Shown here: positions 1-64,000 of the stretch, in pieces
How positions within the stretch are numbered: the stretch's first letter is position 1
Layout of the letters: the number at the start of each line of letters is the position of its first letter
Assembly: GCA_017992475.1 (NCBI GenBank)
Contig: JAGOOO010000003.1
Coordinates: forward strand, 62,001 to 126,000
Reading direction: 5' to 3'
Length of the DNA: 64,000 nt
From: Caldisericia bacterium
Lineage (GTDB): Bacteria > Caldisericota > Caldisericia > JAAYUI01
Translations under genes and position numbers: made by a program
Notes under the pieces: model-generated
What the model was told of the DNA's origin: nothing
Database searches by the model: none
The model's input: the letters and a program-made list of their open reading frames with translations, nothing else

Positions 1-1279
1 CTATTTTTCTTGTCCCAAAGGCAGATGCTTCTGCCAGCGCCTTGTACATGTCTTCGGCCCTTGTCTGCAACGTCAGGCCAGCAAAGACACCGCTCAGCGA
101 CGAGTCAAGAAGGACGCTCCTGTTGCCGCCCATCCAGTCGAGCGCCAGGACGCCGTTTGAGCCTGCCGGCACCTCGGAAAGGTATCTGTCCAGGATGGTT
201 GCAAATTCGGTTTCGTCCTCGTTCGCCCTCTCGTAAAACGATATTGGGGCAATGGTGTTCACAAACCATTCGAGCATGTCGCCCATGGCCGGCTGGCCAG
301 CCTCATAGCCCCAGTACCCGTCGAGGATGCCATCTTTTACGACGCCTGCGTAGCCAACAAAGAGCCTCTCCTGTTTTGACATGACAAGGTGGCAGTTCGA
401 ACTGCCCATCACGATTGTCATTATGTTGGGTTCAAAAACACCGGCACCGGCAACAGCAGACTGGGCGTCTATGACTGCGGATGCGACAGGTATTCCAGTC
501 CTCAGGCCCATCTTCCCGGCCATGTCCTTGATCAGCTTCCCGGCTGGCCTTCCTGGTGGCAGTACTTCTATGCCCCTCGCCTTGTCGGAGAGGTCGGCAA
601 GTTCCTGCGAAATCGAGGCAAAATAGTCGTGGCCCGGATAACCGACACCTTCGACCCAGCAGGCCTTGTATCCGGCCGCGCACTGGTTTCTGACCTGATG
701 GCCTGTCAGTTGCCAGACAATCCAGTCCCCTGCCTCGATGAAATATTCAATTGACGGAACAAGCTCCGGTGCCTCCTGGACAAGCTCCAGCAATTTTGGC
801 CAGAGCCACTCTGCGCCCATCTTTCCGCCATAAAAATCCAGGAAGGGTTCGCCCCTCTCCTGTGCGATTGTGGTCAAAAGATTGGCCTGTGGCTGTGCTG
901 TCGTGTGCCTCCAGAGCTTTGGCCAGGCATGGGGATTTTTTGAGAGGTCGCCTATCATGCAAAGCGGTGTCCCAAAGACATCAACGGGAAGGACAGTGCA
1001 GCTTGTGAAGGAGACACCGATGGAAATTATCTCTTTCTCGGGTATCCTGGTTTCCTCGATCAGTTTTTTTGTGGCCTCAAAGAGCCCTTCCAGCCAGTCG
1101 GAGGGGTCCTGGAGGGCAAAACCCCTGGGCAGTTTTGTGCCATCGGGAAGTGTTTTTTCGATCACGCCGGATTTGTATGGTGATGAGGAAAAGCCTATTG
1201 TCTGGCCAGTTTTGACATCAAGCGCCACGACATTTACCTGGGAAGTTCCGAAGTCAGCTCCTAGAAGAATTCTACCCAT
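1..1279 (-). CDS. araB: L-ribulokinase (FGGY kinase), C-terminus cut by window edge
   Basis: This FGGY-family kinase would phosphorylate L-ribulose to L-ribulose 5-phosphate in cytoplasmic arabinose catabolism. The 426 residues present begin MGRILLGADFGTS, the N-terminal phosphate-binding segment, and carry FTSCTVLPVD (residues 91-100), GNRSVLLD and ASAFGTRKI near the truncation. These are AraB hallmarks rather than generic xylulokinase or glycerol kinase ones. Family members are about 550 residues, so roughly 130 C-terminal residues lie beyond position 1. The ATG at 1277-1279 is the only start that keeps the GADFGTS segment at the very N-terminus, although no strong ribosome site precedes it. 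No araA, araD or araR is visible on this side. A perfect inverted repeat lies just upstream. The family call is firm; the substrate is inferred from family-specific motifs. Confidence 0.9.
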   Translation of the reverse strand, partial: MGRILLGADFGTSQVNVVALDVKTGQTIGFSSSPYKSGVIEKTLPDGTKLPRGFALQDPSDWLEGLFEATKKLIEETRIPEKEIISIGVSFTSCTVLPVDVFGTPLCMIGDLSKNPHAWPKLWRHTTAQPQANLLTTIAQERGEPFLDFYGGKMGAEWLWPKLLELVQEAPELVPSIEYFIEAGDWIVWQLTGHQVRNQCAAGYKACWVEGVGYPGHDYFASISQELADLSDKARGIEVLPPGRPAGKLIKDMAGKMGLRTGIPVASAVIDAQSAVAGAGVFEPNIMTIVMGSSNCHLVMSKQERLFVGYAGVVKDGILDGYWGYEAGQPAMGDMLEWFVNTIAPISFYERANEDETEFATILDRYLSEVPAGSNGVLALDWMGGNRSVLLDSSLSGVFAGLTLQTRAEDMYKALAEASAFGTRKI

Positions 1280-1303
1280 GCCCAGATTTTAGACCATTTA
1301 ACC

Positions 1304-1326
1304 TGCCAAGGCAAACGGCCTTGGCA
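1304..1326. repeat. Perfect 9-bp inverted repeat upstream of araB
   Basis: TGCCAAGGC and GCCTTGGCA are separated by five bases (AAACG). The element lies 25 nt before the araB start codon and has no T-run on either side, so it is not a classic terminator. It could be an operator or an mRNA 5' hairpin. The rest of the 289-nt gap (1280-1568) is AT-rich and I recognise nothing else in it. Confidence 0.45.
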
Positions 1327-1568
1327 AGACCGCGAGTTTAATCACAAAGTAACCAATGAAGATTACTTTTTAAGTGTGACAACGGCAAGAAAAAATGGCG
1401 GATAAAAAAAGACCTTCTGGCCAAAAATCCAAAAGTGATTCTCTCAGCTTACTCCCGCATCGTTATAGTTGATAGCGAAGGGCTGGTTTTTTGCGGGTAT
1501 TGACTCCTGCTTGTAAGCACACTTGCACTTGTTTGTATATCAGAAAATGCAATTTTGCTTGGGAATGG

Positions 1569-2906
1569 CTACTTATCTAAAGCACTCTCATTTAGAGGTA
1601 TAATTTCAAGATCGTCTTCCCAGTCAGGGCCTTTATTATAAAAGTAAATTAATGTTTCGCTATATAGCACCAGGGTTCTCTTGTCTTCAGAAAAAGAAGT
1701 TATTTTTTTGGAGAAAGGTCCAAAATTATGCCTGTATATAACATTTTTAGGCGAGTCAGTTGTGTAATAATATATTGAGAATATATAGCCTTCCTCGGAC
1801 CAGTAACCTGTGCAGTAATGAATAAGATCATACCCTGAAGAAAATATTTGATCAAATTTTTTATTGGTATCCAGAACCCCGTCTTTAACGTAAGACTGGT
1901 CAGCATTACTCTTTAAACTGTAAATATTATCTTTTATGTCTGAGAAGAATAATTTGTTATCGACATAAAGGAACCTGCGATCGATTGAACAACCTTTGAA
2001 ATCGGTAAATTTATAAGTTTTTTTAAGATATTTATTATCAAGCAGGTATAGATATTCCCCATCATATATAGATAACTGCAAATTATTCCAGACATCAACG
2101 AGTCTGTCACTGGGTGATATCTTGAATATTTTTGAATAAGTGTCTCTTAAGGTGATTTTATGTTTTAAGGTCAAGCTGTACTTGTCGATTGAATAGAAAA
2201 ATACATCTTTGCCGTCAAAACCATAGATGTCTAATGCATTATCGTGTTCAAAGGATTTTGATAGGGCAGTTGGTCTCTGAAGGTTCATTTTTTCTCTTAA
2301 TATGCCACTTTTATCAAAAAATGACACGCTGGTCTGGCTTTTGTTCTGGCAAACATATGTGAAATTTTCTATTCCATCATTTTTTGCAACAGCTATTAGA
2401 TTCAGGTCCCCTATTGAGATGTCCTTAATCTTCTCCATCTCAAAATAAACACCAATAGAATCTTCCCTATCGGGACGCTTCAAGACAGATATGTAATTAT
2501 TATCAGGAGTTTTGCTTAAAAAGAAATAGTATATCATAAATGGGTTATCAACTTGATCTTCGTCTATAACATAAAGTCGATAATATCCAAAATACTCTCC
2601 TGGCAGTTTTATATGCTTGGCAACCGATTTTAAACGCCAGTCATAATATATGGTTAATTCATTTTTGTTAATTGTGAATGGTGGGACCATCATATTAGAC
2701 ATGTTGGCTGATATGTCAATCGGTATGACTTCCCCAAGAGCTTCGTTTACCTCAGTAGAATAGGGTATTTTATCGTTATAGGCTTTGTTCTTATTGCAAG
2801 AAATGGTATTTACGATTATTACTGTGGTGACTATCAACAAGGTATAGAATATCCATTTTGCTTTCCAGGACACTTTCGCCTGAGGTGCTTTTGCTGGATC
2901 TGTCAT
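1569..2906 (-). CDS. Membrane-anchored beta-propeller-like protein, unknown function
   Basis: The 445-residue protein has a short cytoplasmic N-terminus, one hydrophobic segment (about residues 17-36) followed at once by a Cys (TISCNK), and a long extracytoplasmic domain. The domain holds repeated beta-rich units with patterns such as LSIYDGEYLYLLD and ALDIYGFDGKDVFFYS, which resemble PQQ/WD-type blades. It is a clear distant paralog of the protein at 33462-34820, which has the same topology and matching 'YDG..L.L.D' blades. The Cys after the hydrophobic segment might be lipidated, but the segment is longer than a normal lipoprotein signal. No catalytic motif is visible. It lies downstream of corA with an 83-nt gap and no obvious terminator, so co-transcription is possible. 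Confidence 0.75.
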   Translation of the reverse strand: MTDPAKAPQAKVSWKAKWIFYTLLIVTTVIIVNTISCNKNKAYNDKIPYSTEVNEALGEVIPIDISANMSNMMVPPFTINKNELTIYYDWRLKSVAKHIKLPGEYFGYYRLYVIDEDQVDNPFMIYYFFLSKTPDNNYISVLKRPDREDSIGVYFEMEKIKDISIGDLNLIAVAKNDGIENFTYVCQNKSQTSVSFFDKSGILREKMNLQRPTALSKSFEHDNALDIYGFDGKDVFFYSIDKYSLTLKHKITLRDTYSKIFKISPSDRLVDVWNNLQLSIYDGEYLYLLDNKYLKKTYKFTDFKGCSIDRRFLYVDNKLFFSDIKDNIYSLKSNADQSYVKDGVLDTNKKFDQIFSSGYDLIHYCTGYWSEEGYIFSIYYYTTDSPKNVIYRHNFGPFSKKITSFSEDKRTLVLYSETLIYFYNKGPDWEDDLEIIPLNESALDK

Positions 2907-2989
2907 TATCTTGTCTCCCCCAAGTTTTTGTATTTAATTCCTAGGAACCATAAAAACTACTCATCAATATAATTCTTGTTAGTTTAATT

Positions 2990-3976
2990 TTACAGCCACC
3001 CCTTGCCCCTTATCCACCACAGCATGAATGTCGGTGCGCCAATGACAATCAAAAGGCAAAATGCAAAGGCCAGAATGCCTGTCCAGGGGCCAAGCGCTGA
3101 TGATACCGGCTGGAAGAAGTTCATCCCGAAAAACCCCGTGACAAAAGAGATTGGCATGAAGATTGTTGCGATGATTGTGAGCGTCTTCATGATGTCGTTC
3201 ATGCGGTTATTGACCACCGAAAGATAGGTGTCCAGTGCGCCGCCGATGAGGTCCCTCATCGATTCTGTGATGTCATATATCCTCACAAGGTGGTCGTAGA
3301 TGTCCCTGAAGTATATCCTGTCTTTTGCGTCAATGACTGGGTATTCGTCCCTTGCCAGCTTGTTTAGCACTTCCCTCTGGTGGCTGAGTATCCTGCGCAG
3401 AGTTAGCAGGCTCCTCTTTTTTGAAAGGATGTCTGTGACGACTTTGGAGTTCTTTGATTCGAGGATCTTGTCTTCGACCTCGTCTATCTCTTCGTCCATG
3501 TCTTCGACCACCAGCATGTAGTCGCTGACTATCTGGTCAATCAGATTGTATAAAAGAAAATCAGGCCCCCTTTTCAGCATCCTCGGGTCTTTCTTGCTCT
3601 GGTGAAAAACTTTGTCCACAGCTTCGATTGTGCATTCGTGGTATGTCACCAGGTAGTCCCTGCCAAGGAAGATGTCCAGCTCTGAAGTTTCGATGTCGTC
3701 GGAATTCTCGTTTTTTGCCAGCGAGTGCAGAACTATGTAGAGGTAATCAAGCCAGTCGTCAAGCTTGGGGACGTGATTTTCCTGGATCGCATCATCGACG
3801 GAGAGAGGGTGGAACTTGAATTTGTCAATCATCAGGGACTCGACTGCTTCCTGGGGTTCATTGTAGAAATCAACCCAGAGCAGTGTCTTTTGGTCTGCAA
3901 TGTAGCTGTCCAGCACTTGTTTTTGCGGAACTTCGATGATATCGCCTTGCTTTGTGACGAATATTGCCCTTATCAT
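2990..3976 (-). CDS. corA: CorA-family magnesium/cobalt transporter
   Basis: This is a 328-residue 2-TM-GxN divalent cation channel of the inner membrane. The signature GMN (residues 284-286, in TGFFGMNFF) ends the first transmembrane helix. A second helix follows (AFAFCLLIVIG) and the protein ends in a basic tail. The long acidic N-terminal domain with charged helices (EDMDEEIDEVEDKIL) fits the cytoplasmic funnel and stalk of CorA. Length is typical for the family. It is transcribed divergently from purA, with 166 nt between the two start codons. Confidence 0.95.
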   Translation of the reverse strand: MIRAIFVTKQGDIIEVPQKQVLDSYIADQKTLLWVDFYNEPQEAVESLMIDKFKFHPLSVDDAIQENHVPKLDDWLDYLYIVLHSLAKNENSDDIETSELDIFLGRDYLVTYHECTIEAVDKVFHQSKKDPRMLKRGPDFLLYNLIDQIVSDYMLVVEDMDEEIDEVEDKILESKNSKVVTDILSKKRSLLTLRRILSHQREVLNKLARDEYPVIDAKDRIYFRDIYDHLVRIYDITESMRDLIGGALDTYLSVVNNRMNDIMKTLTIIATIFMPISFVTGFFGMNFFQPVSSALGPWTGILAFAFCLLIVIGAPTFMLWWIRGKGWL

Positions 3977-4083
3977 TCACTTGCCTCCGCTAAATCTATA
4001 AGGAGTATGTCGTTTTTTGTAAACATTTGGCCCTGTGGCGTGTTGAATTTAATGGCCAAAAGACCTATGAAACTTTGGGCTCG

Positions 4084-4111
4084 TTGTTTGGTGGGCATTT
4101 TGGTTTATAAT
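4084..4111 (+). promoter_or_regulatory. Predicted housekeeping promoter of the purine operon
   Basis: A perfect TATAAT (4106-4111) is preceded, with a 16-nt spacer, by TTGTTT (4084-4089), which matches the -35 consensus poorly. Only about 25 nt would separate the transcription start from the purA ribosome site (GGAGG near 4129). That leaves no room for a purine riboswitch. I saw no PurR-like palindrome. Confidence 0.5.
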
Positions 4112-4142
4112 CTTATAGCATTAGGTTAGGAGGATTTGAGAG

Positions 4143-5417
4143 ATGCCAGTTCGAATTATTTGTGGTTTGCAATGGGGGGATGAGGGCAAGGGCAAACTCA
4201 CGCACCTGCTCTCGGACGAGGCGGATGTTGTTGCAAGGTATGCTGGTGGGCCAAACTCCGGGCACACAATCATATCTGGGGGAAAGAAATTTGTTTTCCA
4301 TGTTGTACCTGCCGGGATATTCAAGCCAAACTCAATCAGTCTCATAGGACCAGGCACCGTTATTGATCCTATGGGTTTAATCAATGAGCTGGAAGGCGTT
4401 GCTTCACAGATCGACTACAATGGCCGCATTTTCATTTCAGAATCGGCCCACATGATACTTGAGTACCATCGCTACAAAGACAAACTGGACGAGATTGCCA
4501 AAGGCAAGGCAATGCTTGGCACGACCCTCCGTGGAATTGGTCCAACCTATGCCGACAAGGCCAACAGGACAGGCATCAAGCTTGGGCTCTTAAAGGACGA
4601 GGCCAAGCTCAGGGAGGCCATCTCAAGAAACCTCGACAACAAAAACAAATCATTTGTTGCCTTTGGTGCCGAACCATTGTCGTTTGAGCAGGTCTTTGGG
4701 CCTGTCATGGCCGCAAGGGACAAGATATTGCCGCTTTTGGGCGATGTCTGTTCGATGGCCCAGGACTATGTAAAAAGGGGCAAATATCTCCTTCTGGAGG
4801 GCAACCAGGGCGTTTTGCTGGACATCGACCACGGAACATATCCCTTTGTCACCTCATCATCGTGCGTCCCTGCATCCGGTCTTGCCACCTTCGGGCTTTC
4901 GCCGCAAAGCCTGACAGACATCATAGGTGTTGCGAAATCATACCAAACAAGGGTTGGAAAGGGTCCGATGCCAACCATTCAAAATAATGAAACGGGCCAA
5001 ATAATAAGGGAGAGGGGCAAGGAGTATGGCTCTTCAACTGGAAGGCCAAGAGATTGCGGTTTCCTCGACCTCGTTGCGCTCAAGTATGCGATCCAGGTCT
5101 CAGGGGCAACCAAGATGGGCCTCACCCTGCTGGACGTTCTTGATGTGTTTGACAAGATAAATGTTTGTGTTGCTTATGAAACCCCATCTGGCACAACAGA
5201 CAAGTTTATAAACGATGCGGATTTCCTCTCGGCAGTAAAGCCTGTTTACAAAGAGCTTGATGGCTGGAAAGAAGACATCTCGCAGTGCAAGAACTACAAT
5301 GTCCTTCCCGGCAAGGCCAAAGAGTACATAAAATTCCTTGAAGACTATACCGGAATACCAGTTTGCCTCGTCTCGGTCGGCCCGGATGAAAAGCAGACAA
5401 TCAGGAGGGCAATTTGA
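4143..5417 (+). CDS. purA: Adenylosuccinate synthetase
   Basis: The enzyme catalyses GTP-dependent condensation of IMP and aspartate to adenylosuccinate, the first committed step to AMP. At 424 residues it has normal family length. The N-terminus shows GLQWGDEGKGKL (GTP-binding loop and catalytic Asp) and GGPNSGHT (catalytic His). The middle has the GNQG and TSSS segments and the QTRVG segment of the IMP site. The ATG is preceded by GGAGG with good spacing. It is the first gene of a plus-strand purine cluster, and its stop overlaps the TTG start of purB, implying translational coupling. Confidence 0.97.
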   Translation: MPVRIICGLQWGDEGKGKLTHLLSDEADVVARYAGGPNSGHTIISGGKKFVFHVVPAGIFKPNSISLIGPGTVIDPMGLINELEGVASQIDYNGRIFISESAHMILEYHRYKDKLDEIAKGKAMLGTTLRGIGPTYADKANRTGIKLGLLKDEAKLREAISRNLDNKNKSFVAFGAEPLSFEQVFGPVMAARDKILPLLGDVCSMAQDYVKRGKYLLLEGNQGVLLDIDHGTYPFVTSSSCVPASGLATFGLSPQSLTDIIGVAKSYQTRVGKGPMPTIQNNETGQIIRERGKEYGSSTGRPRDCGFLDLVALKYAIQVSGATKMGLTLLDVLDVFDKINVCVAYETPSGTTDKFINDADFLSAVKPVYKELDGWKEDISQCKNYNVLPGKAKEYIKFLEDYTGIPVCLVSVGPDEKQTIRRAI

Positions 5418-6709
5418 TAGAGCGCTACAGCGTCAAGGAGGCCGCAGACATCTGGGAACGCCAGCACCGTTACGACATCATGGCCAAAATCGAGATGGCG
5501 CTTGTTGAAGCGTGGGCCAGAATGGGCGAAGTTCCCTATGACGCGGTCGACAGGATAAGGCGTAATATGTCATTCACCCTTGAGAGGGTGGACGAGATTG
5601 AGAAGGTGACAGACCACGATGTGGTGGCTTTTGTGAATGCCCTTGGCGAAACGGTTGGCGAAGATTCCTGCTATATACACAAGGGGGCCACATCATCAGA
5701 CATTCTTGACACTGCAACCTCAATCCAGATACAGGAAGCCGGAAAGCTCATAATTTCCGAGATAGACAAGCTTGTTTCAATTGTGCGCAAAAAGGCGGAG
5801 GAATACAAATACGTCCCGATGATGGGCCGCACGCATGGTGTGCATGCCGAGCCAATAACTTTCGGACTCAAGCTCCTTTCCTGGTATCAGGAACTGAAAA
5901 GAGATAGGGACAGGGTTGCGCAGGCAGTTGAAATCAATAGTGTTGGAAAGATGAGCGGTGCCGTTGGCACCTATGCAAACCTCCATCCAGACCTTGAAAT
6001 GCTCGTGTGCGAGAGGCTTGGGCTCAAGCCTGACCCACTTTCGACCCAGGTCATCGCCAGGGACAGGCACGCAGAGTATCTGCTTGTGCTCTCCATGCTT
6101 GGCGCATCGCTGGAGAGGTTTGCACTCCAGATCAGGTTGCTCCAGAGAACGGAAACTGGAGAGCTTGAGGAACCCTTCAAGGCCGGGCAGACAGGTTCAT
6201 CAGCCATGCCGCACAAGAAAAACCCAAAAACCTGCGAGCAGGTTTGCGGACTGGCCAGGCTCCTGAGGGGCAACGCGATGGTTTCCCTTGAGGATGTTGC
6301 GCTCTGGGACGAGAGGGACATATCACACTCCTCTGTTGAAAGAATTATCCTTCCTGATACATCTGTCCTTGCAACATATCTTGTCAGGAGGTTTGCCAGA
6401 ATAGTTGACGGACTCTTTGTGAATGCAGACAGGATGCGCAAAAACATCGAGGCCACCGGTGGCGCCATTTACAGCGGAAGGCTCCTTGTGTCCCTGATGA
6501 CAAGGGGCATGGGCAGGAAAGAAGCCTACGAGATAGTCCAGAGGCTGGCAATTCCGGCCTCCAAGGGCGGGACGCCATTGAGGGAAGCTTGCAAGGCTGA
6601 TGCTCAGGTGGCATCCCTGCTTTCTGCGGCTGAAATAGACAATATCTTTGACGTTGGGTTCTACCTGCGTTATGTTGATGACATATTCAGAAGAAACCTG
6701 GAGGAGTGA
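5414..6709 (+). CDS. purB: Adenylosuccinate lyase
   Basis: This fumarase-superfamily lyase acts twice in purine synthesis, cleaving SAICAR to AICAR and adenylosuccinate to AMP, each with release of fumarate. The 431 residues include the superfamily signature GSSAMPHKKNP, the TSSDILDT segment and GRTHGVHAEP with the catalytic His. The start is TTG (5414-5416), overlapping the purA stop, and the purA 3' end supplies AGGAGG as ribosome site. PurA and PurB side by side give both steps from IMP to AMP. Confidence 0.97.
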   Translation: MIERYSVKEAADIWERQHRYDIMAKIEMALVEAWARMGEVPYDAVDRIRRNMSFTLERVDEIEKVTDHDVVAFVNALGETVGEDSCYIHKGATSSDILDTATSIQIQEAGKLIISEIDKLVSIVRKKAEEYKYVPMMGRTHGVHAEPITFGLKLLSWYQELKRDRDRVAQAVEINSVGKMSGAVGTYANLHPDLEMLVCERLGLKPDPLSTQVIARDRHAEYLLVLSMLGASLERFALQIRLLQRTETGELEEPFKAGQTGSSAMPHKKNPKTCEQVCGLARLLRGNAMVSLEDVALWDERDISHSSVERIILPDTSVLATYLVRRFARIVDGLFVNADRMRKNIEATGGAIYSGRLLVSLMTRGMGRKEAYEIVQRLAIPASKGGTPLREACKADAQVASLLSAAEIDNIFDVGFYLRYVDDIFRRNLEE

Positions 6710-6712
6710 TAT

Positions 6713-7414
6713 ATGGAAAAACTCTATGAAGGCAAGGCGAAAATAGTCTACAAGACTGATGACCCAGATGTGCTTGTTTGCGAATACAAAGACTCGCTGA
6801 CGGCATTTGATGGAACAAAAAAAGATTCAATGGAGGAAAAGGGCGAGCTCAATGCCAAAATTTCCTCTGCCATCTTCTCTTACCTCACAAAACAGGGAAT
6901 TCCCAACCATTTCATCGAGTTTGTTCCGCCAAGGACGCAAAAGGTCAAAAAGGTCGAAATAATACCGGTCGAGGTTGTAATCAGGAACGTAATGGCAGGC
7001 TCAATCTCAAAGAGGCTTGGCATTCCGGAAGGAACTGCACTTTCAGAGCCGCTTATTGAATTTTACCTCAAAAATGATGACCTCCATGACCCGATCATCT
7101 GCGAAAACCATGTAACAGGGCTTGGTTTTGCAACAAGGCAGCAGCTTGATGTCATCAAAGGCTTGGCGTTCAAGGTAAATGATGCAATGAAAAAGTTTTT
7201 CCTGGACGTGGGTTTGCGCCTGATTGATTTCAAGCTCGAATTTGGGACCCACAAAGGGCAGGTTATTCTTGCCGATGAATTTTCACCGGACACCTGCAGG
7301 CTCTGGGATGTGAATACAAACGAAAAAATGGACAAGGACCGCTTCAGGAGAGACATGGGCGGAGTCATGGAAGCGTACCTTGAAGTTGCCAGGAGGATAC
7401 ATGTACAAGATTGA
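6713..7414 (+). CDS. purC: SAICAR synthetase
   Basis: PurC joins CAIR with aspartate using ATP to form SAICAR. The 233-residue protein has typical single-domain length. It carries YEGKAKIVY at the N-terminus (glycine-rich ATP loop), EVVIRNVMAGS and DEFSPDTCRLWD, all conserved in PurC. It begins 3 nt after purB, with GGAG ahead of the ATG, and its 3' end overlaps the start of purS by 14 nt. The tight packing indicates one transcript. Confidence 0.97.
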   Translation: MEKLYEGKAKIVYKTDDPDVLVCEYKDSLTAFDGTKKDSMEEKGELNAKISSAIFSYLTKQGIPNHFIEFVPPRTQKVKKVEIIPVEVVIRNVMAGSISKRLGIPEGTALSEPLIEFYLKNDDLHDPIICENHVTGLGFATRQQLDVIKGLAFKVNDAMKKFFLDVGLRLIDFKLEFGTHKGQVILADEFSPDTCRLWDVNTNEKMDKDRFRRDMGGVMEAYLEVARRIHVQD

Positions 7415-7643
7415 GGTTTTGGTCCATCTCAAGCCGGACATTCTGGACCCGCAGGGCAAAACTGTGCAAAATTCGCTCAGTAAGCTTGGATTCAAGGACG
7501 TGAAATCTGTAAGGGTTGGCAAGAGCATTGAGCTGGAGATTGAGGCTGGGAGCCAGGATGAGGCCGTAAAGATTGCAACAGAGATGGCAGGAAAGCTCCT
7601 TTCGAACCCGGTCATGGAAGTGTTTGCGGTGAGGCCAAAGTGA
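7401..7643 (+). CDS. purS: Phosphoribosylformylglycinamidine synthase, PurS subunit
   Basis: PurS is the small structural subunit that bridges PurL and PurQ in the three-part FGAM synthase of many Gram-positive bacteria and archaea. The 80-residue product starting MYKIEVLVHLKP has the typical pattern: PDILDPQG, a helix with L-x-x-LGF, and VRVGKSIELE. I chose the ATG at 7401 because GGAGG sits 4 nt upstream; a longer frame to 7380 would lie inside purC without its own ribosome site. The GTG of purQ overlaps its stop. Confidence 0.93.
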   Translation: MYKIEVLVHLKPDILDPQGKTVQNSLSKLGFKDVKSVRVGKSIELEIEAGSQDEAVKIATEMAGKLLSNPVMEVFAVRPK

Positions 7644-8284
7644 AAGTAGGAGTTGTAATATTTCCAGGCTCAAACTGCGATATGGACGCGTTGTGGACAA
7701 CCGGTGCAGTAAAGCACCACGAGTCGTTTCCGATATGGCACCAGTCCCAGGACCTCAATGGCGCAGAATTAATAATACTCCCTGGCGGTTTTTCCTATGG
7801 CGACTACCTGCGCACTGGTGCGATAGCAAAATTTTCCCCTGTAATGGAAAAGGTCATTGCCCATGCAAATTCCGGTGGCCTCGTGCTTGGGATTTGCAAT
7901 GGTTTCCAGATCCTCACTGAATCGGGCCTGCTGCCAGGTGCGCTTTTGCGCAATGACACGCTCAAGTTTGAATCCAGGTGGGTCGAACTCTCGGTTGAAA
8001 CCACGCGCACAAAATTCACAAAAAATCTTTCAAAGGGCGATGTGCTTAGAGTGCCGATAGCGCATGGAGACGGAAGATACTACATTGACAATATCGGTCT
8101 TGATAGTCTCATATCCCACGACCAGATTGTTTTCAGATACAAAGGCAAAAACCCTAATGGTTCTGTGCATGCCATAGCCGGAATCTGCAACAGGGATGGC
8201 AATGTTTTGGGAATGATGCCCCACCCGGAAAGGGCAGGAGAAGACGTCCTCGGCTCTTCCGACGGGCTAAAAATACTTCTTTGA
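7640..8284 (+). CDS. purQ: Phosphoribosylformylglycinamidine synthase, PurQ glutaminase subunit
   Basis: PurQ is the class I glutamine amidotransferase that feeds ammonia to PurL for FGAR to FGAM. The 214 residues show PGSNCDMD near the N-terminus, GGFSYGDYLR, the nucleophile elbow LGICNGFQ with the catalytic Cys, and a C-terminal MPHPER segment with the catalytic His and Glu nearby. The GTG start overlaps the purS stop. The catalytic partner purL, usually next in line, is absent here; a BON-domain gene follows after 13 nt. Confidence 0.96.
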   Translation: MKVGVVIFPGSNCDMDALWTTGAVKHHESFPIWHQSQDLNGAELIILPGGFSYGDYLRTGAIAKFSPVMEKVIAHANSGGLVLGICNGFQILTESGLLPGALLRNDTLKFESRWVELSVETTRTKFTKNLSKGDVLRVPIAHGDGRYYIDNIGLDSLISHDQIVFRYKGKNPNGSVHAIAGICNRDGNVLGMMPHPERAGEDVLGSSDGLKILL

Positions 8285-8297
8285 CAAGGAGGCATTT

Positions 8298-9206
8298 TTG
8301 GAGAAAAAGTTCACCAGAGGTTCACCAAACGCTGACAAGGTGGAAGCGACAAAGACCGCACAGTCGCTGTTGAAAAAGCTGAACACCCTTTTGGAAAAAA
8401 GAAAGATTGTGGACTACTCCGTAAAACTTCAAAAAAACAAAGTTTTGCTTGTTTTGCCAACAATGCTTGAAGAAGGAAAGAGAGAAAAGCTTGTACAGGC
8501 GATCATGGAGCTTCAGGGTTCCGACAACATCAAGATTCAGGACAACAAAGGGCCTGCCAGGTTGCTCTCCGATGAGGACATTGAAGACCAGTTTAGAATT
8601 TCCCTTCAGAAATACATCCCCAAAGAAACAAAAGTCAGTGGTTCTGTGAGGGATGGTGTCATGACGGTTTATGGCACCACAACCTCGGCCTATGCCAGAG
8701 AGGCCATCCTTGATCTGGCGAAAGAAACGCCAGGTGTGAAAAAGGTAGCTGATCAGACAAGGTTGCCGATGGCTAAATCGGACATTGATCTGGCCAATTC
8801 TGTGATGCTGGAGCTTGGCAATGAGGCCGGCATCTCGGTTTACCACCTTCAGGTGATGGCCAGGGGCGGGAATGTTTTTGTGACGGGCAACGCAAAGGAC
8901 GACAAGTCTGTAAAGCTGGCAACAGATGTAATCTCCAAGGTTTCAGGGGTGAAATCTGTCGAGAATGCCATCAGGATCCCTGGCGAAACGATTACTACAG
9001 ATGACAAGCTGAGGGACAAGATATTTGATTCCCTGATAAGGTCGTCTTCCGTTAGGGCCAGGGACATAAAAGTGGCAGTTGTTCACGGGAACGTGTTTTT
9101 GAGGGGCTACGCCGCCTCAACAAAGGAAATTATTGCCGCAGAGTCAATGGTTTCTTCGATGCCTGGCGTAAAAAAAGTCTACATGGAGCTGGAGCCAAGA
9201 TTGTGA
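8298..9206 (+). CDS. Triple BON-domain protein, apparently cytoplasmic
   Basis: The 302-residue protein has a basic N-terminal part (residues 1-95) and then three BON-type units, at roughly residues 96-160, 161-228 and 232-302. Each has the alternating pattern of a helix, 'V.G.V..G.V.V.G.A' strands and a final 'A....PGVK.V' strand. BON domains usually bind membranes or ligands in exported proteins, but no signal peptide or membrane segment is visible. The start is TTG at 8298 with AAGGAGG upstream. It sits between purQ and argS and overlaps the GTG of argS, so it shares their transcript. Its function is unknown. Confidence 0.8.
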   Translation: MEKKFTRGSPNADKVEATKTAQSLLKKLNTLLEKRKIVDYSVKLQKNKVLLVLPTMLEEGKREKLVQAIMELQGSDNIKIQDNKGPARLLSDEDIEDQFRISLQKYIPKETKVSGSVRDGVMTVYGTTTSAYAREAILDLAKETPGVKKVADQTRLPMAKSDIDLANSVMLELGNEAGISVYHLQVMARGGNVFVTGNAKDDKSVKLATDVISKVSGVKSVENAIRIPGETITTDDKLRDKIFDSLIRSSSVRARDIKVAVVHGNVFLRGYAASTKEIIAAESMVSSMPGVKKVYMELEPRL

Positions 9207-10843
9207 GCATAAAAACCCATATTTCAAAGATATTTTCAGACGCCCTCGAAAAGATGGGCGTCTTTGATGTCGAGGCGGGCATTACCCGTCCCGACTCGAA
9301 AGAACACGGTGATTATTCCACCAATGTTGCCATGGGGCTTTCAAAGCAGTTGAAAAAGCCGCCAAGGGCGATTGCGGAAGAGATTGTTTCATTGACTTAT
9401 CAGTCATTGACTGGTAAGTCAATATTTGAAAAGGTCGAAGTTGTCGGCCCAGGCTTCATAAATATTTTTCTCAAAAAAGATGTTGTTTCAGGTTTTGTAA
9501 AACAGGCCCTGGAAGACAGTTCTTATGGCAAGTGGTGTGTTGGTGGTGGGAAAAAAGTGCAGGTGGAATTTGTTTCTGCAAATCCGACAGGGCCGATAAC
9601 CGTTGCCAACGGAAGGGGTGGGCCTCTTGGTGATTCGCTTGCCAGGCTCCTTGAGTGGACGGGTTATGATGTTCACAGGGAATTCTATGTAAATGACAGG
9701 GGCGCCAAGGTTGTGCATCTAGCCGGATCACTGGAAGCCAGATACAAACAGGCGCTTGGCATGCCGCTTGTTCTTCCCCCAGAAGGCTATCCGGGTGAGT
9801 ATCTGCTTGACATAGCAAAAAACATTGCAAAAGAGTTTGGAGAAGAGCCACTCGGCTGGGATGAGGCAAGGAGGCTGGAATTTTTTGGAAAGCAGGCTGT
9901 AGAGAGGATTGTGGCCACCCAGAAAGCCGTTTTCGAAAAGTTCGGAATAAAGTTTGACAGGTGGTTTTCAGAGCGTGAGATGGCTGAGCGTGGGGAGATA
10001 GACCAGACGCTTTCAATGCTTTCTGAAAAGGGTGTTCTCTACCAGCAGGATGGCGCAACCTACATGCGCTCCACCGATTTTGGCGACGACAAGGACTTTG
10101 TTGTTGTGAAGTCGAATGGTGAACCAACCTACACAACAACTGACATCGCCTACCATATTGGAAAATTCAAAAGGGGGTTCGGGCACGTCATAGATGTCAT
10201 GGGTGCCGATCACCACGGGCACACCGGGCCGATGTTTGCTGCGCTGGAGGCGCTTGGTCAGCCAAAGGACAGCCTCGAATTCCTGCTTTACCAGCTTGTC
10301 CACCTGTTCAGGGGTGGCCAGCAGGTCAAAATGAGCAAGTCCAGCGGAGAGTTTGTTACGCTTGACGAACTGCTCTCCGAGGTCGGCACCGATTCGGCCA
10401 GGTACTTCTTCCTGATGCGCTCTTCAGACACCCATCTGAACTTTGATCTCGACCTGGCAAAATCGCAGACAATGGACAACCCGGTTTACTATGTGCAGTA
10501 TGCCCATGTCCGTTGTTGCGCAATAGCCGATGATCCGAGGGCCTCGTCTGCAAACCCGCTAAAGGCAGACGCATTCGAGGGTGATCTCGAAACGGAGCTT
10601 GCAAAAGCAATCCTTGATTTCCCCGAAGAGGTTCTCGGTGCAGCAAATTCCAGGGCCCCAAACCGCATTGCGGCATACGCCGAAAAGCTCTCCTCATGTT
10701 TCCACAGCTTTTATCATGACTGCAGGGTCCTTGGAGAGGAGCAAGAGGTTGCAGATAGAAGGATGCTTCTAGTGCTCTCCACAAAAAAGGTCATAGCCAG
10801 CGCGCTGTCAATTCTTGGTGTTTCTGCGCCTGAAAGAATGTAA
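9203..10843 (+). CDS. argS: Arginyl-tRNA synthetase
   Basis: This class I aminoacyl-tRNA synthetase charges tRNA-Arg. The 546 residues contain the N-terminal Arg-tRNA synthetase domain, the catalytic Rossmann fold with NPTGPITVANGRG (residues 127-139) where the HIGH signature sits, KMSKS intact at about 376-380, and a C-terminal DALR anticodon-binding region rich in helices. The HIGH motif is degenerate: the usual HVGH after NPTGP is replaced by TVAN. The GTG start overlaps the stop of the BON gene. A strong bidirectional terminator follows 25 nt after the stop. Confidence 0.95.
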   Translation: MSIKTHISKIFSDALEKMGVFDVEAGITRPDSKEHGDYSTNVAMGLSKQLKKPPRAIAEEIVSLTYQSLTGKSIFEKVEVVGPGFINIFLKKDVVSGFVKQALEDSSYGKWCVGGGKKVQVEFVSANPTGPITVANGRGGPLGDSLARLLEWTGYDVHREFYVNDRGAKVVHLAGSLEARYKQALGMPLVLPPEGYPGEYLLDIAKNIAKEFGEEPLGWDEARRLEFFGKQAVERIVATQKAVFEKFGIKFDRWFSEREMAERGEIDQTLSMLSEKGVLYQQDGATYMRSTDFGDDKDFVVVKSNGEPTYTTTDIAYHIGKFKRGFGHVIDVMGADHHGHTGPMFAALEALGQPKDSLEFLLYQLVHLFRGGQQVKMSKSSGEFVTLDELLSEVGTDSARYFFLMRSSDTHLNFDLDLAKSQTMDNPVYYVQYAHVRCCAIADDPRASSANPLKADAFEGDLETELAKAILDFPEEVLGAANSRAPNRIAAYAEKLSSCFHSFYHDCRVLGEEQEVADRRMLLVLSTKKVIASALSILGVSAPERM

Positions 10844-10868
10844 TAAAACTTTTTAGCGTTGCCTGGTC

Positions 10869-10907
10869 AACAACCCCGCGTTTTTTATGATGGCGCGGGG
10901 TTGTTTG
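10869..10907. terminator. Bidirectional intrinsic terminator (argS / radical SAM operon)
   Basis: A perfect 12-bp stem, AACAACCCCGCG (10869-10880) with CGCGGGGTTGTT (10894-10905), lies between two convergent transcription units. The plus side is followed by a T-rich stretch and the minus side is followed by a weaker one. Confidence 0.75.
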
Positions 10908-10926
10908 TATTTTAGGCATGAGCAGC

Positions 10927-12303
10927 TCAGGCCTTTTGTGCGGCCTTCTCTTCTTCCTGCTTTTTCTGTGCTTCTTTTTTCTTCTCCGCGTAGGTTATCT
11001 TGAGTAGGTCTTTTATGTTGTATTTGTAGCTTGCGCACTTCTCAAGCTTCCTGTCGGTCTGGGTGAAATCTGTTGTCATCGGGAGCCATTTCGCGGGGCA
11101 ATTGGCAAGGCAGCATGGCATGAATACGCAACCATCGCACTCCTCCTTGTCGAATGGGTTGAAAAGCACCCATTTGAAATAGTTTTCCCCGTTGATGGCC
11201 TTCATGTCCATTATGTTGCCATATGATTCCTTCTCCTGGCCAACCTGGTTCCAGCACCTGACAAGAGACCCGTCCGGGCAAATGACTGTTGAAGTTGGCC
11301 TTGTGGCACAGCACGATGAAGACATCGAGCGGACGTACCAGGAGAAACCGAGGTTTTTGTCTATGGCCGACTGGTAGAACTTTGTCAGGACCTCGGCATA
11401 TTCCTGTACATTCAGACACATGTTCTCCACAGAGGCACATGCCTTGGTTGCCTCGGAGGTAAGGAGTCCTGGGTAAATGGAAATGTTCTTCTTGCCAGCA
11501 AGTATTTTGATGCTGTCAAAAAGTGGCGTGAAGTCTTTTGCTATCTCTTTATCCACGTTTACTCTGACAGCAATCGGAATAAATTCTGATGCCTCAAGGA
11601 CATTCTGAACGATCCTGTCGAATGTTGGCCCTCCCCCACGAAGCACCCTGCGCTGGTTGTGGATCTCTGGTGGCCCGTCGATTGTTGCCTGAATGTGGGT
11701 GACATTTCTTTCTGCAAGTGCTTTTGCCTTTTCCTTGTCCAAAAGCCAGCAATTGCTGATCATGTGCGATGAGTACTTGACTTTCCTTTCCTTGCAGAGA
11801 TTTATGAAGAAGTCCGAAAGCTCGATGACCGTGTCGTATCCCAGGAGGGGCTCGCCGCCAAACCATGTAATGGCAAAGTACTCAAGGAAAGAGCTTTTGA
11901 ATGCCTCAGTCGTCATTTCCTTTATTTTGTCGACGACCTCCCTGGACATGCTGATAGGTTTTTGTTCCTCAAAACAGTAGGTGCATTTGAAGTTGCAGGC
12001 CATTGTGGGGAGCAGGGTATAGCCCAGTGAATTTGGACTGTATGTTGACTGGAGAAATTTGAGTTTTACCCTGTCCTGTTCGTTGAGCGTGTCCTCGACA
12101 AGCATCCCGCCTTTTTTGAACTGCTCGTAGGATTCCTTTTCCTTGTCTGTAAAATTGTTTGGATCAATTTTATTTGATGCACATTTCATAAAAAATTTGT
12201 ATGTTTCCTTGTCCAGCTCTGCAAAGCCGCTCGCAAAAGCATTATAGCAAAGCTTTGCCCCATTATCGCCTTCCATCCAGATGTTGTACATTGATTCTTT
12301 CAT
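10927..12303 (-). CDS. Radical SAM/SPASM protein, likely peptide maturase
   Basis: The 458-residue enzyme has an N-terminal region of the peptide-maturase type (YNAFASGFAELD), a radical SAM core with CNFKCTYC giving the [4Fe-4S] Cys 103, 107 and 110, and GGEP (149-152) for SAM binding. A C-terminal SPASM domain with many Cys (about 331, 332, 342, 350, 389, 392, 397, 398, 402, 423) would hold auxiliary Fe-S clusters. The last 20 residues are a Lys/Glu/Ala-rich tail. Such enzymes usually modify ribosomal peptides or protein side chains. It lies directly downstream, on the same strand, of four Cys-rich small proteins, the obvious candidate substrates. The class is certain; the reaction (thioether or other crosslink) is inference. 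Confidence 0.9.
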   Translation of the reverse strand: MKESMYNIWMEGDNGAKLCYNAFASGFAELDKETYKFFMKCASNKIDPNNFTDKEKESYEQFKKGGMLVEDTLNEQDRVKLKFLQSTYSPNSLGYTLLPTMACNFKCTYCFEEQKPISMSREVVDKIKEMTTEAFKSSFLEYFAITWFGGEPLLGYDTVIELSDFFINLCKERKVKYSSHMISNCWLLDKEKAKALAERNVTHIQATIDGPPEIHNQRRVLRGGGPTFDRIVQNVLEASEFIPIAVRVNVDKEIAKDFTPLFDSIKILAGKKNISIYPGLLTSEATKACASVENMCLNVQEYAEVLTKFYQSAIDKNLGFSWYVRSMSSSCCATRPTSTVICPDGSLVRCWNQVGQEKESYGNIMDMKAINGENYFKWVLFNPFDKEECDGCVFMPCCLANCPAKWLPMTTDFTQTDRKLEKCASYKYNIKDLLKITYAEKKKEAQKKQEEEKAAQKA

Positions 12304-12329
12304 TGAGATCGCTCCTTTTGTTTTTGAAC

Positions 12330-12353
12330 AAGGGGGATCGAATGATCCCCCTT
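12330..12353. promoter_or_regulatory. Stem-loop between last Cys-rich gene and radical SAM gene
   Basis: AAGGGGGATC and GATCCCCCTT form a perfect 10-bp stem with a 4-nt loop, in the 61-nt gap before the enzyme gene. No long T-run follows in the direction of transcription, so it looks more like a partial attenuator or an mRNA stabiliser than a full terminator. Either would give more precursor than enzyme. Confidence 0.55.
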
Positions 12354-12364
12354 GGAATTATTTT

Positions 12365-12700
12365 CTAACTCAACCTTGCAGGGCAGGGAAGATCATGTTG
12401 ATAGCAGGTCTTGCCGTCAGTGCAGATCCAACCTTTTGTCGGGCAGTATGTTGAGCAGTATGTGGGGCAGTATGTTGGACATGTATTGTCTGTCTGGTAG
12501 CATTGACCCCAGTAATCCTTGCAGCTTGCACCAGTGCAGGTGTAACCACCTGCAACACAAGTCAGCACTTCACAGTGTACGGCATTGCAGCTGTAGGTTT
12601 CAGCACCCGCACAGTCCTTGTAAAAGCACTGTCCTGGCCCATCTGCTTGACAGTATGGCGCAATATCGCCAATTGATCCGGGTTTTACGATCCAGTTCAT
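12365..12700 (-). CDS. Cys-rich putative modified-peptide precursor, family A copy 1
   Basis: The 111-residue product has 16 Cys and begins MNWIVKPGS, a short Cys-free leader-like segment with no Sec signal. Cys 74, 78, 82 and 86 form a strict period-four block (CPTYCPTYCSTYC), followed by GWICTDGKTC. An AGGAGG site lies 8 nt before the ATG. It is about 70% identical by eye to the family A protein at 13159-13479 and shares the M-x-W-I-V-x-P start with family B. It is the last of four such genes before the radical SAM enzyme. It could instead be a disulfide-rich structural protein, but the lack of an export signal and the neighbouring enzyme favour a precursor. Confidence 0.8.
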   Translation of the reverse strand: MNWIVKPGSIGDIAPYCQADGPGQCFYKDCAGAETYSCNAVHCEVLTCVAGGYTCTGASCKDYWGQCYQTDNTCPTYCPTYCSTYCPTKGWICTDGKTCYQHDLPCPARLS

Positions 12701-12720
12701 TTGTTTGCCTCCTTTTTATC

Positions 12721-13035
12721 TCACGGATAGAATGACGGACAATCCTGCAGTGTTGGGCAAGTGGTTTCCCAGCCTGCAGGGCACACTTGATTGGTGTAGC
12801 AACCAGTGTAGCCCTCAGGTGGAAGACATTCATGGTCTGGACAATATGCAGTACAAGTTTTTGAACAAGCCCAGTCACATGGTCCCCCGACATCATCAAA
12901 ACCGCTTACACATGTATTTCCACTGCAATATGCTGCTGGTGGGTTGCATTGGTTTTGAACACACTTGTGGTGATTGCACTGTTGCTGCGTACAATTGATT
13001 ACAAACTCATCCATTGGATTCACAATCCATTTCAT
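12721..13035 (-). CDS. Cys-rich putative modified-peptide precursor, family B copy 1
   Basis: This 104-residue protein has 15 Cys and starts MKWIVNPMDEF. I chose the ATG at 13033-13035 because AGGGG precedes it at good distance; the in-frame upstream extension has no conserved counterpart. It carries CTQQQCNHHKC, FDDVGGPC and AYCPDHEC, nearly unchanged in the second family B copy. Copies diverge most between residues 85 and 104. No signal peptide is visible. It lies 20 nt upstream of the family A copy 1 gene, so the two are probably translated from one message. Confidence 0.8.
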   Translation of the reverse strand: MKWIVNPMDEFVINCTQQQCNHHKCVQNQCNPPAAYCSGNTCVSGFDDVGGPCDWACSKTCTAYCPDHECLPPEGYTGCYTNQVCPAGWETTCPTLQDCPSFYP

Positions 13036-13158
13036 TTCGTTTGTTCCCCTTTCTTGGATATTTCTAGATATTCTGATCAAATTTACTAAAGTTACTTCTC
13101 ATTTGTTTGAACGGGGGTGGTGATTTGCCCACCGCATTTTTAGTTACTTTTTCCTAGA

Positions 13159-13479
13159 TCAGGGAAGGCTATAGATTGTGCAGGTTTTACCATCAGTACA
13201 AATCCATCCTTCTGTTGGGCAGTATGCCGGGCAGTATGCCGGGCAGTATGTTGGGCATCCAAGATCGGTTTGGAAGCATTGCCCCCAATAATCTTTGCAA
13301 GTGGCAACACTACACGTATATCCACCTGCAACACAGCTGAGAACTTCGCAATGAACGCCCTTACAGTTGTAGCTCTCGGCTCCTGCACAGTCTTTGTAAT
13401 TGCATTGTGATGCTTCGTCTGATATGCAATATGGTATTACATTGTCGATTGGTGATCCGGGTTTTATTATCCAATTCAT
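13159..13479 (-). CDS. Cys-rich putative modified-peptide precursor, family A copy 2
   Basis: A 106-residue product with 15 Cys, starting MNWIIKPGS. The period-four block recurs at Cys 75, 79, 83 and 87 (CPTYCPAYCPAYC) and is again followed by GWICTDGKTC. Also conserved with copy 1 are YKDCAGAE, VHCEVL, CVAGGYTC and CKDYWGQC. GGAGG precedes the ATG. It is 15 nt downstream of family B copy 2. The 123-nt gap after it (13036-13158) is the largest between the small genes and holds only a weak GGTGG/CCACC hairpin. Confidence 0.8.
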   Translation of the reverse strand: MNWIIKPGSPIDNVIPYCISDEASQCNYKDCAGAESYNCKGVHCEVLSCVAGGYTCSVATCKDYWGQCFQTDLGCPTYCPAYCPAYCPTEGWICTDGKTCTIYSLP

Positions 13480-13494
13480 TTATTTACCTCCTTT

Positions 13495-13830
13495 TCATAT
13501 TGTTTTATTAGGGCATGGGAAGTATGTTGGGCAAGTATCTAGTGTTGGACAATTAGATTCCCAACCCGCAGGACAAATTGCATTGGCAGAACAAGTGTTG
13601 TATGATGATGGATCTGGGAAACACTCATGGTCTGGACAGTATGCATTGCATACTTTTGAGCAAATCCATTCGCATGGTCCCCCAACATCATCAAATTCAT
13701 TTGTGCATGTATTTAGAGTACAATATGCTCCTGGTGGGTTGCATTGGTTTTGAACACACTTGTGGTGGTTGCACTGTTGCTGCGTACAAGTGATTACAAA
13801 CTCATCCATCGGATTCACAATCCATTTCAT
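13495..13830 (-). CDS. Cys-rich putative modified-peptide precursor, family B copy 2
   Basis: A 111-residue product with 16 Cys, starting MKWIVNPMDEF. It shares CTQQQCNHHKCVQNQCNPP, FDDVGGPC and AYCPDHEC with copy 1 but has a different, slightly longer C-terminus ending FPCPNKTI. Its ATG overlaps the stop codon of the upstream TolB-like gene (ATGA), and the ribosome site AAGGAG lies inside that gene, so the two are translationally coupled. This coupling ties the exported propeller protein to the Cys-rich cluster. Confidence 0.8.
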   Translation of the reverse strand: MKWIVNPMDEFVITCTQQQCNHHKCVQNQCNPPGAYCTLNTCTNEFDDVGGPCEWICSKVCNAYCPDHECFPDPSSYNTCSANAICPAGWESNCPTLDTCPTYFPCPNKTI

Positions 13831-15161
13831 TTCGTATATTCTCCTTTCTTGATTTGTATGGCATAGATATCCCAGTCAAACTCGTCGAGTTCGGCCCAGG
13901 TCACAAGATTTTTGTATATTCTTGTCCAGTGTCTGACTTCTGCCTTAATTCTTCTGGTTCCAGGGACAAGGATTTCTGGTGTTTTGTCTTCACCATAATT
14001 AAACAGCATGAGATCGAAATCTTCCGGATTTTCAGGTGTGTTTTGCGTCCACACCACATTGTTTCCGTAAGAACAACCTCCGGCTATGTTCAACCTGCCA
14101 AAGACTTTTCCAGAGATCTCAAAGACACTATTTTTTGCCTGGTCAAAACCCAAAAGCTGGGTGTATCTTTTTTTGGAAAAACCAGAAACGAGCATGACAG
14201 GAAAGTTTGAGTCAGGACAATTCATCAGATCGATAGACATGACCTCATCAGGTACTGGATTCATAACATAAAATTTTTCGCCTGTGGCGAGGTTGTAGCT
14301 TTTTATTCTGTTTATTGCCCTGTCACCCTGGTAGGATTGTTCCTGATAGTAGACAAAATCCCCCTGTATGACTGCAAGGTATTGATGGTCAGGGCCATCA
14401 TCGATTGGCACCACCTTGTCCTTTTCAATATCATACATCATGAGGTCAAGATTGCTTGAGTTTCTCACCTCATAGACGACCACTTTTCCATTTGTGACCG
14501 GATACGCTCTCTGCAGGCTATTTTTGAATTTATGAATTCTTTTTGGTTTTTCCCCGAGGCGTGTCAGGTCACAAAAGTAAATACCAAGGTCTTTGGACAT
14601 ATAGTCAGGCCATGTGGCGATGCCTCCCGAAACGTTGACATAGGCACGGTATCCGGCAGGCAAGTCGACGGTTTTTTGTTCTCCGGCCCTGATGTCTGCA
14701 AACCAGATGGAATTTTTCTTCTTTGTTTGCATGAGCTGCTGATCAAGCCATACGACATAGTTTTCTGAAGCATAGATGAAATTGTCGGTTGAAAAGGAAG
14801 GAAGCTGGTCCCCTCCTCCTCCCAGTTGACGTTTTTCCCCTGTTTCCAGATCCATGCAGAAAACCTTGCTTTGGCCATTCTCAGAACCTATCCAGACAAC
14901 CTTGCCATCAAGCGGGAAGGGCGTATAGGAAGTTTCGTCTACCGAAACGGCTACTTGTATTTCCCCATCATGCTCCCCGCAAACACCAAAGCGCGCTGTG
15001 CCACCAAAATAAATTGGAAGGCAAAGCGCGACTACCATTAAAACAGCGATTTTTTTATATGCGTTAATGGCAATCCTCCTTTCTTTTTGCCAGACTTTGC
15101 TGGCCCCCAATGGCTCCTCAAGATCGACATTGGGGATTATCAAAAGAAAGGCAAACAGCAA
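13827..15161 (-). CDS. Exported TolB-like beta-propeller protein, first gene of Cys-rich operon
   Basis: The protein has blades with the TolB/periplasmic propeller pattern (VVWIGSENGQSKVFCMDLETGE; LVTWAELDEFDWDIYAIQI) after an N-terminal signal-like hydrophobic stretch. The start is uncertain. The frame opens at TTG 15161 with no ribosome site. An AAAGGAGG lies 6 nt before an in-frame ATT at 15066-15068, which would give a clean signal peptide starting M-NAYKKIAVLMVV. The next internal ATG would leave no basic residues. The stop overlaps the start of the first Cys-rich gene (ATGA). A related propeller is at 49600-50706. Binding partner and role are unknown; it may contact the exported product. 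Confidence 0.75.
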   Translation of the reverse strand: MLFAFLLIIPNVDLEEPLGASKVWQKERRIAINAYKKIAVLMVVALCLPIYFGGTARFGVCGEHDGEIQVAVSVDETSYTPFPLDGKVVWIGSENGQSKVFCMDLETGEKRQLGGGGDQLPSFSTDNFIYASENYVVWLDQQLMQTKKKNSIWFADIRAGEQKTVDLPAGYRAYVNVSGGIATWPDYMSKDLGIYFCDLTRLGEKPKRIHKFKNSLQRAYPVTNGKVVVYEVRNSSNLDLMMYDIEKDKVVPIDDGPDHQYLAVIQGDFVYYQEQSYQGDRAINRIKSYNLATGEKFYVMNPVPDEVMSIDLMNCPDSNFPVMLVSGFSKKRYTQLLGFDQAKNSVFEISGKVFGRLNIAGGCSYGNNVVWTQNTPENPEDFDLMLFNYGEDKTPEILVPGTRRIKAEVRHWTRIYKNLVTWAELDEFDWDIYAIQIKKGEYTK

Positions 15162-15285
15162 AAACGAAGATATCTTTAAATAATGTAAATTGTCTAAAAT
15201 TTACTTGATAATTGTTTTTATAAAAGTGACAAAAACTTATCTGGAGAGAGTTATTTTTGACGAACGCAATTAGCGTAAAATGTCA

Positions 15286-15311
15286 GATGCACCGGAAACC
15301 TCCGGTGCGTC
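15286..15311 (-). terminator. Probable terminator after mscL
   Basis: GATGCACCGGA and TCCGGTGCGTC pair over 11 bp (one G-T) around an AACC loop, 20 nt after the mscL stop. The following T-run is short, so termination may be weak. The AT-rich gap 15162-15285 probably also contains the promoter of the propeller/Cys-rich operon, but I could not fix its boxes. Confidence 0.5.
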
Positions 15312-15331
15312 CTATTAAAAATAAGTCTGAA

Positions 15332-15781
15332 TTACTTGATTTCAGAAGTGCAGTGCGGGCATTTTGTGGCTTTTATAGGGATGAGGGTAAAGCAGAATGG
15401 GCATTCTTTTTGGGTTGGTGCTGGTTTTTCAGCCGGCTTCTCTTTCCTGAGCCTGTTGATCATCTTGACCACGATGAAGATTGAGAAAGATATTATCAGG
15501 AAAGATATGAGCGCATTTATAAAGAGCCCGAAGTTCCATGTCACGGCGCCAGCAGCTTTTGCCTCTGCAAGTGAAGCATATGGCGGAGGGGTCTTGCCTG
15601 ATGAAATAAGAAGATACATGTTTGAAAAATCTATCCTGCCAAGTAAAAAGCCTATAGGAGGCATGATTATGTCGTTTACAAGTGAATTGACAATTGCACC
15701 AAATGCCGCTCCTATTACGACGCCGACTGCCAGATCAATGACGTTTCCCTTGAGTGCGAATTCTTTAAATTCTTTGAACAT
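15332..15781 (-). CDS. mscL: Large-conductance mechanosensitive channel with C-terminal zinc ribbon
   Basis: MscL opens under membrane tension to release solutes during osmotic downshock. The N-terminus ([20 protein letters not shown]) and first pore helix ([19 protein letters not shown]) are typical, and a second helix lies at about residues 83-105. The 149 residues exceed the usual ~135 because a CPFC-x11-CPHC zinc ribbon replaces the simple C-terminal helix. GGAGG precedes the ATG. It stands alone on the minus strand, downstream of a gene of unknown function. Confidence 0.95.
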
Positions 15782-15833
15782 CTCTCACCTCCTCTTCAAA
15801 TTTAGCATGGCTGTCAATCTGGCCAACCAAAGT

Positions 15834-16886
15834 TTATGTTTTCAGACAATCTTTTGAATATTTCAATATCAGCAACGACCTGAAAAGGAAGTCATTTCTG
15901 AGCATTGATTTGGTTTTTCCTGTTTCCAGCGATGAGCCAACATATGCTGACCAGGTAGTGAAGGAATGGCCACTCATGACTGATGAAATCCAGTCATCGG
16001 TTTGGTCAAAACTTAAAATGAGTTTTTGGGTTTGCTTTTCAAGATACTTGATCCTTCTTGCTAGCCCACACTTTGCAAGGTGTTCCATTCTCTGGAACCA
16101 GCAGAATGCAGAATCTTTGTCCAAACTGTCAAAATTTCTGACGAGTCCATCAGTAATCGACCAAGCTGGTGAATAGGCAGTGTTTTTATGAAGCTCATAT
16201 ATTTTTGATTGTGGAGAGTCCAGCAACAAGAGGTTTTCTGATGACTGGACCAGCATTGAAAGGTTCTCTTCATTCCTCCAAGAAGATGTGTTTGCAAGGA
16301 TGAAAAGGTCATAGTAACAGGGGCAACAAAAGCCTTTCCTGAAAACAAATTTACCCCTCCATTGTTCTGTAACCTCATTCCAGTTGGAAATGTTCTTTGC
16401 CATTCTAAATGATTCGAGCGAAGTTTTGATCTGCTTCTTGACGACTTTTTCGTTCTCTTTTCCACATTGCACTAGCACCCTGGCAATTATCATTTCGCTT
16501 GCACTTGTTTTTCCACCATCGCTTTCATCAGCCAAATTGCTCATCTCAAGAGGGTTTTTAAGGGCCATCTCTTTTGCATATCTGGCCGCTTTTTCTATTG
16601 CCGGATGGCTGTATTCGATGCCCTTCTCAATGAGAAATTTTGTTGCGACCTCTAGTGCGTTGAAGCGATTGTTTGAGGGTGCGGTATGCAACCTATCTCC
16701 AAAACCGCCACTTTCTCCCTGGAGTGACAAAACCTTTGTAATAAGTTTTTCTGAAAGAATTTCTTCCTGGAGTCTTTTCATTTCGGCATCATGCCCTTTG
16801 CCCAAAATATCTCTTCTTGTTCTATATTTTATTGAAGGGCCGGCATTTTTGAGCAGAAATTCAATTTTCTCATCAATACCTTTCAT
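15834..16886 (-). CDS. Helical-repeat protein of unknown function (terpene-cyclase-like fold possible)
   Basis: The 350-residue soluble protein begins MKGIDEKIEFLLKNAGPSIKYRTRRDIL, with no signal peptide. I chose this ATG (16884-16886) because GGAGG lies 6 nt upstream; the frame extends 11 codons further without a site. It is mostly helical with motifs such as LQGESGGFGDRLH and CCPCYYDLF. The spacing of helices and the 'SIKYR..RD' opening remind me of proteins with prenyltransferase/squalene-oxidase-like alpha/alpha repeats, but catalytic Asp motifs are not evident. Several Cys occur in one short loop (FCCPCYY). Function unknown. Confidence 0.65.
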   Translation of the reverse strand: MKGIDEKIEFLLKNAGPSIKYRTRRDILGKGHDAEMKRLQEEILSEKLITKVLSLQGESGGFGDRLHTAPSNNRFNALEVATKFLIEKGIEYSHPAIEKAARYAKEMALKNPLEMSNLADESDGGKTSASEMIIARVLVQCGKENEKVVKKQIKTSLESFRMAKNISNWNEVTEQWRGKFVFRKGFCCPCYYDLFILANTSSWRNEENLSMLVQSSENLLLLDSPQSKIYELHKNTAYSPAWSITDGLVRNFDSLDKDSAFCWFQRMEHLAKCGLARRIKYLEKQTQKLILSFDQTDDWISSVMSGHSFTTWSAYVGSSLETGKTKSMLRNDFLFRSLLILKYSKDCLKT

Positions 16887-17177
16887 TTTTGCCTCCTGAA
16901 ACAACAATTTACTTGCCATTTATATACTAATTTTTAAGTAAATGCATTATTTATACATTTGTTTACATTTGAAATATAGCATCAGAAACAGTTATCATCC
17001 TCTTTTTAAAGTGGTAATAATAGCCAGAACTAATAAACTGCTGTGTTCCATTTCAAATGATTAAACCAAACTTTCTGAAATTGAAACAAACCACTATAAT
17101 TGCAGAATTTTTTATACTAAATAACTTTTTACTATGCCCTATCGTATTATGAGGCATGAAAGGAAGGAGGCACTAAG
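16887..17177. other. AT-rich divergent intergenic region
   Basis: This 291-nt gap separates two divergent genes and is strongly AT-rich. TATAAT (17095-17100) and TATTAT (17145-17150) are possible -10 boxes for the plus-strand secreted protein gene, but neither has a convincing -35 at proper distance. GGAGG near 17165 is the ribosome site of that gene. I see no RNA gene. Confidence 0.4.
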
Positions 17178-18461
17178 ATGAAAAAGGTTTTAGCAACAAT
17201 AGCAACAGTAGCGCTGGCTCTGGGAATGTTTACCACCGGAATGGTAGGAGCTGCTCAGGAAGAAGATAAGGGAATGGGTGGCATGTTTATGGGAACTGTC
17301 CAGCAGATCGGACAGGATAATCTCACCATGAAGATGGCATTCTCGGAGTTTATGACCGCAAAAGTAATTCTCTCGCCTGATTGCAAGTATTTAGATCTTA
17401 CAAGCCAGCCAGAGGAAGGCAAAGAGCCGCCAGCATTGACCAAGGCAGACATTAAAGTTGGAGACAAGATTGTCTGCAAGGGCAAGATAGCAAGAGAAGA
17501 AGGCAAAGACGCAGTATTCACAGCTCTAACTGTAGGCAAGGTCAAAGAGTTCCCAAAGCCAAGGCCACCGCAAGATGACAAGGGCGATAGGAAACCCCAG
17601 ATCATGGGCGTGTTTGTGTCTGCAACCGACACAGCTTTCACAATGAAGGCGCCAGATTCTGACAAGACAGGGACTTTCAACTACAACGAAAAAACCAAAT
17701 TTGTCCGTATCGCGGAAAAAGATGGCAAGAAAGAACGCCAGAATATTACAATCAAGGACATAAAGTCAGGCGACAAGCTCGTTGTTGTTGCAGTACCACT
17801 AAAGGACAAAGAGGGCGATGACAAAGAGCGTGTAATGACCGCCGTTATCGTCACCGTTGTTGACAAGTTCCCGGAACTCCCGCCACCAGGAGAAGGCAGA
17901 CGCGAAGAGCGCAGGCCAACGGCCATTGGTTCAGTAAAATCCTTTGATGGGAAGAACCTCACTGTTGAGCTCTGGAAGAACAAGGACATAAAGACAGCCG
18001 GATTCACTGTTGATGAAAAGACCAAAGTTCTTTACTTCCCAAAACAGGATGGAGACAAGAAGCCGGAGCCAGTCGAGAAGAAGCTTGAAGACCTGAAGCC
18101 AGGCCAGAAAGTCATGGTTGATTTTAGGCCGAACGAAGACACCAAGCCGGAAGATGGTGTGATTGCAGGGTTGGCCATCAGGATAGTTCTGATTGACGAG
18201 TTCCCTCCAGAAGTTGCAATGGGCGAAATTGTGGAGATAAGCGCATCATCGGTTACAATCAATGCCAGGATTGACAAGGAAAACACCGAAAAGGTGACAA
18301 TCCAGATCACATCAGACACAAAGTTCGTCATCATGAAGAGGGGCGAGAAACCCCAGGAAGCAAAGCTCTCAGATTTTGCAAAGGGCGACAAGGTGGCCGT
18401 TGACTACCGCGATGGCAAGGCGCTTGTCATAAAGAAAGTCATGGTCCCCGAAAAGAAGTGA
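17178..18461 (+). CDS. Secreted protein of four DUF5666-like repeats
   Basis: A clear Sec signal peptide (MKKVLATIATVALALGMFTTG, cleavage near residue 25) leads a 427-residue protein. It has four similar units at about residues 36-120, 135-230, 245-345 and 350-427. Each runs 'GTV..I....LT......F', a central charged loop, then 'DLK.GDKV.V' and a closing strand, the pattern of small OB-like DUF5666 domains. The unit plan is the same as in the 1420-residue protein at 26670 but without the Cys pairs. It is Lys/Asp/Glu-rich. It has its own terminator. Role unknown, probably periplasmic or cell-surface. Confidence 0.8.
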   Translation: MKKVLATIATVALALGMFTTGMVGAAQEEDKGMGGMFMGTVQQIGQDNLTMKMAFSEFMTAKVILSPDCKYLDLTSQPEEGKEPPALTKADIKVGDKIVCKGKIAREEGKDAVFTALTVGKVKEFPKPRPPQDDKGDRKPQIMGVFVSATDTAFTMKAPDSDKTGTFNYNEKTKFVRIAEKDGKKERQNITIKDIKSGDKLVVVAVPLKDKEGDDKERVMTAVIVTVVDKFPELPPPGEGRREERRPTAIGSVKSFDGKNLTVELWKNKDIKTAGFTVDEKTKVLYFPKQDGDKKPEPVEKKLEDLKPGQKVMVDFRPNEDTKPEDGVIAGLAIRIVLIDEFPPEVAMGEIVEISASSVTINARIDKENTEKVTIQITSDTKFVIMKRGEKPQEAKLSDFAKGDKVAVDYRDGKALVIKKVMVPEKK

Positions 18462-18488
18462 TTTGACAGGACCAGTAGTTAGCATCAT

Positions 18489-18522
18489 AAAAAAGGCCCG
18501 GAGCTAACCCCGGGCCTTTTTT
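18489..18522 (+). terminator. Intrinsic terminator
   Basis: AAAAGGCCCGG and CCGGGCCTTTT pair around an 8-nt loop and run into TTTTTT, 28 nt after the stop of the four-repeat secreted protein. Confidence 0.85.
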
Positions 18523-18558
18523 ATTTGAACTGATGAAAAAACAGGAGAATGGGCTAAA

Positions 18559-19239
18559 ATGATTGGCATGAGCAGTGATGGTCTTTTGGGAAGGTTTGAT
18601 GCGTTCTGGGAAGACAAGGCAAGGATAGAGTATGGCTTCAAGGTGCCGGAGCAGTGGTTTCTTGATGAGGCCGAAAAGATTGGTTCTGATGGCCTCAGGG
18701 TCCTTGACCTTGGCTGTGGCAACGGAAGAAATGCTGTTCCTCTGGCCAGGATGGGGTGTAAGGTGACTGGTGTGGACATATCAAAGGTTGCGCTTTCCCT
18801 TTTGAAAGAGAAGTCCCAAAAGGAGGGAGTGTCCGTGGACGTTGTCCAATCTGATTTTGCGTCCCTTTCATTCCCTCCGGAATCATTCGGTTTGTGCGTT
18901 TGCTACAATTCCATTTTCAATTGCCGAACAGATGAGCTTTTTGAGGTGTTTAGAAAAGTGAAAACCTGGCTTTCTCCAAAAGGCAAATTTCTTGTTACGT
19001 TGAGGAGCACCAAGACCCCGGCCCCGGATGATTCTGTTTTGCTCCCCGGGGAGAGTGGAACATATATAACTAAAAGAGATGGGTTTGAGCATTTTGTCCA
19101 CTACAGCGATTGCGAAGAAGTCGAAAAGCTTTCTTTGGGCTGGGGCCTGGCTTCACTCGATGAGATAGAAGAACTTCTGGGGATGGGAGACAAGAAACGC
19201 AAAGTCTGGACCTACAGATTGACATTGGAAAAGCAATAA
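18559..19239 (+). CDS. Class I SAM-dependent methyltransferase
   Basis: The 226-residue cytoplasmic protein has the Rossmann methyltransferase core: motif I VLDLGCGNGRN (about residues 52-62), the acidic end of strand 2 in VTGVDIS, a central QSDFASLSFP, and LCVCYNSIFNC for motif IV. The substrate is not indicated; it resembles small-molecule methyltransferases (methyltransf_11/25 type). GGAG lies somewhat far (12 nt) from the ATG. It converges with the DUF4388 gene over a 13-nt gap without a clear terminator. Confidence 0.85.
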   Translation: MIGMSSDGLLGRFDAFWEDKARIEYGFKVPEQWFLDEAEKIGSDGLRVLDLGCGNGRNAVPLARMGCKVTGVDISKVALSLLKEKSQKEGVSVDVVQSDFASLSFPPESFGLCVCYNSIFNCRTDELFEVFRKVKTWLSPKGKFLVTLRSTKTPAPDDSVLLPGESGTYITKRDGFEHFVHYSDCEEVEKLSLGWGLASLDEIEELLGMGDKKRKVWTYRLTLEKQ

Positions 19240-19252
19240 GTCTGCCATGATT

Positions 19253-20071
19253 TTATTTAAGTAGTAGACTTACGAGTTGCCTTTCGTCTGCAGAGAGTTC
19301 CTGGAGTGTATCTGAAATGTTTTTTTGATGGGAATCGTTTTTGTTTATAAGCCCTGCGAGTTTCGCTATGGCCCTTATTTTGTAGGCGTGCGGGTATGCT
19401 CCGTACACCGGCGACAGCTCTTTTGGCGATGATGGATTGAAGAGCATTTCTGATTCTGTATTCACTCTTTTTTCAAAGTTTGTTGCAATGTTTTTGCCAT
19501 TCTTTTGGGCAATCACCTTGGCGAATTTTTTAAGGAAGCGGTTTGCAATGACGCCAACGGTTTCGTCATAGGAAAAATCTATAATGTTGTCATTGATGAG
19601 TCTGAAAATTGCTTTCCAGAAAGATTCTGGATCAATCCAGTTCATTATATATTGAGTGGATACGCCATTGCCGATGCGGGAAAGGATCAGCTCCGCCTTG
19701 TTTGCCCATATTTTGTTTGACCTAAAGGGAATACCTGTCGGAAAAACAAACATTCTGCTCATGCACGGGTACGATGTTGCAGATATTTGTGGCAAATCCT
19801 CCAGGATATCTTCAATGTCTGGCATCCAGCCGTTGTCCTTCTGCGCAGAGAATGAAGGATTGTCATAGCCTAGGATTGATAGTTCGCCAGATGTCCTGAA
19901 GAGGAGCTCGTCAGTTTTTCCATTTGGCGGGCCCTGGATTATTCGGCCCGATTTGAATGCAAACCTTGCACTATCCCCATCTTCGAAGCCAAACTTGACC
20001 ATACCGGTCAGTTTTCTATGGGTGAGAACAATGAGTGAGGTGAATAAAAACACGTCTTGGAAGTGGGCCAT
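19253..20071 (-). CDS. DUF4388 (PatA-like N-terminal domain) protein
   Basis: The first ~65 residues follow the DUF4388 pattern: a helix ending SLIVLTHRKLTGMVKF, then FEDGDSARFAFKSGRIIQG. The domain is common in regulators and in gliding or signalling proteins. The remaining 200 residues are helical and unrecognised (for example FRLINDNIIDFSYDETVGV). There is no signal peptide or transmembrane segment. Total length is 272. It is preceded (on the minus strand) by a 97-nt gap after archease, so it may or may not be the last gene of the gyrase unit. Confidence 0.75.
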   Translation of the reverse strand: MAHFQDVFLFTSLIVLTHRKLTGMVKFGFEDGDSARFAFKSGRIIQGPPNGKTDELLFRTSGELSILGYDNPSFSAQKDNGWMPDIEDILEDLPQISATSYPCMSRMFVFPTGIPFRSNKIWANKAELILSRIGNGVSTQYIMNWIDPESFWKAIFRLINDNIIDFSYDETVGVIANRFLKKFAKVIAQKNGKNIATNFEKRVNTESEMLFNPSSPKELSPVYGAYPHAYKIRAIAKLAGLINKNDSHQKNISDTLQELSADERQLVSLLLK

Positions 20072-20168
20072 GGCCTCTTTTCAAAAAAATAGACGAATTT
20101 TATAAAGTTAAGCTTATTTTAATGATATCTAGTATCAAGTCAAATAGACAAATCCTTATTTATTCAGC

Positions 20169-20615
20169 CTAATCGTCGAATATGACTGTTGCCAGGTACT
20201 TTCCGTCTTCGACTTTCACCTCAAGCCCTCCCCAGGTAACGGCCTTTATCAGGTGCTTTGTCTGGTGCCTGTTTTTGTTGTAGATTTCACCGTAAATTTT
20301 TACCAGAGCGCTGTTCCCAGATATTTTGAGTTCCATGTTGCGGGTGAGGAACCCCTCGCAATCAACCAGATAGACCAGCTTCGAAAGTGTTCGAACCAGC
20401 AGCTGCTCCGGGGAATCGAATTCAACCTCAAAGCTTTTTTCCTGGTTTGCTTCCACGGTTGCCGGATCTATTGTGAAAAAAAGAAGGGCCAGCGCGCCCT
20501 GGCGCACCAGCCCTTCCAGAGAATCTGCATTCAAACAGGCCCCTAGGTCTGCCGTATGGTCAAATGGCTTAAACCAGTCCTGGTTCTTCAGGTTCTGCCA
20601 GCTCCTCTTCCACAT
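20169..20615 (-). CDS. Archease
   Basis: Archease assists the RNA ligase RtcB and related RNA modification enzymes. The 148-residue product shows FDHTADLG (metal-binding Asp/His), the central [16 protein letters not shown] helix and [14 protein letters not shown] near the end, all archease hallmarks. It overlaps the 3' end of gyrA by 47 nt if the ATG at 20615 is used. A later non-ATG start (CTG at the LKNQDW segment) cannot be excluded, because the conserved domain begins about residue 15. No rtcB is present in this window. Placement directly after gyrA suggests co-translation with gyrase. Confidence 0.85.
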
Positions 20616-23052
20616 TGTCCGTCATCCTTGAGATTGCGGTTACTGAGTCGCCCTGCTCGAGTTTTATGAGCCTGACTCCTGTTGCGTATCTTCCAAGCTC
20701 CGGTATGTCAGAGGTTGAAATCCTGATTGTTTGGCCGCTCGTTGTGATTATCATGAGCAATTCGCCAGGTTTTACGATGTTGCAGGCAACAAGTGGGCCG
20801 GACTTGTCATTTATGTTCATGGCGCGGACGCCCTTTCCGCCGCGCTTTATGAGCCTGAATGTGTCGAAGTCGGTGAGCTTGCCATATCCGTTCTCAGAAA
20901 CACAGAGCAGGCAACCATCTTCTTCTTCAACTTCCATGCCCATGACCATGTCACCAATGCCCATCCTGATTCCGATAACACCCTTTGATGACCTGCCGGT
21001 TGGCCTGATGTCGCTTTCATTAAAGCGTACGGCCTGGCCATGCTTGGAGACAATTATTATCTCTTCATTAGGGTTGACCAGCCTTGCTTTCCTGAGCCAG
21101 TCATCGCCATCCAGCGTTATTGCTATGATTCCAGTTCTTCTGATGTTTGCAAAAGAGGATAGTTCAACTTTTTTGACAGTGCCCTGTGCCGTCACAAACA
21201 TCAGGAAGTGATTGTCGTCCCATTGTTTGACTGGAAGTATGTAGGTAGCAAACTCCGATGGTGTAAGAGGAATGATTGCTGTTATCGGGGTGCCCTTTGC
21301 CGCCCTTCCGGTTTCCGGGATATCGTATACCTTGAATTTGTAAACTTTTCCGAGGTTTGTGAATGTCAGCATGTCCTGTTTGGCTGAAACGTGGAAGATG
21401 TCCTGGGCCTGGTCGTCGCCGACTGTTTGCACGCCAGTGACTCCCTTTCCACCCCTGCCCTGGGCCCTCCAGGCATCGACCTTTACTCTCTTGAGATACC
21501 CGTCTTTTGTGATTGAAACAATGAATGGGTCGTCTGGAATGAGGTCGTCGAGCTTGATGCCGGACTCATCAAAGTTTTCAATAACTGTGCGCCTCTTGTC
21601 TGCAAATTTCTTTTTAAGGATGAGGAACTCTTCCCTGACGACCTGCTTGAGTCTTTCAGTGTTCTCGAGGATTTCTGTGAGCTCTTTGATTTTTGCTATA
21701 AGTTCTGCTATTTCCTTGTCTATCTTGTCAACTTCCAAGGCGGTGAGCCTTGCCAGTCTCATATCGAGGATTGCTTTTGCCTGTATGTCGGACAATTGAA
21801 ATCTTTGGATTAGGGATGTCTGGGCAGCCTCCGAGGTTGGCGAATTCCTGATTATCTTGATGGTTTCATCAATATTGGTAATGGCTGTCCTGATGCCCTC
21901 CAAGATGTGCTTTCTTTCCTCGGCTTTTTTGAGCTGGAACTCGGTGCGCTTCGTCACAACCTGGCGCCTGAAATCAAGGAATGTATTGAGCATGTCAATC
22001 AGTCCAACTTCCATCGGCCTGCCGTCCACAATGGAGAGCATTATTCCGCCAAATGTTGACTGGTATGCGGTGTGTTTGTAAAGCTGCTTTTCTATGAGCT
22101 GGGGATCAGCGCCAGATTTGAGCTCGATGACTACCCTGATGCCTTCCCTGTCAGATTCGTCCCTCAGGTCGGTTATGCCTTCGATCTTCTTTTCCCTGAC
22201 GAGGTCGGCTATTGTGCTAACGAGTGTGGCCTTGTTGACCATGTATGGCAGTTCATTGATCACATAGCTCAGCTTTTTGCCTTCGGACTCCACCTTGCCA
22301 ATGCCCTGGACGATTATCGTACCTCTGCCCTCTTCGTAGAACTTCCTTATTCCCATTGGCGAAACGATCCTGCCTCCAGTTGGGAAGTCTGGGCCAGGCA
22401 TCATTCTCATGATGTCATCAAGGGAAGGCTCACTGTTGTCTAGCATATAGATGAGACAGTCAACGATTTCACCGAGATTGTGTGGCGGAATGTTGGACGC
22501 CATTCCGACACCTATTCCTGACGAGCCGTTGAGGAGCAGGACTGGAAGTTTTGACGGGAGGACAGTTGGCTCGTCAAGCGTGTTGTCAAAGTTGCGCATT
22601 GTCTGGACTGTTTCCTGGTCCAGCTCTTCAAGCATCGATTCTGCAAATTCGGTCAGCCTTACTTCGGTGTAACGCATGGCGGCCGCACCGTCGCCATCAA
22701 TCGAGCCAAAGTTGCCCTGCCCGTCAACGAGTGGGTAGCGGCTCGAGAATTCCTGTGCCAGCCTTACGATGGAGTCGTATACTGCCGATTCCCCGTGGGG
22801 ATGGTACTTGCCTAGGACGTCTCCGACGATCCTTGCCGATTTCTTGTGTGGTTTGTCGTGGTTGTTCCCAAGCTCGCCCATTGAGAAGAGAATGCGCCTG
22901 TGGACTGGCTTTAGGCCATCCCTGGCGTCTGGTATTGAACGGCCGATATTTACGGACATTGCGTAGTCGAGATAGTAGGTCTTTATTTCTTCCTCGACCT
23001 CGATTTCCCTTATGCTTTCACCAAGCCTGTTATGAAGGTCTTTGTCTTCCAT
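20569..23052 (-). CDS. gyrA: DNA gyrase subunit A
   Basis: GyrA breaks and rejoins DNA in the A2B2 gyrase that introduces negative supercoils. The 827 residues include AAAMRYTE with the catalytic Tyr at about 128, the quinolone region [10 protein letters not shown] (Ser and Asp retained), a long coiled-coil and a C-terminal six-bladed pinwheel. The GyrA box reads QGRGGKGV, a one-residue variant of QRRGGKG. It begins 7 nt after gyrB, forming a gyrB-gyrA operon; archease overlaps its 3' end. Confidence 0.98.
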
Positions 23053-23059
23053 CTCTCAC

Positions 23060-24976
<1,917 letters not shown>

Positions 24977-25058
24977 TCAAAAATAAGCCAAATGCAAGCA
25001 AAAATCAACAAAATATGCGATTAGTTGACAGTCTCTACTCATTGCGTACAAAGGGGGC

Positions 25059-25526
25059 ATGAAGTATTTTGCCGTTATCGCTATGGTGGTAGTTATGCTC
25101 TCTGGTTGCACTGCTGGTTCGATCTCCATGGTCGAGTTGCCAAAGCCTGAGGACAAAACTGGCCTTCCATCTCCACTTCCCGAATATGTTCCGGTGTTCA
25201 GGCCATCTTCTGATAATCCAGCGAATCCATTGAGGGTGTTGAATGAAAAGGTAGGCCAGACGGACCTTGTGAGAGAAATCACCGGTACACTTTACACTTC
25301 CTCGAACCCTTTACGCATATATGAGTGGTACAAGGACGAGTTTGCGGCAAAGGGCTGGGCGACCAACTATGACCTTCCATACAGCGAAAAGTTTCAAACC
25401 GGCAAGCTGACTTGCATCAAGGGTGACCTTGTCCTTACGGTCACGATAAATTATGATCCAGTGCAGAGCAGGACAGAAATTTTATATCTTGGCAATAAGT
25501 TCACCAAACCACAGGATGGAAAATGA
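25059..25526 (+). CDS. Lipoprotein of a three-member tandem family, copy 1
   Basis: The 155-residue precursor has a signal peptide and lipobox MLSGC (Cys 17), with AAGGGGG before the ATG. The mature domain begins with a loop containing PLPEYVPVF, has the shared motif SNPLRIYEWYKDEFAAKGW, and ends with strands VLTVTINYD and TEILYLGNK. Two related lipoproteins follow immediately, overlapping end to start, and all three share the '..EI(Y/F).W...K..GW' helix. No enzyme motif is visible. The function is unknown; it is likely membrane-tethered outside the cytoplasm. Confidence 0.8.
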   Translation: MKYFAVIAMVVVMLSGCTAGSISMVELPKPEDKTGLPSPLPEYVPVFRPSSDNPANPLRVLNEKVGQTDLVREITGTLYTSSNPLRIYEWYKDEFAAKGWATNYDLPYSEKFQTGKLTCIKGDLVLTVTINYDPVQSRTEILYLGNKFTKPQDGK

Positions 25527-26083
25527 AAAATATCAGAAATTTTGCGCTTCTACTGGGCCTTCTTGCAACCCTGGCAAGTTGCGCGCAAGCATCACGCGAG
25601 CTTGATGTAGACAAACTTGCTAATCCGCTAAAAGCAGGCGACAAGCCGGATATTGAAATAGTAGAGCCGGTAGTGACCGAAGCACCCTTCAAAGCTGACA
25701 AGACAAGATTGAACGAGCTCTCTCCCTATGTTCCGATATACAAAGATGCCAAATTCGACTCCACCAGATCATTTATTGTGGGTGAGGACAACGAAAATAT
25801 TGGCAAAACCAAAGTTACTGCCGAAACCTATCATAATGCAACGGCCGAAGAAGTTTACACCTGGATTGTTGACCATCTCACAGACACTGGCTTGAGGGTG
25901 GCAAAAAAAGAGGAAATCAATGACCAGGACCCACTCATCTTTGTGGAAGCAGACGGTACGGCCCATATTACCGCAATAGGTAAGGAGTCTTTCATGAAGA
26001 TTGACGTGTGGACACTGACAGCCTATCCAGGCTGGGTGAGGGTTAATTATGAGGGCACGAGCGACAAGCCTTTTGGCAAGTAG
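25523..26083 (+). CDS. Lipoprotein of a three-member tandem family, copy 2
   Basis: The 186-residue precursor has the lipobox TLASC (Cys 20). Its ATG overlaps the stop of copy 1 (ATGA). The mature part repeats the plan of copy 1: LSPYVPIYKDAKF, then ATAEEVYTWIVDHLTDTGLRV, then closing strands (MKIDVWTL, WVRVNYEG). It is the most diverged and longest of the three. The next gene overlaps its end by 35 nt, so the three are almost certainly translated together. Confidence 0.8.
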   Translation: MKNIRNFALLLGLLATLASCAQASRELDVDKLANPLKAGDKPDIEIVEPVVTEAPFKADKTRLNELSPYVPIYKDAKFDSTRSFIVGEDNENIGKTKVTAETYHNATAEEVYTWIVDHLTDTGLRVAKKEEINDQDPLIFVEADGTAHITAIGKESFMKIDVWTLTAYPGWVRVNYEGTSDKPFGK

Positions 26084-26564
26084 CCTTCTTCTTGTTGCAT
26101 TGCTTTCTGGTTGCGGTGGCAGTACCGTCAAGACCGAAAAACTTGAAGTAAAAAAGTCATACGAAATTATACCAAAAATTGCCGCCCATTATCCCGTTTA
26201 TGATGGTGCATTTGAAAACGAAATCTATGGCAAAAGGATTGATGTCAAGACGGTTGCCGAAAAGGTTTTCGGAGTCGAGGTTTCCGGGCCACTGTTTGCA
26301 GGTGGCGACCCAGCAGAGATTTTCGAATGGTATATGCAAAAAGCCAAGGATGATGGCTGGGGGAAATTTGAAGGCGGCACCAGCTATGTTCCCTACGACA
26401 CAGAAAAAGAATATGGCTTTCTGGCCATAAGCAAGGGTAGGCGCACGCTTAGCCTGGAGTTTAGAAGGAAGCCGGGCTGGGAATATACAAGAATCCAGTA
26501 TCTTGGCATGGCATACCACAAGGATGGCGCCTGGCTCGATGACGGTCTTGAGTACCAAAAATAA
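26049..26564 (+). CDS. Lipoprotein of a three-member tandem family, copy 3
   Basis: The 171-residue precursor has an Arg-rich start (MRARATS) and lipobox ALLSGC (Cys 22). The mature domain has AAHYPVYDGAF, DPAEIFEWYMQKAKDDGW and TLSLEFRRKPGWEYTRIQYLG, aligning well with copy 1. The start lies 35 nt inside copy 2, in another frame; this ATG is the only one that yields an intact lipoprotein signal. It is followed after 105 nt by the 1420-residue repeat protein. Confidence 0.8.
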   Translation: MRARATSLLASSLLLVALLSGCGGSTVKTEKLEVKKSYEIIPKIAAHYPVYDGAFENEIYGKRIDVKTVAEKVFGVEVSGPLFAGGDPAEIFEWYMQKAKDDGWGKFEGGTSYVPYDTEKEYGFLAISKGRRTLSLEFRRKPGWEYTRIQYLGMAYHKDGAWLDDGLEYQK

Positions 26565-26669
26565 ACAGAAAATTTAGCTTGCCTCCATTCATTTTGTCGC
26601 TCCAATTTTTGAACCTTTAACAAGAAAGATTCGTATTTGTTTCAAATCCTAAGTTAGGGGTGCATAAAG

Positions 26670-29600
26670 ATGGTTGCGAGAAAGTTTATGTCCGTAATTC
26701 TTGCAGGGGCCCTTCTTTTCGGGCTTCTCCCCATTGGCTCCGCACAGGCCGCATCGGTCACTGTTTCGGGAGTCATCTCGTCAGTTTCATGCTATTCTTC
26801 GATACAGGTTTCGTCCCCATCGCTTGGCAAGGTCTTTGATGTTGCCATTGTTGGCTCGACGATCATCACCGTGAATGGCGCGGTATCGCCGTGTACCGAT
26901 TTGCAACCGAACATGAGCGTTACTGTTGTTGGAGTTGACAACGGGGGTCGCATAATTGCGTCGAAGATAGCCGCACAGGGGGCAGGCTCTGTAAAAAAGA
27001 TAACTGCAACGGGGAAAATTGTTTCAACATATTGTCCGAATGCAATTGTTGTTGCGACCTCGTCCGGAAACATCCAATTTGATATTTCGAGGGCCATGAT
27101 AATGGGGCCGACAGGTTCGCTGTCCTGCGAAGACCTGGAAGTTGGAGACCCGGTGATTGTTAGCGGCGAACAGAGAGCAGATGGCAGCTACTATGCCAGC
27201 TATGTCAAAGTAAATACGGGCAGTGTTGGTTTTGTTGCCACAGGTAAAATAAGTTCGATCGATTGCTCTTCAGGCGAAATGGTGTTACAGGCGACGAGCC
27301 AGACAGTGAAAATCCTTATTGGCAGTGCAAGGTTTACGCTCAATGGAAAATCGGTTTCTTGCGATGAGCTAAAAGTCGGCGACTCAGCCCAAGTCAAAGG
27401 AACTGCGGACAAGGGTGTATACACTGCGCAGACCGTTGCTGTCACAAGGGAAACAGGCACATTCAATGTAACTGGCAAGATCGCCTCCATATCCTGCCCT
27501 TCAGTCATCTCCATCACTGTTTCTGGTGGAATGCTCACAATCAAGATAACACAAAACACCATCATAAAAAAAGGCGGTGTTGTTGTATCCTGTGGCGATC
27601 TCCAGGTTGGTGATTCAGCCACGGTATCGGGCACTGTTGAAAATGGCGTCTATGTTGCAGACATAATCAATGCCACTTCGCAGGTCCAAACTTTCACACT
27701 GTCTGGCACGATTGAAGCAACAAATTGCCCTTCTGAGATTACGCTGAAAACTTCTTCTGGCACGTTTACGATTGATGTATCGCAGGCCCAGATAAAGATT
27801 GGTGGAGTCGTGAAGCAATGTTCTGACCTCAAACAGGGTGATATTGCATATGTTTCTGGCGTGATGCAAAACGGGAAAAAGATTGCCCAGACAGTAACAG
27901 TGACCAGCTCTGACCAGACTACGGTTTCGATTGAGGGAACGGTGTTCTCGAAAAACTGCCAGACAAAGATGGTCACGGTAAAAAAACAGAACGGAATTAT
28001 TGTACAGGTTGTCCTTCCGCAGTCATTCACAAGAAATGGCAATGCGGCCACCTGCGATGACATAAAGATTGGTGACAATGCTTATATAGAAGGAACTCAG
28101 TCGGGTGCAACGATAGTTGCAACCAAGGCTGAGTTTGCAGGAGAAACTGGTGGTGGAGAAACCAAGACTGTCAGTGGCAAGATAATCACCATTGATTGCC
28201 AGGCACTTCTGATGGTCCTTGAGACTGAATCTGGTACTATACAGGTCAGATTTACACCGCTAACAAAATTCTTCAGAAACAACATATCTGCAGAGTGTTC
28301 CGAATTGGTGCCGGGTGACACAGCAAGTGTTACTGGCATCGAATCGCAGGGCATTCTTGTTGCAGAGACTGTCTATGCTATTGGCGAGGGTGGAGCAATC
28401 GCGCAATTTGAAGGCAAGATAACATCGGTTGATTGCGTACTAATGAAGATGACCATCAAATACAACGGCCTTGATATTTTGGTCATGCTCCAGGGCGCAA
28501 CAATAAAAAAAGATGGTGCAACCATAAACTGTGTCGACCTCAAGATTGGCGATACTGTTATTGTGTGGGGCAGCATTGTTCCAAACGAGGCAAAGGTCAT
28601 CGCAGTAAAGGTTGAGGTTGTGACCTCGGGCGGTGGCGGTGATTGCAATGGGCCGTTTACCTATACCGGCAAAATTGAAATGGTCAATTGCCTTGGACAA
28701 CCGCAAACAATAATCCTGGTTGTTGGTAACACAAAAAAGATCATTTTTATAACTTCTTCAACAAAAATAACAATCGATGGAAAAACCGCAACTTGCCAGC
28801 AGCTGAAAGCCGGCATGACTGTTACGGTCACAGGCAATTGCGTTCCAGACAAGGGCCTATACGCAACCGAGATAACCTCTGGCCAGAGCGAGTCAGAGCT
28901 CGGGACTGTCAGTGGAATACTTGGCGGGACCAGCTGCTATTACAAGAAGATTTCAGTCATGATTGATGGCGAGTATGACTACACCGTGTTCATGATTGAT
29001 GATCAGACCGAAATCATTGTTGATGGCGTGAAAACCACTTGCGCAGCACTCAGGTCCGGGATGAGAATTGTTGTCACCTACAAGGCAGTTGGCAACCCGC
29101 CAACCCTTGTTGCAGTCAAAATTGTGGCAACCACGCCAACAAATCCTCCTCCACCAACCCCACCACCGGGTGGCGGTTCTGGCGGTGGAAGTGGCGGCGG
29201 GGGTACTCCGCCAACACCGCCTGGTGGCGGTGGCTCCGGTGGAGGCACAACTCCAACCCCGGGTGACAACGAAGGTCAAGGTTTTGAGTCTGTTCTTACA
29301 GTCACAAAGATTGATTGCGCAGGCAAGACAATTGAAGGTACTGACGAATACAATGCCGGAACCAAAATGACTGTCAAGTTGAGCGAAAATAGCACAATAA
29401 ACTATAAGGACCAGCAGATAACCTGTGATAAGCTCAAGGTTGGCTATCTGATCAAGGTCAATGGAGTCAGGGGCAAGGGTACCAATGTAAATGCCACTAC
29501 TTGTGAAATTCTTCCGGTTTCACCTCTCCCAAACAAGATCAACGGTCGCATTGTCGAAGTCGATAAAGTAAAGGGCTGGGTGAAGCTGGAGCCGGTCAAG

Positions 29601-30932
29601 TCTGGCATCAGCACCATGTCGGTGAGCGGCGGTGTCAAGTCAGATGGTGACTACGTTCTCGTCTACATTGACCCAACCACGACTTTTGAGTACAGGGGCA
29701 GGAAACTCACCATCCAGGACCTCAGGCCTGGCGTAATGATGGAGATTTCGGGGCTTGTTGATCCGATCAATTCGGTGATGACAACCAATACGATAACGCT
29801 CTCGGCCAGGCAGGCAATTGATGTTACCCAAAAAGGTCGCGTTGCCGATGCCTTCTGCGACAAGAGCATGTTCTGGCTCATAACCGATGATCCGGAATCA
29901 AAGTATGTTCTCATTAAGCTTTCAACTGATACTGCAGTGACCCTTGAAGGCAGTAAAGCCACATGTGCTGATCTGGTGAAAGGCACAGAAGTGACAGTCA
30001 CTGGAAAATTGGACCCGTTTGATCTTTATGTTTCCGCGCAAAAGGTCGAGGCCCTTAAGCCCCAGATTGGTACAGCGACCATCGAGGGTGAAATGATGGC
30101 TCTGGATTCAACAAAACAGCAGCTCTGGATCAAGATTTCAGACGAGCAGGGCACGAGATTTGTTATGGTCAAATACAACACCGAAACCAAGTTCCTGGCT
30201 TTTGGGAAGGCCGGAACGGTGGCCGATCTTGTCTATGCGAGCGTACTCACGGTGACAGGCTCCTATGACCCGAGCAACCAGTTCATCTTCAATGCTGGAA
30301 CAGTGGAGTCGCTTGGAAAGTCCGAGGAAAACCTTTCTTCAACAGGCACCGTTGTCTTTGCCGATTGCGTCGGGAAGATAATCTTCATAAAGACCCAGAA
30401 GGGCGTTGAAAGGTTCGAGCTTGTCTCATCCACAAAGATAACAAGCGGTGACAAGCCGGCCTCCTGCGCAGACATCAAGGAAGGCCAGCAGGTAACGATC
30501 ACCTATGACCGCAAGGGAACAAAGGTTTTCACAACAAAACTCACGCTCCCGCCACCAAAGACAATCATCAAATTGACTGTCGGCCTTGGCGTCATATCGG
30601 TCAACGGCCAGAACGTTCTCATTGATGCACCACCTTACGTTAAGGGTGGAACAACAATGGTGCCAATCAGGGTCGTAACCGCATATTTTGGCGCATCGCT
30701 GACCTGGGGCCAGGCCGACAAAAGGCTCACACTCCAGAGGGGAAAGGACATCATCATCGTCTGGATCGGCAGGCAGGAAGCACTTGTCAACGGGAAATCA
30801 ACCCCGCTGGCCCAGGCCCCGGAATACGGTGCAGCCGACAGGATGATGGTCCCGCTAAGGTTCTTCTCCGAGGTGTTTGGTGCCCAGGTGGAGTGGGACC
30901 AGGCGAGCAAGACGATAACGATAACCCTCTAG
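26670..30932 (+). CDS. 1420-residue secreted protein of 15 Cys-paired OB-like repeats plus surface module
   Basis: A Sec signal peptide (to about residue 27) is followed by ten tandem units of 72-80 residues. A Gly/Pro-rich linker (about residues 820-870) comes next, then five more units and a C-terminal copper-amine-oxidase-N-type module (about residues 1310-1420, with VPIRVVTAYFGA and VPLRFFSEVFGAQVEW). Each unit reads 'V.GKI.S..C', strands, then 'C.DLK.GD...V.G'. Most units keep two Cys, one near the start and one before the DL motif, implying an intra-domain disulfide. The fold resembles DUF5666. A terminator follows. It is a plausible structural surface protein; no enzymatic residues are seen. 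Confidence 0.85.
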   Translation: MVARKFMSVILAGALLFGLLPIGSAQAASVTVSGVISSVSCYSSIQVSSPSLGKVFDVAIVGSTIITVNGAVSPCTDLQPNMSVTVVGVDNGGRIIASKIAAQGAGSVKKITATGKIVSTYCPNAIVVATSSGNIQFDISRAMIMGPTGSLSCEDLEVGDPVIVSGEQRADGSYYASYVKVNTGSVGFVATGKISSIDCSSGEMVLQATSQTVKILIGSARFTLNGKSVSCDELKVGDSAQVKGTADKGVYTAQTVAVTRETGTFNVTGKIASISCPSVISITVSGGMLTIKITQNTIIKKGGVVVSCGDLQVGDSATVSGTVENGVYVADIINATSQVQTFTLSGTIEATNCPSEITLKTSSGTFTIDVSQAQIKIGGVVKQCSDLKQGDIAYVSGVMQNGKKIAQTVTVTSSDQTTVSIEGTVFSKNCQTKMVTVKKQNGIIVQVVLPQSFTRNGNAATCDDIKIGDNAYIEGTQSGATIVATKAEFAGETGGGETKTVSGKIITIDCQALLMVLETESGTIQVRFTPLTKFFRNNISAECSELVPGDTASVTGIESQGILVAETVYAIGEGGAIAQFEGKITSVDCVLMKMTIKYNGLDILVMLQGATIKKDGATINCVDLKIGDTVIVWGSIVPNEAKVIAVKVEVVTSGGGGDCNGPFTYTGKIEMVNCLGQPQTIILVVGNTKKIIFITSSTKITIDGKTATCQQLKAGMTVTVTGNCVPDKGLYATEITSGQSESELGTVSGILGGTSCYYKKISVMIDGEYDYTVFMIDDQTEIIVDGVKTTCAALRSGMRIVVTYKAVGNPPTLVAVKIVATTPTNPPPPTPPPGGGSGGGSGGGGTPPTPPGGGGSGGGTTPTPGDNEGQGFESVLTVTKIDCAGKTIEGTDEYNAGTKMTVKLSENSTINYKDQQITCDKLKVGYLIKVNGVRGKGTNVNATTCEILPVSPLPNKINGRIVEVDKVKGWVKLEPVKSGISTMSVSGGVKSDGDYVLVYIDPTTTFEYRGRKLTIQDLRPGVMMEISGLVDPINSVMTTNTITLSARQAIDVTQKGRVADAFCDKSMFWLITDDPESKYVLIKLSTDTAVTLEGSKATCADLVKGTEVTVTGKLDPFDLYVSAQKVEALKPQIGTATIEGEMMALDSTKQQLWIKISDEQGTRFVMVKYNTETKFLAFGKAGTVADLVYASVLTVTGSYDPSNQFIFNAGTVESLGKSEENLSSTGTVVFADCVGKIIFIKTQKGVERFELVSSTKITSGDKPASCADIKEGQQVTITYDRKGTKVFTTKLTLPPPKTIIKLTVGLGVISVNGQNVLIDAPPYVKGGTTMVPIRVVTAYFGASLTWGQADKRLTLQRGKDIIIVWIGRQEALVNGKSTPLAQAPEYGAADRMMVPLRFFSEVFGAQVEWDQASKTITITL

Positions 30933-30954
30933 GAAATTTGCGTCTGGAATATTC

Positions 30955-30983
30955 AAAAAGGAGGGGGAAACCCCTCCTTTTTT
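30955..30983 (+). terminator. Intrinsic terminator
   Basis: AAAAGGAGGGG and CCCCTCCTTTT pair around GAAA and end in a T-run, 23 nt after the 1420-residue protein. Its A/T flanks could also serve the convergent flavoprotein gene. Confidence 0.85.
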
Positions 30984-31010
30984 GTTTGTGGCGGCCACAA
31001 AAAGACCCTC

Positions 31011-31721
31011 TCAGCTTTGTTTTTGCTGTTTTCTTGCCTTCAAGGCCGCAATTATCTGGCCCATTTTTTCCTTGTCCATGGTTGTCATCTGCTCGAAATG
31101 GTCTCTTGTTTCCTGCGATATTGCAAGTGTTTTTCCGAATTCCCTGCCGGCGTCCCTCATGAGTGCATAAACATCGGGGAATGTTGTTTCATCGTTGTCT
31201 TTGGCCATTCCGTCTGCAAAGGGAACAAGAAAATCCTGGGCATAGGAGCTGCCAAAAATCTGCTTCATTGTGGCCTTTAGCCCGTCGAAGTTTGACTTTT
31301 CCGGGAGCCCGCAGGGTGAGATCAGGACAAATTTTATCTTTTCAAGCCAGGTCTTTGAGTCCTTTGGGGTGGATGAGGTCGATTTGTGGAAAGTCTCCAG
31401 ATAAAGGGGCAACTGCCTGTCCAGGTAGTCTTTCACTTTTCCGGGAACGGTAAAGAAATAAAGCGGTACGGAGAGCACAACGAGATCGGCATTTCTGTGG
31501 TCCTCGACGATTTTTGCCATGCCATCGTTTTGGGCGCATTTCCCGGGTGTTGCAGTCCAGCAGCTTTTGCATCCGGTGCAATGCCCGATTTCATAGTCGT
31601 TTAGCATGATTTCCTGGACCTGATGACCCACATCCTCCAGCCCCCTGGCAAAATTTGAACCAAGCCTGTACGAGGCGGAATTTTTCCCTCTTGGACTGCC
31701 ATAGACAACTACTGCCTTCAT
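31011..31721 (-). CDS. Flavodoxin-fold NAD(P)H-dependent oxidoreductase
   Basis: The 236-residue cytoplasmic protein begins MKAVVVYGSPRGKNSASYRLG, the FMN phosphate loop of the flavodoxin/NADPH-dependent FMN reductase family. CTGCKSCW followed by GKCAQNDGM recalls the Cys cluster of iron-sulfur flavoproteins, but spacing is looser and Fe-S binding is not assured. VPLYFFTVPGKVKDYLDR is the flavin-contacting loop and dimer helix. It likely reduces quinones, nitro compounds or a protein partner; the substrate is unknown. It is monocistronic by position. Confidence 0.85.
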   Translation of the reverse strand: MKAVVVYGSPRGKNSASYRLGSNFARGLEDVGHQVQEIMLNDYEIGHCTGCKSCWTATPGKCAQNDGMAKIVEDHRNADLVVLSVPLYFFTVPGKVKDYLDRQLPLYLETFHKSTSSTPKDSKTWLEKIKFVLISPCGLPEKSNFDGLKATMKQIFGSSYAQDFLVPFADGMAKDNDETTFPDVYALMRDAGREFGKTLAISQETRDHFEQMTTMDKEKMGQIIAALKARKQQKQS

Positions 31722-31907
31722 TTTGCCTCCTTGTTTGTAGTTGCTCTAGCATAAATTTTTGTGCTTATCAAGTTCTGGCTTTGAACCAGCAATTGACAGA
31801 CATTTGCATTGCTTTTCTACGAAACGCTGCCATCAAGGTGCAAATAATCCCAACTTGCGCCCAACTGGTACTTAATAGTAGACTCATCAAAGAGGAGGAG
31901 GTTGGGA

Positions 31908-33419
31908 ATGAAGAAATGCTTTTCCTTGTTTTTATTGATGTCATTGCTCATCTTTCCACTGGCAACCGGCACATCAAAAACATCGGACTTTGGTGTTGCA
32001 ACCAGAAGCCGGGGGAAACTGGATTTCAAATCAAGGAGCCCTTATGTTTTGTTCACTTGCCAGAGGGAAGGATTTTTTGAGGTAAGGTCGTTGCAAACAG
32101 GGAAAAGTGTTTTTTGCCATGGCTGGGTTGATTACAGCCATGGGCCCTTTCTCGAAGATGGAAAAATAACTTTTTATGATCCAGACAAGGGTGCCAAAAG
32201 CAATATGCGCATGGATTTTGACGGAAACGTGGAGTATTTTGACCCCACAATCAACCAGACCAATCCACCAACCAGACACAAGATTGTCCAGAACGCCGAC
32301 AAATCCTATACTCTTAGAGTTTTATCTGTAGATGGCGATAAAGAAATCTGGACAATGACTACAAAATCGGGAGAGAAAATTGAATACAAAGATGGCTGGT
32401 TTTTGTATTCTGGCTCAGGGTTTATGAAGGTGCTCAACCCGATTACCGGGGAGATTGCCCTTGCTCTGGAGGGCAAGACTGTCCAGTTTGCAGGACAAAA
32501 CGATGATTTTGGTGTTTTCTATGTTTTTGATGGCCCAAAGGATTTCGTTTGCCAGATTCTGGACTGGAAAACCCTGAAATTGCTGGTAAAAACAAAAATC
32601 CCCTCGGCTGTGACTCCAATATTTGGAAATGGCGAAGTTATTTTCGTTTGTAGAATAGACAGGCGGTTACCTGATGCCATAAAAATAGAGTCAAACTGGG
32701 GCTGGACAAGATACACCAGAGAAAAGGGCATTGAAAATTTCTCTTTTTCAGTCGAGGGTGTGTTTGAACCGGCAACAAATGAAGTGATTGATGCAAAAGG
32801 TTATCTCTTGTCATTTGCCACAATTGATCCGCAGAAGCTTGTGGTCGTTGATGCAAGAATCGGAAAGGCCGTTTTTGAGAGGCCGTTTTACCCGGAAATT
32901 GCCAATTTTTTTGGCGATGTTCTTTACTACCAGTCCTGGTTTGATTGTGGCGCAGTGGATACGGCCACCTGGAGAACGCTCTGGAGATTTGGTTTTGGCG
33001 GGGAAGCCGGAGAGTACGATGGCTACAAGTACTATGTCCAGAACATGGTTTTTGGGGAAAAAGATGAGGGGCCACTTCTCCGGTTTGAAGTTATCGATCT
33101 GAAAACCGGACTCCTGGAGCCTTATGAATATCTGGTTCCATACAACTGGTCGGAGATTGTTTTTACAAAGCACGGAATCGTCACCTTGCCAACTGAACAG
33201 AGCTTTTCAAGGGGTACCAGGCCAGGCTTTGCGCTTTTTGCCCCTGGCCTTGCCGAACCCATTTATTCATTGCACAAGAATTTGGGCGGATGGGTAAAGC
33301 ACTATGAAATAACTGACAATGGAGAATTTTTGTTGTTGGAGGTGGTGACCCCATCAACAGGCGAGACTCGCAGATACAAGCTTGCTATTGCAGATGGTTC
33401 CCTTGAATTTTTGAAGTGA
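31908..33419 (+). CDS. Secreted beta-propeller-like protein, unknown function
   Basis: A signal peptide (MKKCFSLFLLMSLLIFPLATG) precedes about 480 residues of beta-rich repeats such as YVLFTCQREGFFEVRSLQTGK and VVDARIGKAVFERPFYPE, consistent with a divergent PQQ/YVTN-type propeller. I place the start at ATG 31908, where GAGGAGG lies 7 nt upstream; a TTG two codons earlier lies too close to that site. TTGACA at 31793-31798 has no matching -10. It faces the gene at 33462 tail to tail. Confidence 0.75.
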   Translation: MKKCFSLFLLMSLLIFPLATGTSKTSDFGVATRSRGKLDFKSRSPYVLFTCQREGFFEVRSLQTGKSVFCHGWVDYSHGPFLEDGKITFYDPDKGAKSNMRMDFDGNVEYFDPTINQTNPPTRHKIVQNADKSYTLRVLSVDGDKEIWTMTTKSGEKIEYKDGWFLYSGSGFMKVLNPITGEIALALEGKTVQFAGQNDDFGVFYVFDGPKDFVCQILDWKTLKLLVKTKIPSAVTPIFGNGEVIFVCRIDRRLPDAIKIESNWGWTRYTREKGIENFSFSVEGVFEPATNEVIDAKGYLLSFATIDPQKLVVVDARIGKAVFERPFYPEIANFFGDVLYYQSWFDCGAVDTATWRTLWRFGFGGEAGEYDGYKYYVQNMVFGEKDEGPLLRFEVIDLKTGLLEPYEYLVPYNWSEIVFTKHGIVTLPTEQSFSRGTRPGFALFAPGLAEPIYSLHKNLGGWVKHYEITDNGEFLLLEVVTPSTGETRRYKLAIADGSLEFLK

Positions 33420-33461
33420 TCGAAGCTTAAGGGTTTATGGAACTAATTGTTTTTGGGTTTG

Positions 33462-34820
33462 TCATTTTTCTTCCAGATATTCATACACTCTGTGGTGCAG
33501 CGTCACCTGTGCCCGGTTCCTGAAAGCTTCGGCAACACCAAACGACCAGACAGAGTTTTTTGAGTATAGCATGCAATTCTCGCCCTTGGCGTCAAAGAGT
33601 GCCGTCTCGACCTCCTCTGGCGTGTCTTCAAAATTTGTCCTTGAAAGGTAATGGATTTTGCTTGTGAAGTAGTCAAAAATTGTTGCTTTGTAGGCCAAAA
33701 CTTTGTGTTTTCCGAGAGATTCATAACTGACAATGAAAATTGCATTTTCTCCGCCGTTTTCATTGAAACTCGTACAAGTCAGCAATTTTGCATTTTTTGT
33801 CTGGCTGATGCCGTCATATGCGAAATATGCAGCTTTTTGGGGCACTTGCTGTTTCCCGCCAAAATAGGACACACAGCCGTTCACAAAAAACAGGCCACCG
33901 TCAAAAGGAAAGAGCATGTTTGCCAGGCCGGGGCGCACACCGTCATGTTTTATTGAGAATATGAACCTGGATTCCCTCTGGTCGAACAAAAACAATTTTT
34001 GGCCGTCATAGATTGAGATGATTCCCCTGTCTGGGTTTTTGGTGTTTCCGCAAATGAAGGATTTTTCGATGTCTCCCTTGGTCCCAAGCGGGATTTTCTT
34101 GTAAGGGGTTATTTTTTCTTTGAACACGGTGTAAAAAATCAGGTTTGTGCCGTCATAGCCAATAAGACCACTGGAACCATTTTTGTAATTTTCCGCAAAA
34201 ATGGTTTTGGGTTCAAATGGGTATGATGCCAGCTCGCCGGTGTTGCTGTAATGGAAAACTTCCCCTCTTTTGTTTGTGCAGAGAATGATTGTCTTGTTGT
34301 CGTCAAATGGCAGGTACCGGCCAATTATTGTGTCTGCGTATGTCTCCACATAAAAAGCGTTCTCGAAATGCTTGTAGTAGTCAGAAAAAACCGTGTGGAC
34401 ATTTTCAACCTTATAGAGAACAAGAGCATTGCTCGTGTCACTTTCAAAGATGGCCGCAATGTTGGTTGTGCTGGTGTCATGACTGCCTGGAATTGGGTCT
34501 TTCTTGATATTTATGCTTAGAAGTTTACCAGGCGACTCTATATTGGTCAGCGTTTCTTTGAGATTTTCCGTTAGAATGTACAGGCCGCAATCTGATTTGT
34601 CAAAGACAACCGGCAAATACCCCTTGCTCGTGTCTTTGGGGTCCTCGTACAGATAGCCGACGATTTCTCTGTCGGTGTTGCTTGCAACCAGCTTGAGTTT
34701 GGCGCGTCCCGGATCAAGAATTATCGCGGCCAAAACCAGCGAGCTGGTCACCAGAATTATTACCACCCAGTAAATCAAATTTTTGTTTATCCCTGCCCCT
34801 GTTTGCCCAGCTTCGCTCAT
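33462..34820 (-). CDS. Membrane-anchored beta-propeller-like protein, paralog of 1569-2906
   Basis: The 452 residues comprise a short N-terminal tail, one hydrophobic anchor (about residues 15-35) and a long outer domain. Blades carry LIGYDGTNLIFYT and IISIYDGQKLFLFDQ, which match the protein at 1569-2906. No lipobox is present here, unlike the Cys in that paralog. GGAGG precedes the ATG. It lies downstream of the 1978-residue propeller protein on the same strand with a 48-nt gap and may be co-transcribed with it. Confidence 0.75.
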   Translation of the reverse strand: MSEAGQTGAGINKNLIYWVVIILVTSSLVLAAIILDPGRAKLKLVASNTDREIVGYLYEDPKDTSKGYLPVVFDKSDCGLYILTENLKETLTNIESPGKLLSINIKKDPIPGSHDTSTTNIAAIFESDTSNALVLYKVENVHTVFSDYYKHFENAFYVETYADTIIGRYLPFDDNKTIILCTNKRGEVFHYSNTGELASYPFEPKTIFAENYKNGSSGLIGYDGTNLIFYTVFKEKITPYKKIPLGTKGDIEKSFICGNTKNPDRGIISIYDGQKLFLFDQRESRFIFSIKHDGVRPGLANMLFPFDGGLFFVNGCVSYFGGKQQVPQKAAYFAYDGISQTKNAKLLTCTSFNENGGENAIFIVSYESLGKHKVLAYKATIFDYFTSKIHYLSRTNFEDTPEEVETALFDAKGENCMLYSKNSVWSFGVAEAFRNRAQVTLHHRVYEYLEEK

Positions 34821-34868
34821 TTTTTGCGCCTCCAGCTGTTTGTTGATCTATCCAAAACACCGTATATC

Positions 34869-37800
34869 CTATTTGACACCCGAAGTGATGGTTATTTTTT
34901 TGGTCTTCTGGTCATAGTCAAGTTTGCACCCGAGGTTTTCGGCAAGGAACCTCATTGGGACAAGCGTCCTTCCACCAGAGATTATTGGCACCACCTTGGG
35001 GTTCTTGGGGTCTATCTGGATCTCTTTTATGTTGACAGTAGCTTTTTCATGACCAATCCTCATTCTGATCGTGTTGCCATTCAATTTAACTGTAACTTCT
35101 TTCCATTTATCATTCCATAGCGTGTCGCCACCCATCGGTTCGGCCACAAATTTCGCAGGCAGGTATGTGATTCCCCCGATTGTCTGAAGCTTTACTCCCA
35201 TGTCCTGCTCCGCTCCATCAGCCTTGAATTTGCTGCTGCCAATCTGGAACTCCAGCTTTTTTGCTGCACCTTCGGAAAAGCAATAGAGATAATTTGGTTT
35301 GTTGACCACGAAGAGATAATCTTTTATCGGCACGACGAAAGATCTGCGGTTGATGTAGGATTTTTTATTGTCACTGCTGCCATCAAAACAGAAATCAAAG
35401 CTTCCTGTTTTTGTATTTGTCAAAGTGTTGAATATTTCGAGGTTACTACTTTCAAAGAAGGAAAAATCCAGGGAAGATGAATTGCTTGCGTAAGCGTAGT
35501 CCCCGGACCTTGCGTAGCAATTCATATAGGATTTGTCTTCCCAGATGCATCTCCCGGTCTCTATGTCAATAAACATGTTTCTACACCTGAGCTTGCCATC
35601 AGAAAACGGGTTTTCATCATAGTTAAGTGGCAGTGAGTAGAGCTTTTTACCACTGGATGCATCAAAACAGCATAAGCCCTCCCAATCAAGGAAAGTCATA
35701 TTGGAATGAGCTTGCACATAAACCACATTGTTTTTTATGAAGATATTGCCGATTTTGGTAGATTGAATATCACCAAAAATAGGTCTATTATTTTCGTCTG
35801 CATCAAAAAGCACTTGTTCCCAGAGAATTTTTCCACTTTCTACATTAAAGCATGACAATGTACATAAAATGTCATTTGGAGAACTGTCATGATATCTTCT
35901 GCCCTCCAAGCGGCACAAAAAAGCCTTGTTTGAATCAAATGCCATTTGGGAAGCAATGCCTTCAATATAATCGTAGGTATTAAGATTTTTATAAAGACCA
36001 TAAGGATTGTCCTTATTTCTCTTGTATTTTGTCTGTGCCATCCAGAGCGTCTTGCCTGTTTTGGAATCCAGGCAATACAAGTTCCCAACAAAGACAAAAA
36101 CCTTTCCTTTGTAGCAGTAGATTTCATCAATGATCATTTCTTCATCCATTTTGAAATTTTTTGCTGTCCAGAGCTTTTTGCCTTTCACCTCGTCATATTT
36201 GTGCACCTGTTTTCCATCTGCAACATAAAAAGCACCTTCATGGTCCGGGGTGCCAAGTGTTTTGCATTCCGGTGACTTGATAAATATTGTTTTCTTCAAA
36301 CCATCAAGGCTGTAGTTTTCCAGGGCGCCATTGTTTAATGCAACAACCTTGTCTTTTGTGAGATAGGCATCTGGCCAGGCCGTCACTTTTTTCAAGTTCT
36401 TCTTTGGCCCGCATGCCTCTGGATAAATGAATAGCTGGTTGAGCTCGTTTTCCAGGAAAGAATCTGCGCATGCCGTTTCTGGTTTTTTGTTTTCAACATA
36501 GCCCCTCAGCTGGAGCCGTTTTTCTGGCCCCGGCCACCTGATTACCAGTTCTCCCCTGAGCGCCTTTCCATTCTCTGGCGATGTGTTTTCCGAAAGGTCC
36601 ATTGTCAGCTTGAGTTTTTTCTTTTCGCCGGGCCCAAAGGCGAGCTCGCTTGTTTCTGCCGTCACCGATGGAGTTGTGACCTCAATGGTCATTTTCACCT
36701 GGTTTTTTGAGAGGTTTTCAATTGTCGCCCAAATGTCCTTTTTTGTCCCGGGGGCAACCGTCCTGAAGTCATAAAAGTTTTCATCCAGCAAGAATCCGTC
36801 ACCGCTGGAATAGCAATAAATGCTTCCATTGGCTTTTACCACAAAGAGTTTGTCACCAGCACAAGCTATCAGTCCTAATCCAAATCCGTTTGGGGTCCAA
36901 AACCTCCAGTTTGGTATGGAGTCTTCCTGAAAAGAGCCTGATTTTGTGTTGAAACCGAACAAATTCATTGCGCTGAGAAAATAGATTTTGTCTCTGGCAA
37001 TCATTGGGTAACTTGATGTCTCAAATTCCAGTTTTCTTATAATTTTTCCGTTGAAAACATCTACGATATTAACGTGGCAATAAGGACTCCTATCTATATC
37101 GTAATAATCTTCTGCTCCAGCTTTGTTTAGGAAAAAATCCATACATATTGTGCTAATTGTTACAAAAAATCCATTTGCGGCAAATATTGATGGAGTATCA
37201 TAACATCCCCCATAAGAAATAAACGTTTTCCACAATATCTTGCCAGTTATCCCGTCTATCCCCAAAGTGTTGCCACATATCAAAATACCATTTGTATAAA
37301 AAATGTTCGAATTATAAATATCTAATTTTGATATGTCATTTTCCCAGATCTTTTTTCCAGTCCTGGCATCCAGGCAGGTCAGCAGTGTTTTTCTATCTTT
37401 GTAATCACCATAATAGTAATATGAAAAAAATTTTCCATTGCCAACAGCAAACTCGTTGGTTTTAGTTTCCCACAGCTTTTTTCCATCCCTTGTGTCATAA
37501 CAGCCATTTTTGGAATAGAGCAACCCGTCATACACCATGAAATTGGAGCTATCAGGAACAAAATTGCTCCACAGTGTTTCACCCGTTGCCCCTAAAAGGC
37601 ACGTCAATGTGTTTCCTGTTTTAGCGTACAATTTTCCATCGCACCAAACCATATTTTCTGTATAGAATTCCTTCTCCCAGTCAACTTTGCCGCTTGATGA
37701 ATCAAAACATCTTAAATAGTGAATCTTTCTTATGATATTGGAAGATTTTTCATCATCGGTAATTTTGTCATAAGTGAACAATTTTCCATCGCCGCACAAT

Positions 37801-40800
37801 ACCCCAGTTGGTACTTTGAACCCATAAATATCTTTATTACTTTCCTCATTATTACCTGGTCCATACTTCCACAATAATGTCAATTTATTTAGGTCCAGAT
37901 TGGAGCTTGTGGGTGTCCTTCCGCCTCCGTCGCCATCTTCGTTTGGCCATGATGGCAGGCCGGCGTCTTTGTATGAGATAGCGTTGAGATCTATCGAGCC
38001 ATCGTCCCATTTTATTCTTACCGGGACCACCTTTGTTCCCGGGGTGGTATCAACTCTACCAATTGTTGCCTCGACCTGGATCTTTTTTTCTGGTTCCAGG
38101 GAGAATTGGCTAGGTTTGAAAGAGATGCTGCCATCATCTGCCTCTGTCGTGATATTTTTTGTCTTGCCTGTGTAGTTTGTGAGCTCAAACGAGATTTTTG
38201 AGAGTTCTGTTCCAAAATCCAGCGAGGGAGTATTTATTTCAACACTGTCAAAGTCTCTGTAACAATAGGGCGTGTATGTTTTTTGAAAACTGATATCTAT
38301 TAAATCGCCAATAATTATTTTCCCTCCACCAGCGCAAACCGGAATACCAACCATTTCAGAAGAACCGGTCAGGTTTCCGCTTGAAATGTCAAAATAGAGC
38401 ATTTTTTTGCCATTGCTCATGACCACGCTGTTGCCCATTATCATGACTGACTCCAGTGTGTTGTCATCAAGTGGTTTTGACCACAGCAGTTTTCCGTTTG
38501 ACGCATCCAGGCATGACAGCTGGCCATTTTTTTCTGAAATGACTCTCTTGTTGCCGACGCACAGCAGTTTACCCTCAAAAAGCCACAATTTTTTCCCAGT
38601 GCCTGGATCCGAGCATCTTACAAAAGTTTCTTTTTTGCCAGTCTCTGCTGCATTGCAGATTACCCCTTCGGGCATAATGATTGGATCCCCGCCAAAACTC
38701 CCTGTTTTCCAGATTATTTTTCCTGTATTGATGTTCATGCAATATAACCTGTCGGCACTGTAGTATAAAAGATTAAGGTTTATGGCTACCCCATATTCAA
38801 TTGGTCCAGTCTCTTTTAAGATTATTTTGTCATTGTATGTTTTTTTGCCTGTATTCTGGTCAAAAATATCAATGTATATATTCTGGGTTCCTTTAACACT
38901 ACCACTACGACTTGATTCGATGGCAATTTTCCCATTTTTGGTGCATATAGATTGTGAATCCTGCCTTTTGGTTTGGCTCCAAATGATCTTGAGCGTATAA
39001 GGATCTATACAAAAAATCCAATAGCTTGCATCCAGAAACATTTTGTCGCCATCAAAATAGAATTTTTCTATCTTTTTTCCAAGGTCTCTTTCCAATACTA
39101 TTTTGCCACTTTCTGGGTCTATCACTGATATATTGGTATCCACGAATTTGTAAAAGAATCCGTTCCAGTATGCATCTGGACTCTTATCCCAAAATTTATT
39201 CGAGTGGATGCTTGGGTTGCCATCCCATATTTTTTTAAGTATCGTTCTTTTTGGAAGCTGGTTTGCAGGCACATATTTTTTGCCTTCAACGTTGCTCCTG
39301 TCGTTTGCGTATGTAAAAGAATCCCCTGCAATTTTACAAAAAGTGAATGGTATTTTTTTAGAGCCATCATTCCAGGAGAGCGCTATCTCCCCATTTGACT
39401 GGCCGAGTTTTGCCAGGTCCAGGTTTGGGGTGACCGTCAATTTGTAGCTTGATTTTGGGGCAACAGTAAATTTTTCTGATGAGAGCGTAACTGGCCCTGT
39501 TTTTACTGCTGTCATCTCGATGTTTTCATCACCGTTGTTTTTTATTTTGATGTCTTTCGATGAGTTTTTATTGGCTTCCAAAAGCCCAAATCTTATTGCG
39601 AATTTATCAATACTGATTTTGCCTTGAGAAGCAAAAGATAATAATCTTGCATTTTTTGTCAAAACAAACAATCTCCCCATCGACGGAATTACATCAATAT
39701 TAGATTGAACCCCAATCTCTTCTTCATAAAGAATATTACCATCTGTGCATGAGGCAACAATCAGGCTTTTGCCTGCAACAAAAAATAACCTGCCATTTGA
39801 TGAAGTTGGGGAACACAGGATTGCTCCATTGTAATCTTTTTCCCAAATCATATTTCCATTGTTTGCTTGCAAACACTTGATCCCACCATCTTTTGTTGCC
39901 AAGTAAATTTTACCTTCTACTATTACAGGATTTAGGAGTTCCCTGCCCTCTACCGGAAATGAAAATATCTTCTTGCATTTATCAGTGCTCAAGCAATACA
40001 AATAAGGCTCCCCGTCTTCTTCGTCATGGCCGATAAGATATATTTTCCCTTGGTCTATTATAGGGTAAGTATTTTCGTAAAAGTGGAAATCCATTTCGGA
40101 TCGCCAGATTTGTGATCCCTTAAATTGGTCGATGCAGTGGATAACCGAGGGATCATGGGTACCATAATAAATTTTTCCATCGGATATGGAATGCCAGGTT
40201 ATAATTGTTTCATCTGAAGCATGTTCCCAAATTTTTTTACCATTTGCAAAATCGAGACAATAAAAATATCCTTCACTTGATGTGGCATATATCTTGCCAG
40301 AATTGACGAGTGGCGAACCGTTTATTTGATCATATTCCTTATCTGTAGGGGAATAGCTCCACATTTTAGTACCATTTGAATAATCGAAGGAGTGGATTCC
40401 TCCATTGCGTAATGCAATTAATCTTCCCCCAGCTACAATAAATTGCTCCGTTTTATCAGTAGATTTTTCTTCCCAGACCAGAGTTCCATTTTGTGGATTG
40501 ATAGCATAGATATATCCTCTGCTTCCTGTTACATCATCATTGTTTACTGCTAGAAATACCATGTTATCAAGCGCAACTGGCGCGATATTTGTGCTTGCGG
40601 ATGAGCTGGAATCAGCCTGGTAGGACCAGCCCAGAGAGACCTCGTCGGTCGCAGGTGCGCAGGAATCCGGATAACAGCCTGTTCTTGCCAGATTGCCCCT
40701 TTGGAATCCTGTTCTGCACTCCTCTGATAGTGAATTTCCCGGGAAAACAACAAACTGGATTGAAATTATAAAAGAAAGCAAAAAAGCGAAGAATTTCCTG

Positions 40801-40805
40801 CCCAT
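34869..40805 (-). CDS. 1978-residue secreted multi-propeller protein with surface module
   Basis: After a signal peptide (about 27 residues) come four PQQ-type beta-propellers separated by three Ig-like spacers. The spacers lie at roughly residues 400-490, 870-970 and 1370-1470. Blades repeat patterns such as YIYAINPQNGTLVWEE and LTCLDARTGKKIWE, the Trp-docking motif of PQQ repeats. The C-terminal ~115 residues form a copper-amine-oxidase-N-type module (TYLPAKFVAEPMGG; LVPMRFLAENLGCKLDYD). No calcium or PQQ ligand set proves an enzyme; it looks like a binding scaffold. GGAGG precedes the ATG. Confidence 0.88.
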   Translation of the reverse strand: MGRKFFAFLLSFIISIQFVVFPGNSLSEECRTGFQRGNLARTGCYPDSCAPATDEVSLGWSYQADSSSSASTNIAPVALDNMVFLAVNNDDVTGSRGYIYAINPQNGTLVWEEKSTDKTEQFIVAGGRLIALRNGGIHSFDYSNGTKMWSYSPTDKEYDQINGSPLVNSGKIYATSSEGYFYCLDFANGKKIWEHASDETIITWHSISDGKIYYGTHDPSVIHCIDQFKGSQIWRSEMDFHFYENTYPIIDQGKIYLIGHDEEDGEPYLYCLSTDKCKKIFSFPVEGRELLNPVIVEGKIYLATKDGGIKCLQANNGNMIWEKDYNGAILCSPTSSNGRLFFVAGKSLIVASCTDGNILYEEEIGVQSNIDVIPSMGRLFVLTKNARLLSFASQGKISIDKFAIRFGLLEANKNSSKDIKIKNNGDENIEMTAVKTGPVTLSSEKFTVAPKSSYKLTVTPNLDLAKLGQSNGEIALSWNDGSKKIPFTFCKIAGDSFTYANDRSNVEGKKYVPANQLPKRTILKKIWDGNPSIHSNKFWDKSPDAYWNGFFYKFVDTNISVIDPESGKIVLERDLGKKIEKFYFDGDKMFLDASYWIFCIDPYTLKIIWSQTKRQDSQSICTKNGKIAIESSRSGSVKGTQNIYIDIFDQNTGKKTYNDKIILKETGPIEYGVAINLNLLYYSADRLYCMNINTGKIIWKTGSFGGDPIIMPEGVICNAAETGKKETFVRCSDPGTGKKLWLFEGKLLCVGNKRVISEKNGQLSCLDASNGKLLWSKPLDDNTLESVMIMGNSVVMSNGKKMLYFDISSGNLTGSSEMVGIPVCAGGGKIIIGDLIDISFQKTYTPYCYRDFDSVEINTPSLDFGTELSKISFELTNYTGKTKNITTEADDGSISFKPSQFSLEPEKKIQVEATIGRVDTTPGTKVVPVRIKWDDGSIDLNAISYKDAGLPSWPNEDGDGGGRTPTSSNLDLNKLTLLWKYGPGNNEESNKDIYGFKVPTGVLCGDGKLFTYDKITDDEKSSNIIRKIHYLRCFDSSSGKVDWEKEFYTENMVWCDGKLYAKTGNTLTCLLGATGETLWSNFVPDSSNFMVYDGLLYSKNGCYDTRDGKKLWETKTNEFAVGNGKFFSYYYYGDYKDRKTLLTCLDARTGKKIWENDISKLDIYNSNIFYTNGILICGNTLGIDGITGKILWKTFISYGGCYDTPSIFAANGFFVTISTICMDFFLNKAGAEDYYDIDRSPYCHVNIVDVFNGKIIRKLEFETSSYPMIARDKIYFLSAMNLFGFNTKSGSFQEDSIPNWRFWTPNGFGLGLIACAGDKLFVVKANGSIYCYSSGDGFLLDENFYDFRTVAPGTKKDIWATIENLSKNQVKMTIEVTTPSVTAETSELAFGPGEKKKLKLTMDLSENTSPENGKALRGELVIRWPGPEKRLQLRGYVENKKPETACADSFLENELNQLFIYPEACGPKKNLKKVTAWPDAYLTKDKVVALNNGALENYSLDGLKKTIFIKSPECKTLGTPDHEGAFYVADGKQVHKYDEVKGKKLWTAKNFKMDEEMIIDEIYCYKGKVFVFVGNLYCLDSKTGKTLWMAQTKYKRNKDNPYGLYKNLNTYDYIEGIASQMAFDSNKAFLCRLEGRRYHDSSPNDILCTLSCFNVESGKILWEQVLFDADENNRPIFGDIQSTKIGNIFIKNNVVYVQAHSNMTFLDWEGLCCFDASSGKKLYSLPLNYDENPFSDGKLRCRNMFIDIETGRCIWEDKSYMNCYARSGDYAYASNSSSLDFSFFESSNLEIFNTLTNTKTGSFDFCFDGSSDNKKSYINRRSFVVPIKDYLFVVNKPNYLYCFSEGAAKKLEFQIGSSKFKADGAEQDMGVKLQTIGGITYLPAKFVAEPMGGDTLWNDKWKEVTVKLNGNTIRMRIGHEKATVNIKEIQIDPKNPKVVPIISGGRTLVPMRFLAENLGCKLDYDQKTKKITITSGVK

Positions 40806-40929
40806 AAAACCCTCCTAGCCCAATTATTTTTTTGTCCTCTATAAGGGAGTTTATGAATTATTCACCAAAAATGCAAACCTAAAAAATATCTGCGGATAGA
40901 TAGATTTATTTGTTTTTATGACGGGAATG

Positions 40930-41472
40930 CTAGCTTGCCAGCTCGGCCTTGCGGCGTGCCATCCAGGCCTTCCGGATGAGCCTGAGCACCCTTGTGCCGC
41001 CTGTTTGTGTCCCCACAGGCGTAAAGCCCAGCGAGAGGGCAAGAGAGAAGCTTCTGTTGTTCCCAAGCACTACGTATGTGTCTACGTAATAGATTTCTGA
41101 TTCCCTGAACATCTCGTCCAGAACAAGACTACAGGCCTCTTTTCCATAGCCTTTTCCCCACATTGCCTTGTCGCCGATGGATATGACCATCTCGCCCTTG
41201 CGCTCAAAATCAGTTATGTGTGCAGTTACGTCGCCTATGAGCTTCCCGTCCACATCAATGGCCCAGAGAAGATCACCGGAAGATTTTCGGTCAGAAAGCC
41301 ATCTGTGGCTGTCTGCAAGTGCGGTTTGGTAAGTGTAACTGGGACGATCAGGCAAACCAAGGCTTTGTCTGATCTCTGGATCAAGCAGCCAGTGTGCCCT
41401 TGTGGTCAAGTCCTGCTCGACCATGGGCCGCAGCATAACAGTTGTTCCACGAAGAACCCTCTTTACGGCCAT
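40930..41472 (-). CDS. GNAT-family N-acetyltransferase (RimJ/RimL-like)
   Basis: The 180-residue protein has LRPMVEQDL at the start, LIGDVTAHITDFERKGEMVISIGDKAMWGKGYGKEA in the core (strand 4 and the acetyl-CoA pyrophosphate loop, G-K-G-Y-G-K-E-A) and NNRSFSLALSLGF at the end. These define the GNAT fold of RimL-type enzymes that acetylate protein N-termini or small amines. The substrate is unknown. It is monocistronic, with 280 nt of AT-rich non-coding DNA upstream. Confidence 0.88.
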   Translation of the reverse strand: MAVKRVLRGTTVMLRPMVEQDLTTRAHWLLDPEIRQSLGLPDRPSYTYQTALADSHRWLSDRKSSGDLLWAIDVDGKLIGDVTAHITDFERKGEMVISIGDKAMWGKGYGKEACSLVLDEMFRESEIYYVDTYVVLGNNRSFSLALSLGFTPVGTQTGGTRVLRLIRKAWMARRKAELAS

Positions 41473-41702
41473 CGCACTTTCCTTTCTTAGGTTACACTTC
41501 CCCTTTTTTACAAGTTAAGATGATTTATGGGCTTGTCAATAGGTTTATTTAACCAAAAATTGAACAAAAATTGTTTATTGTATTATGGATTCGAACCTTG
41601 CAAGACAAAGCTTTCTTTTGACTATAAAAGTAAAATATGAATTTTTTGAGAAAATGCACTTTTATATGTGATTTTCGTGCAAAAAATACACAGCAAAAGT
41701 TC

Positions 41703-41730
41703 TTGACCGGCAGGCTCCATCTGCTAAACT
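41703..41730 (+). promoter_or_regulatory. Predicted promoter of the HD-thyX operon
   Basis: TTGACC (41703-41708), a 16-nt spacer and TAAACT (41725-41730) lie 22 nt before the HD-domain start codon. The rest of the 280-nt gap (41473-41702) between the acetyltransferase and HD genes is AT-rich and shows nothing else I can support. Confidence 0.45.
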
Positions 41731-41752
41731 TCACGTAACAGGAAGGTGTAAA

Positions 41753-42307
41753 ATGCCGACAAGAGAAGACGCGCTCACTTTGGTCAAATCCAAAGTTGAC
41801 AATAAAAATCTTGTGAAACACATGCTTTCAGCCGAAGCCATAATGAAGGCCCTGGCAAAAAAATTTGGTGAAGATGAGGAGTTGTGGGGTTTGGCCGGGC
41901 TTGTCCATGACGTCGATTATGTCCAGACTGAAAAAGACCCCAAAAATCACGCCAAAATAGGCGCCAAATTGCTTTCTGAACTAGGATATCCAAAAGAAGT
42001 TTCCCAAGCCGTAATGGCGCACAACCCGGAGAATGGTTCCAAAATGGAAACCTTGATGGACAAAGCGTTGTATGTTTCAGATCCACTTACCGGCCTGATA
42101 GTTGCTTGTGCGCTCATTCATCCAGATAAAAAGCTTTCATCCATAGACACGGAATTCGTGCTCAGCAGGTTTAAAGAAAAGCGCTTTGCTGCTGGTGCAA
42201 ATAGGGAGCAGATTGCTTCTTGCTGTGGAATTGGCCTTTCCCTTGAAGAGTTTGTGTTGCTAGGGCTTGAGGCAATGAAAGGCATCAGCAAGGAACTGGG
42301 GCTATAG
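41753..42307 (+). CDS. HD-domain phosphohydrolase
   Basis: The 184-residue protein has the HD metal site: His in LVKHMLSAEAIM, the H-D doublet in LAGLVHDVDYVQ, His in AVMAHNP and Asp in ALYVSDPLTG. This is a typical small HDIG/YqeK-like hydrolase set-up for nucleotides or cyclic dinucleotides; the substrate is not indicated. It ends at the base before the thyX start codon, and the AGGAAC near its 3' end probably serves that gene. This juxtaposition hints at a role in nucleotide metabolism. Confidence 0.85.
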   Translation: MPTREDALTLVKSKVDNKNLVKHMLSAEAIMKALAKKFGEDEELWGLAGLVHDVDYVQTEKDPKNHAKIGAKLLSELGYPKEVSQAVMAHNPENGSKMETLMDKALYVSDPLTGLIVACALIHPDKKLSSIDTEFVLSRFKEKRFAAGANREQIASCCGIGLSLEEFVLLGLEAMKGISKELGL

Positions 42308-43753
42308 ATGAGCAATGCCACAAGGCTGGTCCTGCTTTCTTTTACACCTGATCCGCAAAGGATTTGTTCCAGCGCGGCCAGGCTTTCCAGCCTTCCGGGT
42401 TCCCCAACAAAAATACTCGACGAGACACCGGAGGGTGGCTACCCGGACTACCTCAGGCGCATACTCTCGATGGGCCACCATTCAGTGATGGAGCATGCCA
42501 ATTTTACGGTGGCATTTGAAAATGTATCGGTCTTTGTGGAACAATTTGTAATCGGTTTCAGGCTTTTTTCATTCACTGTCAAATCCAGGCGGTATGTTCC
42601 GCATGACGAGGCTGGATATGTTGTTCCCTATATGGCACCAGAAGGCGGCCCCGATCTTTTTGGCAGTGACGACAAGCCATACATCGGGCCAGAATTCTAT
42701 GGCCCATTGAGCCAGAGATACCTGCATTTTTGCGAAGGGCTTTTCATGGCCTATAAGAGACTCCTCGAACTTGGCATACCGGCAGAGGACTCCAGGTTTG
42801 TGCTCCCATATTCTTTCAAGTCAAATTTCATCGTTACCGGAAATGCGAGATCATGGATACACTTGATCCATTCGGCAAAAAACGGGTTGGGCAAAAACTA
42901 TTCAGAGATACACTGGGTCGGAACGAAACTCCAGGAGATGCTTTCAAAGGTGGCGCCAGCGTTCTTCACAAGGATTGATGACATAGAAAGGCTGAGCTAC
43001 GAGAAAGACCAGAGGCTTGCCCTTGTGTCATCAAAACTTGGCCTTGAAAAGAACTATTCTGAAGAGAAGGTCCAGCTCCTCTGGCATACACCGGACCCGG
43101 ACAGGGCGGTTGCAGTTTCTGCGCTAATGGGTGCATCCAGGGCAACGGCCTCACAAATTGAAAAAGCGCTCACAAAAGAAGCCGAAGTTGAGACCATAAG
43201 GGCGGTCTGCGAGAATGGCCATGCAAGGGAACTAGAACAGGCCATCTTCACATTCAGGCTTTCCGGCATGAGCTTGCCGATGCTCACCCACCTGACCCGC
43301 CACAGGATGCAGAACATAATAGTGCCAACCCTTGTCCAGGCAGGAAAATCACCAGAAATTATTTGTCCCTCAACAGTTGGCAACAATCCAGAGGCACTGG
43401 CCGTTTTCAATTCCGCTGTTTCTTCACAAAGATCGTTCTGGGAGGCAATGGAGAGGTTCCAGGTCCCACAGGAAAATAGGGTCTATGCCTATCTTTCCGG
43501 GCAGACCATTGATGTTGTCACGACAATGAATGCTAGGGAACTGCACCACTTCTTCAGCCTCAGGTGCTGCAACAGGGCGCAGTGGGAGATAAGGGACTAC
43601 GCAATAAAGATGCTTGGGGCAATCAAAAAGGTCGCACCAATAATTTTTGAAAAGGCTGGTCCATCGTGCTATCGTTGGGGAGAGTGCAGGGAAGGAAGAC
43701 AGTCCTGCGGCAAAGCCAAGGAAGTTGTCCAGTTTTTCAAGGGGGCAATTTGA
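42308..43753 (+). CDS. thyX: Tandem ThyX-type flavin-dependent thymidylate synthase
   Basis: The 481-residue protein is two ThyX-like halves in one chain; single-domain ThyX is about 220-250 residues. The N-half keeps GHHSVMEHANFT (56-67) and the second part of the ThyX signature (SFTVKSRRY, 88-96) but has GFR in place of the leading RHR. The C-half keeps RHR (331-333) and RAQWEIRDYA but lacks the S-x4-S-x-RY part. A Cys-rich end (Cys 454, 460, 467; GECREGRQSC) is also seen. ThyX converts dUMP to dTMP using methylene-tetrahydrofolate, FAD and NADPH. Split of the motif suggests one composite site. Its stop overlaps the next TTG start. Confidence 0.85.
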   Translation: MSNATRLVLLSFTPDPQRICSSAARLSSLPGSPTKILDETPEGGYPDYLRRILSMGHHSVMEHANFTVAFENVSVFVEQFVIGFRLFSFTVKSRRYVPHDEAGYVVPYMAPEGGPDLFGSDDKPYIGPEFYGPLSQRYLHFCEGLFMAYKRLLELGIPAEDSRFVLPYSFKSNFIVTGNARSWIHLIHSAKNGLGKNYSEIHWVGTKLQEMLSKVAPAFFTRIDDIERLSYEKDQRLALVSSKLGLEKNYSEEKVQLLWHTPDPDRAVAVSALMGASRATASQIEKALTKEAEVETIRAVCENGHARELEQAIFTFRLSGMSLPMLTHLTRHRMQNIIVPTLVQAGKSPEIICPSTVGNNPEALAVFNSAVSSQRSFWEAMERFQVPQENRVYAYLSGQTIDVVTTMNARELHHFFSLRCCNRAQWEIRDYAIKMLGAIKKVAPIIFEKAGPSCYRWGECREGRQSCGKAKEVVQFFKGAI

Positions 43754-45477
43754 AAAAACATCTTGCAATGGTTTTGATTTTGTTGGCCCTGACAGGTTTA
43801 TTGCTGTTCCTCCAATTAAGGTCCCCATTGGCATTAAACATGGATGGTGGATACAATGCAGCAAATGTAAAGGCATTGATGTCTTTCAAGCCCATGCCCT
43901 ATGATGGCTCTCCGCCCATTCCTTTTGTTCTCTCGGCAATTTTTGGTTTCATCTTCTCATCGGCCAGTATTGGCATAAAGATTGTTGTAACCATGTCGCT
44001 TGTTGCAGTTGGTCTTCTGATATACCTGTTTGTCAGAAAAATCACTGGTGATGATATTGCAGCAATAGCCGCCCTTGTTGGCTGGTGTGTCAGCACGGCC
44101 ATCATCACGTATCCGATGGGTTATCTCAAACAAACAGTTGCCCTGCCGTTCCTTGTTGGTGGTCTGATGTCACTGTATCTTTTGCTTACCGAGAAGAAAA
44201 AACTTTTATGGGGCCTGCTTTTTGCGCTCTCCTTCCCGCTTGTCTATCTCTCGCATTCTCCGTCTTTTCTGGCCCTGCTTGCCTCATCGTATGTCGTTGC
44301 AGCGGTCATGCTGGCTTTTGGTGAAGCAAAGACCCAAAAAATCTTTGGTTTTTCAATGCTGACCCTCCTTGCCCTAGGTCTGGCCTCCACGCCATGGACA
44401 CTGCCCATCCTTGCGAAAAAGATGATCCAGATCGACCCAAAAGGGTACAGTACGATTGCGATCTATTTGAAAGGCCTTTTTGCCTTCAGGTTTGAGCAGA
44501 CTGTTGATTTCAAGGGGTTTGACTGGCTCCTGGCAGCAGTGCCTGTTTTTGGGCTTGCCTTTTGCGCCAGAGCAGGATGGAAGAGGCTTACCCTCTGGTC
44601 ACTAAGTTTTCTGGCAGGGATATTTGTTCTGTCGTGCTTCCTTGCAAAATACGAATGGCAGGGCAGAAATGTGATGACTATGCTTGTTCCCCTGTCAATG
44701 ATGATGGGCCTTGGTTTTTACGAGGCATCTGGATTACTTTTCAAGGAAAAGCTCCAAAAGACAACGGCGGCTGTTCTTATCGCGCTTTGCGTCTTCCTGA
44801 TGGCAGGTTACCAAAACACAGCAATAAAATATGCAAAAACTGGCAAGCCGATCATAACTGAAGAGCAACTCTCTGACCTTTCAGCTTTTATCTCGCCACT
44901 TGACCAGTCCATAAAGGAAAACCTTTACGCAAGGCATGGATTGAGGTTTTGGGCGACGTATGCGACAGGCGACCCTGTTGGTGTGTTTTTCTATGACTGG
45001 GACAGAAAAACTTTTGCAATAAGAAACAGCAGGGGTGAAGAGGATGTGGGCGAGAGCAGAAAACCTGAAAGGAAAGACTATCTTCTTGTCTCCAAGAGAC
45101 CCCTTTTTGGTTGCCGCATTGAAAAACTGTCTGCCCCAAATTTCAAAGCCTATGTTCCAGAACAGGCCCAGGAATACATTAAGGTGACTGTCAGAACAAC
45201 AAACCCCATCAGATCACTCAGGGTGACTTTCAAGGACTCCATGTGGAGGCTTGTCTACCAGCAGGACATGAAAAATGTTTTGCCTGGGGAGTATCTGGAT
45301 TTTGGAAAATTGCTCAATGGCATCAAGCGTGGAACATACTATCTCCAGGTGGTAGGCGACAACCATTCCACAGTTCCTTTTGTGGTCAATGTCACAGAAA
45401 ATCTCCTCTCATACTCGGAGAAGCCTTTTGGTGCCGTGAACGAATCTAAAGATTTTGTGCTTGTGCGAATAAAATGA
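43750..45477 (+). CDS. Multi-pass membrane protein, GT-C-like
   Basis: The 575-residue protein has roughly ten to twelve hydrophobic helices in its first 400 residues and a soluble C-terminal part of about 180 residues with beta-rich pattern (YIKVTVRTTNPIRSLRVTF). A polar loop after the first helix (NMDGGYNAANVKALMSF) resembles the first outer loop of GT-C glycosyltransferases, where an acidic residue binds lipid-linked sugar, but I cannot assign a donor. The start is TTG 43750, which overlaps the thyX stop and has AGGGGG just upstream; earlier in-frame starts lie inside thyX without a site. Confidence 0.75.
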   Translation: MKKHLAMVLILLALTGLLLFLQLRSPLALNMDGGYNAANVKALMSFKPMPYDGSPPIPFVLSAIFGFIFSSASIGIKIVVTMSLVAVGLLIYLFVRKITGDDIAAIAALVGWCVSTAIITYPMGYLKQTVALPFLVGGLMSLYLLLTEKKKLLWGLLFALSFPLVYLSHSPSFLALLASSYVVAAVMLAFGEAKTQKIFGFSMLTLLALGLASTPWTLPILAKKMIQIDPKGYSTIAIYLKGLFAFRFEQTVDFKGFDWLLAAVPVFGLAFCARAGWKRLTLWSLSFLAGIFVLSCFLAKYEWQGRNVMTMLVPLSMMMGLGFYEASGLLFKEKLQKTTAAVLIALCVFLMAGYQNTAIKYAKTGKPIITEEQLSDLSAFISPLDQSIKENLYARHGLRFWATYATGDPVGVFFYDWDRKTFAIRNSRGEEDVGESRKPERKDYLLVSKRPLFGCRIEKLSAPNFKAYVPEQAQEYIKVTVRTTNPIRSLRVTFKDSMWRLVYQQDMKNVLPGEYLDFGKLLNGIKRGTYYLQVVGDNHSTVPFVVNVTENLLSYSEKPFGAVNESKDFVLVRIK

Positions 45478-45484
45478 GGTCAAA

Positions 45485-46846
45485 ATGAAGAAAATATTGT
45501 CAGTTATATTTTGTTTTTTAATCTCCCTCTCCTGCCTTTCTTTTGCAGGCTGTGGAAGCTCCAATGATGCTAAAATGGCCATTGATACACTAAAAGCTAT
45601 TGGAGAGGGAAAATGGGATGCTGTGTTCAACAATCTTCATACAGCTTGCCTGTATACCCAAAACAAGAATGAATTTGTCCTGCAGATGCCATATCATGCG
45701 AAGGCCCTCTCGGAGTTTTTTAAAGGTGCGACCTTTGAAGTGGTTGACGAGAAGGGTCAGGATTCCTGGACATACAGGGGCCAGATGCTTGAGGGAGCAA
45801 ACAAGGTAACTCTGAGGGTCACTTTCGCGTCCAAGGCTGACCCGCCATCTGCATTTCCTTTTGCAATGGAGTTTTCCCAAACAAATACTGTTGATTTTGT
45901 TGTTGCAAAAGCAGATGGGGGACAAAGAAAGCTTGTGTTGGATATGGGTGATCCACCAATGGCGCACTGGGCGGCAAGTGTTATTGACCAGGGTGAATTC
46001 CCGTCACCAGAGGCAAAGATTGTTGCCGATCCGGAGCCATCGTCACAAACCAAAGCAGTCACCTTTTTTGAAATCTTTGACAACAACTATAAACACAAAT
46101 ACTGGTCTGCAGTCATGACAAATGTCTACACAAAAACAATCGTTGTCGCCATCGATGATGATATGAAAATAAGATATGTTAGACCGGTATCTACCAGTAA
46201 ATCACCTGACCCAACAATACTTCAGTATGGCCAAATTATTTTCGATCCATACAATGGTGCCACCCCGGACCAGCTGGCTTTTTTGAACGCAAGGATCCCG
46301 CAAAATGACAAGTTTACGCCTTATGCAATAGCTGTTAGGTCTGCCGTGGCAAGTGCCGTGAAGTTGTTTGTAATAGACAAAGAGGGTTATCCCGCTTACC
46401 AGAAAAAGTATCCCTATGGGATACTCTCGTTCCGTCCCGGAACATTATTTGTGCTTCCAAAAATGAAAACTGACAGCGGAAAAGAGATAAGCGGGGCTTA
46501 TTTCAAGGGCAGGCCTTATGTGGTCATTTTTGTTTCTTCGTGCGCATCCTGTAGGAAAAGGGCAAGGGAAATAGCAAACATTCTTGGAAAGTTTGGAATA
46601 AAGCCTGACCAGGTAATTTTTCTGTCGTCATCGGAGAAGGCAAAGCTTGAAGAGTTCCCAGGTCAGGTCAAGGACTCACACCTTTTTATTGACCTGAAGA
46701 AGGAGCTTGCATCTCTGATGCTCTTTGATTCAACCCCCTCTCTGCTTGCCGTTGATTCTTCTTCAAAGGTTGTTGGCCAGCTGGATTCCATAAGGCTTAA
46801 TGGAGACGCAGAGCTCAATGAGCTCCTGCCGAAACTGACAAGATAG
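45485..46846 (+). CDS. Lipoprotein with C-terminal thioredoxin-like domain
   Basis: The 453-residue precursor has a signal peptide and lipobox FAGC (Cys 23). An N-terminal ~100-residue domain (KAIGEGKWDAVFNNL) looks like a NTF2/DUF4878-type fold. A middle domain follows, and from about residue 335 a thioredoxin-like domain with YVVIFVSSCASCRKRA (CASC, about residues 353-356), PDQVIFLSS and a cis-Pro-like TPSLLAV. This resembles TlpA/ResA-type extracytoplasmic thiol oxidoreductases. It is 7 nt after the membrane protein gene and is closed by a terminator, making it the last gene of the HD-thyX unit. Confidence 0.85.
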   Translation: MKKILSVIFCFLISLSCLSFAGCGSSNDAKMAIDTLKAIGEGKWDAVFNNLHTACLYTQNKNEFVLQMPYHAKALSEFFKGATFEVVDEKGQDSWTYRGQMLEGANKVTLRVTFASKADPPSAFPFAMEFSQTNTVDFVVAKADGGQRKLVLDMGDPPMAHWAASVIDQGEFPSPEAKIVADPEPSSQTKAVTFFEIFDNNYKHKYWSAVMTNVYTKTIVVAIDDDMKIRYVRPVSTSKSPDPTILQYGQIIFDPYNGATPDQLAFLNARIPQNDKFTPYAIAVRSAVASAVKLFVIDKEGYPAYQKKYPYGILSFRPGTLFVLPKMKTDSGKEISGAYFKGRPYVVIFVSSCASCRKRAREIANILGKFGIKPDQVIFLSSSEKAKLEEFPGQVKDSHLFIDLKKELASLMLFDSTPSLLAVDSSSKVVGQLDSIRLNGDAELNELLPKLTR

Positions 46847-46861
46847 AAAAAAGACGGACCG

Positions 46862-46890
46862 AAGGGCAGAGGTTTCCCTCTGCCCTTTTT
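46862..46890 (+). terminator. Intrinsic terminator
   Basis: AGGGCAGAGG and CCTCTGCCCT pair around TTTC and end in TTTTT, 16 nt after the thioredoxin-like lipoprotein. Confidence 0.88.
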
Positions 46891-46936
46891 ATTTGGCAAA
46901 TTCAACCTTTTCCCCAAAATTTCGGTATTTATATGT

Positions 46937-49471
46937 ATGGGACGTTTTACAAAAGTGCTGGTTTTTTTGTTGTCTGTCCATATTTTGTTTGGCCAGACGG
47001 TCTTTGTTGCATCCGGAGTTGAAGACGAGGGGCCAAAACCGTGGACACAGTATGCCTCTGACCACATGCACTCATCGAATGCTCTTGGACGATGGGACTT
47101 CAATGCCTATGACAAGGAATCCTGGAAACTTGGCTTGAAGGGTGTCGAGAGCAGGGGAAGAAACCCTGTTGTCGACCAGGGCAGGCTTTTTATCGGGGAC
47201 TCAGACAAAATATACTGCATTGACGTTTTCACCGGGAACATCCTGTGGAGTTTCGAGGTTTCCTCACCGGTCGCAGGGAGCTGTGCCATATTGGGTGACA
47301 CTGTCATTGCACCAATGAACAACAGGCTCCTTGGGCTTTCGACGGCAAACGGGGAGGTCAGGTGGTACAATGGAGACGTTGGGGACAATATTTCATCGCC
47401 AACCGTCTACAAGGACGACCATGGCGGGAAGTGGATGTATTTCACAACTCATGACGGGAAAACTGGCCGGGCCTATAAATACAGTCTGAACACCGGCAAG
47501 CTTGCCTGGAGGATTAAAACAGAGTGGCCGTGCCCGGGGGCAATGGGAGTAAACAGTGATTATGGCTATGTTGGTTGTGCCGCGCACTACAAGGCGAGCG
47601 TGCTGGATGATGGCTCTGGTGGTGTGGTGGACGGTGTGGAAGTGGGCACCCAGGCTTTTTCTGCCACCATGGCGTTTGACAAATACTGCATTTGCACCAT
47701 GTCTGGCGGTGAGATTATCGCACTGCCAAGACCCTACAGCAAAAAAGACCCCAAGATATTTGATACCGGTGGAATGACCTTTGCGCCACCGTGTTCTTTT
47801 GGAGACACGCTGATAATAGGGGATGATGAGGGCAGGCTGGTCAGGTTTAATACAGAAGGAAAAATAATCTGGGACAAAAAGATGCCGGGACCTGTTACTG
47901 ACGGTTGCACGGTCATGGGTGACCATGTGCTTGTTCCTGTTGGTTCAAAGGGGAGCGACACCGCCGGTGTTTATATCATTGATGGCGAAACTGGCGAGCA
48001 GGTCAAAAAGATACCGCTCAAATCATCTTATGTTTTCCAGCCCGTCGTGGCCTGGGACAGGATGTTTGTAGAACATGGCGAGAGCAACAATTACAGAAAC
48101 CGGACACTGAGCTGTTTCGGAAAACCGCCGAGGACATCAGATCAGGAGCCAAAGATCAGGGTCGATGGCGGAAAGATAAATGCCGAGGTTGGCTACAAGG
48201 GTGAGACATCAAGGCAAATAACCATTACCAATGATGGGAAAATTCCTCTCGAACTTGTTCTTCTTGGCGATTCACTCCTCTTCCCGTCCAAGGAAGTACT
48301 TAAGCTTGCGCCAAAAGAAAAAGACACCATCAGAGTCGCAATAAAAGCTGGAAACAGAAGGCCAGGAAAATACAATGGCCAGATGGCAATCAACTACCAG
48401 GACCCGGATTACGGCAAAAGGACGCTTGCGATGGTGACTGCCTCCGTGACTGTCCTGGATAAGCCGCCAGAGCAGAAGGATGAACCTCCAAGTCCACCTG
48501 TTGGCCTGTCGGCCAAATGGATGGTCGACCATGTTGAGCTTTTCTGGTCACCGCCACAGTCAGGAACGGAGCCTTCTGGTTACAACATATTCAGGGCGGA
48601 ACTTGATGGGGATTTCCCAAAGACACCCCTGAACAAAGCGAAAGTGTCTGAAACTTTCTATTCGGATTATGAGGTGAAGCAGGGCCAAGCGTACAGATAC
48701 CGGGTACAGACAGTTGGGAAAAACGGGCTCCTCTCCGACCCTGGCAATGAAGCCACTGTTGAAATACCAGTCAGGCTTGAAAAGGTGGAGAATCTTGTTG
48801 CCAAAATTCAGGGAGGAACAGTAACTCTCACGTGGGAGTCGGAGCAGGAGGTCGAATTCCTCATCGAGAGGAACGGAGAGATGATAGGGAGCACTTTTGA
48901 CAAAGTGTTCACTGACCCTTTCCCGCCCAAAACAAAGCTTTTTTACAAAGTCTTTCCAACCAAAGACGGCAAGATGGGCCCTGAGGCGCTTGCAATCGTT
49001 GATTTAACGCCTGCGCCGGAGCCAGTTCCGGAGCCACCAAAGCCGCCTGAACCGCCACAGCCAAAAAAGGTAGTGATAGTTTTTACTGTTGGCAAGGACA
49101 CTGCAGCAGTCGATGGGAAAGAGCTACCCTGCCAGGGAACACCCTATGTCAAGAGTGGCAGGACAATGGTGCCGTTCAGGTTCCTTGGCGAGTCCATTGG
49201 TGCAGAGGTCTCGTTTGAAAAAGACCCTGCAACTGGCAGGGTAGCGAAAGTGTCATACGCGCTTTCTGGAAAAACAATAACCCTTTCAGTTGACTCCAGG
49301 ATTGCTGTTGTAAACGGAAAAGAGATCACGCTTGATGCGCCACCAGAAATAAAGGACGGCAGGACTTATGTCCCCTTGAGGTTTGTGACCGATGCCTTGG
49401 GTGGTGAAGTTTCCTGGGACGCAAAAACCAGGCAGGCCACAATAACCTATACAAAGCAAGATCAATTGTAA
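46937..49471 (+). CDS. Secreted PQQ-propeller/Ig/FN3 protein with surface module
   Basis: The 844 residues start with a signal peptide and then: a PQQ-type propeller (about 50-400; CIDVFTGNILWSFEV), an Ig-like domain (about 410-515), two fibronectin III-like domains (about 520-690; LFWSPPQSGTEPSGYNIFRA) and a Pro-rich linker with repeated EPP/KPP. The C-terminal copper-amine-oxidase-N-type module (about 715-844) has VPFRFLGESIGAEVSF and VPLRFVTDALGGEVSW. It is a smaller relative of the 1978-residue protein. The Pro-rich spacer suggests display away from the envelope. Its ATG follows directly on the previous terminator, with no strong GGAGG seen. Confidence 0.87.
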   Translation: MGRFTKVLVFLLSVHILFGQTVFVASGVEDEGPKPWTQYASDHMHSSNALGRWDFNAYDKESWKLGLKGVESRGRNPVVDQGRLFIGDSDKIYCIDVFTGNILWSFEVSSPVAGSCAILGDTVIAPMNNRLLGLSTANGEVRWYNGDVGDNISSPTVYKDDHGGKWMYFTTHDGKTGRAYKYSLNTGKLAWRIKTEWPCPGAMGVNSDYGYVGCAAHYKASVLDDGSGGVVDGVEVGTQAFSATMAFDKYCICTMSGGEIIALPRPYSKKDPKIFDTGGMTFAPPCSFGDTLIIGDDEGRLVRFNTEGKIIWDKKMPGPVTDGCTVMGDHVLVPVGSKGSDTAGVYIIDGETGEQVKKIPLKSSYVFQPVVAWDRMFVEHGESNNYRNRTLSCFGKPPRTSDQEPKIRVDGGKINAEVGYKGETSRQITITNDGKIPLELVLLGDSLLFPSKEVLKLAPKEKDTIRVAIKAGNRRPGKYNGQMAINYQDPDYGKRTLAMVTASVTVLDKPPEQKDEPPSPPVGLSAKWMVDHVELFWSPPQSGTEPSGYNIFRAELDGDFPKTPLNKAKVSETFYSDYEVKQGQAYRYRVQTVGKNGLLSDPGNEATVEIPVRLEKVENLVAKIQGGTVTLTWESEQEVEFLIERNGEMIGSTFDKVFTDPFPPKTKLFYKVFPTKDGKMGPEALAIVDLTPAPEPVPEPPKPPEPPQPKKVVIVFTVGKDTAAVDGKELPCQGTPYVKSGRTMVPFRFLGESIGAEVSFEKDPATGRVAKVSYALSGKTITLSVDSRIAVVNGKEITLDAPPEIKDGRTYVPLRFVTDALGGEVSWDAKTRQATITYTKQDQL

Positions 49472-49599
49472 ACAATTTGTAAACGATTTTGTCTCCAGTT
49501 TAGGTTGTCTTTGAGAGATAAAACCCGGACTCAATTGTATTTTTTCAATTTATTGCCAGTCTATTGACCCTTCCCTCAAATTGGGGTTGAATATCAGGC

Positions 49600-50706
49600 A
49601 TGAGGAAAGAAAAGGCCTGTGGCCTTTTTCTGGTCCTTTCTATTTTTTCTGCCTGTTGCTGCCCGGTTGGCAATAGTGCTGGGGCAGTCAGTATTTCTCT
49701 GTTTAGCATCAAGGGTGCTCTCTCCAGTGCAAACTCCGCTTCAATCTGTTCTTTTGAAATTGCCTATCCGGTCAGGACCACCACGAATGCCTCTGAAATT
49801 GAAATCAGGAACGTTCTGGAAGACAAGACGGAGAGGGTTGGTTTTGGTGAATCTTTTTGCTCCAATCCTGCACTTTCTGGCAGCAGGCTAGCATTTCAGG
49901 CAAATTCGGGCGGTTCACCAAAGATAGTCCTCTTTGACAGAACCACAACCAGCCTTCTGGTTGTTTCGGAGGCCGGCGAATCGTCCTATTCCCCTGTAAT
50001 GAAGGGTAATCATCTTTGCTGGACATTCACAAAAAAGAGTGAGATTGGCCAGGGGATAAGGCTCTTTGGCCTTTCAGACGGGAAGAGCGTTGTGCTGAAA
50101 AATTCTGATCAATCAAGGATTATGTCGGGACCTGTCATAAATAGCCTTGGTGTCTTCTGGTCGCAGTTTTTTGAAAACGGTTTTGCCGTTTTCAAATATG
50201 ATTTTTTGACATCCACAACCCAGCCACTGTGCAAAAGTTCTTCGGTCATTTCAGGCCTTTCGGCAGATGGCAACATTCTTGCCTATTCCAAAAGACCCCA
50301 AAACGGTTTTCCTGTGACAGGGTGCATTGATGGGACAGGAAAAGTGGTTGTTCTTGATGATGTCTGGAGTGATAAATCTGACCCTTCCGTTTCCGGGACA
50401 TGCGTTGTCTGGTCTGTGAAAAAAGATGGTGCCTCTGAGATAAAAGTCTGGAATGGGTCAACAAATATACTGGCGAATGTAAAATCTGCGCAATGCACTC
50501 CGTGTGTTTCTGAAGGGAATGTGGTCTGGCATGACCAGAGCGGTGATGGCGGGTCAGACATATTTGGTGCCGAAATTAGCGGTGGTGGCGTATTCAGGGT
50601 CACATCTGGTGGTGGAAACAAGGTTTTGCCGAGAATCTCGGGCCAGGTGTGCATCTGGCTTGGAGGGACCGACGAAGGTTTTGACGGGGCGATCATAACC
50701 CCATGA
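49600..50706 (+). CDS. Exported TolB-like beta-propeller protein
   Basis: The 368-residue precursor has a signal sequence ending FSACCC, which may be a relaxed lipobox. Its blades follow the TolB pattern, with repeated LCWTF, VFWSQF, CVVWSVKKDGASEIKVWN and VVWHDQSGDGGSDIFGA. It is related in plan to the propeller at 13827-15161 that leads the Cys-rich operon. It is separated by 128 nt from the preceding gene and has its own bidirectional terminator. Ligand unknown. Confidence 0.8.
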   Translation: MRKEKACGLFLVLSIFSACCCPVGNSAGAVSISLFSIKGALSSANSASICSFEIAYPVRTTTNASEIEIRNVLEDKTERVGFGESFCSNPALSGSRLAFQANSGGSPKIVLFDRTTTSLLVVSEAGESSYSPVMKGNHLCWTFTKKSEIGQGIRLFGLSDGKSVVLKNSDQSRIMSGPVINSLGVFWSQFFENGFAVFKYDFLTSTTQPLCKSSSVISGLSADGNILAYSKRPQNGFPVTGCIDGTGKVVVLDDVWSDKSDPSVSGTCVVWSVKKDGASEIKVWNGSTNILANVKSAQCTPCVSEGNVVWHDQSGDGGSDIFGAEISGGGVFRVTSGGGNKVLPRISGQVCIWLGGTDEGFDGAIITP

Positions 50707-50710
50707 AATT

Positions 50711-50742
50711 AAAAAAGGCCGTGCCTTATGGCACGGCCTTTT
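50711..50742. terminator. Bidirectional intrinsic terminator
   Basis: AAAAGGCCGTGCC and GGCACGGCCTTTT form a 13-bp stem around TTAT between two convergent genes; A- and T-runs flank it on both strands. Confidence 0.9.
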
Positions 50743-50757
50743 GACAGCTTCAGTCTG

Positions 50758-51861
50758 TCACTTTCTTGGTTTTGCAACAACAACCATTGGCAATTCCCTG
50801 CATGCTTCCGATTTTGCCTGGCCGTCAAACCACAGGAACGATGAGCAGCCACCATCAAGATTGAAAGCGTTTTTGACTCCAAGCTGTATCAGCACTGCAG
50901 ATTCTTCCTGAATTTTTATCTCGTCTGTGAAAACCACAAAATAGACTTTTCCGGGACTTGTTCCAAATGCCGACCTTTTTGCTTCGTAGGAAAGGGCCGC
51001 TCCATTTGTGTGTTTGTCTGCCGCCAGGTCCCAATATGGCTTGCCGTCCCTGACCACAGTTGGCGAACCACCGAATATGAACCTGCATTCTTTCCACTTT
51101 CCAAGATCGACCTCGTTTCCCTTTTCGGCTTTCCAGTAGATGTTTATGTGGAGGCCTTTTTTGATGTATCCTTTGGGCCACCTTTTTGCATCACACCTTT
51201 CCCTGTTTTTGCCGGTGTATACGAGGACATACCCGTCTTTGGGGATGGCAACAGGGCCTGTCTTGACGCTTGTTACAACACCCTTTTCAAGGGTGACGCA
51301 GATTGAAGGGTAAGTTGTTGGCGTTTTTGATCCCCATTCGGAAGTGTAGATTGTTGTGGAGCTTGCAGATGGGGGCTGGTTCAATCCGCTTACGTAGACG
51401 TCTTTCAGGGACGGCGGAAGTAGGTTTTCTTTCACCTTTCCCATCATGGAGAACCTGAGCCTACCAAAGAGCCATTCACCCTTTGTTGTCACGCAGAAAT
51501 TGGAGCCCATGTTTGCTATCCTGACAGGCTTGCCATCTTTGACGTAGTGTGAATCAAAAAGGTAGTTTGACCATCCACCGGACTCGTTGTGGTAGGGGCC
51601 GTTCATTGCGGCAATCGCACCTTCGTACTGTGCGATTTTCACCGGGTCATCCCTGACAAACAGTCTTTGTTTTGCAAGGCCGAAATACAGGTCAACAGGA
51701 GAGGTTGCTCCATCAATGACAACATATTTGACATTATAAGACTTGTTCCCGACAGTCACTGTTTTCTCGATGTAGTTGAAATTGGAGGGGGCGGAGGCCA
51801 GGCTGGCCTGGGACGATGCAACAAGTATCACTGCAGCAAGGAGGCACAAGGTTTTTTTCAT
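50758..51861 (-). CDS. Secreted phosphodiester glycosidase-like (NAGPA domain) protein
   Basis: The 367-residue protein from MKKTLCLLAAVILVAS has a Sec signal. The frame extends 22 codons upstream, but this ATG gives a normal signal peptide with AGGA 7 nt before it. The NAGPA-type domain shows AAMNGPYHNE near residue 85, a central VLVYTG, and AFNLDGGCSSFLWFDGQ at the end, where family members have NLDGGGS. Family enzymes remove GlcNAc from phosphodiesters or act on cell-wall or exopolysaccharide material. Activity is not proven here. It is convergent with the TolB-like gene. Confidence 0.85.
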   Translation of the reverse strand: MKKTLCLLAAVILVASSQASLASAPSNFNYIEKTVTVGNKSYNVKYVVIDGATSPVDLYFGLAKQRLFVRDDPVKIAQYEGAIAAMNGPYHNESGGWSNYLFDSHYVKDGKPVRIANMGSNFCVTTKGEWLFGRLRFSMMGKVKENLLPPSLKDVYVSGLNQPPSASSTTIYTSEWGSKTPTTYPSICVTLEKGVVTSVKTGPVAIPKDGYVLVYTGKNRERCDAKRWPKGYIKKGLHINIYWKAEKGNEVDLGKWKECRFIFGGSPTVVRDGKPYWDLAADKHTNGAALSYEAKRSAFGTSPGKVYFVVFTDEIKIQEESAVLIQLGVKNAFNLDGGCSSFLWFDGQAKSEACRELPMVVVAKPRK

Positions 51862-52091
51862 GTCATTTTCCTTCATTTTCGTATGTTTGGGCCAGCTGCA
51901 CAAAGTTTCTTCCCTTGTGCCATCCACCCGTATTTATGGATTATTCTACCAATTTTGCTCCATCTGGCAACAACGCCAGAGAACCATTGGACACAAGGAA
52001 AAACCATACTGGTGGCAATTCCAAAAAATTGCCTTTCCTGAATTTTTGTGATTCGGCAGAAACAAATTTCGGTGCAGGTGATGATGGATTG

Positions 52092-53414
52092 CTATTGCGG
52101 GGAATCCAGGAGCCCGATGAAAATCATGTTTTGCAAGGACTGGTCGGATTTGAATATCATGTAAGGGCATGTTCCGCCATAGGGCTTTGCGAAAATGTAG
52201 ATGTTTTTCCCGTTGTCGGCAATCGATAGGTCCGAGAATTTTTCAAAACCAGAATTGGTGATGGGGACTCTTTGCTTGTAGCCTATGTCGCCATTTATTG
52301 GTGTTTCACAAAAGAAATTTGATGGCTCTATCCTGAACCTTTTCCGGTTTTTCCTGTCAAAAACCAGATAAAAGGTATCTCCATCAGACTCCTGGTATCT
52401 TACGCTAAAAAAGAAGTTGCCCCAGAAAGCTGCGCCGGAGTTTTTTGAGAGAGGAGTCTTCATGTCTTCTACGTCAACGCCAATCTCAGGATTGATTATC
52501 CTCACGTCGCCGTTCTTGGAGATGACATCGAGAGTGACGTTTTTTTGGGTTATGCGCCCCATTTTGTACTGCACCTGGGTGACGCCATTTTTCGGCATGG
52601 CGGGATGAGGGTCTTTTTCTTTTGGCCCAAGCTCGAAATGTGCCTCTATGCTTCCGTTGAACACCATAATTGATGGCAAGAATCCCTCTTTTCTTATTAC
52701 CACAAGGTGTTCCTTCGAGATTTTGGAAAGTTCGGCGTTTGTAATATTTAGTGGTGTTGTGCCGATGACTTTTGCATCCGAAATGATTTTGCCACCTTCA
52801 AAACCGAAATGGAGCACTTCGGCACCCTGGGGGCTTGAGGTTATAGAACAAACAGTGTCTGGGAAGTACCTTGTTTTTGCCTTCAGGACACGCGCTCTCA
52901 GTTTGACCTCCACTATGTCAAACGTGTCTAGAAGGTCATGGAAATATTCGTGCTTTATCCTCAGTGAAATCCTGCCCTCTGGCCGATATATCGTGAGTGG
53001 CGTTTTGCCCAGAAGTTTGCCATTCTCCCATATTTCGCTGCCTTCAGGCGAGTACGCGAGGTGCACCTGATAGAGCTTGTTTAGCGTCGCTCTTACGAAG
53101 CCCCTGTCCCCACTGTACTGTGTTGCCGAGAACCTGTAGGTTTCGTAGCCATCAAGCTCGAGCGTAACAGATGAAACTTTTGAAACCTCGATTACTTTTG
53201 GGGTGAACCCGTAGAATGTGCCATCAACATATATTGAAGCCTCTGGTGGGATGGTTTCCACCGAGAACTCGATTTTGGGGACCGGCAGGGACATGCACGA
53301 AGAGAGCGTGCACAAAAACACAAACACTGTGGCAAAATATAGGCCCTGTCGCAACGCAATCTTCATTGATGAACCCAAGTTACCATTCGAAGGACCACTT
53401 TTCAAGGTAACCAT
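52092..53414 (-). CDS. PEGA-domain lipoprotein
   Basis: The protein has a lipobox LSSC and then PEGA-type units: PPEASIYVDGTFYGFTPKVIEV, PEGSEIWENGKLLGKTPLTI and SPQGAEVLHFGFEGGK..GTTPL. The C-terminal ~170 residues are beta-rich and unrecognised. Two starts are possible: ATG 53414 with AAGGTAGGAA upstream (signal of 39 residues), or ATG 53366 (MKIALRQGLYF) with an ordinary short lipoprotein signal but no ribosome site. I report the longer. PEGA proteins are usually surface or envelope attached. It is divergent from purF across 74 nt. The 230-nt gap 51862-52091 below it shows nothing recognisable. Confidence 0.8.
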   Translation of the reverse strand: MVTLKSGPSNGNLGSSMKIALRQGLYFATVFVFLCTLSSCMSLPVPKIEFSVETIPPEASIYVDGTFYGFTPKVIEVSKVSSVTLELDGYETYRFSATQYSGDRGFVRATLNKLYQVHLAYSPEGSEIWENGKLLGKTPLTIYRPEGRISLRIKHEYFHDLLDTFDIVEVKLRARVLKAKTRYFPDTVCSITSSPQGAEVLHFGFEGGKIISDAKVIGTTPLNITNAELSKISKEHLVVIRKEGFLPSIMVFNGSIEAHFELGPKEKDPHPAMPKNGVTQVQYKMGRITQKNVTLDVISKNGDVRIINPEIGVDVEDMKTPLSKNSGAAFWGNFFFSVRYQESDGDTFYLVFDRKNRKRFRIEPSNFFCETPINGDIGYKQRVPITNSGFEKFSDLSIADNGKNIYIFAKPYGGTCPYMIFKSDQSLQNMIFIGLLDSPQ

Positions 53415-53488
53415 TTCCTACCTTTTTGTTTACTAGCTGACCTTGACTTAAAAGCAGGTTGTGAGAAATTTTACTTGGAGGTGCGTGA

Positions 53489-54892
53489 ATGCACGAAGAG
53501 TGTGGAGTATTTGCAGTTGCGGGTCATCCTGATGCTGCCTATCTGACCTATGTTGGTTTGCTTGCCTTGCAGCACAGGGGCCAGGAAGCTGCTGGAATGG
53601 TCACTTTCAGGGAACCAGATGTTTTCACATGCCACAAAGACCTTGGGTTGGTCGTGGACGTTTTCTCGAAGGGTGCCGTTGCCGACCTCTCAGGGAAGTA
53701 TGCACTTGGCCATGTAAGGTATTCCACAAAAGGCTCCAACACCCGCGAAAATGCCCAGCCCCATAAGGCCGGACACCTCTGGGTAGCATCAAATGGTGAT
53801 GTGGTCAATTACACATCCCAACGCATTTTCCTGGAACAAAACGACATCACCTTCCTCTCGACAAACGACGGAGAGCTCCTTGCAAAATCAATCCTTTTCA
53901 ACAGTCAGCGCAAGGGTGGGCTTGTCCCGGGCATTCTCCAGCTCATGAACCATGTCCACGGCACATACTCGGCTGGTTTGCTCACCAGCAACAAGGTGAT
54001 GGCATTCAGGGACCCGGCCGGAATAAGGCCACTTGTCCTTGGCCAAAAAGACGGATGTGGTGTGCTTTCATCCGAAACCTGTGCGCTTGATGCAATAGGT
54101 GCAAAATATATAAGGGAAGTCGCCCCCGGAGAGATTGTAGACCTGGAAACGCTTGCGACCCTTGGCACATCAAAAAACGCAATGAATCCTGGAAGAATAT
54201 GCATCTTTGAGTACATCTATTTTGCACGTCCAGACTCCAGAATAAGAAACAACCTGCTCTGGCAGGCAAGGTACGAGATGGGGCGCCAGCTTGCCATCGA
54301 GGACCCGGAAAAAAACTCTGATATAGTCATGCCTGTTCCTGAAACAGGAAACCCGTGTGCCGCAGGCTTTGCCGCACAGTCAGGACTTCCGTTGATACCA
54401 GCCATTGTAAAAAACCACTATGTTGGCAGGACATTCATCAAGCCGGAGCAGTCCCAGCGCATGGAAGCAGTCAGGATAAAGCTGAATGTGATGAGGGACC
54501 TTGTACAGGGCAAAAACGTCATGGTGATGGAAGATTCGATAGTTAGGGGAACAACAACCAAGATACTGGTCCAGAAACTAAAAGATGCTGGGGCAAAAAG
54601 GGTTTCTCTGGCAATATCCTCACCGCCAATTAAATTCCCGTGCTTTTATGGCATTGATACAGGAGTTAGAAAAGACCTTATTGCCGCAGACCTGACCGTT
54701 GACCAGGTCAGGGAGTATATAGGAGCTGACCAGCTTTATTACCTCTCGCTGCCTGGCCTTTTAAAAGCCTGCAAGGGTGAACTTCCGCAGTTTTGCACTG
54801 CATGTCTCAATGGTGATTATCCAATTCCGGTCAATGAAGATGGTTCGCTCCCCGGAAAGGCCGAGTGGGAAAATGGCAGGCAGGGCGTTTAA
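53489..54892 (+). CDS. purF: Amidophosphoribosyltransferase, Fe-S type
   Basis: PurF makes phosphoribosylamine from PRPP and glutamine, the first committed purine step. The 467 residues start MHEECGVFAV, so a short 4-residue leader must be removed to expose the nucleophile Cys. LLALQHRGQEAAGM belongs to the glutaminase domain, and VMVMEDSIVRGTTT is the PRPP loop. Cys in GRICIFEYIYF, KFPCFYG and QFCTAC match the four ligands of the [4Fe-4S] cluster of the Bacillus-type enzyme. It lies 45 kb from the other pur genes with its own GGAGG site. TTGACT at 53443 has no clear -10 partner. Confidence 0.97.
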   Translation: MHEECGVFAVAGHPDAAYLTYVGLLALQHRGQEAAGMVTFREPDVFTCHKDLGLVVDVFSKGAVADLSGKYALGHVRYSTKGSNTRENAQPHKAGHLWVASNGDVVNYTSQRIFLEQNDITFLSTNDGELLAKSILFNSQRKGGLVPGILQLMNHVHGTYSAGLLTSNKVMAFRDPAGIRPLVLGQKDGCGVLSSETCALDAIGAKYIREVAPGEIVDLETLATLGTSKNAMNPGRICIFEYIYFARPDSRIRNNLLWQARYEMGRQLAIEDPEKNSDIVMPVPETGNPCAAGFAAQSGLPLIPAIVKNHYVGRTFIKPEQSQRMEAVRIKLNVMRDLVQGKNVMVMEDSIVRGTTTKILVQKLKDAGAKRVSLAISSPPIKFPCFYGIDTGVRKDLIAADLTVDQVREYIGADQLYYLSLPGLLKACKGELPQFCTACLNGDYPIPVNEDGSLPGKAEWENGRQGV

Positions 54893-55873
54893 CTAGCGGA
54901 ACTCCAGACTGAATATTGCGCAATCCTTTGATTGTATTTCTATTGTCAGGGTGTGATTGGCTGGTGGAAGGTTTTTGAGGACGTTGTAGATTTTTCCGTC
55001 TGAAATTGTTACTCTGCCTTGCTTCATGTCGGAGCCGTAATAATTTTTATCGGGCAACAGGCCATCAACCCATACCTGTACAGGAAAAGACTTGTCAGAT
55101 TGTGATTTTGCGAACATATAAACCTCTTTGCCAGCAAAGGATATGGAGAGCCTCCCTGTCTTGTCGTCGCTGTGCCAGGCCATTTCTGGGCCAAAGTACC
55201 ATTTTCCTTCGAGATATGGTGTAAATTCCGTGTAGGACCTTGGATCAGTAAACTCGTAGACGCGCTCTATTTCGGTCCCTTTGCAATTCCCAATCCTCCC
55301 GTCTAGATAGCCGCATTTTACGATCCTTGAAGGAGTGAATGGCATTTCATTTGCAGTTTTTGAAATGGCCCTGAAACTGTTTCCAAGGAGTTTTTCCAGC
55401 GTGGACTGACCAAGAAACTCTCTCGTGGAATTTTTGATTTCTCCATCAATAACCAGTGACGTGTACCCATATTTTATGGCACCAAAGGCCGCCCAGATTG
55501 TATAGTCCATGTCAAAGACGACGGGGTTTTTCGGCTTAAGTTCGCTCACCTGACGTGAAAGCTCATTACCAATCTTCAGGAATTCATATTCCGGAGAGCA
55601 GATGTACACAGTTCTGAAGCCCTGTTTTTCGAGTTCAGGTTCCATCTTGTCGAGGTATGTTGCCGCTTCTTTTGATGCGATTGATGTTGGCGTAATGAAA
55701 TGTATTATTAATCGACCTTTTTTTGGTTCTTCGGTCACTGCTGATATTTTCTGGAAGGCCGCATCCAGGGCTTTTTGCGAAGCTCCAATCTCTTCGGACT
55801 TCTTTCCTCCAGAACATGAAAGAATACCAGTGCATAGAACAAAAATAGTCAATGCCGACCCAAATCTTCCCAT
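54893..55873 (-). CDS. Lipoprotein with Cys-less thioredoxin-like fold and DipZ-type C-terminal domain
   Basis: From MGRFGSALTIFVL the 326-residue precursor has lipobox ILSC (Cys 20); upstream in-frame ATGs (to 55930) give no better signal and none has a ribosome site. The next ~150 residues read like a TlpA/AhpC-type thioredoxin fold (RLIIHFITPTSIASKEAATYL), but the CxxC position is S-I-A-S. The last ~120 residues (LEGKWYFGPEMAW; VYMFAKSQ; VQVWVDG; LPPANHTLTIEI) match the domain found after thioredoxin in DipZ-like proteins. So it is probably a non-redox binding protein. Its stop abuts that of convergent purF without a gap. Confidence 0.72.
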   Translation of the reverse strand: MGRFGSALTIFVLCTGILSCSGGKKSEEIGASQKALDAAFQKISAVTEEPKKGRLIIHFITPTSIASKEAATYLDKMEPELEKQGFRTVYICSPEYEFLKIGNELSRQVSELKPKNPVVFDMDYTIWAAFGAIKYGYTSLVIDGEIKNSTREFLGQSTLEKLLGNSFRAISKTANEMPFTPSRIVKCGYLDGRIGNCKGTEIERVYEFTDPRSYTEFTPYLEGKWYFGPEMAWHSDDKTGRLSISFAGKEVYMFAKSQSDKSFPVQVWVDGLLPDKNYYGSDMKQGRVTISDGKIYNVLKNLPPANHTLTIEIQSKDCAIFSLEFR

Positions 55874-56146
55874 GTTTCTAACTATACCACAGTATGCCAT
55901 TTCATGCCATTTATACATCCATATTGACATAGCTGTCAGGTTTGCCTGAAGAAAGATAGATTGCCTGGAGGTTAACCTGCCAGTGATGAAATGTTGTTGG
56001 GAACAATATTTATTTGTACATAGAAAAATTTTTCTGGGCTGGTTTTTCTTTTTAATTCGGAAAGAACCGACAGGCTAGTCCTAATTGGTATTTTGAATAT
56101 GGGGTGTTTTATTGCAAAATCGAGGTTCAAAACTAGAATAGCAGGC

Positions 56147-58777
56147 ATGACAAAGAAGAACATTACCATCATGGCTATTGGAATTGCCATTCTAGGAATC
56201 ATAATATTTTTTCTTGTAATAGGCTGTGGGTCGCAAGAGGAACCGGCTAGTTTATTTTGGTTTGGTGGTGCATCGGCTCCTGGAGAACTGCCGAAAACAA
56301 TCTCTCTTGGCAAGATGACTCCTCCGGACCAGAAGCTTTTTGAGTTCCAGGTCGAGGGTTTGCCAAAAGGTGTTACTTTTGAAGAAAGAAGGGAAGACCT
56401 CAGCTCAAAATCATACATGTCTTTTCTTGTGGCTACCATTCCTGCCGATACAAAAAAGGGTATCTACCCGATAAAAATAACATACAAGAATGCTTCATTT
56501 TCAAAATCGTTTGAGTCTGAATTTGTGATCGGTGATAGAGCGGAATCACAAGATAATATTTATGGTGGCATTGGAAGATCTGGTCAGCTTCCTGCAATTT
56601 CGACTGATGACCTTGTAGTTTCTAATTTTGTAAATCTCGAAAAAGGAATTACCTCTCCTCCTTGTATTGTTGGCAATAAAACATACCTCGGTCTTCAAAA
56701 TGGCAAAGTGGTTGCCCTTGATGACAAACTTGGGAAAATTTTTGAGGTGACTGTATCGGAGGATCCTGTTGTTGCTGTACAAGCTACAGAAAAATATCTT
56801 GTTGGCTGTGATTCCAGGGGAAACATTGCGTCCTTCGATCTTTCACAAAAAGAGCCATCCCAGCTTGCGGCATACAAGCTTGATGGAAAAGCATCCTCAC
56901 CACCAACAATTGTTGCAGAGGACAAAATTCTTGTTGGCTCGACAGATGGTCTTCTTGGTCTTTTCTCTCTTCCAAACTTGGAACCGCAGTGGAAGGTGAA
57001 TCTTCCAGGTCCAGTTATCGGGAATGTGTCATGTCAAATTTACAAATCTGAAAATGATCTAAAGGGTTATATTTTTGCTGCATGTGACGACTCAAATATT
57101 TACTATCATGATCTAGGTAGCAAGCTTATCAGCCGTTTCCAGATGGATCTGTCATCCAAATTTGCTCCAATAGTAGTAGGTGACAGGGTCCTCTTTTCTG
57201 ATTCAGAAAATTTTATCCAGTTGTCAGACTCTTTTGGTAGGAAGATTTGGAGCACTAATGTTGAAGATATACAGCTCTGGCAGCCAATTTCAAACTCTGG
57301 CAAGGCATATTTTTTTGGAAAGAAAAAAATTATTGCTTTGGACATGAAAGATGGCAGCGTTTCTTTCTCTGTGGATTCACCCGGAGAGATAATTTCACAA
57401 CCAGTGTTTATTGGTGAAACTTTGTGCTTGCCCCTGCAAGGTCAATTGTCATTTATGTCTGGTGATTTGACACCAAAATCAAGCATTAACCTTGGGGATC
57501 TGGTTTCTGGCTGGCCGGTTCCTTTTGAAGACGGTCTACTTGTTGCGCAGCAAAGTGGAGGAGTTTATCTTTTTGCCAAAGGAAACCCTGGCAGTTCGAT
57601 ACCTGTAGTCAAATTCAATATGAAAGATGTTGTGTTTTCCCAAGGATTGTCAAATCAGTTTCACAACTCCTACACGAACACAAAATTGCCCAAAACGCTC
57701 AAGTTGAAGTGGGAAAAAGATGGCGAGTATGCGCCTGTGCTTACAACCAAGACCAGAGCGTATCTTTACAATATCACAAAAAAGGTTTTTTCATGTGTTT
57801 CAATAGATGATGGCAAGGAAATATGGCAATTTCCTTCGGAAGCATATCCTGCAGTTTACCATACTCTAGGATATAACGAAACCCCAATGTGTCTTTCCGA
57901 GAATGGTCTTTATCTTGGAACGGTGGCTGGCGTTATGCTTGTTGATCCGGACACAGGAAGGTTGCTTAGGTCTTCAAACGTCAGCGGAATACCACAAGCA
58001 GATGATTCTGCTGTTGTTGTAACAAATGGCAAAAAACTTTCTGTTTGTGACAAAAACCTAAAAACTTTGTGGGTTGCAAATGGGAATTTTGTTTCTTCAA
58101 ATGTCATAATTCTTGGCAAATCGGTGATCGCAATTTCCAGGGACGAAGTTGAGGATTTTAGCAAAAGCAAGGCATTTGTTGCCATATACAATAAATTGAC
58201 CGGTAAGGTAGAGTGGTCAAAAAAAGATACGTCCATTTCCTATTGTGTGCGAACCATCACGGATGGAAAAAGGCTTCTTGCTTCGACTGGTTCGGGTCTC
58301 TGGATGATGAATATTGGAGAAAGAAAAGTTTATGGTGCATCACGTTATGCACCCACTGTCGAAACGATCTATGCCATGCCAAATGGCGATATCTGGTTTA
58401 AAGAAATGGCTGGAATACATTTCAAACTCAATCTCAAAGATGGCAACATATCACCAGTCATTGAGCCTCCACAAGACAAACCAATTTATATGGCATTTGG
58501 CCTAACCTATATGGACAGTGAATCTTTTGTTGGTATTTGTGCCCCACTTCCTGATCCCAAGGAAACAGAGCAATCACAAGAATCGATTGATGTGAACAAG
58601 GCAGATTTTTATCTGGTTACAACGTCTGTAAAAACTGGTAACAATATCTCATCTGTCAAAATTGGGAAAAGCTTTGATGCGCAATTTGCCCTGTCTTATG
58701 GTGAGAAAAAAGTTTTTGTATCCACCTTTGGTAGTGATAAGGGATACAACCCAAAACTATCAGTCTGGGGAGACTAG
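56147..58777 (+). CDS. Lipoprotein-anchored PQQ-type propeller protein
   Basis: Reading from MTKKNITIMA gives an 876-residue precursor with a long hydrophobic signal and lipobox LVIGC (Cys 27). The frame opens 18 codons earlier at TTG 56093, but no start has a clear ribosome site, so the N-terminus is uncertain. After an Ig-like domain (to about residue 120) the protein has many PQQ-like blades (KVVALDDKLGKIFEV; FSCVSIDDGKEIWQF; VAIYNKLTGKVEWS), enough for two propellers. Unlike the other large propellers it lacks the C-terminal surface module and uses a lipid anchor. Its 3' end overlaps the convergent phosphoribosyltransferase gene by 18 nt. Confidence 0.8.
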   Translation: MTKKNITIMAIGIAILGIIIFFLVIGCGSQEEPASLFWFGGASAPGELPKTISLGKMTPPDQKLFEFQVEGLPKGVTFEERREDLSSKSYMSFLVATIPADTKKGIYPIKITYKNASFSKSFESEFVIGDRAESQDNIYGGIGRSGQLPAISTDDLVVSNFVNLEKGITSPPCIVGNKTYLGLQNGKVVALDDKLGKIFEVTVSEDPVVAVQATEKYLVGCDSRGNIASFDLSQKEPSQLAAYKLDGKASSPPTIVAEDKILVGSTDGLLGLFSLPNLEPQWKVNLPGPVIGNVSCQIYKSENDLKGYIFAACDDSNIYYHDLGSKLISRFQMDLSSKFAPIVVGDRVLFSDSENFIQLSDSFGRKIWSTNVEDIQLWQPISNSGKAYFFGKKKIIALDMKDGSVSFSVDSPGEIISQPVFIGETLCLPLQGQLSFMSGDLTPKSSINLGDLVSGWPVPFEDGLLVAQQSGGVYLFAKGNPGSSIPVVKFNMKDVVFSQGLSNQFHNSYTNTKLPKTLKLKWEKDGEYAPVLTTKTRAYLYNITKKVFSCVSIDDGKEIWQFPSEAYPAVYHTLGYNETPMCLSENGLYLGTVAGVMLVDPDTGRLLRSSNVSGIPQADDSAVVVTNGKKLSVCDKNLKTLWVANGNFVSSNVIILGKSVIAISRDEVEDFSKSKAFVAIYNKLTGKVEWSKKDTSISYCVRTITDGKRLLASTGSGLWMMNIGERKVYGASRYAPTVETIYAMPNGDIWFKEMAGIHFKLNLKDGNISPVIEPPQDKPIYMAFGLTYMDSESFVGICAPLPDPKETEQSQESIDVNKADFYLVTTSVKTGNNISSVKIGKSFDAQFALSYGEKKVFVSTFGSDKGYNPKLSVWGD

Positions 58778-59416
58778 GTAGTCCCTGTTTTCCTTGATTG
58801 TGGTTCTTGCTATTTTATCGCCTACTTGCTCAAAGTCTTTGTAATAGGAACCAACAGCAAACACCTTGTTTGTTGATGTAAACAGGGAAAAGGTTTTAAA
58901 TCCATTTGATTCAAGCAGTTCTATTGCACTATGGTGTGCAATAGGGGTTGCAATAAAAACTTTTGCCGGTTTTTTGCCAAGGAGCCATTTTGCCGCACCA
59001 AGGCAGGTGTAGCCGGTTGCAAGCCCATCATCGACAAGCAGAACCTCTTTGTCTTTCAGGTCTTCGACAGGATTGTCAAACCTGATGTTTTGCTCGTGAC
59101 GCTTGATCTCGGCAAGCTTGGCCCTTGCAATGCGTTGCACATCCATGTATGAAAGCCCGACCTGGCGATATAGACCTTCGTCCAGGATCACGTTTCCATC
59201 TGAAATGACCACTCCAAAGGCCGATTCCTGGTTCCAAGGCAGTGGAAGTTTGGAAACAAATGCCGGTTCAAGCGGAACTTTTAGTGAATTGGCAACTGGT
59301 AGCGAACACACAATTCCGCCAAGGGCTATTCCATACACAACAGAGACCCCCCTAAATTCCTGTGGCAGTTTTGATGCAAGCTGTTTTCCAGCCTCTTCCC
59401 TGTTTTCGAATTTCAC
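58760..59416 (-). CDS. Phosphoribosyltransferase-family protein
   Basis: The 218-residue protein has the PRPP-binding signature VLLVDDGLATGYT and the family's flexible loop region. It resembles the phosphoribosyltransferase-like proteins often found alone or fused with hydrolases, whose substrates are unknown; it does not match a named purine or pyrimidine enzyme. The start is GTG (59414-59416) with GGGAGG 7 nt upstream, overlapping the stop of the preceding gene (GTGA). An earlier TTG lies within that ribosome site. It is the last gene of the minus-strand surface-sugar cluster. Confidence 0.82.
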   Translation of the reverse strand: MKFENREEAGKQLASKLPQEFRGVSVVYGIALGGIVCSLPVANSLKVPLEPAFVSKLPLPWNQESAFGVVISDGNVILDEGLYRQVGLSYMDVQRIARAKLAEIKRHEQNIRFDNPVEDLKDKEVLLVDDGLATGYTCLGAAKWLLGKKPAKVFIATPIAHHSAIELLESNGFKTFSLFTSTNKVFAVGSYYKDFEQVGDKIARTTIKENRDYLVSPD

Positions 59417-60159
59417 GGTTTGTCCTCCCAAGGGATTATGTAGAGCCTTCTCCTCAAAACAACCTGTTTTCCAAGCCAGTCGTTAATAAAACCGTTTAGG
59501 ATATATTCCCCTGGTTTAAGATAGGTATGTTCTATTGTGTGTTGGCCTTCCTGGGGCAAACCACCCTTTTTGTCCCCTGTTCCACCGTTCGGGCCATCGC
59601 CCCAGTCGAAATAGAACTCGTAGGGTGGGAAACCACCGATGATCTTGAGGTTGAACCTTACTGTACCCTTTTCCCTGCCAGATTCTCTAAGTTCTGCAGT
59701 AAGGGGGGGGTATTCTGATGGCGCCCACAGAAGTATGACGCAATTGCTTTTTATCAGCCCCTGAGGTCTATCAGACGAGACTTTGCAGACCATTGGATGT
59801 GCGACAATTGCAATTTTGGTGACAATTTCGACATTTACATATCCAGTGAAGCATTGGCCTGCATCGAGCTGATTAAATCTGAAAATGGCTTTGTTTCCAG
59901 CTATTGCCGCTGGCGGGGACGTGTCTTTTATTTCAAATTCAGCCCCGACTTCAACAATCAAAGTTCCTTCTGGTGTTTCTTCATTGCCTTCGTTTTTTAT
60001 TTGCGCGGTCAATCTGACAATTGTCCCTTTCGGGGCGATTGATGTTGAAGGCCTTATTGTGACTCTTTCCTGTGGCTGGGCGCAGCGTACGGTTGGCCGG
60101 GGGTTAACTCCAGCAAGGATGATCGCCGCCACAACCAGAAAAAGCCAGAATCTTTTCAT
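59413..60159 (-). CDS. Secreted protein with DUF11-like and PKD-like domains
   Basis: A signal peptide (MKRFWLFLVVAAIILAGV) leads a 248-residue product. Residues 30-140 resemble a DUF11/Ig repeat (GTIVRLTAQIKNEGNEETPEGTLI). Residues 150-245 form a PKD-like domain (PPYEFYFDWGDGPNG...HTYLKPGEYIL). PKD domains bind protein or carbohydrate on cell surfaces. It begins at the base after the upstream glycosyltransferase stop and its own stop overlaps the next start, so it is translationally coupled into the glycan cluster. Confidence 0.8.
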   Translation of the reverse strand: MKRFWLFLVVAAIILAGVNPRPTVRCAQPQERVTIRPSTSIAPKGTIVRLTAQIKNEGNEETPEGTLIVEVGAEFEIKDTSPPAAIAGNKAIFRFNQLDAGQCFTGYVNVEIVTKIAIVAHPMVCKVSSDRPQGLIKSNCVILLWAPSEYPPLTAELRESGREKGTVRFNLKIIGGFPPYEFYFDWGDGPNGGTGDKKGGLPQEGQHTIEHTYLKPGEYILNGFINDWLGKQVVLRRRLYIIPWEDKP

Positions 60160-61263
60160 TTATTTTCTTGCAAAAATCTCCCAGACTTCCTGGGTTTTTT
60201 CAATCATTTTCCCAGTTGTGAATTCCTGTTCAACCCTTTCTCTTCCCTGTTTGCCTACATGCTCCATTTGCTTCCTGTCACCCATGAGTGATATTATAGC
60301 ACCGGAAAGTTCTTTTGGGCTGGATGGGGGAACGAGTACCCCATATTCCGGTTTTGTCAGGACTTCAGGGATGCCGCCGACCCTTGTTGCGACGACTGGC
60401 ACCTCAAGCGCCATGAACTCCAGTAAGGCAAGTCCTATAGCTTCTGCAATCGACGGGAAACAGCCGATGTCGCATGCCTTCATGAGGTCAAACGGGTCCT
60501 TTATCCTGCCTGGCAGGAACACCCTGTCATTGACTTTCAGTTTTTCTGCCTGCTCCCTGAGCGGCTCCAGACACCTGCCATCGCCAACGATCAGCATGCC
60601 GGCGTCTGGTATCTTGTCCAGAATTCTTGGCAGCGCGGCAACCATGTCTGCATGGCCTTTCACTTCGACGAGTCTTCCCACGGTCCCTATGAGCCTTATG
60701 TTTTTTGGAATACCAAATTTTTCTTTTGTTTTTTCAGGGTCTGCGTCTGATTTTACACAGGAGAGGTCAATTCCGTTGTGCACAGTGAATATCTTTTCCC
60801 TTGGGATGCCCCTTTTTGCAAGGTTCTCGGACATATCGTTTGACACGCCTATGAAGGCATCAGCCATGCCATTGAACACATTGTCGGCATACCAGACTGC
60901 CCTTTCCTTGACTGACGAGGCATAGTCCAGCCTAGAGTCCGAGTGCATCGTGCAGATGTTTGGGATGCCGGTTATTTTTGATGCCATTCTACCAAGGAAG
61001 TTGGCCCTGACGCCATGCGTGTGGATGAGGTCGAGGTCGAGGTCCCTCATGAGCTTTGCCAGCTGGTATGGGTTTTGTTTTATGATGAATGGCTCAACGC
61101 CGGCCATTCTGGCTTCTTTTGTGGTCATGCCATCGAGCGGGTTGATCATGTATGTGTCAAATTTTGACTTGTCAGCCAGATTTACAAGCTGTATTGTGTA
61201 GCCTTTTGCTCCGGCAACATCAGTTCCGGCAATTACCTGTGCCACCCTTATTTTTCTTGCCAT
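60160..61263 (-). CDS. Glycosyltransferase family 4
   Basis: This 367-residue GT-B enzyme shows an N-terminal domain (VAQVIAGTDVAGAKGYTIQL; LIHTHGVRANFLGR) and the C-terminal donor site with GTVGRLVEVKGHADMV, PDAGMLIVGDG and the E-x7-E motif region (PSIAEAIGLALLEFMA). These are standard for family 4 retaining enzymes of surface polysaccharide synthesis. The donor sugar is not predictable. The gene overlaps its upstream neighbour by 16 nt. Confidence 0.93.
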   Translation of the reverse strand: MARKIRVAQVIAGTDVAGAKGYTIQLVNLADKSKFDTYMINPLDGMTTKEARMAGVEPFIIKQNPYQLAKLMRDLDLDLIHTHGVRANFLGRMASKITGIPNICTMHSDSRLDYASSVKERAVWYADNVFNGMADAFIGVSNDMSENLAKRGIPREKIFTVHNGIDLSCVKSDADPEKTKEKFGIPKNIRLIGTVGRLVEVKGHADMVAALPRILDKIPDAGMLIVGDGRCLEPLREQAEKLKVNDRVFLPGRIKDPFDLMKACDIGCFPSIAEAIGLALLEFMALEVPVVATRVGGIPEVLTKPEYGVLVPPSSPKELSGAIISLMGDRKQMEHVGKQGRERVEQEFTTGKMIEKTQEVWEIFARK

Positions 61264-62399
61264 AGCCTTAAAAGTGTCTCCTCAAAAGTCTTTATCCTGG
61301 CTTCCCAGGTGTTTTTTGAAACAAAATCTTCTATTTTTTCTTTATTTGGCCCCTCGGTGATTGCCTTGCCGATTTCCAGGATGAAATCACCTGGGGTCTT
61401 TGCAATTTTGACCACGTCTTCCGGCATCCCCTCGAGCTCTTCCATTGGTACGGAAACTGTTGGCAGACCCATTGATGCGTATTCATACAGCTTGAGCGGC
61501 GAAACGGAGGCGATGAGGCTGTTTTGCCTGAAAGGTATTATACCACATGAAGCGCCGGACATGAGCGATGGCAATTCTTCCTGCGGTTTTTTGCCAAGAA
61601 AATGGACGTTTCCAAGGCCCCTGAGTTTCTGGCCTTCTTCGCCCAGTTCCCCGTTTCTTTCTGAACCGATAAAGATGAAATTTGCTTTTGGCATCCTCTG
61701 GGCGATTTCAAGCATCAAACCAGTGTCAAACCACCACCTTAGGGCGCCAGCATAGGCCACCCTTGGGGCCGGTATTTTCTCGATTTCCGGTGAAGGCCTG
61801 ACCTGCCTGAAGAGCTCCGGATCAACTGCGTTTGGCATGTAAACGGTTTTGGGATTGAAGAGCGAGAGTCTTTTCGCAAGAGAACGCGCTGTTACAAAGA
61901 CCGTGTCGCATTTTTTGCAGAGCTCGCCCTCGGCCCTCTCAATGAAGGACTTTGATGATGTGCCACCATACCCTGCATGGTCGTCCACGCAATCGTAGAG
62001 GGCCACTTTTGGCTTTATTAACCCTATGATTGGCGCCATCCAGGGCAGATAGAACAGGCAGGCAAATTCTTTCGGAAAAGAGGTTTTTTCAATTGCTTTT
62101 CTGGCGAAGCTGGCAAGTGTCCTGCAGGCTGAATTCTGTGCAAAGCCAAACCTGCCGTAAAAGGGCATCATCGGCGGAGGGCTTGCCACCCAGAGGTTTG
62201 GCGAAGCTTCCCTTATCTGGCCCTTTCTTTCAACCTTTGGCCTGTATATCGGGTCCTTGAGTGCCGAAAGGTGGGTGAAAGGTGCTTCTATGTATATGAC
62301 TTTTGATCCCTGCGATGCAAATTTTTTTGCAATCCTGTGCTTCCTTGTTGGTAGATCGTCAAAGTCCTGGGATGAAAAGATTATCAGCGGGACGTTCAT
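61248..62399 (-). CDS. Glycosyltransferase, GT-B fold (TuaH-like)
   Basis: The 383-residue protein begins IIFSSQDFDDLPTRKHRIAKKFASQG and has YDCVDDHAGYGG, VFVTARSLAKRL, VYMPNAVDPELF and a donor-site region ending PFRQNSLIASVSPLKLYEYASMGLP. This arrangement is typical of TuaH-like glycosyltransferases in teichuronic-acid or exopolysaccharide loci. It overlaps the CapD-like gene by 4 nt and the following glycosyltransferase by 16 nt, so all are translated from one message. Confidence 0.9.
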   Translation of the reverse strand: MNVPLIIFSSQDFDDLPTRKHRIAKKFASQGSKVIYIEAPFTHLSALKDPIYRPKVERKGQIREASPNLWVASPPPMMPFYGRFGFAQNSACRTLASFARKAIEKTSFPKEFACLFYLPWMAPIIGLIKPKVALYDCVDDHAGYGGTSSKSFIERAEGELCKKCDTVFVTARSLAKRLSLFNPKTVYMPNAVDPELFRQVRPSPEIEKIPAPRVAYAGALRWWFDTGLMLEIAQRMPKANFIFIGSERNGELGEEGQKLRGLGNVHFLGKKPQEELPSLMSGASCGIIPFRQNSLIASVSPLKLYEYASMGLPTVSVPMEELEGMPEDVVKIAKTPGDFILEIGKAITEGPNKEKIEDFVSKNTWEARIKTFEETLLRLWQEK

Positions 62400-63715
62400 A
62401 TCTTGTATGTTGGCTCAAGTTTTTGCAGGAGCTTTATGATTGAGGGCCTGTCAACTCTTGCGGCGGCTTCCATCACCAGCTTGATGTTCTCCTCAAAGTC
62501 TTCCGGGTCGTTTGTGTCCGGCTGGCACATGAACATGCCGTCCAGCTTTTGCGCCCTCTTCTGTTCGGCCTCTGTCAGGAGCTCCTCGCTCATCTTTTCG
62601 CCTTCCCTCGGCTTTGTGAAGGTGATTTTGTAGTCGACGCCTTCCCTGTATCCGAGAATTTTTGCGATTGCCTTTGCCAGGTCGACTATGAAAACCGGCT
62701 TGCCGGCGTCAGGAACATAGACTTCGGCCTTCTGGGCTATTTTTGATGCCCTGACGATGAAGCTTGAGGCCTCGTCCCTTGTGATGAAATACCTGTTCAT
62801 CTGGGGTGATGTTACTGTAAGATGGCCGGAGCGAAGGAGCTGGCGCTTGAATGTGTAGACCACGTTTCCATTTGAATCCAGCACGTTCTCGAATCTTACG
62901 ATGCAGTACCTGCCGGGGTTTTCCCTGGCGTGCCTGACAATTATTCTCTCTGCCACTCTTTTTGTTGCACCCATGACGTTTGCGGGGTCAGCGGCCTTGT
63001 CGGTGGAGATGAATGTGAAAAGCTCCACGCCATGCTTTTTTGCCATCGCGAGTGCGTTCATTGTTCCGCCAATGTTGGTCGTGACGGCCTCTTCCGGGAA
63101 CTTTTCCATGAGCGGGACGTGTTTCCTTGCGGCGACGTGGAACATTGTCTGTGGATGGTATGCGTCCATGATTGACGACAATCTGGAGAGATCCCTGATG
63201 TCTGTGACTATAGCTGTTTTGTTTGCGAACCCGTCAATGCTAAGGTCGAGGTCGACCTCGTAGACGCCATTTTCCGAGTTGTCCAGCAGGACAAGGTGTT
63301 CCGGGCCAAACGATGCGACCTTTATGGCAAGATCGGAACCTATTGAACCGCCAGCCCCTGTGATCATGACTCTTTTCCCCTTGAGGTAGTCGCCATCACC
63401 CGGGGTTGAAGGTGGGCGTTTTGGGAAAAGACCTGTTTCCATGAGCCTTTTTATCAGCTCATCGTCGCCAACCTCCCTTTTTATGATGCATCCTGCCGGG
63501 AGGAGTTGCAGCGGAACGGAAAGCTGGTCGCAAAACTTGTGGACATTACATGCGTGGCCAACATCGGAATAGGCAAGCACAAGGTCGATCTGGCCAGCAT
63601 ATCTTGCCAGCTCGTCCGGGTTGCGCAGGACGCAGGCCACCTTGTAAACATCGGATTTTTCAAGCTGTTTTACCAGCTCTTCCGAACCTTCGCCGACTAT
63701 GGCCACCCTTATCAT
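62396..63715 (-). CDS. CapD-like NDP-sugar 4,6-dehydratase/epimerase, without membrane domain
   Basis: From ATG 63713-63715 the 439-residue protein starts MIRVAIVGEGSEEL. Residues 1-105 form a small Rossmann-like domain; the extended SDR domain follows (VMITGAGGSIGSDLA, residues ~113-127), with FHVAARKHVP, STDKAADPANVMGATKR and FENVLDSNGNV. This is the Polysacc_synt_2 core of WbpM/PglF-type UDP-GlcNAc dehydratases, but the four N-terminal membrane helices of those enzymes are missing. The start overlaps the DegT stop (ATGA); a longer reading would lie in that gene. It likely makes the keto-sugar that the DegT enzyme aminates. Confidence 0.9.
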   Translation of the reverse strand: MIRVAIVGEGSEELVKQLEKSDVYKVACVLRNPDELARYAGQIDLVLAYSDVGHACNVHKFCDQLSVPLQLLPAGCIIKREVGDDELIKRLMETGLFPKRPPSTPGDGDYLKGKRVMITGAGGSIGSDLAIKVASFGPEHLVLLDNSENGVYEVDLDLSIDGFANKTAIVTDIRDLSRLSSIMDAYHPQTMFHVAARKHVPLMEKFPEEAVTTNIGGTMNALAMAKKHGVELFTFISTDKAADPANVMGATKRVAERIIVRHARENPGRYCIVRFENVLDSNGNVVYTFKRQLLRSGHLTVTSPQMNRYFITRDEASSFIVRASKIAQKAEVYVPDAGKPVFIVDLAKAIAKILGYREGVDYKITFTKPREGEKMSEELLTEAEQKRAQKLDGMFMCQPDTNDPEDFEENIKLVMEAAARVDRPSIIKLLQKLEPTYKI

Positions 63716-64000
63716 TTGAACACCTTTTTGATTTCCTGTGCCTTCTCGTGGGCCTCGATGATTGTGCCGATGACTGCTTCCTGCTGGGCGTCCGTCATTG
63801 TTCCGAACAGTGGTGGACATATCATCTCTTCCGAGAGTTTTGTTGCCACCGGGCAGTCCTGTTTGTTGTTTGCAAAATAGGTGTGGTTAGAAACTGCAGG
63901 ATAGAAGTATTTTTTGCACTCAAAGTTTTCCCTTGCCATGACCTCGGCCAGTTCGTCCCTTGTTAGCCCGAACTTGTCTCCGTTTACCCTTATGGCAAAG
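63712..64000 (-). CDS. DegT/DnrJ/EryC1/StrS sugar aminotransferase, N-terminus beyond window
   Basis: Only the last 95 residues are present. They read FAIRVNGDKFGLTRDELAEVM, then an ECKKYFYP segment, a HTYF stretch, CPVATKLSEEMICPPLFG and a final helix MTDAQQEAVIGTI. This is the C-terminal small domain of PLP-dependent sugar aminotransferases that act on 4-keto (or 3-keto) nucleotide sugars. The PLP Lys lies outside the window. Gene order DegT then CapD, overlapping by 4 nt, matches amino-sugar loci for surface glycans. Confidence 0.85.
   Translation of the reverse strand, partial: FAIRVNGDKFGLTRDELAEVMARENFECKKYFYPAVSNHTYFANNKQDCPVATKLSEEMICPPLFGTMTDAQQEAVIGTIIEAHEKAQEIKKVFK

Follow-up and report, generated by a model that had tools for sequence, protein, structure and literature searches.

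The locus described here raises the question of whether a radical SAM/SPASM enzyme modifies the four Cys-rich proteins encoded beside it and, if so, whether enzyme and proteins make up the new RiPP system for which a preliminary description had made them a candidate. It lies in a window of 64,000 nucleotides (the whole stretch analysed) from a Caldisericota MAG, the host being a little-known bacterium of anaerobic digesters.

Organization of the locus

Coordinates and motifs confirmed that a SPASM radical SAM gene stands behind four Cys-rich genes of the same strand (104-111 aa, 15-16 Cys), and the minus strand carries all six genes of the locus (maturase, A1, B1, A2, B2 and propeller; Table 1). 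The small genes represent two paralogous families, A and B, arranged as a duplicated B-A unit with identities of 71% (A-A), 74% (B-B) and about 33% (A-B); three sister species carry a single B-A pair each. B1 and B2 are 96% identical over their first 102 nt and much less so beyond. The Shine-Dalgarno sequence of A1 is AAAAAGGAGG, and the TTG at 13080 that the ORF caller chose as the start of B1 is too early. Since dN/dS between species is low (about 0.06-0.29), the reading frames are intact and each family has 15 Cys columns, every one of them invariant across species in both A and B, the small ORFs are real genes and not chance ORFs.

Table 1. Features of the locus, with window coordinates
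Feature	Coordinates	Strand	Evidence
Stem-loop beyond maturase gene, 12 bp stem AACAACCCCGCG	10869..10905	-	kept in 4/4 species
Radical SAM/SPASM peptide maturase, 458 aa, RRE-like N-terminus (~residues 1-90)	10927..12303	-	motifs, profile scores, AF2, Foldseek
Stem-loop in the gap between last precursor and maturase, CAAGGGGGATC-ATTC-GATCCCCCTTG	12329..12354	-	hairpin in 4/4 species
Putative precursor A1, 111 aa, 16 Cys, leader MNWIVKP	12365..12700	-	orthologues in three sister species
Putative precursor B1, 104 aa, 15 Cys, leader MKWIVNP	12721..13035	-	orthologues in three sister species
Putative precursor A2, 106 aa, 15 Cys, leader MNWIIKP	13159..13479	-	extra copy, this genome only
Putative precursor B2, 111 aa, 16 Cys, leader MKWIVNP	13495..13830	-	extra copy, this genome only
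Secreted beta-propeller, ~413 aa	13827..~15068	-	AF2, Foldseek, hydrophobic N-terminus, ATGA overlap

The TGA of the propeller gene overlaps the ATG of B2 (ATGA), so that the propeller is translationally coupled to the first B gene, and the three sister species have retained this overlap. The hairpin ahead of the maturase gene is found at the same place in 4/4 species despite a differing stem sequence (z-scores of -4.7, -4.0, -3.5 and -5.2) and is probably a stoichiometry or processing element, while the stem-loop beyond the maturase, which is without a long T-run, is probably the operon end. An Rfam search of 10-17 kb returned no known RNA element.

A leader shared with annotated peptides

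The start M-[NK]-W-I-[VI]-[KN]-P previously noted in the four proteins was verified (MNWI[VI]KP in A, MKWIVNP in B) and can be written in the general form M-x-[FWY]-[ILV]-x-x-P. NCBI-annotated Clo7bot peptides carry the same leader (MKFIKKPARKFEEGYC; MKFIKKP...), their form M-x-[FY]-I-x-x-P recurring in A and B with W replacing F/Y, and so does the NCBI-annotated CefA of Methylomagnum, which begins MQYLVQP. It is also present on short Cys-rich ORFs adjoining related enzymes in other phyla. The motif was generalised after a first set of 30 enzyme loci had been seen, in which it selected 22 Cys-rich ORFs in 12 loci (0.2 in shuffles, and 1 in 182 kb of control DNA); applied unchanged to 30 later loci of another phylum, it selected 34 ORFs in 23 of them (shuffles, 0.0). 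Over half of the loci in the first set, chiefly those of weaker homologues, had no leader-bearing ORF within 1.5 kb. A scan of genome contigs reached only close relatives and, farther away, three radical SAM loci that did not carry the leader. It is known that ΦxxP (YxxP/LxxP) is an RRE recognition sequence (PMC12710340), and the conserved A/B leader contains this element.

The Cys-rich proteins and their distribution

The Cys residues of A and B are 4-11 positions apart and never closer than 4, with no CxC, CxxC or repeat, a spacing that differs from random placement (p = 1.5e-5 and 3.5e-5). Other positions vary while the Cys columns are fixed, some W and Y residues being also invariant, and between species the small proteins show a dN of 0.09-0.22 versus 0.009-0.02 for the enzyme. 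The reported lack of a signal peptide was upheld, with a best 12-residue hydropathy of 0.7 versus 2.9 for the hydrophobic N-terminus of the propeller. Neither family matched any NCBIfam peptide model (TIGR04333 gave nothing here with the threshold relaxed to E<=10), and no solved relatives were found.

A/B were present in 4 of 386 genomes, always together and with the enzyme in all four, and were not found in the other 50 Caldisericota genomes. Homologues without the enzyme, the search for which follows a test put forward in the preliminary description, were not found among the 386 genomes. A mobile or viral origin was rejected, as the viral contigs searched held no A/B relatives and plasmid-borne maturase homologues were of <60% identity only.

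The high Cys content might suggest ordinary disulfide or metal-binding (metallothionein-like) proteins with an unrelated radical SAM gene as neighbour. This is hardly credible considering that A/B were never seen apart from the enzyme in the 386 genomes, that the operon with its hairpin is conserved and that no signal peptide points toward an oxidising compartment. Moreover, the conserved Cys number is odd, CxC and CxxC are missing and the leader is common to annotated Clo7bot and CefA peptides, on which grounds the metallothionein-like reading was rejected.

The maturase

The enzyme has a canonical radical SAM motif, CNFKCTYC (Cx3Cx2C), and a complete SPASM motif (Cx12Gx4C ... CDGCVFMPCCLANC, or Cx2Cx5Cx3C ... 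C). It is 97-98% identical to the enzymes of the three sister species, 30% to an annotated Clo7bot maturase (457 aligned positions) and 33% to a TIGR04463 maturase. The best NCBIfam models, TIGR04334 (292 bits, cut-off 600) and TIGR04463 (281 bits, cut-off 525), both scored below cut-off, as did NF038107 (CefB; 216 bits, cut-off 600) and the PapB model (112 bits, cut-off 340); comparison with the curated SCIFF model, TIGR03974, also stayed below cut-off (78 bits, cut-off 425). In the AF2 model (pLDDT 88.7), the secondary structure of the N-terminus follows the βββααα pattern of a RiPP recognition element (E7-11, E17-21, E26-30, H32-42, H53-64 and H75-87). The top PDB match of this model in Foldseek was the SCIFF maturase CteB (5why/5wgg, E 2e-20), with SuiB and TigE also among the best.

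The enzyme adjoins a duplicated pair bearing the start signal of a known but never-studied peptide family. On the basis of this arrangement, the leader found across phyla, the RRE-like domain, the strict co-occurrence, the invariant Cys and the combination of a slow enzyme with fast substrates, we believe that A and B are very probably substrates of the enzyme, in agreement with the preliminary description. Radical SAM RiPP enzymes perform several chemistries (PMC8326336) and A/B have invariant W and Y residues, so that we also considered whether the enzyme might instead epimerise A/B or form aryl or C-C links in them (cyclophane, streptide-like), the Cys staying free for metal. We regard this as quite improbable, because the nearest models and structure are those of Cys-targeting maturases (Clo7bot, CefB, PapB and CteB) and none of the 15 Cys columns changes in either family whereas other positions are variable.

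The propeller and the question of export

The propeller is 87-95% identical to its sister-species counterparts, and its AF2 model is all-beta (pLDDT 78), with Foldseek matches to TolB and prolyl-oligopeptidase-type propellers. Its link to the small genes is confined to one genus, and its paralogues elsewhere have no Cys-rich neighbours. No exporter is adjacent to the locus, which agrees with the earlier remark on peptidase-ABC exporters, and no C39 peptidase domain was found in the four genomes of the genus, on which ground C39-type export was rejected; a cleaved secreted peptide is therefore left unexplained.

In quinohemoprotein amine dehydrogenase (QHNDH), a Cys-rich small protein without a signal peptide is cross-linked by the SPASM enzyme QhpD and partnered with a propeller. 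The chemistry of QhpD has been described (PMC8326336). Similarly, A/B could be subunits of a secreted propeller complex and not released peptides, cross-linked as the QhpC gamma subunit is by QhpD: they are Cys-rich, have ~105 aa and no signal peptide, and share an operon with a SPASM enzyme and a propeller whose ATGA coupling is kept in 4/4 species. For a released peptide one would, moreover, expect a C39 peptidase or a neighbouring exporter, and neither was found. However, the enzyme reached only 59 bits with TIGR03906 (QhpD; cut-off 453), the propeller is TolB/prolyl-oligopeptidase-like with that of QHNDH outside the 50 best Foldseek matches, no cytochrome-type subunit gene was found among the neighbours examined, and the Clo7bot-type leader indicates the peptide group. 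We consider such a subunit role unlikely. The enzyme score and the kind of propeller led us to reject membership of QHNDH itself, and no dihaem-subunit neighbour was seen.

Relation to known systems

Clo7bot (maturase CtpM, TIGR04334; peptide, TIGR04333) resembles the locus in the leader and in having several Cys-rich precursors upstream of one same-strand SPASM enzyme. In contrast, its annotated precursors have 41-53 aa and 4-7 Cys and adjoin ABC transporters, while here there is a propeller and no transporter, and neither the maturase nor the precursor cut-off was reached. CefA/CefB (Cys-every-fifth; NF038108/NF038107) and TIGR04463 share with it long precursors and spaced Cys without CxC or CxxC, but the Cys of Methylomagnum CefA are exactly 5 or 10 apart in a C-terminal repeat behind a long other part, and the present system differs in its 4-11 spacing, the lack of a repeat and enzyme scores below cut-off. 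The architecture of RRE, radical SAM and SPASM is that of CteB and PapB (freyrasin), although SCIFF has six Cys in 45 residues versus 15-16 in ~105 here.

The term "new RiPP system" was not supported, given that the leader is that of annotated Clo7bot peptides, that the nearest enzyme models, if below cut-off, are Clo7bot, TIGR04463 and CefB, and that longer Cys-containing precursors are already catalogued. The small proteins, said to be longer and richer in Cys than known families, surpass the annotated Clo7bot precursors in length and Cys number, but CefA is longer (679 aa, 28 Cys); in addition, a 248-aa ORF with 27 Cys adjoins a TIGR04463-like gene. Among the papers searched, none mentioned Clo7bot, none relevant to Caldisericota RiPPs was found, and none was seen to describe a product of this leader group.

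Proposed model and implications

Because A/B share their leader with annotated Clo7bot and CefA peptides, we think it likely that the locus is a RiPP-type variant of the Clo7bot/CefA leader group, one in which a radical SAM/SPASM enzyme acts on substrates of unusual length. What is new is that the precursors have roughly double the usual length and contain 15-16 Cys, that a C39 peptidase and an adjacent exporter are absent, and that a secreted propeller is co-translated. We infer that the RRE-like domain would bind the N-terminal residues of both proteins through the ΦxxP-containing leader, and that a SAM-derived radical and two SPASM iron-sulphur clusters would connect many of the 15-16 regularly spaced Cys with side chains or backbone carbons in their vicinity, the bonds being most likely thioethers of the ranthi- or sactipeptide type. 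The hairpin ahead of the enzyme gene probably keeps substrate in excess of enzyme. A and B, which always occur together, probably make up a product of two components, and the propeller is probably its extracytoplasmic partner in binding, assembly or immunity. More tentatively, and with a rather modest chance of being right, A and B may stay ~105-residue proteins that are not leader-cleaved, with up to 15 thioethers each, as a two-component lock held extracellularly by the propeller.

If so, few of the proteins proposed so far would equal the stapled A and B in the extent of their radical-SAM cross-linking. The leader signature ties the uncharacterised Clo7bot and CefA families to a new Caldisericota family of long precursors and to many unannotated Cys-rich ORFs of other phyla, and offers a simple rule for locating the substrates of this radical SAM clade. 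One enzyme, two putative substrates and strong conservation make the Caldisericota pair a clean system in which to ask if a SPASM enzyme is able to cross-link 15 Cys within 105 residues, and if such products may be structural rather than antimicrobials or signals.

Organization of the operon

The operon comprises six minus-strand genes in the order secreted propeller, B2, A2, B1, A1 and radical SAM enzyme. The preliminary description was confirmed and its coordinates were correct. The four Cys-rich proteins (A1, 16 Cys; A2, 15; B1, 15; B2, 16) form two families, A and B, arranged as a duplicated B-A unit. Identity was 71% for A1/A2, 74% for B1/B2 and about 33% for A versus B, and both families share the N-terminus M-[NK]-W-I-[VI]-[KN]-P. 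Shine-Dalgarno sites precede the precursor genes, and purine and house-keeping genes plus an mscL gene flank the operon. In 4/4 species a hairpin of 10-11 bp separates the enzyme gene from the last of the precursor genes (z -3.5 to -5.2); its position is fixed, but its stem has three sequence versions. This hairpin may restrain enzyme production or stabilize the mRNA of the precursors. Another hairpin lies 3' of the enzyme gene.

Features of the locus and of related loci (window positions unless a locus is named)
Feature	Position	Strand	Remarks
Radical SAM/SPASM enzyme	10927-12303	-	458 aa
B1, opening 102 nt	12934-13035	-	start at 13035
B2, opening 102 nt	13729-13830	-	96% identical to B1, 2 synonymous differences
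Propeller	13827-~15068	-	
Propeller start region	15060-15085	-	no ATG/GTG/TTG at the expected start
MscL	15335-15781	-	upstream of propeller; C-terminal CPFC...CPHC zinc-ribbon-like tail
361-aa protein	15837-16919		no Pfam match; in sister locus L018, apparently missing there in L016 and L017
Second SPASM-type radical SAM gene, this genome	G000:C33:52963-54141 (L067)		very divergent; counterparts in two sister species; no leader-motif ORFs nearby
248-aa ORF, G141 locus	L073:4602-5348		27 Cys in CefA-like spacing; start without leader motif

Conservation and co-occurrence

The close relatives with the same locus are Caldisericia/Caldisericales MAGs. In the three sister species of the genus the enzyme is 97-98% and the propeller 87-95% identical, and each has one B-A pair with order and ATGA overlap unchanged; the second pair, B2-A2, was found only in this genome. 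The precursor genes are real and under constraint: their interspecies dN/dS is about 0.06-0.29, and 15 Cys columns are invariant per family (other invariant columns, 51/90 in A and 49/89 in B). Precursor dN (0.09-0.22) exceeds enzyme dN (0.009-0.02) about tenfold, the usual picture for one enzyme with diversifying substrates. The Cys never lie closer than four positions (random placement, p = 1.5e-5 in A and 3.5e-5 in B). CxC and CxxC are missing and the conserved Cys number, 15, is odd, which disfavours metallothionein-like or all-disulfide proteins. Downstream of their nearly identical opening 102 nt, B1 and B2 diverge strongly, and B2 and its G041 orthologue show zero synonymous differences in that stretch; this would fit gene conversion in the leader region, or constraint on it, combined with a core that diversifies.

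The preliminary description held that homologues of A/B widespread without a radical SAM gene would contradict a substrate role. An A+B profile search of 386 genomes matched only the four of the genus, all with the enzyme; a fifth match (E 0.005) contained four internal stops and was due to chance. The search thus yielded no such contradiction. No A/B relatives were found in viral contigs, nor any solved structural relative.

The enzyme and the propeller

The enzyme carries the radical SAM motif and a complete SPASM motif. Its best NCBIfam models were the Clo7bot maturase (292 bits; cut-off 600), TIGR04463 (281; 525) and CefB (216; 600), which places it in one superfamily group with these maturases but in none of the families. 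In the AlphaFold2 model (pLDDT 88.7) the N-terminus consists of three strands followed by three helices, matching the βββααα order that defines the RiPP recognition element, RRE (PMC12710340). The top Foldseek matches were CteB 5why/5wgg (E ~1e-20, nearly the whole chain aligned). In a quick tree of 35 homologues, with many weak forks, the genus enzyme formed a separate deep lineage.

In its model (pLDDT 78) the propeller is similar to those of TolB and prolyl-oligopeptidase, and quinohemoprotein amine dehydrogenase was not among its 50 best structural matches. Because its paralogues elsewhere in the genus genomes have no Cys-rich neighbours of the A/B kind, it looks like a recruited partner. 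Its start region reads AAAGGAGG, then an in-frame ATT giving INAYKKIAVLMVVALCLPIYFGG, identically in four species, and an ATT start codon is possible. Searches of the genus genomes gave no C39 peptidase domain, and no exporter gene adjoins the operon, whereas ABC-2-type ATPase and permease look-alikes, as read from sequence, lie near the enzyme homologues of L019, L020, L071 and L072.

A leader signature shared across loci

In two other Caldisericota loci (L019, L020), distant enzyme homologues adjoin short Cys-rich ORFs starting MIFLVKP, MKFISKP, MHFISQP, MNFVNLP and MEFINKP (GTG starts written as M). The rule M-x-[FWY]-[ILV]-x-x-P, with at least 4 Cys and Cys content of at least 8%, was matched in 30 loci from the 386-genome survey by 22 ORFs in 12/30 loci, 9 of the 22 from the genus itself (shuffles, 0.2; control DNA, 1 in 182 kb). 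As the pattern had been generalised on this set, we applied it unchanged to 30 loci of another phylum and obtained 34 ORFs in 23/30 loci (shuffles, 0.0). Many of the 30 loci come from related genomes and hence are not 30 independent events; one genome, G102, is in both sets. Outside the genus the leader ORFs have 38-75 aa and 4-11 Cys; with 104-111 aa and 15-16 Cys, the genus A/B proteins exceed all others among the 51 in length. NCBI-annotated Clo7bot peptides of a Paraclostridium plasmid start MKFIKKPARKFEEGYC, and an annotated CefA (679 aa) starts MQYLVQP; the signature is thus the leader of a known family group. It contains the ΦxxP element (YxxP, LxxP) listed among common RRE recognition sequences (PMC12710340).

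Other loci were also noted. The L073 ORF adjoins a TIGR04463-like enzyme (462 bits, the survey's top score). L077 and L081 combine a radical SAM gene, leader-motif Cys-rich ORFs with CALCSEDPxFCG repeats and two similar flanking proteins of 306-312 aa, ATP-grasp-like by eye, possibly a radical SAM plus ATP-grasp hybrid system. In G102's phylum, SPASM maturases occur at L071, L099, L106 and L116, in many cases as tandem genes, and each locus has up to 4 different leader-motif Cys-rich precursors.

Proposed maturation

The leader of A/B would bind the RRE-like domain of the enzyme, a radical would be generated from SAM, and a Cys engaged on an auxiliary cluster would then be bonded to a neighbouring residue, with these steps repeated along the chain; both the type of bond and the function are inferred. 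PapB accepts wide spacing as well as distance to the leader (PMC9413430), which makes it plausible that a substrate of 105 aa is cross-linked iteratively. Comparative evidence strongly supports A/B as enzyme substrates. Rather than the candidate new RiPP system first proposed, the locus represents a long variant, with 15 Cys, that is new within the Clo7bot/CefA leader group; no characterised product of that group was found in the literature searched. G102's phylum offers a rich unannotated set of leader-motif precursors.

Follow-up and report, generated by a model that had tools for sequence, protein, structure and literature searches.

The closest described relatives of the system reported here are Clo7bot, defined by a maturase family (TIGR04334) and a peptide family (TIGR04333), and the maturase family TIGR04463. 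A literature search under the names Clo7bot and TIGR04463 in an open-access collection found no paper, and searches on OhkG, Cys-every-fifth, TIGR04334, geopeptide and TIGR04333 returned nothing beyond eye and nerve tissue papers without relation to the system. A wider search, judged by titles and the beginnings of abstracts, yielded no paper recognisable as describing the present system. Among other described systems, thuricin CD is presented as a two-component sactibiotic with two enzymes acting together (PMC12093266), and section 4 of a published survey describes a cluster with several precursors (PMC9062424). The RRE is treated as an established leader-binding domain in PMC12710340.

The window analysed here is a stretch of 64,000 nucleotides from a Caldisericia bacterium. 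On its minus strand, a propeller gene is followed by B1, A1, B2, A2 and the gene of a radical SAM/SPASM enzyme. We consider it probable that these genes form a RiPP operon of the type propeller – B – A – hairpin – maturase, in which one enzyme acts on two precursor families that carry the common leader M-[NK]-W-I-[IV]-[KN]-P.

Locus layout and the two precursor families

The features of the locus, in ascending coordinates of the window, are:

10927..12303, minus strand: radical SAM/SPASM peptide maturase, 458 aa, with an N-terminal RRE-like domain
12329..12354, minus strand: hairpin of 11 bp in the spacer that separates A2 from the enzyme gene
12365..12700, minus strand: A2, family A precursor, 111 aa, 16 Cys
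12721..13035, minus strand: B2, family B precursor, 104 aa, 15 Cys, ATG at 13035
13036..13081, minus strand: residual 3′-end of the beta-propeller gene, preceding B2 (duplication footprint)
13092..13156, minus strand: second version of the spacer between A and the enzyme gene, its hairpin weakened (duplication footprint)
13159..13479, minus strand: A1, family A precursor, 106 aa, 15 Cys
13495..13830, minus strand: B1, family B precursor, 111 aa, 16 Cys, with homologues in 4 of 54 phylum genomes
13827..15161, minus strand: beta-propeller-like protein with a hydrophobic N-terminus, likely start at 15038, directly preceding B in all four genus genomes

For B2, a longer ORF of 119 aa is also listed, starting from TTG. 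The coordinates on the minus strand agree with the gene order and spacings given in the original prediction, the intergenic gaps being 15 nt (B1-A1), 20 nt (B2-A2) and 123 nt (A1-B2). Each B-A gap consists of a ribosome-binding site (AAAAGGAGG) and little more. The propeller gene ends within the first codons of B1, stop and start overlapping as ATGA; the two genes overlap in this way in all four genus genomes, and the bases around the overlap recur at the B start in all five aligned copies. The A and B ORFs are not chance occurrences, as syntenic homologues are found in all four genomes of the genus.

Each of the four genus genomes has a hairpin of 10–11 bp in the spacer between A and the enzyme gene (z values −4.6, −3.0, −3.3 and −4.9). 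Three stem sequences occur among them, and the MAFFT alignment shifts the stems by one column. As no run of U follows the hairpin, we do not class it as a terminator. It may set the ratio of precursor to enzyme messenger.

The propeller protein matches the TIGR04275 repeat with an E-value of 1.2e-10, below the cut-off of that family, and its close homologues are confined to the genus (4 of 54 phylum genomes). A paralogue of approximately 30% identity occurs elsewhere in each genus genome, and no recognised precursor or maturase lies beside it at the three of four places that were read. Further along the window, at 15834–16919, an ORF of 361 aa has no significant Pfam or NCBIfam match, and a homologue was detected in just one of three sister stretches.

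None of the checked neighbours of the window enzyme was recognisable as an exporter, protease or immunity gene. By contrast, an ABC exporter adjoins the enzyme in two other members of the phylum, G016 and G049 (loci L018 and L017). In L018 of G016, positions 8336–13496 hold one cluster with two maturases, an ABC ATPase and an ABC-2 permease, together with several short Cys peptides that carry a leader like that of A and B.

Conservation within each family was assessed over five copies, two from the window and three from sister genomes. Cys columns are invariant at 15 of 16 positions in A and likewise in B, compared with 51 of 90 other ungapped columns in A and 49 of 89 in B (P ~0.004 each). 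Silent codon changes were found at 9 of the 15 invariant Cys columns in A and at 12 of 15 in B, and columns that stay fixed despite such changes point plainly to purifying selection on Cys. The C-terminal ends vary, with extra tails carrying one added Cys on A2 and B1. Both the near-invariant Cys pattern and the variable ends had been proposed from the window alone, and both recur in this wider alignment.

Whole-length protein identity is 71% between A1 and A2 and 74% between B1 and B2. For the cores alone the values are 70% and 72%, compared with 28–32% between A and B. An hhalign comparison of A with B aligned 26 N-terminal columns (probability 65%). Beyond residue 12, A-B scores mostly lie inside those of shuffles with Cys kept in place, with the exceptions of A1-B2 (reached in 33 of 500 shuffles) and of A2-B1 when Cys is scored as zero (1 of 500). 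These scores do not establish a common origin of the A and B cores, although a remote relation is conceivable. None of the four precursors has a Pfam, NCBIfam or PHROGs match worth keeping or a credible relative among solved structures.

Duplication, distribution and divergence of the B-A unit

A single tandem duplication of a B-A unit most likely explains the order and spacing of the four genes. Both outer flanks of the unit recur within the 123-nt gap, the A-to-enzyme spacer as a decayed copy, which argues that B and A were duplicated as a pair, as the original prediction had proposed. The similar protein divergence of A1/A2 and B1/B2 agrees with this, and the data do not point to an independent duplication of the two families, the outcome named as contrary at the outset. 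The copied unit would have comprised the last part of the propeller gene, B, A and the spacer that follows A, and the event would fall in the lineage of the window, the sister species keeping one unit.

The 60 nt before B2 align globally with the 60 nt before B1 at a score of 18, against 7.0 ± 2.0 in shuffles (best of 2000, 17); when the last part, the ribosome-binding site, is removed, 97 of 2000 shuffles score as well. The spacer copy scores 22 against the spacer of sister genome G039, compared with 11.4 ± 2.05 in shuffles (1 of 1000), matches the window's own spacer more weakly (60 of 2000 shuffles), and bears no resemblance to the spacers of G041 and G040.

Silent change is greater between A1 and A2 (0.71) than between B1 and B2 (0.48), possibly through gene conversion or sampling noise. 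A1 differs from all other A genes by a pS of 0.71–0.83, while those genes differ among themselves by 0.38–0.60. It looks as if the A1 split predates the four species and was followed by losses in other lineages, or as if A1-B1 came from a more distant relative.

Profiles of A and B match 4 of 54 phylum genomes, which are all four genus members examined. The A:B numbers are 2:2 in the window genome and 1:1 in each of three sisters, whose loci are all ordered propeller – B – A – enzyme. Genomes with only A or only B were absent among the 54, and one genome of another genus in the same family lacks both. The enzyme itself was found in 6 of 54 phylum genomes (E 1e-40). Matches to A in G006 and G010 (E 0.007) were dismissed as chance, having stops inside them. 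Viral contigs gave no match to either profile, and plasmids gave none to B1, the one precursor run against them.

From the pairing and short spacing, it had originally been suggested that the A and B products act together. Modified A and B might be needed jointly, as in thuricin CD, or might form one structure, with the pair being duplicated and kept for that reason; we regard this as possible but doubtful. Such joint action fits the equal numbers in four of four genomes, with neither family alone among 54, and the duplication of B-A as a unit, and both leaders would suit one enzyme. The four genomes are, however, close relatives rather than independent cases, which makes the equal numbers weak evidence, and both pairing and a spacing of ribosome-binding-site length are expected of any co-translated two-gene unit. 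Moreover, both families are acidic (pI 4.4–5.0) and thus lack charge complementarity, and thuricin CD needs two enzymes.

Between sister species, DNA identity in 200-column windows is mostly 78–100% in the propeller and enzyme genes, and mostly 61–89% from B through the spacer. Each of the six genome pairs gave a higher pS for A2 and B2 together (0.42–0.63) than for five flanking genes (0.23–0.38; P 9e-5 to 7e-10). The pN was 0.10–0.14 vs 0.014–0.028, a difference of about 3.5 to 7 fold. Positive selection is not supported, as dN/dS is below 1 wherever computable. Because silent sites are also raised and dN/dS is below 1, recombination with diverged copies or retention of old paralogues would explain the island better than selection on point mutations alone. 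Directed adenine mutagenesis of the diversity-generating retroelement type was considered and rejected, since the mismatches are mainly transitions, as they are in the enzyme gene. That the divergence is so sharply confined, with conserved genes on either side, suggests that the products are under pressure, as antagonistic or recognition peptides are.

The maturase and a leader common to its relatives

The enzyme has a Pfam Radical_SAM match (E 1.1e-15). Its CX3CX2C cysteines (C103, C107, C110) and SPASM cysteines (C331, C350, C389, C392, C398, C402, C423) are invariant over 52 sequences. In a model with a pLDDT of 92.6, strands at residues 7–11, 17–21 and 26–30 are followed by helices at 32–42 and 53–64, the N-terminal helices being of the helix-turn-helix type, and this modelled arrangement is that of an RRE-type domain. 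The best solved-structure match to the model is 5WHY/5WGG, over nearly the whole length (E 1.4e-21), and the best sequence match among solved chains is CteB (E 1.4e-15). We take 5WHY and 5WGG to be structures of CteB, the SCIFF thioether maturase. Other enzyme-like matches in the window genome reach at most 104 bits and lie on other contigs.

A and B share the start M[NK]WI[IV][KN]P. From a scan of genome contigs with the alignment of the enzyme, 80 loci spread over many phyla were retained; five more from the genus or phylum brought the total to 85. A short ORF was called a precursor when it contained three or more Cys, had a ribosome-binding site and matched M-x(1-3)-[FWYLIVM]-[ILVMF]-x-x-P. 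Within 1.5 kb of the enzyme, 43 such leader ORFs lie in sense and 1 in antisense; their rate is 0.18 per kb near the enzyme, compared with 0.0115 per kb per strand at greater distance. Part of this enrichment is a matter of fitting, since the pattern was made stricter once these loci had been inspected with a looser one, but the antisense and distance controls argue against an artefact. A precursor was called in only 22 of the 85 loci, with at least two in nine, and six of the 43 leader ORFs come from sister loci. Without the genus and two doubtful calls, 35 ORFs remain, mostly of the form M-[KEQ]-[FYW]-[ILV]-[VI]-[KEN]-P. The position of the W in the motif is aromatic in 34 of these 35, a property that the pattern did not force. 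One short leader thus links a scattered group of maturases and finds precursors across phyla.

Given this common leader, A and B are both most likely substrates of a single enzyme. An alternative is that they stay unmodified, being Cys-rich disulphide or metal-binding proteins whose genes simply lie next to that of the enzyme. Their size and composition (104–111 aa, 15–16 Cys) are indeed unusual beside the shorter precursors of most relatives, and neither the AlphaFold model of B, which carries no confidence (pLDDT 34), nor the family searches are informative. Yet the leader is common to the precursors of far relatives and to two otherwise unlike families, and synteny with the enzyme is tight, which makes an unmodified product very improbable.

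Locus L022 has a leader (MKYIVNPKDMFVIGYC) close to that of B (MKWIVNPMDEFVINC). It is a true Clo7bot locus, its enzyme scoring 775 bits (cut-off 600) and three of its precursors 48–52 (cut-off 31). At positions 4164–5858 of L022, ten Clo7bot-like precursors with at least three core types stand before one maturase; seven pass the stricter call, and the three tested pass the TIGR04333 cut-off. Across relatives, enzymes are accompanied by one precursor, by arrays of similar ones or by unlike ones side by side (L022, L024, L034), so joint action of A and B is not required by the enzyme type.

Further arrangements were observed among these loci. Unlike precursor pairs stand side by side at L032 5619–5962 (Collinsella) and L053 9035–9350 (Lachnospiraceae). 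By eye, these two pairs look like the same two families and are possibly a second recurrent unlike pair. Six similar precursors with a GCCC-type core occur at L096 6392–8003 in a Zixiibacteriota genome. At L044 8145–8480, an ORF of tandem CGRCGVYVM repeats near the maturase is probably a DNA repeat.

The variety of precursors per enzyme bears on whether A and B are instead independent products of a promiscuous enzyme, drawn from an array that grows and shrinks and in which the pair is the smallest duplicable unit. We give this reading a little under an even chance. It is consistent with the 7–10 precursors of about three core types at L022, with the several precursors at L021, L024 and L096, and with the silent change that sets A1 apart from the other A genes of the four species, as expected of old paralogues with losses. 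Against it, odd arrays such as B alone or A-A are absent from the four genus genomes.

Proposed function and comparison with known systems

For the RiPP operon proposed here, the enzyme would most likely bind the leader with its RRE domain and install radical-made bonds, probably thioethers, on some of the 15–16 core Cys. The cores would turn over fast within a fixed Cys frame, probably via retention of old copies or recombination, and the A and B products, cross-linked at Cys, would act outside the cell under pressure to vary. The gene order, the duplication footprint, the common leader, the anatomy of the enzyme and the contrast in rates are direct observations. We infer from them the modification of both families, its chemistry, export, a target, and extracellular action under diversifying pressure. 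A bolder reading, which we consider unlikely, is a two-part system in which one enzyme serves unlike precursors of 15–16 Cys with strictly paired inheritance and duplication. The halves would be rapidly re-assorted between lineages within a fixed Cys frame, perhaps keeping a matched pair while escaping recognition, and the co-translated extracytoplasmic propeller would be a partner or carrier.

Thuricin CD resembles the window system in having two unlike precursors beside radical SAM chemistry. It differs in having two enzymes that act together, compared with one at the window locus, and in that its peptides are sactipeptides of demonstrated activity. CteB has the nearest solved fold to the window enzyme, but identity is approximately 20%, and the SCIFF maturase family TIGR03974 is matched at 78 of 425 bits. 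For the PapB-type ranthipeptide enzymes, the window enzyme scores 111.5 bits against an NF047865 cut-off of 340. CefB (NF038107) and TIGR04463 both give full-length profile matches with the same layout, and both have Cys-rich substrates according to their family names, but the window enzyme reaches 215.6 of 600 bits for CefA/CefB and 281 of 525 bits for TIGR04463.

With Clo7bot, the window system shares the full-length enzyme architecture, the linkage of precursors to the enzyme, several precursors per enzyme and a leader of the form M-K-[FYW]-I-V-[KN]-P. The A and B leaders conform to M-x-[FYW]-[IV]-x-x-P, as seen in L022, which is not a curated criterion of Clo7bot. Unlike Clo7bot peptides, the window precursors are about three times longer and contain 15–16 Cys, and none of the four matches TIGR04333 (cut-off 31 bits). 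The enzyme misses every curated cut-off, the best score being 292.1 bits for TIGR04334 against 600. In a tree of 52 sequences, the Clo7bot enzyme of L022 falls into a supported clade to which the window enzyme does not belong; the latter stands with the sister species on a long branch (1.1). As the cut-offs are failed, the window system is, on these profile scores, a new variant near Clo7bot and TIGR04463 rather than a member of either, and it adds to them a deep branch with unusually long, Cys-dense substrates.
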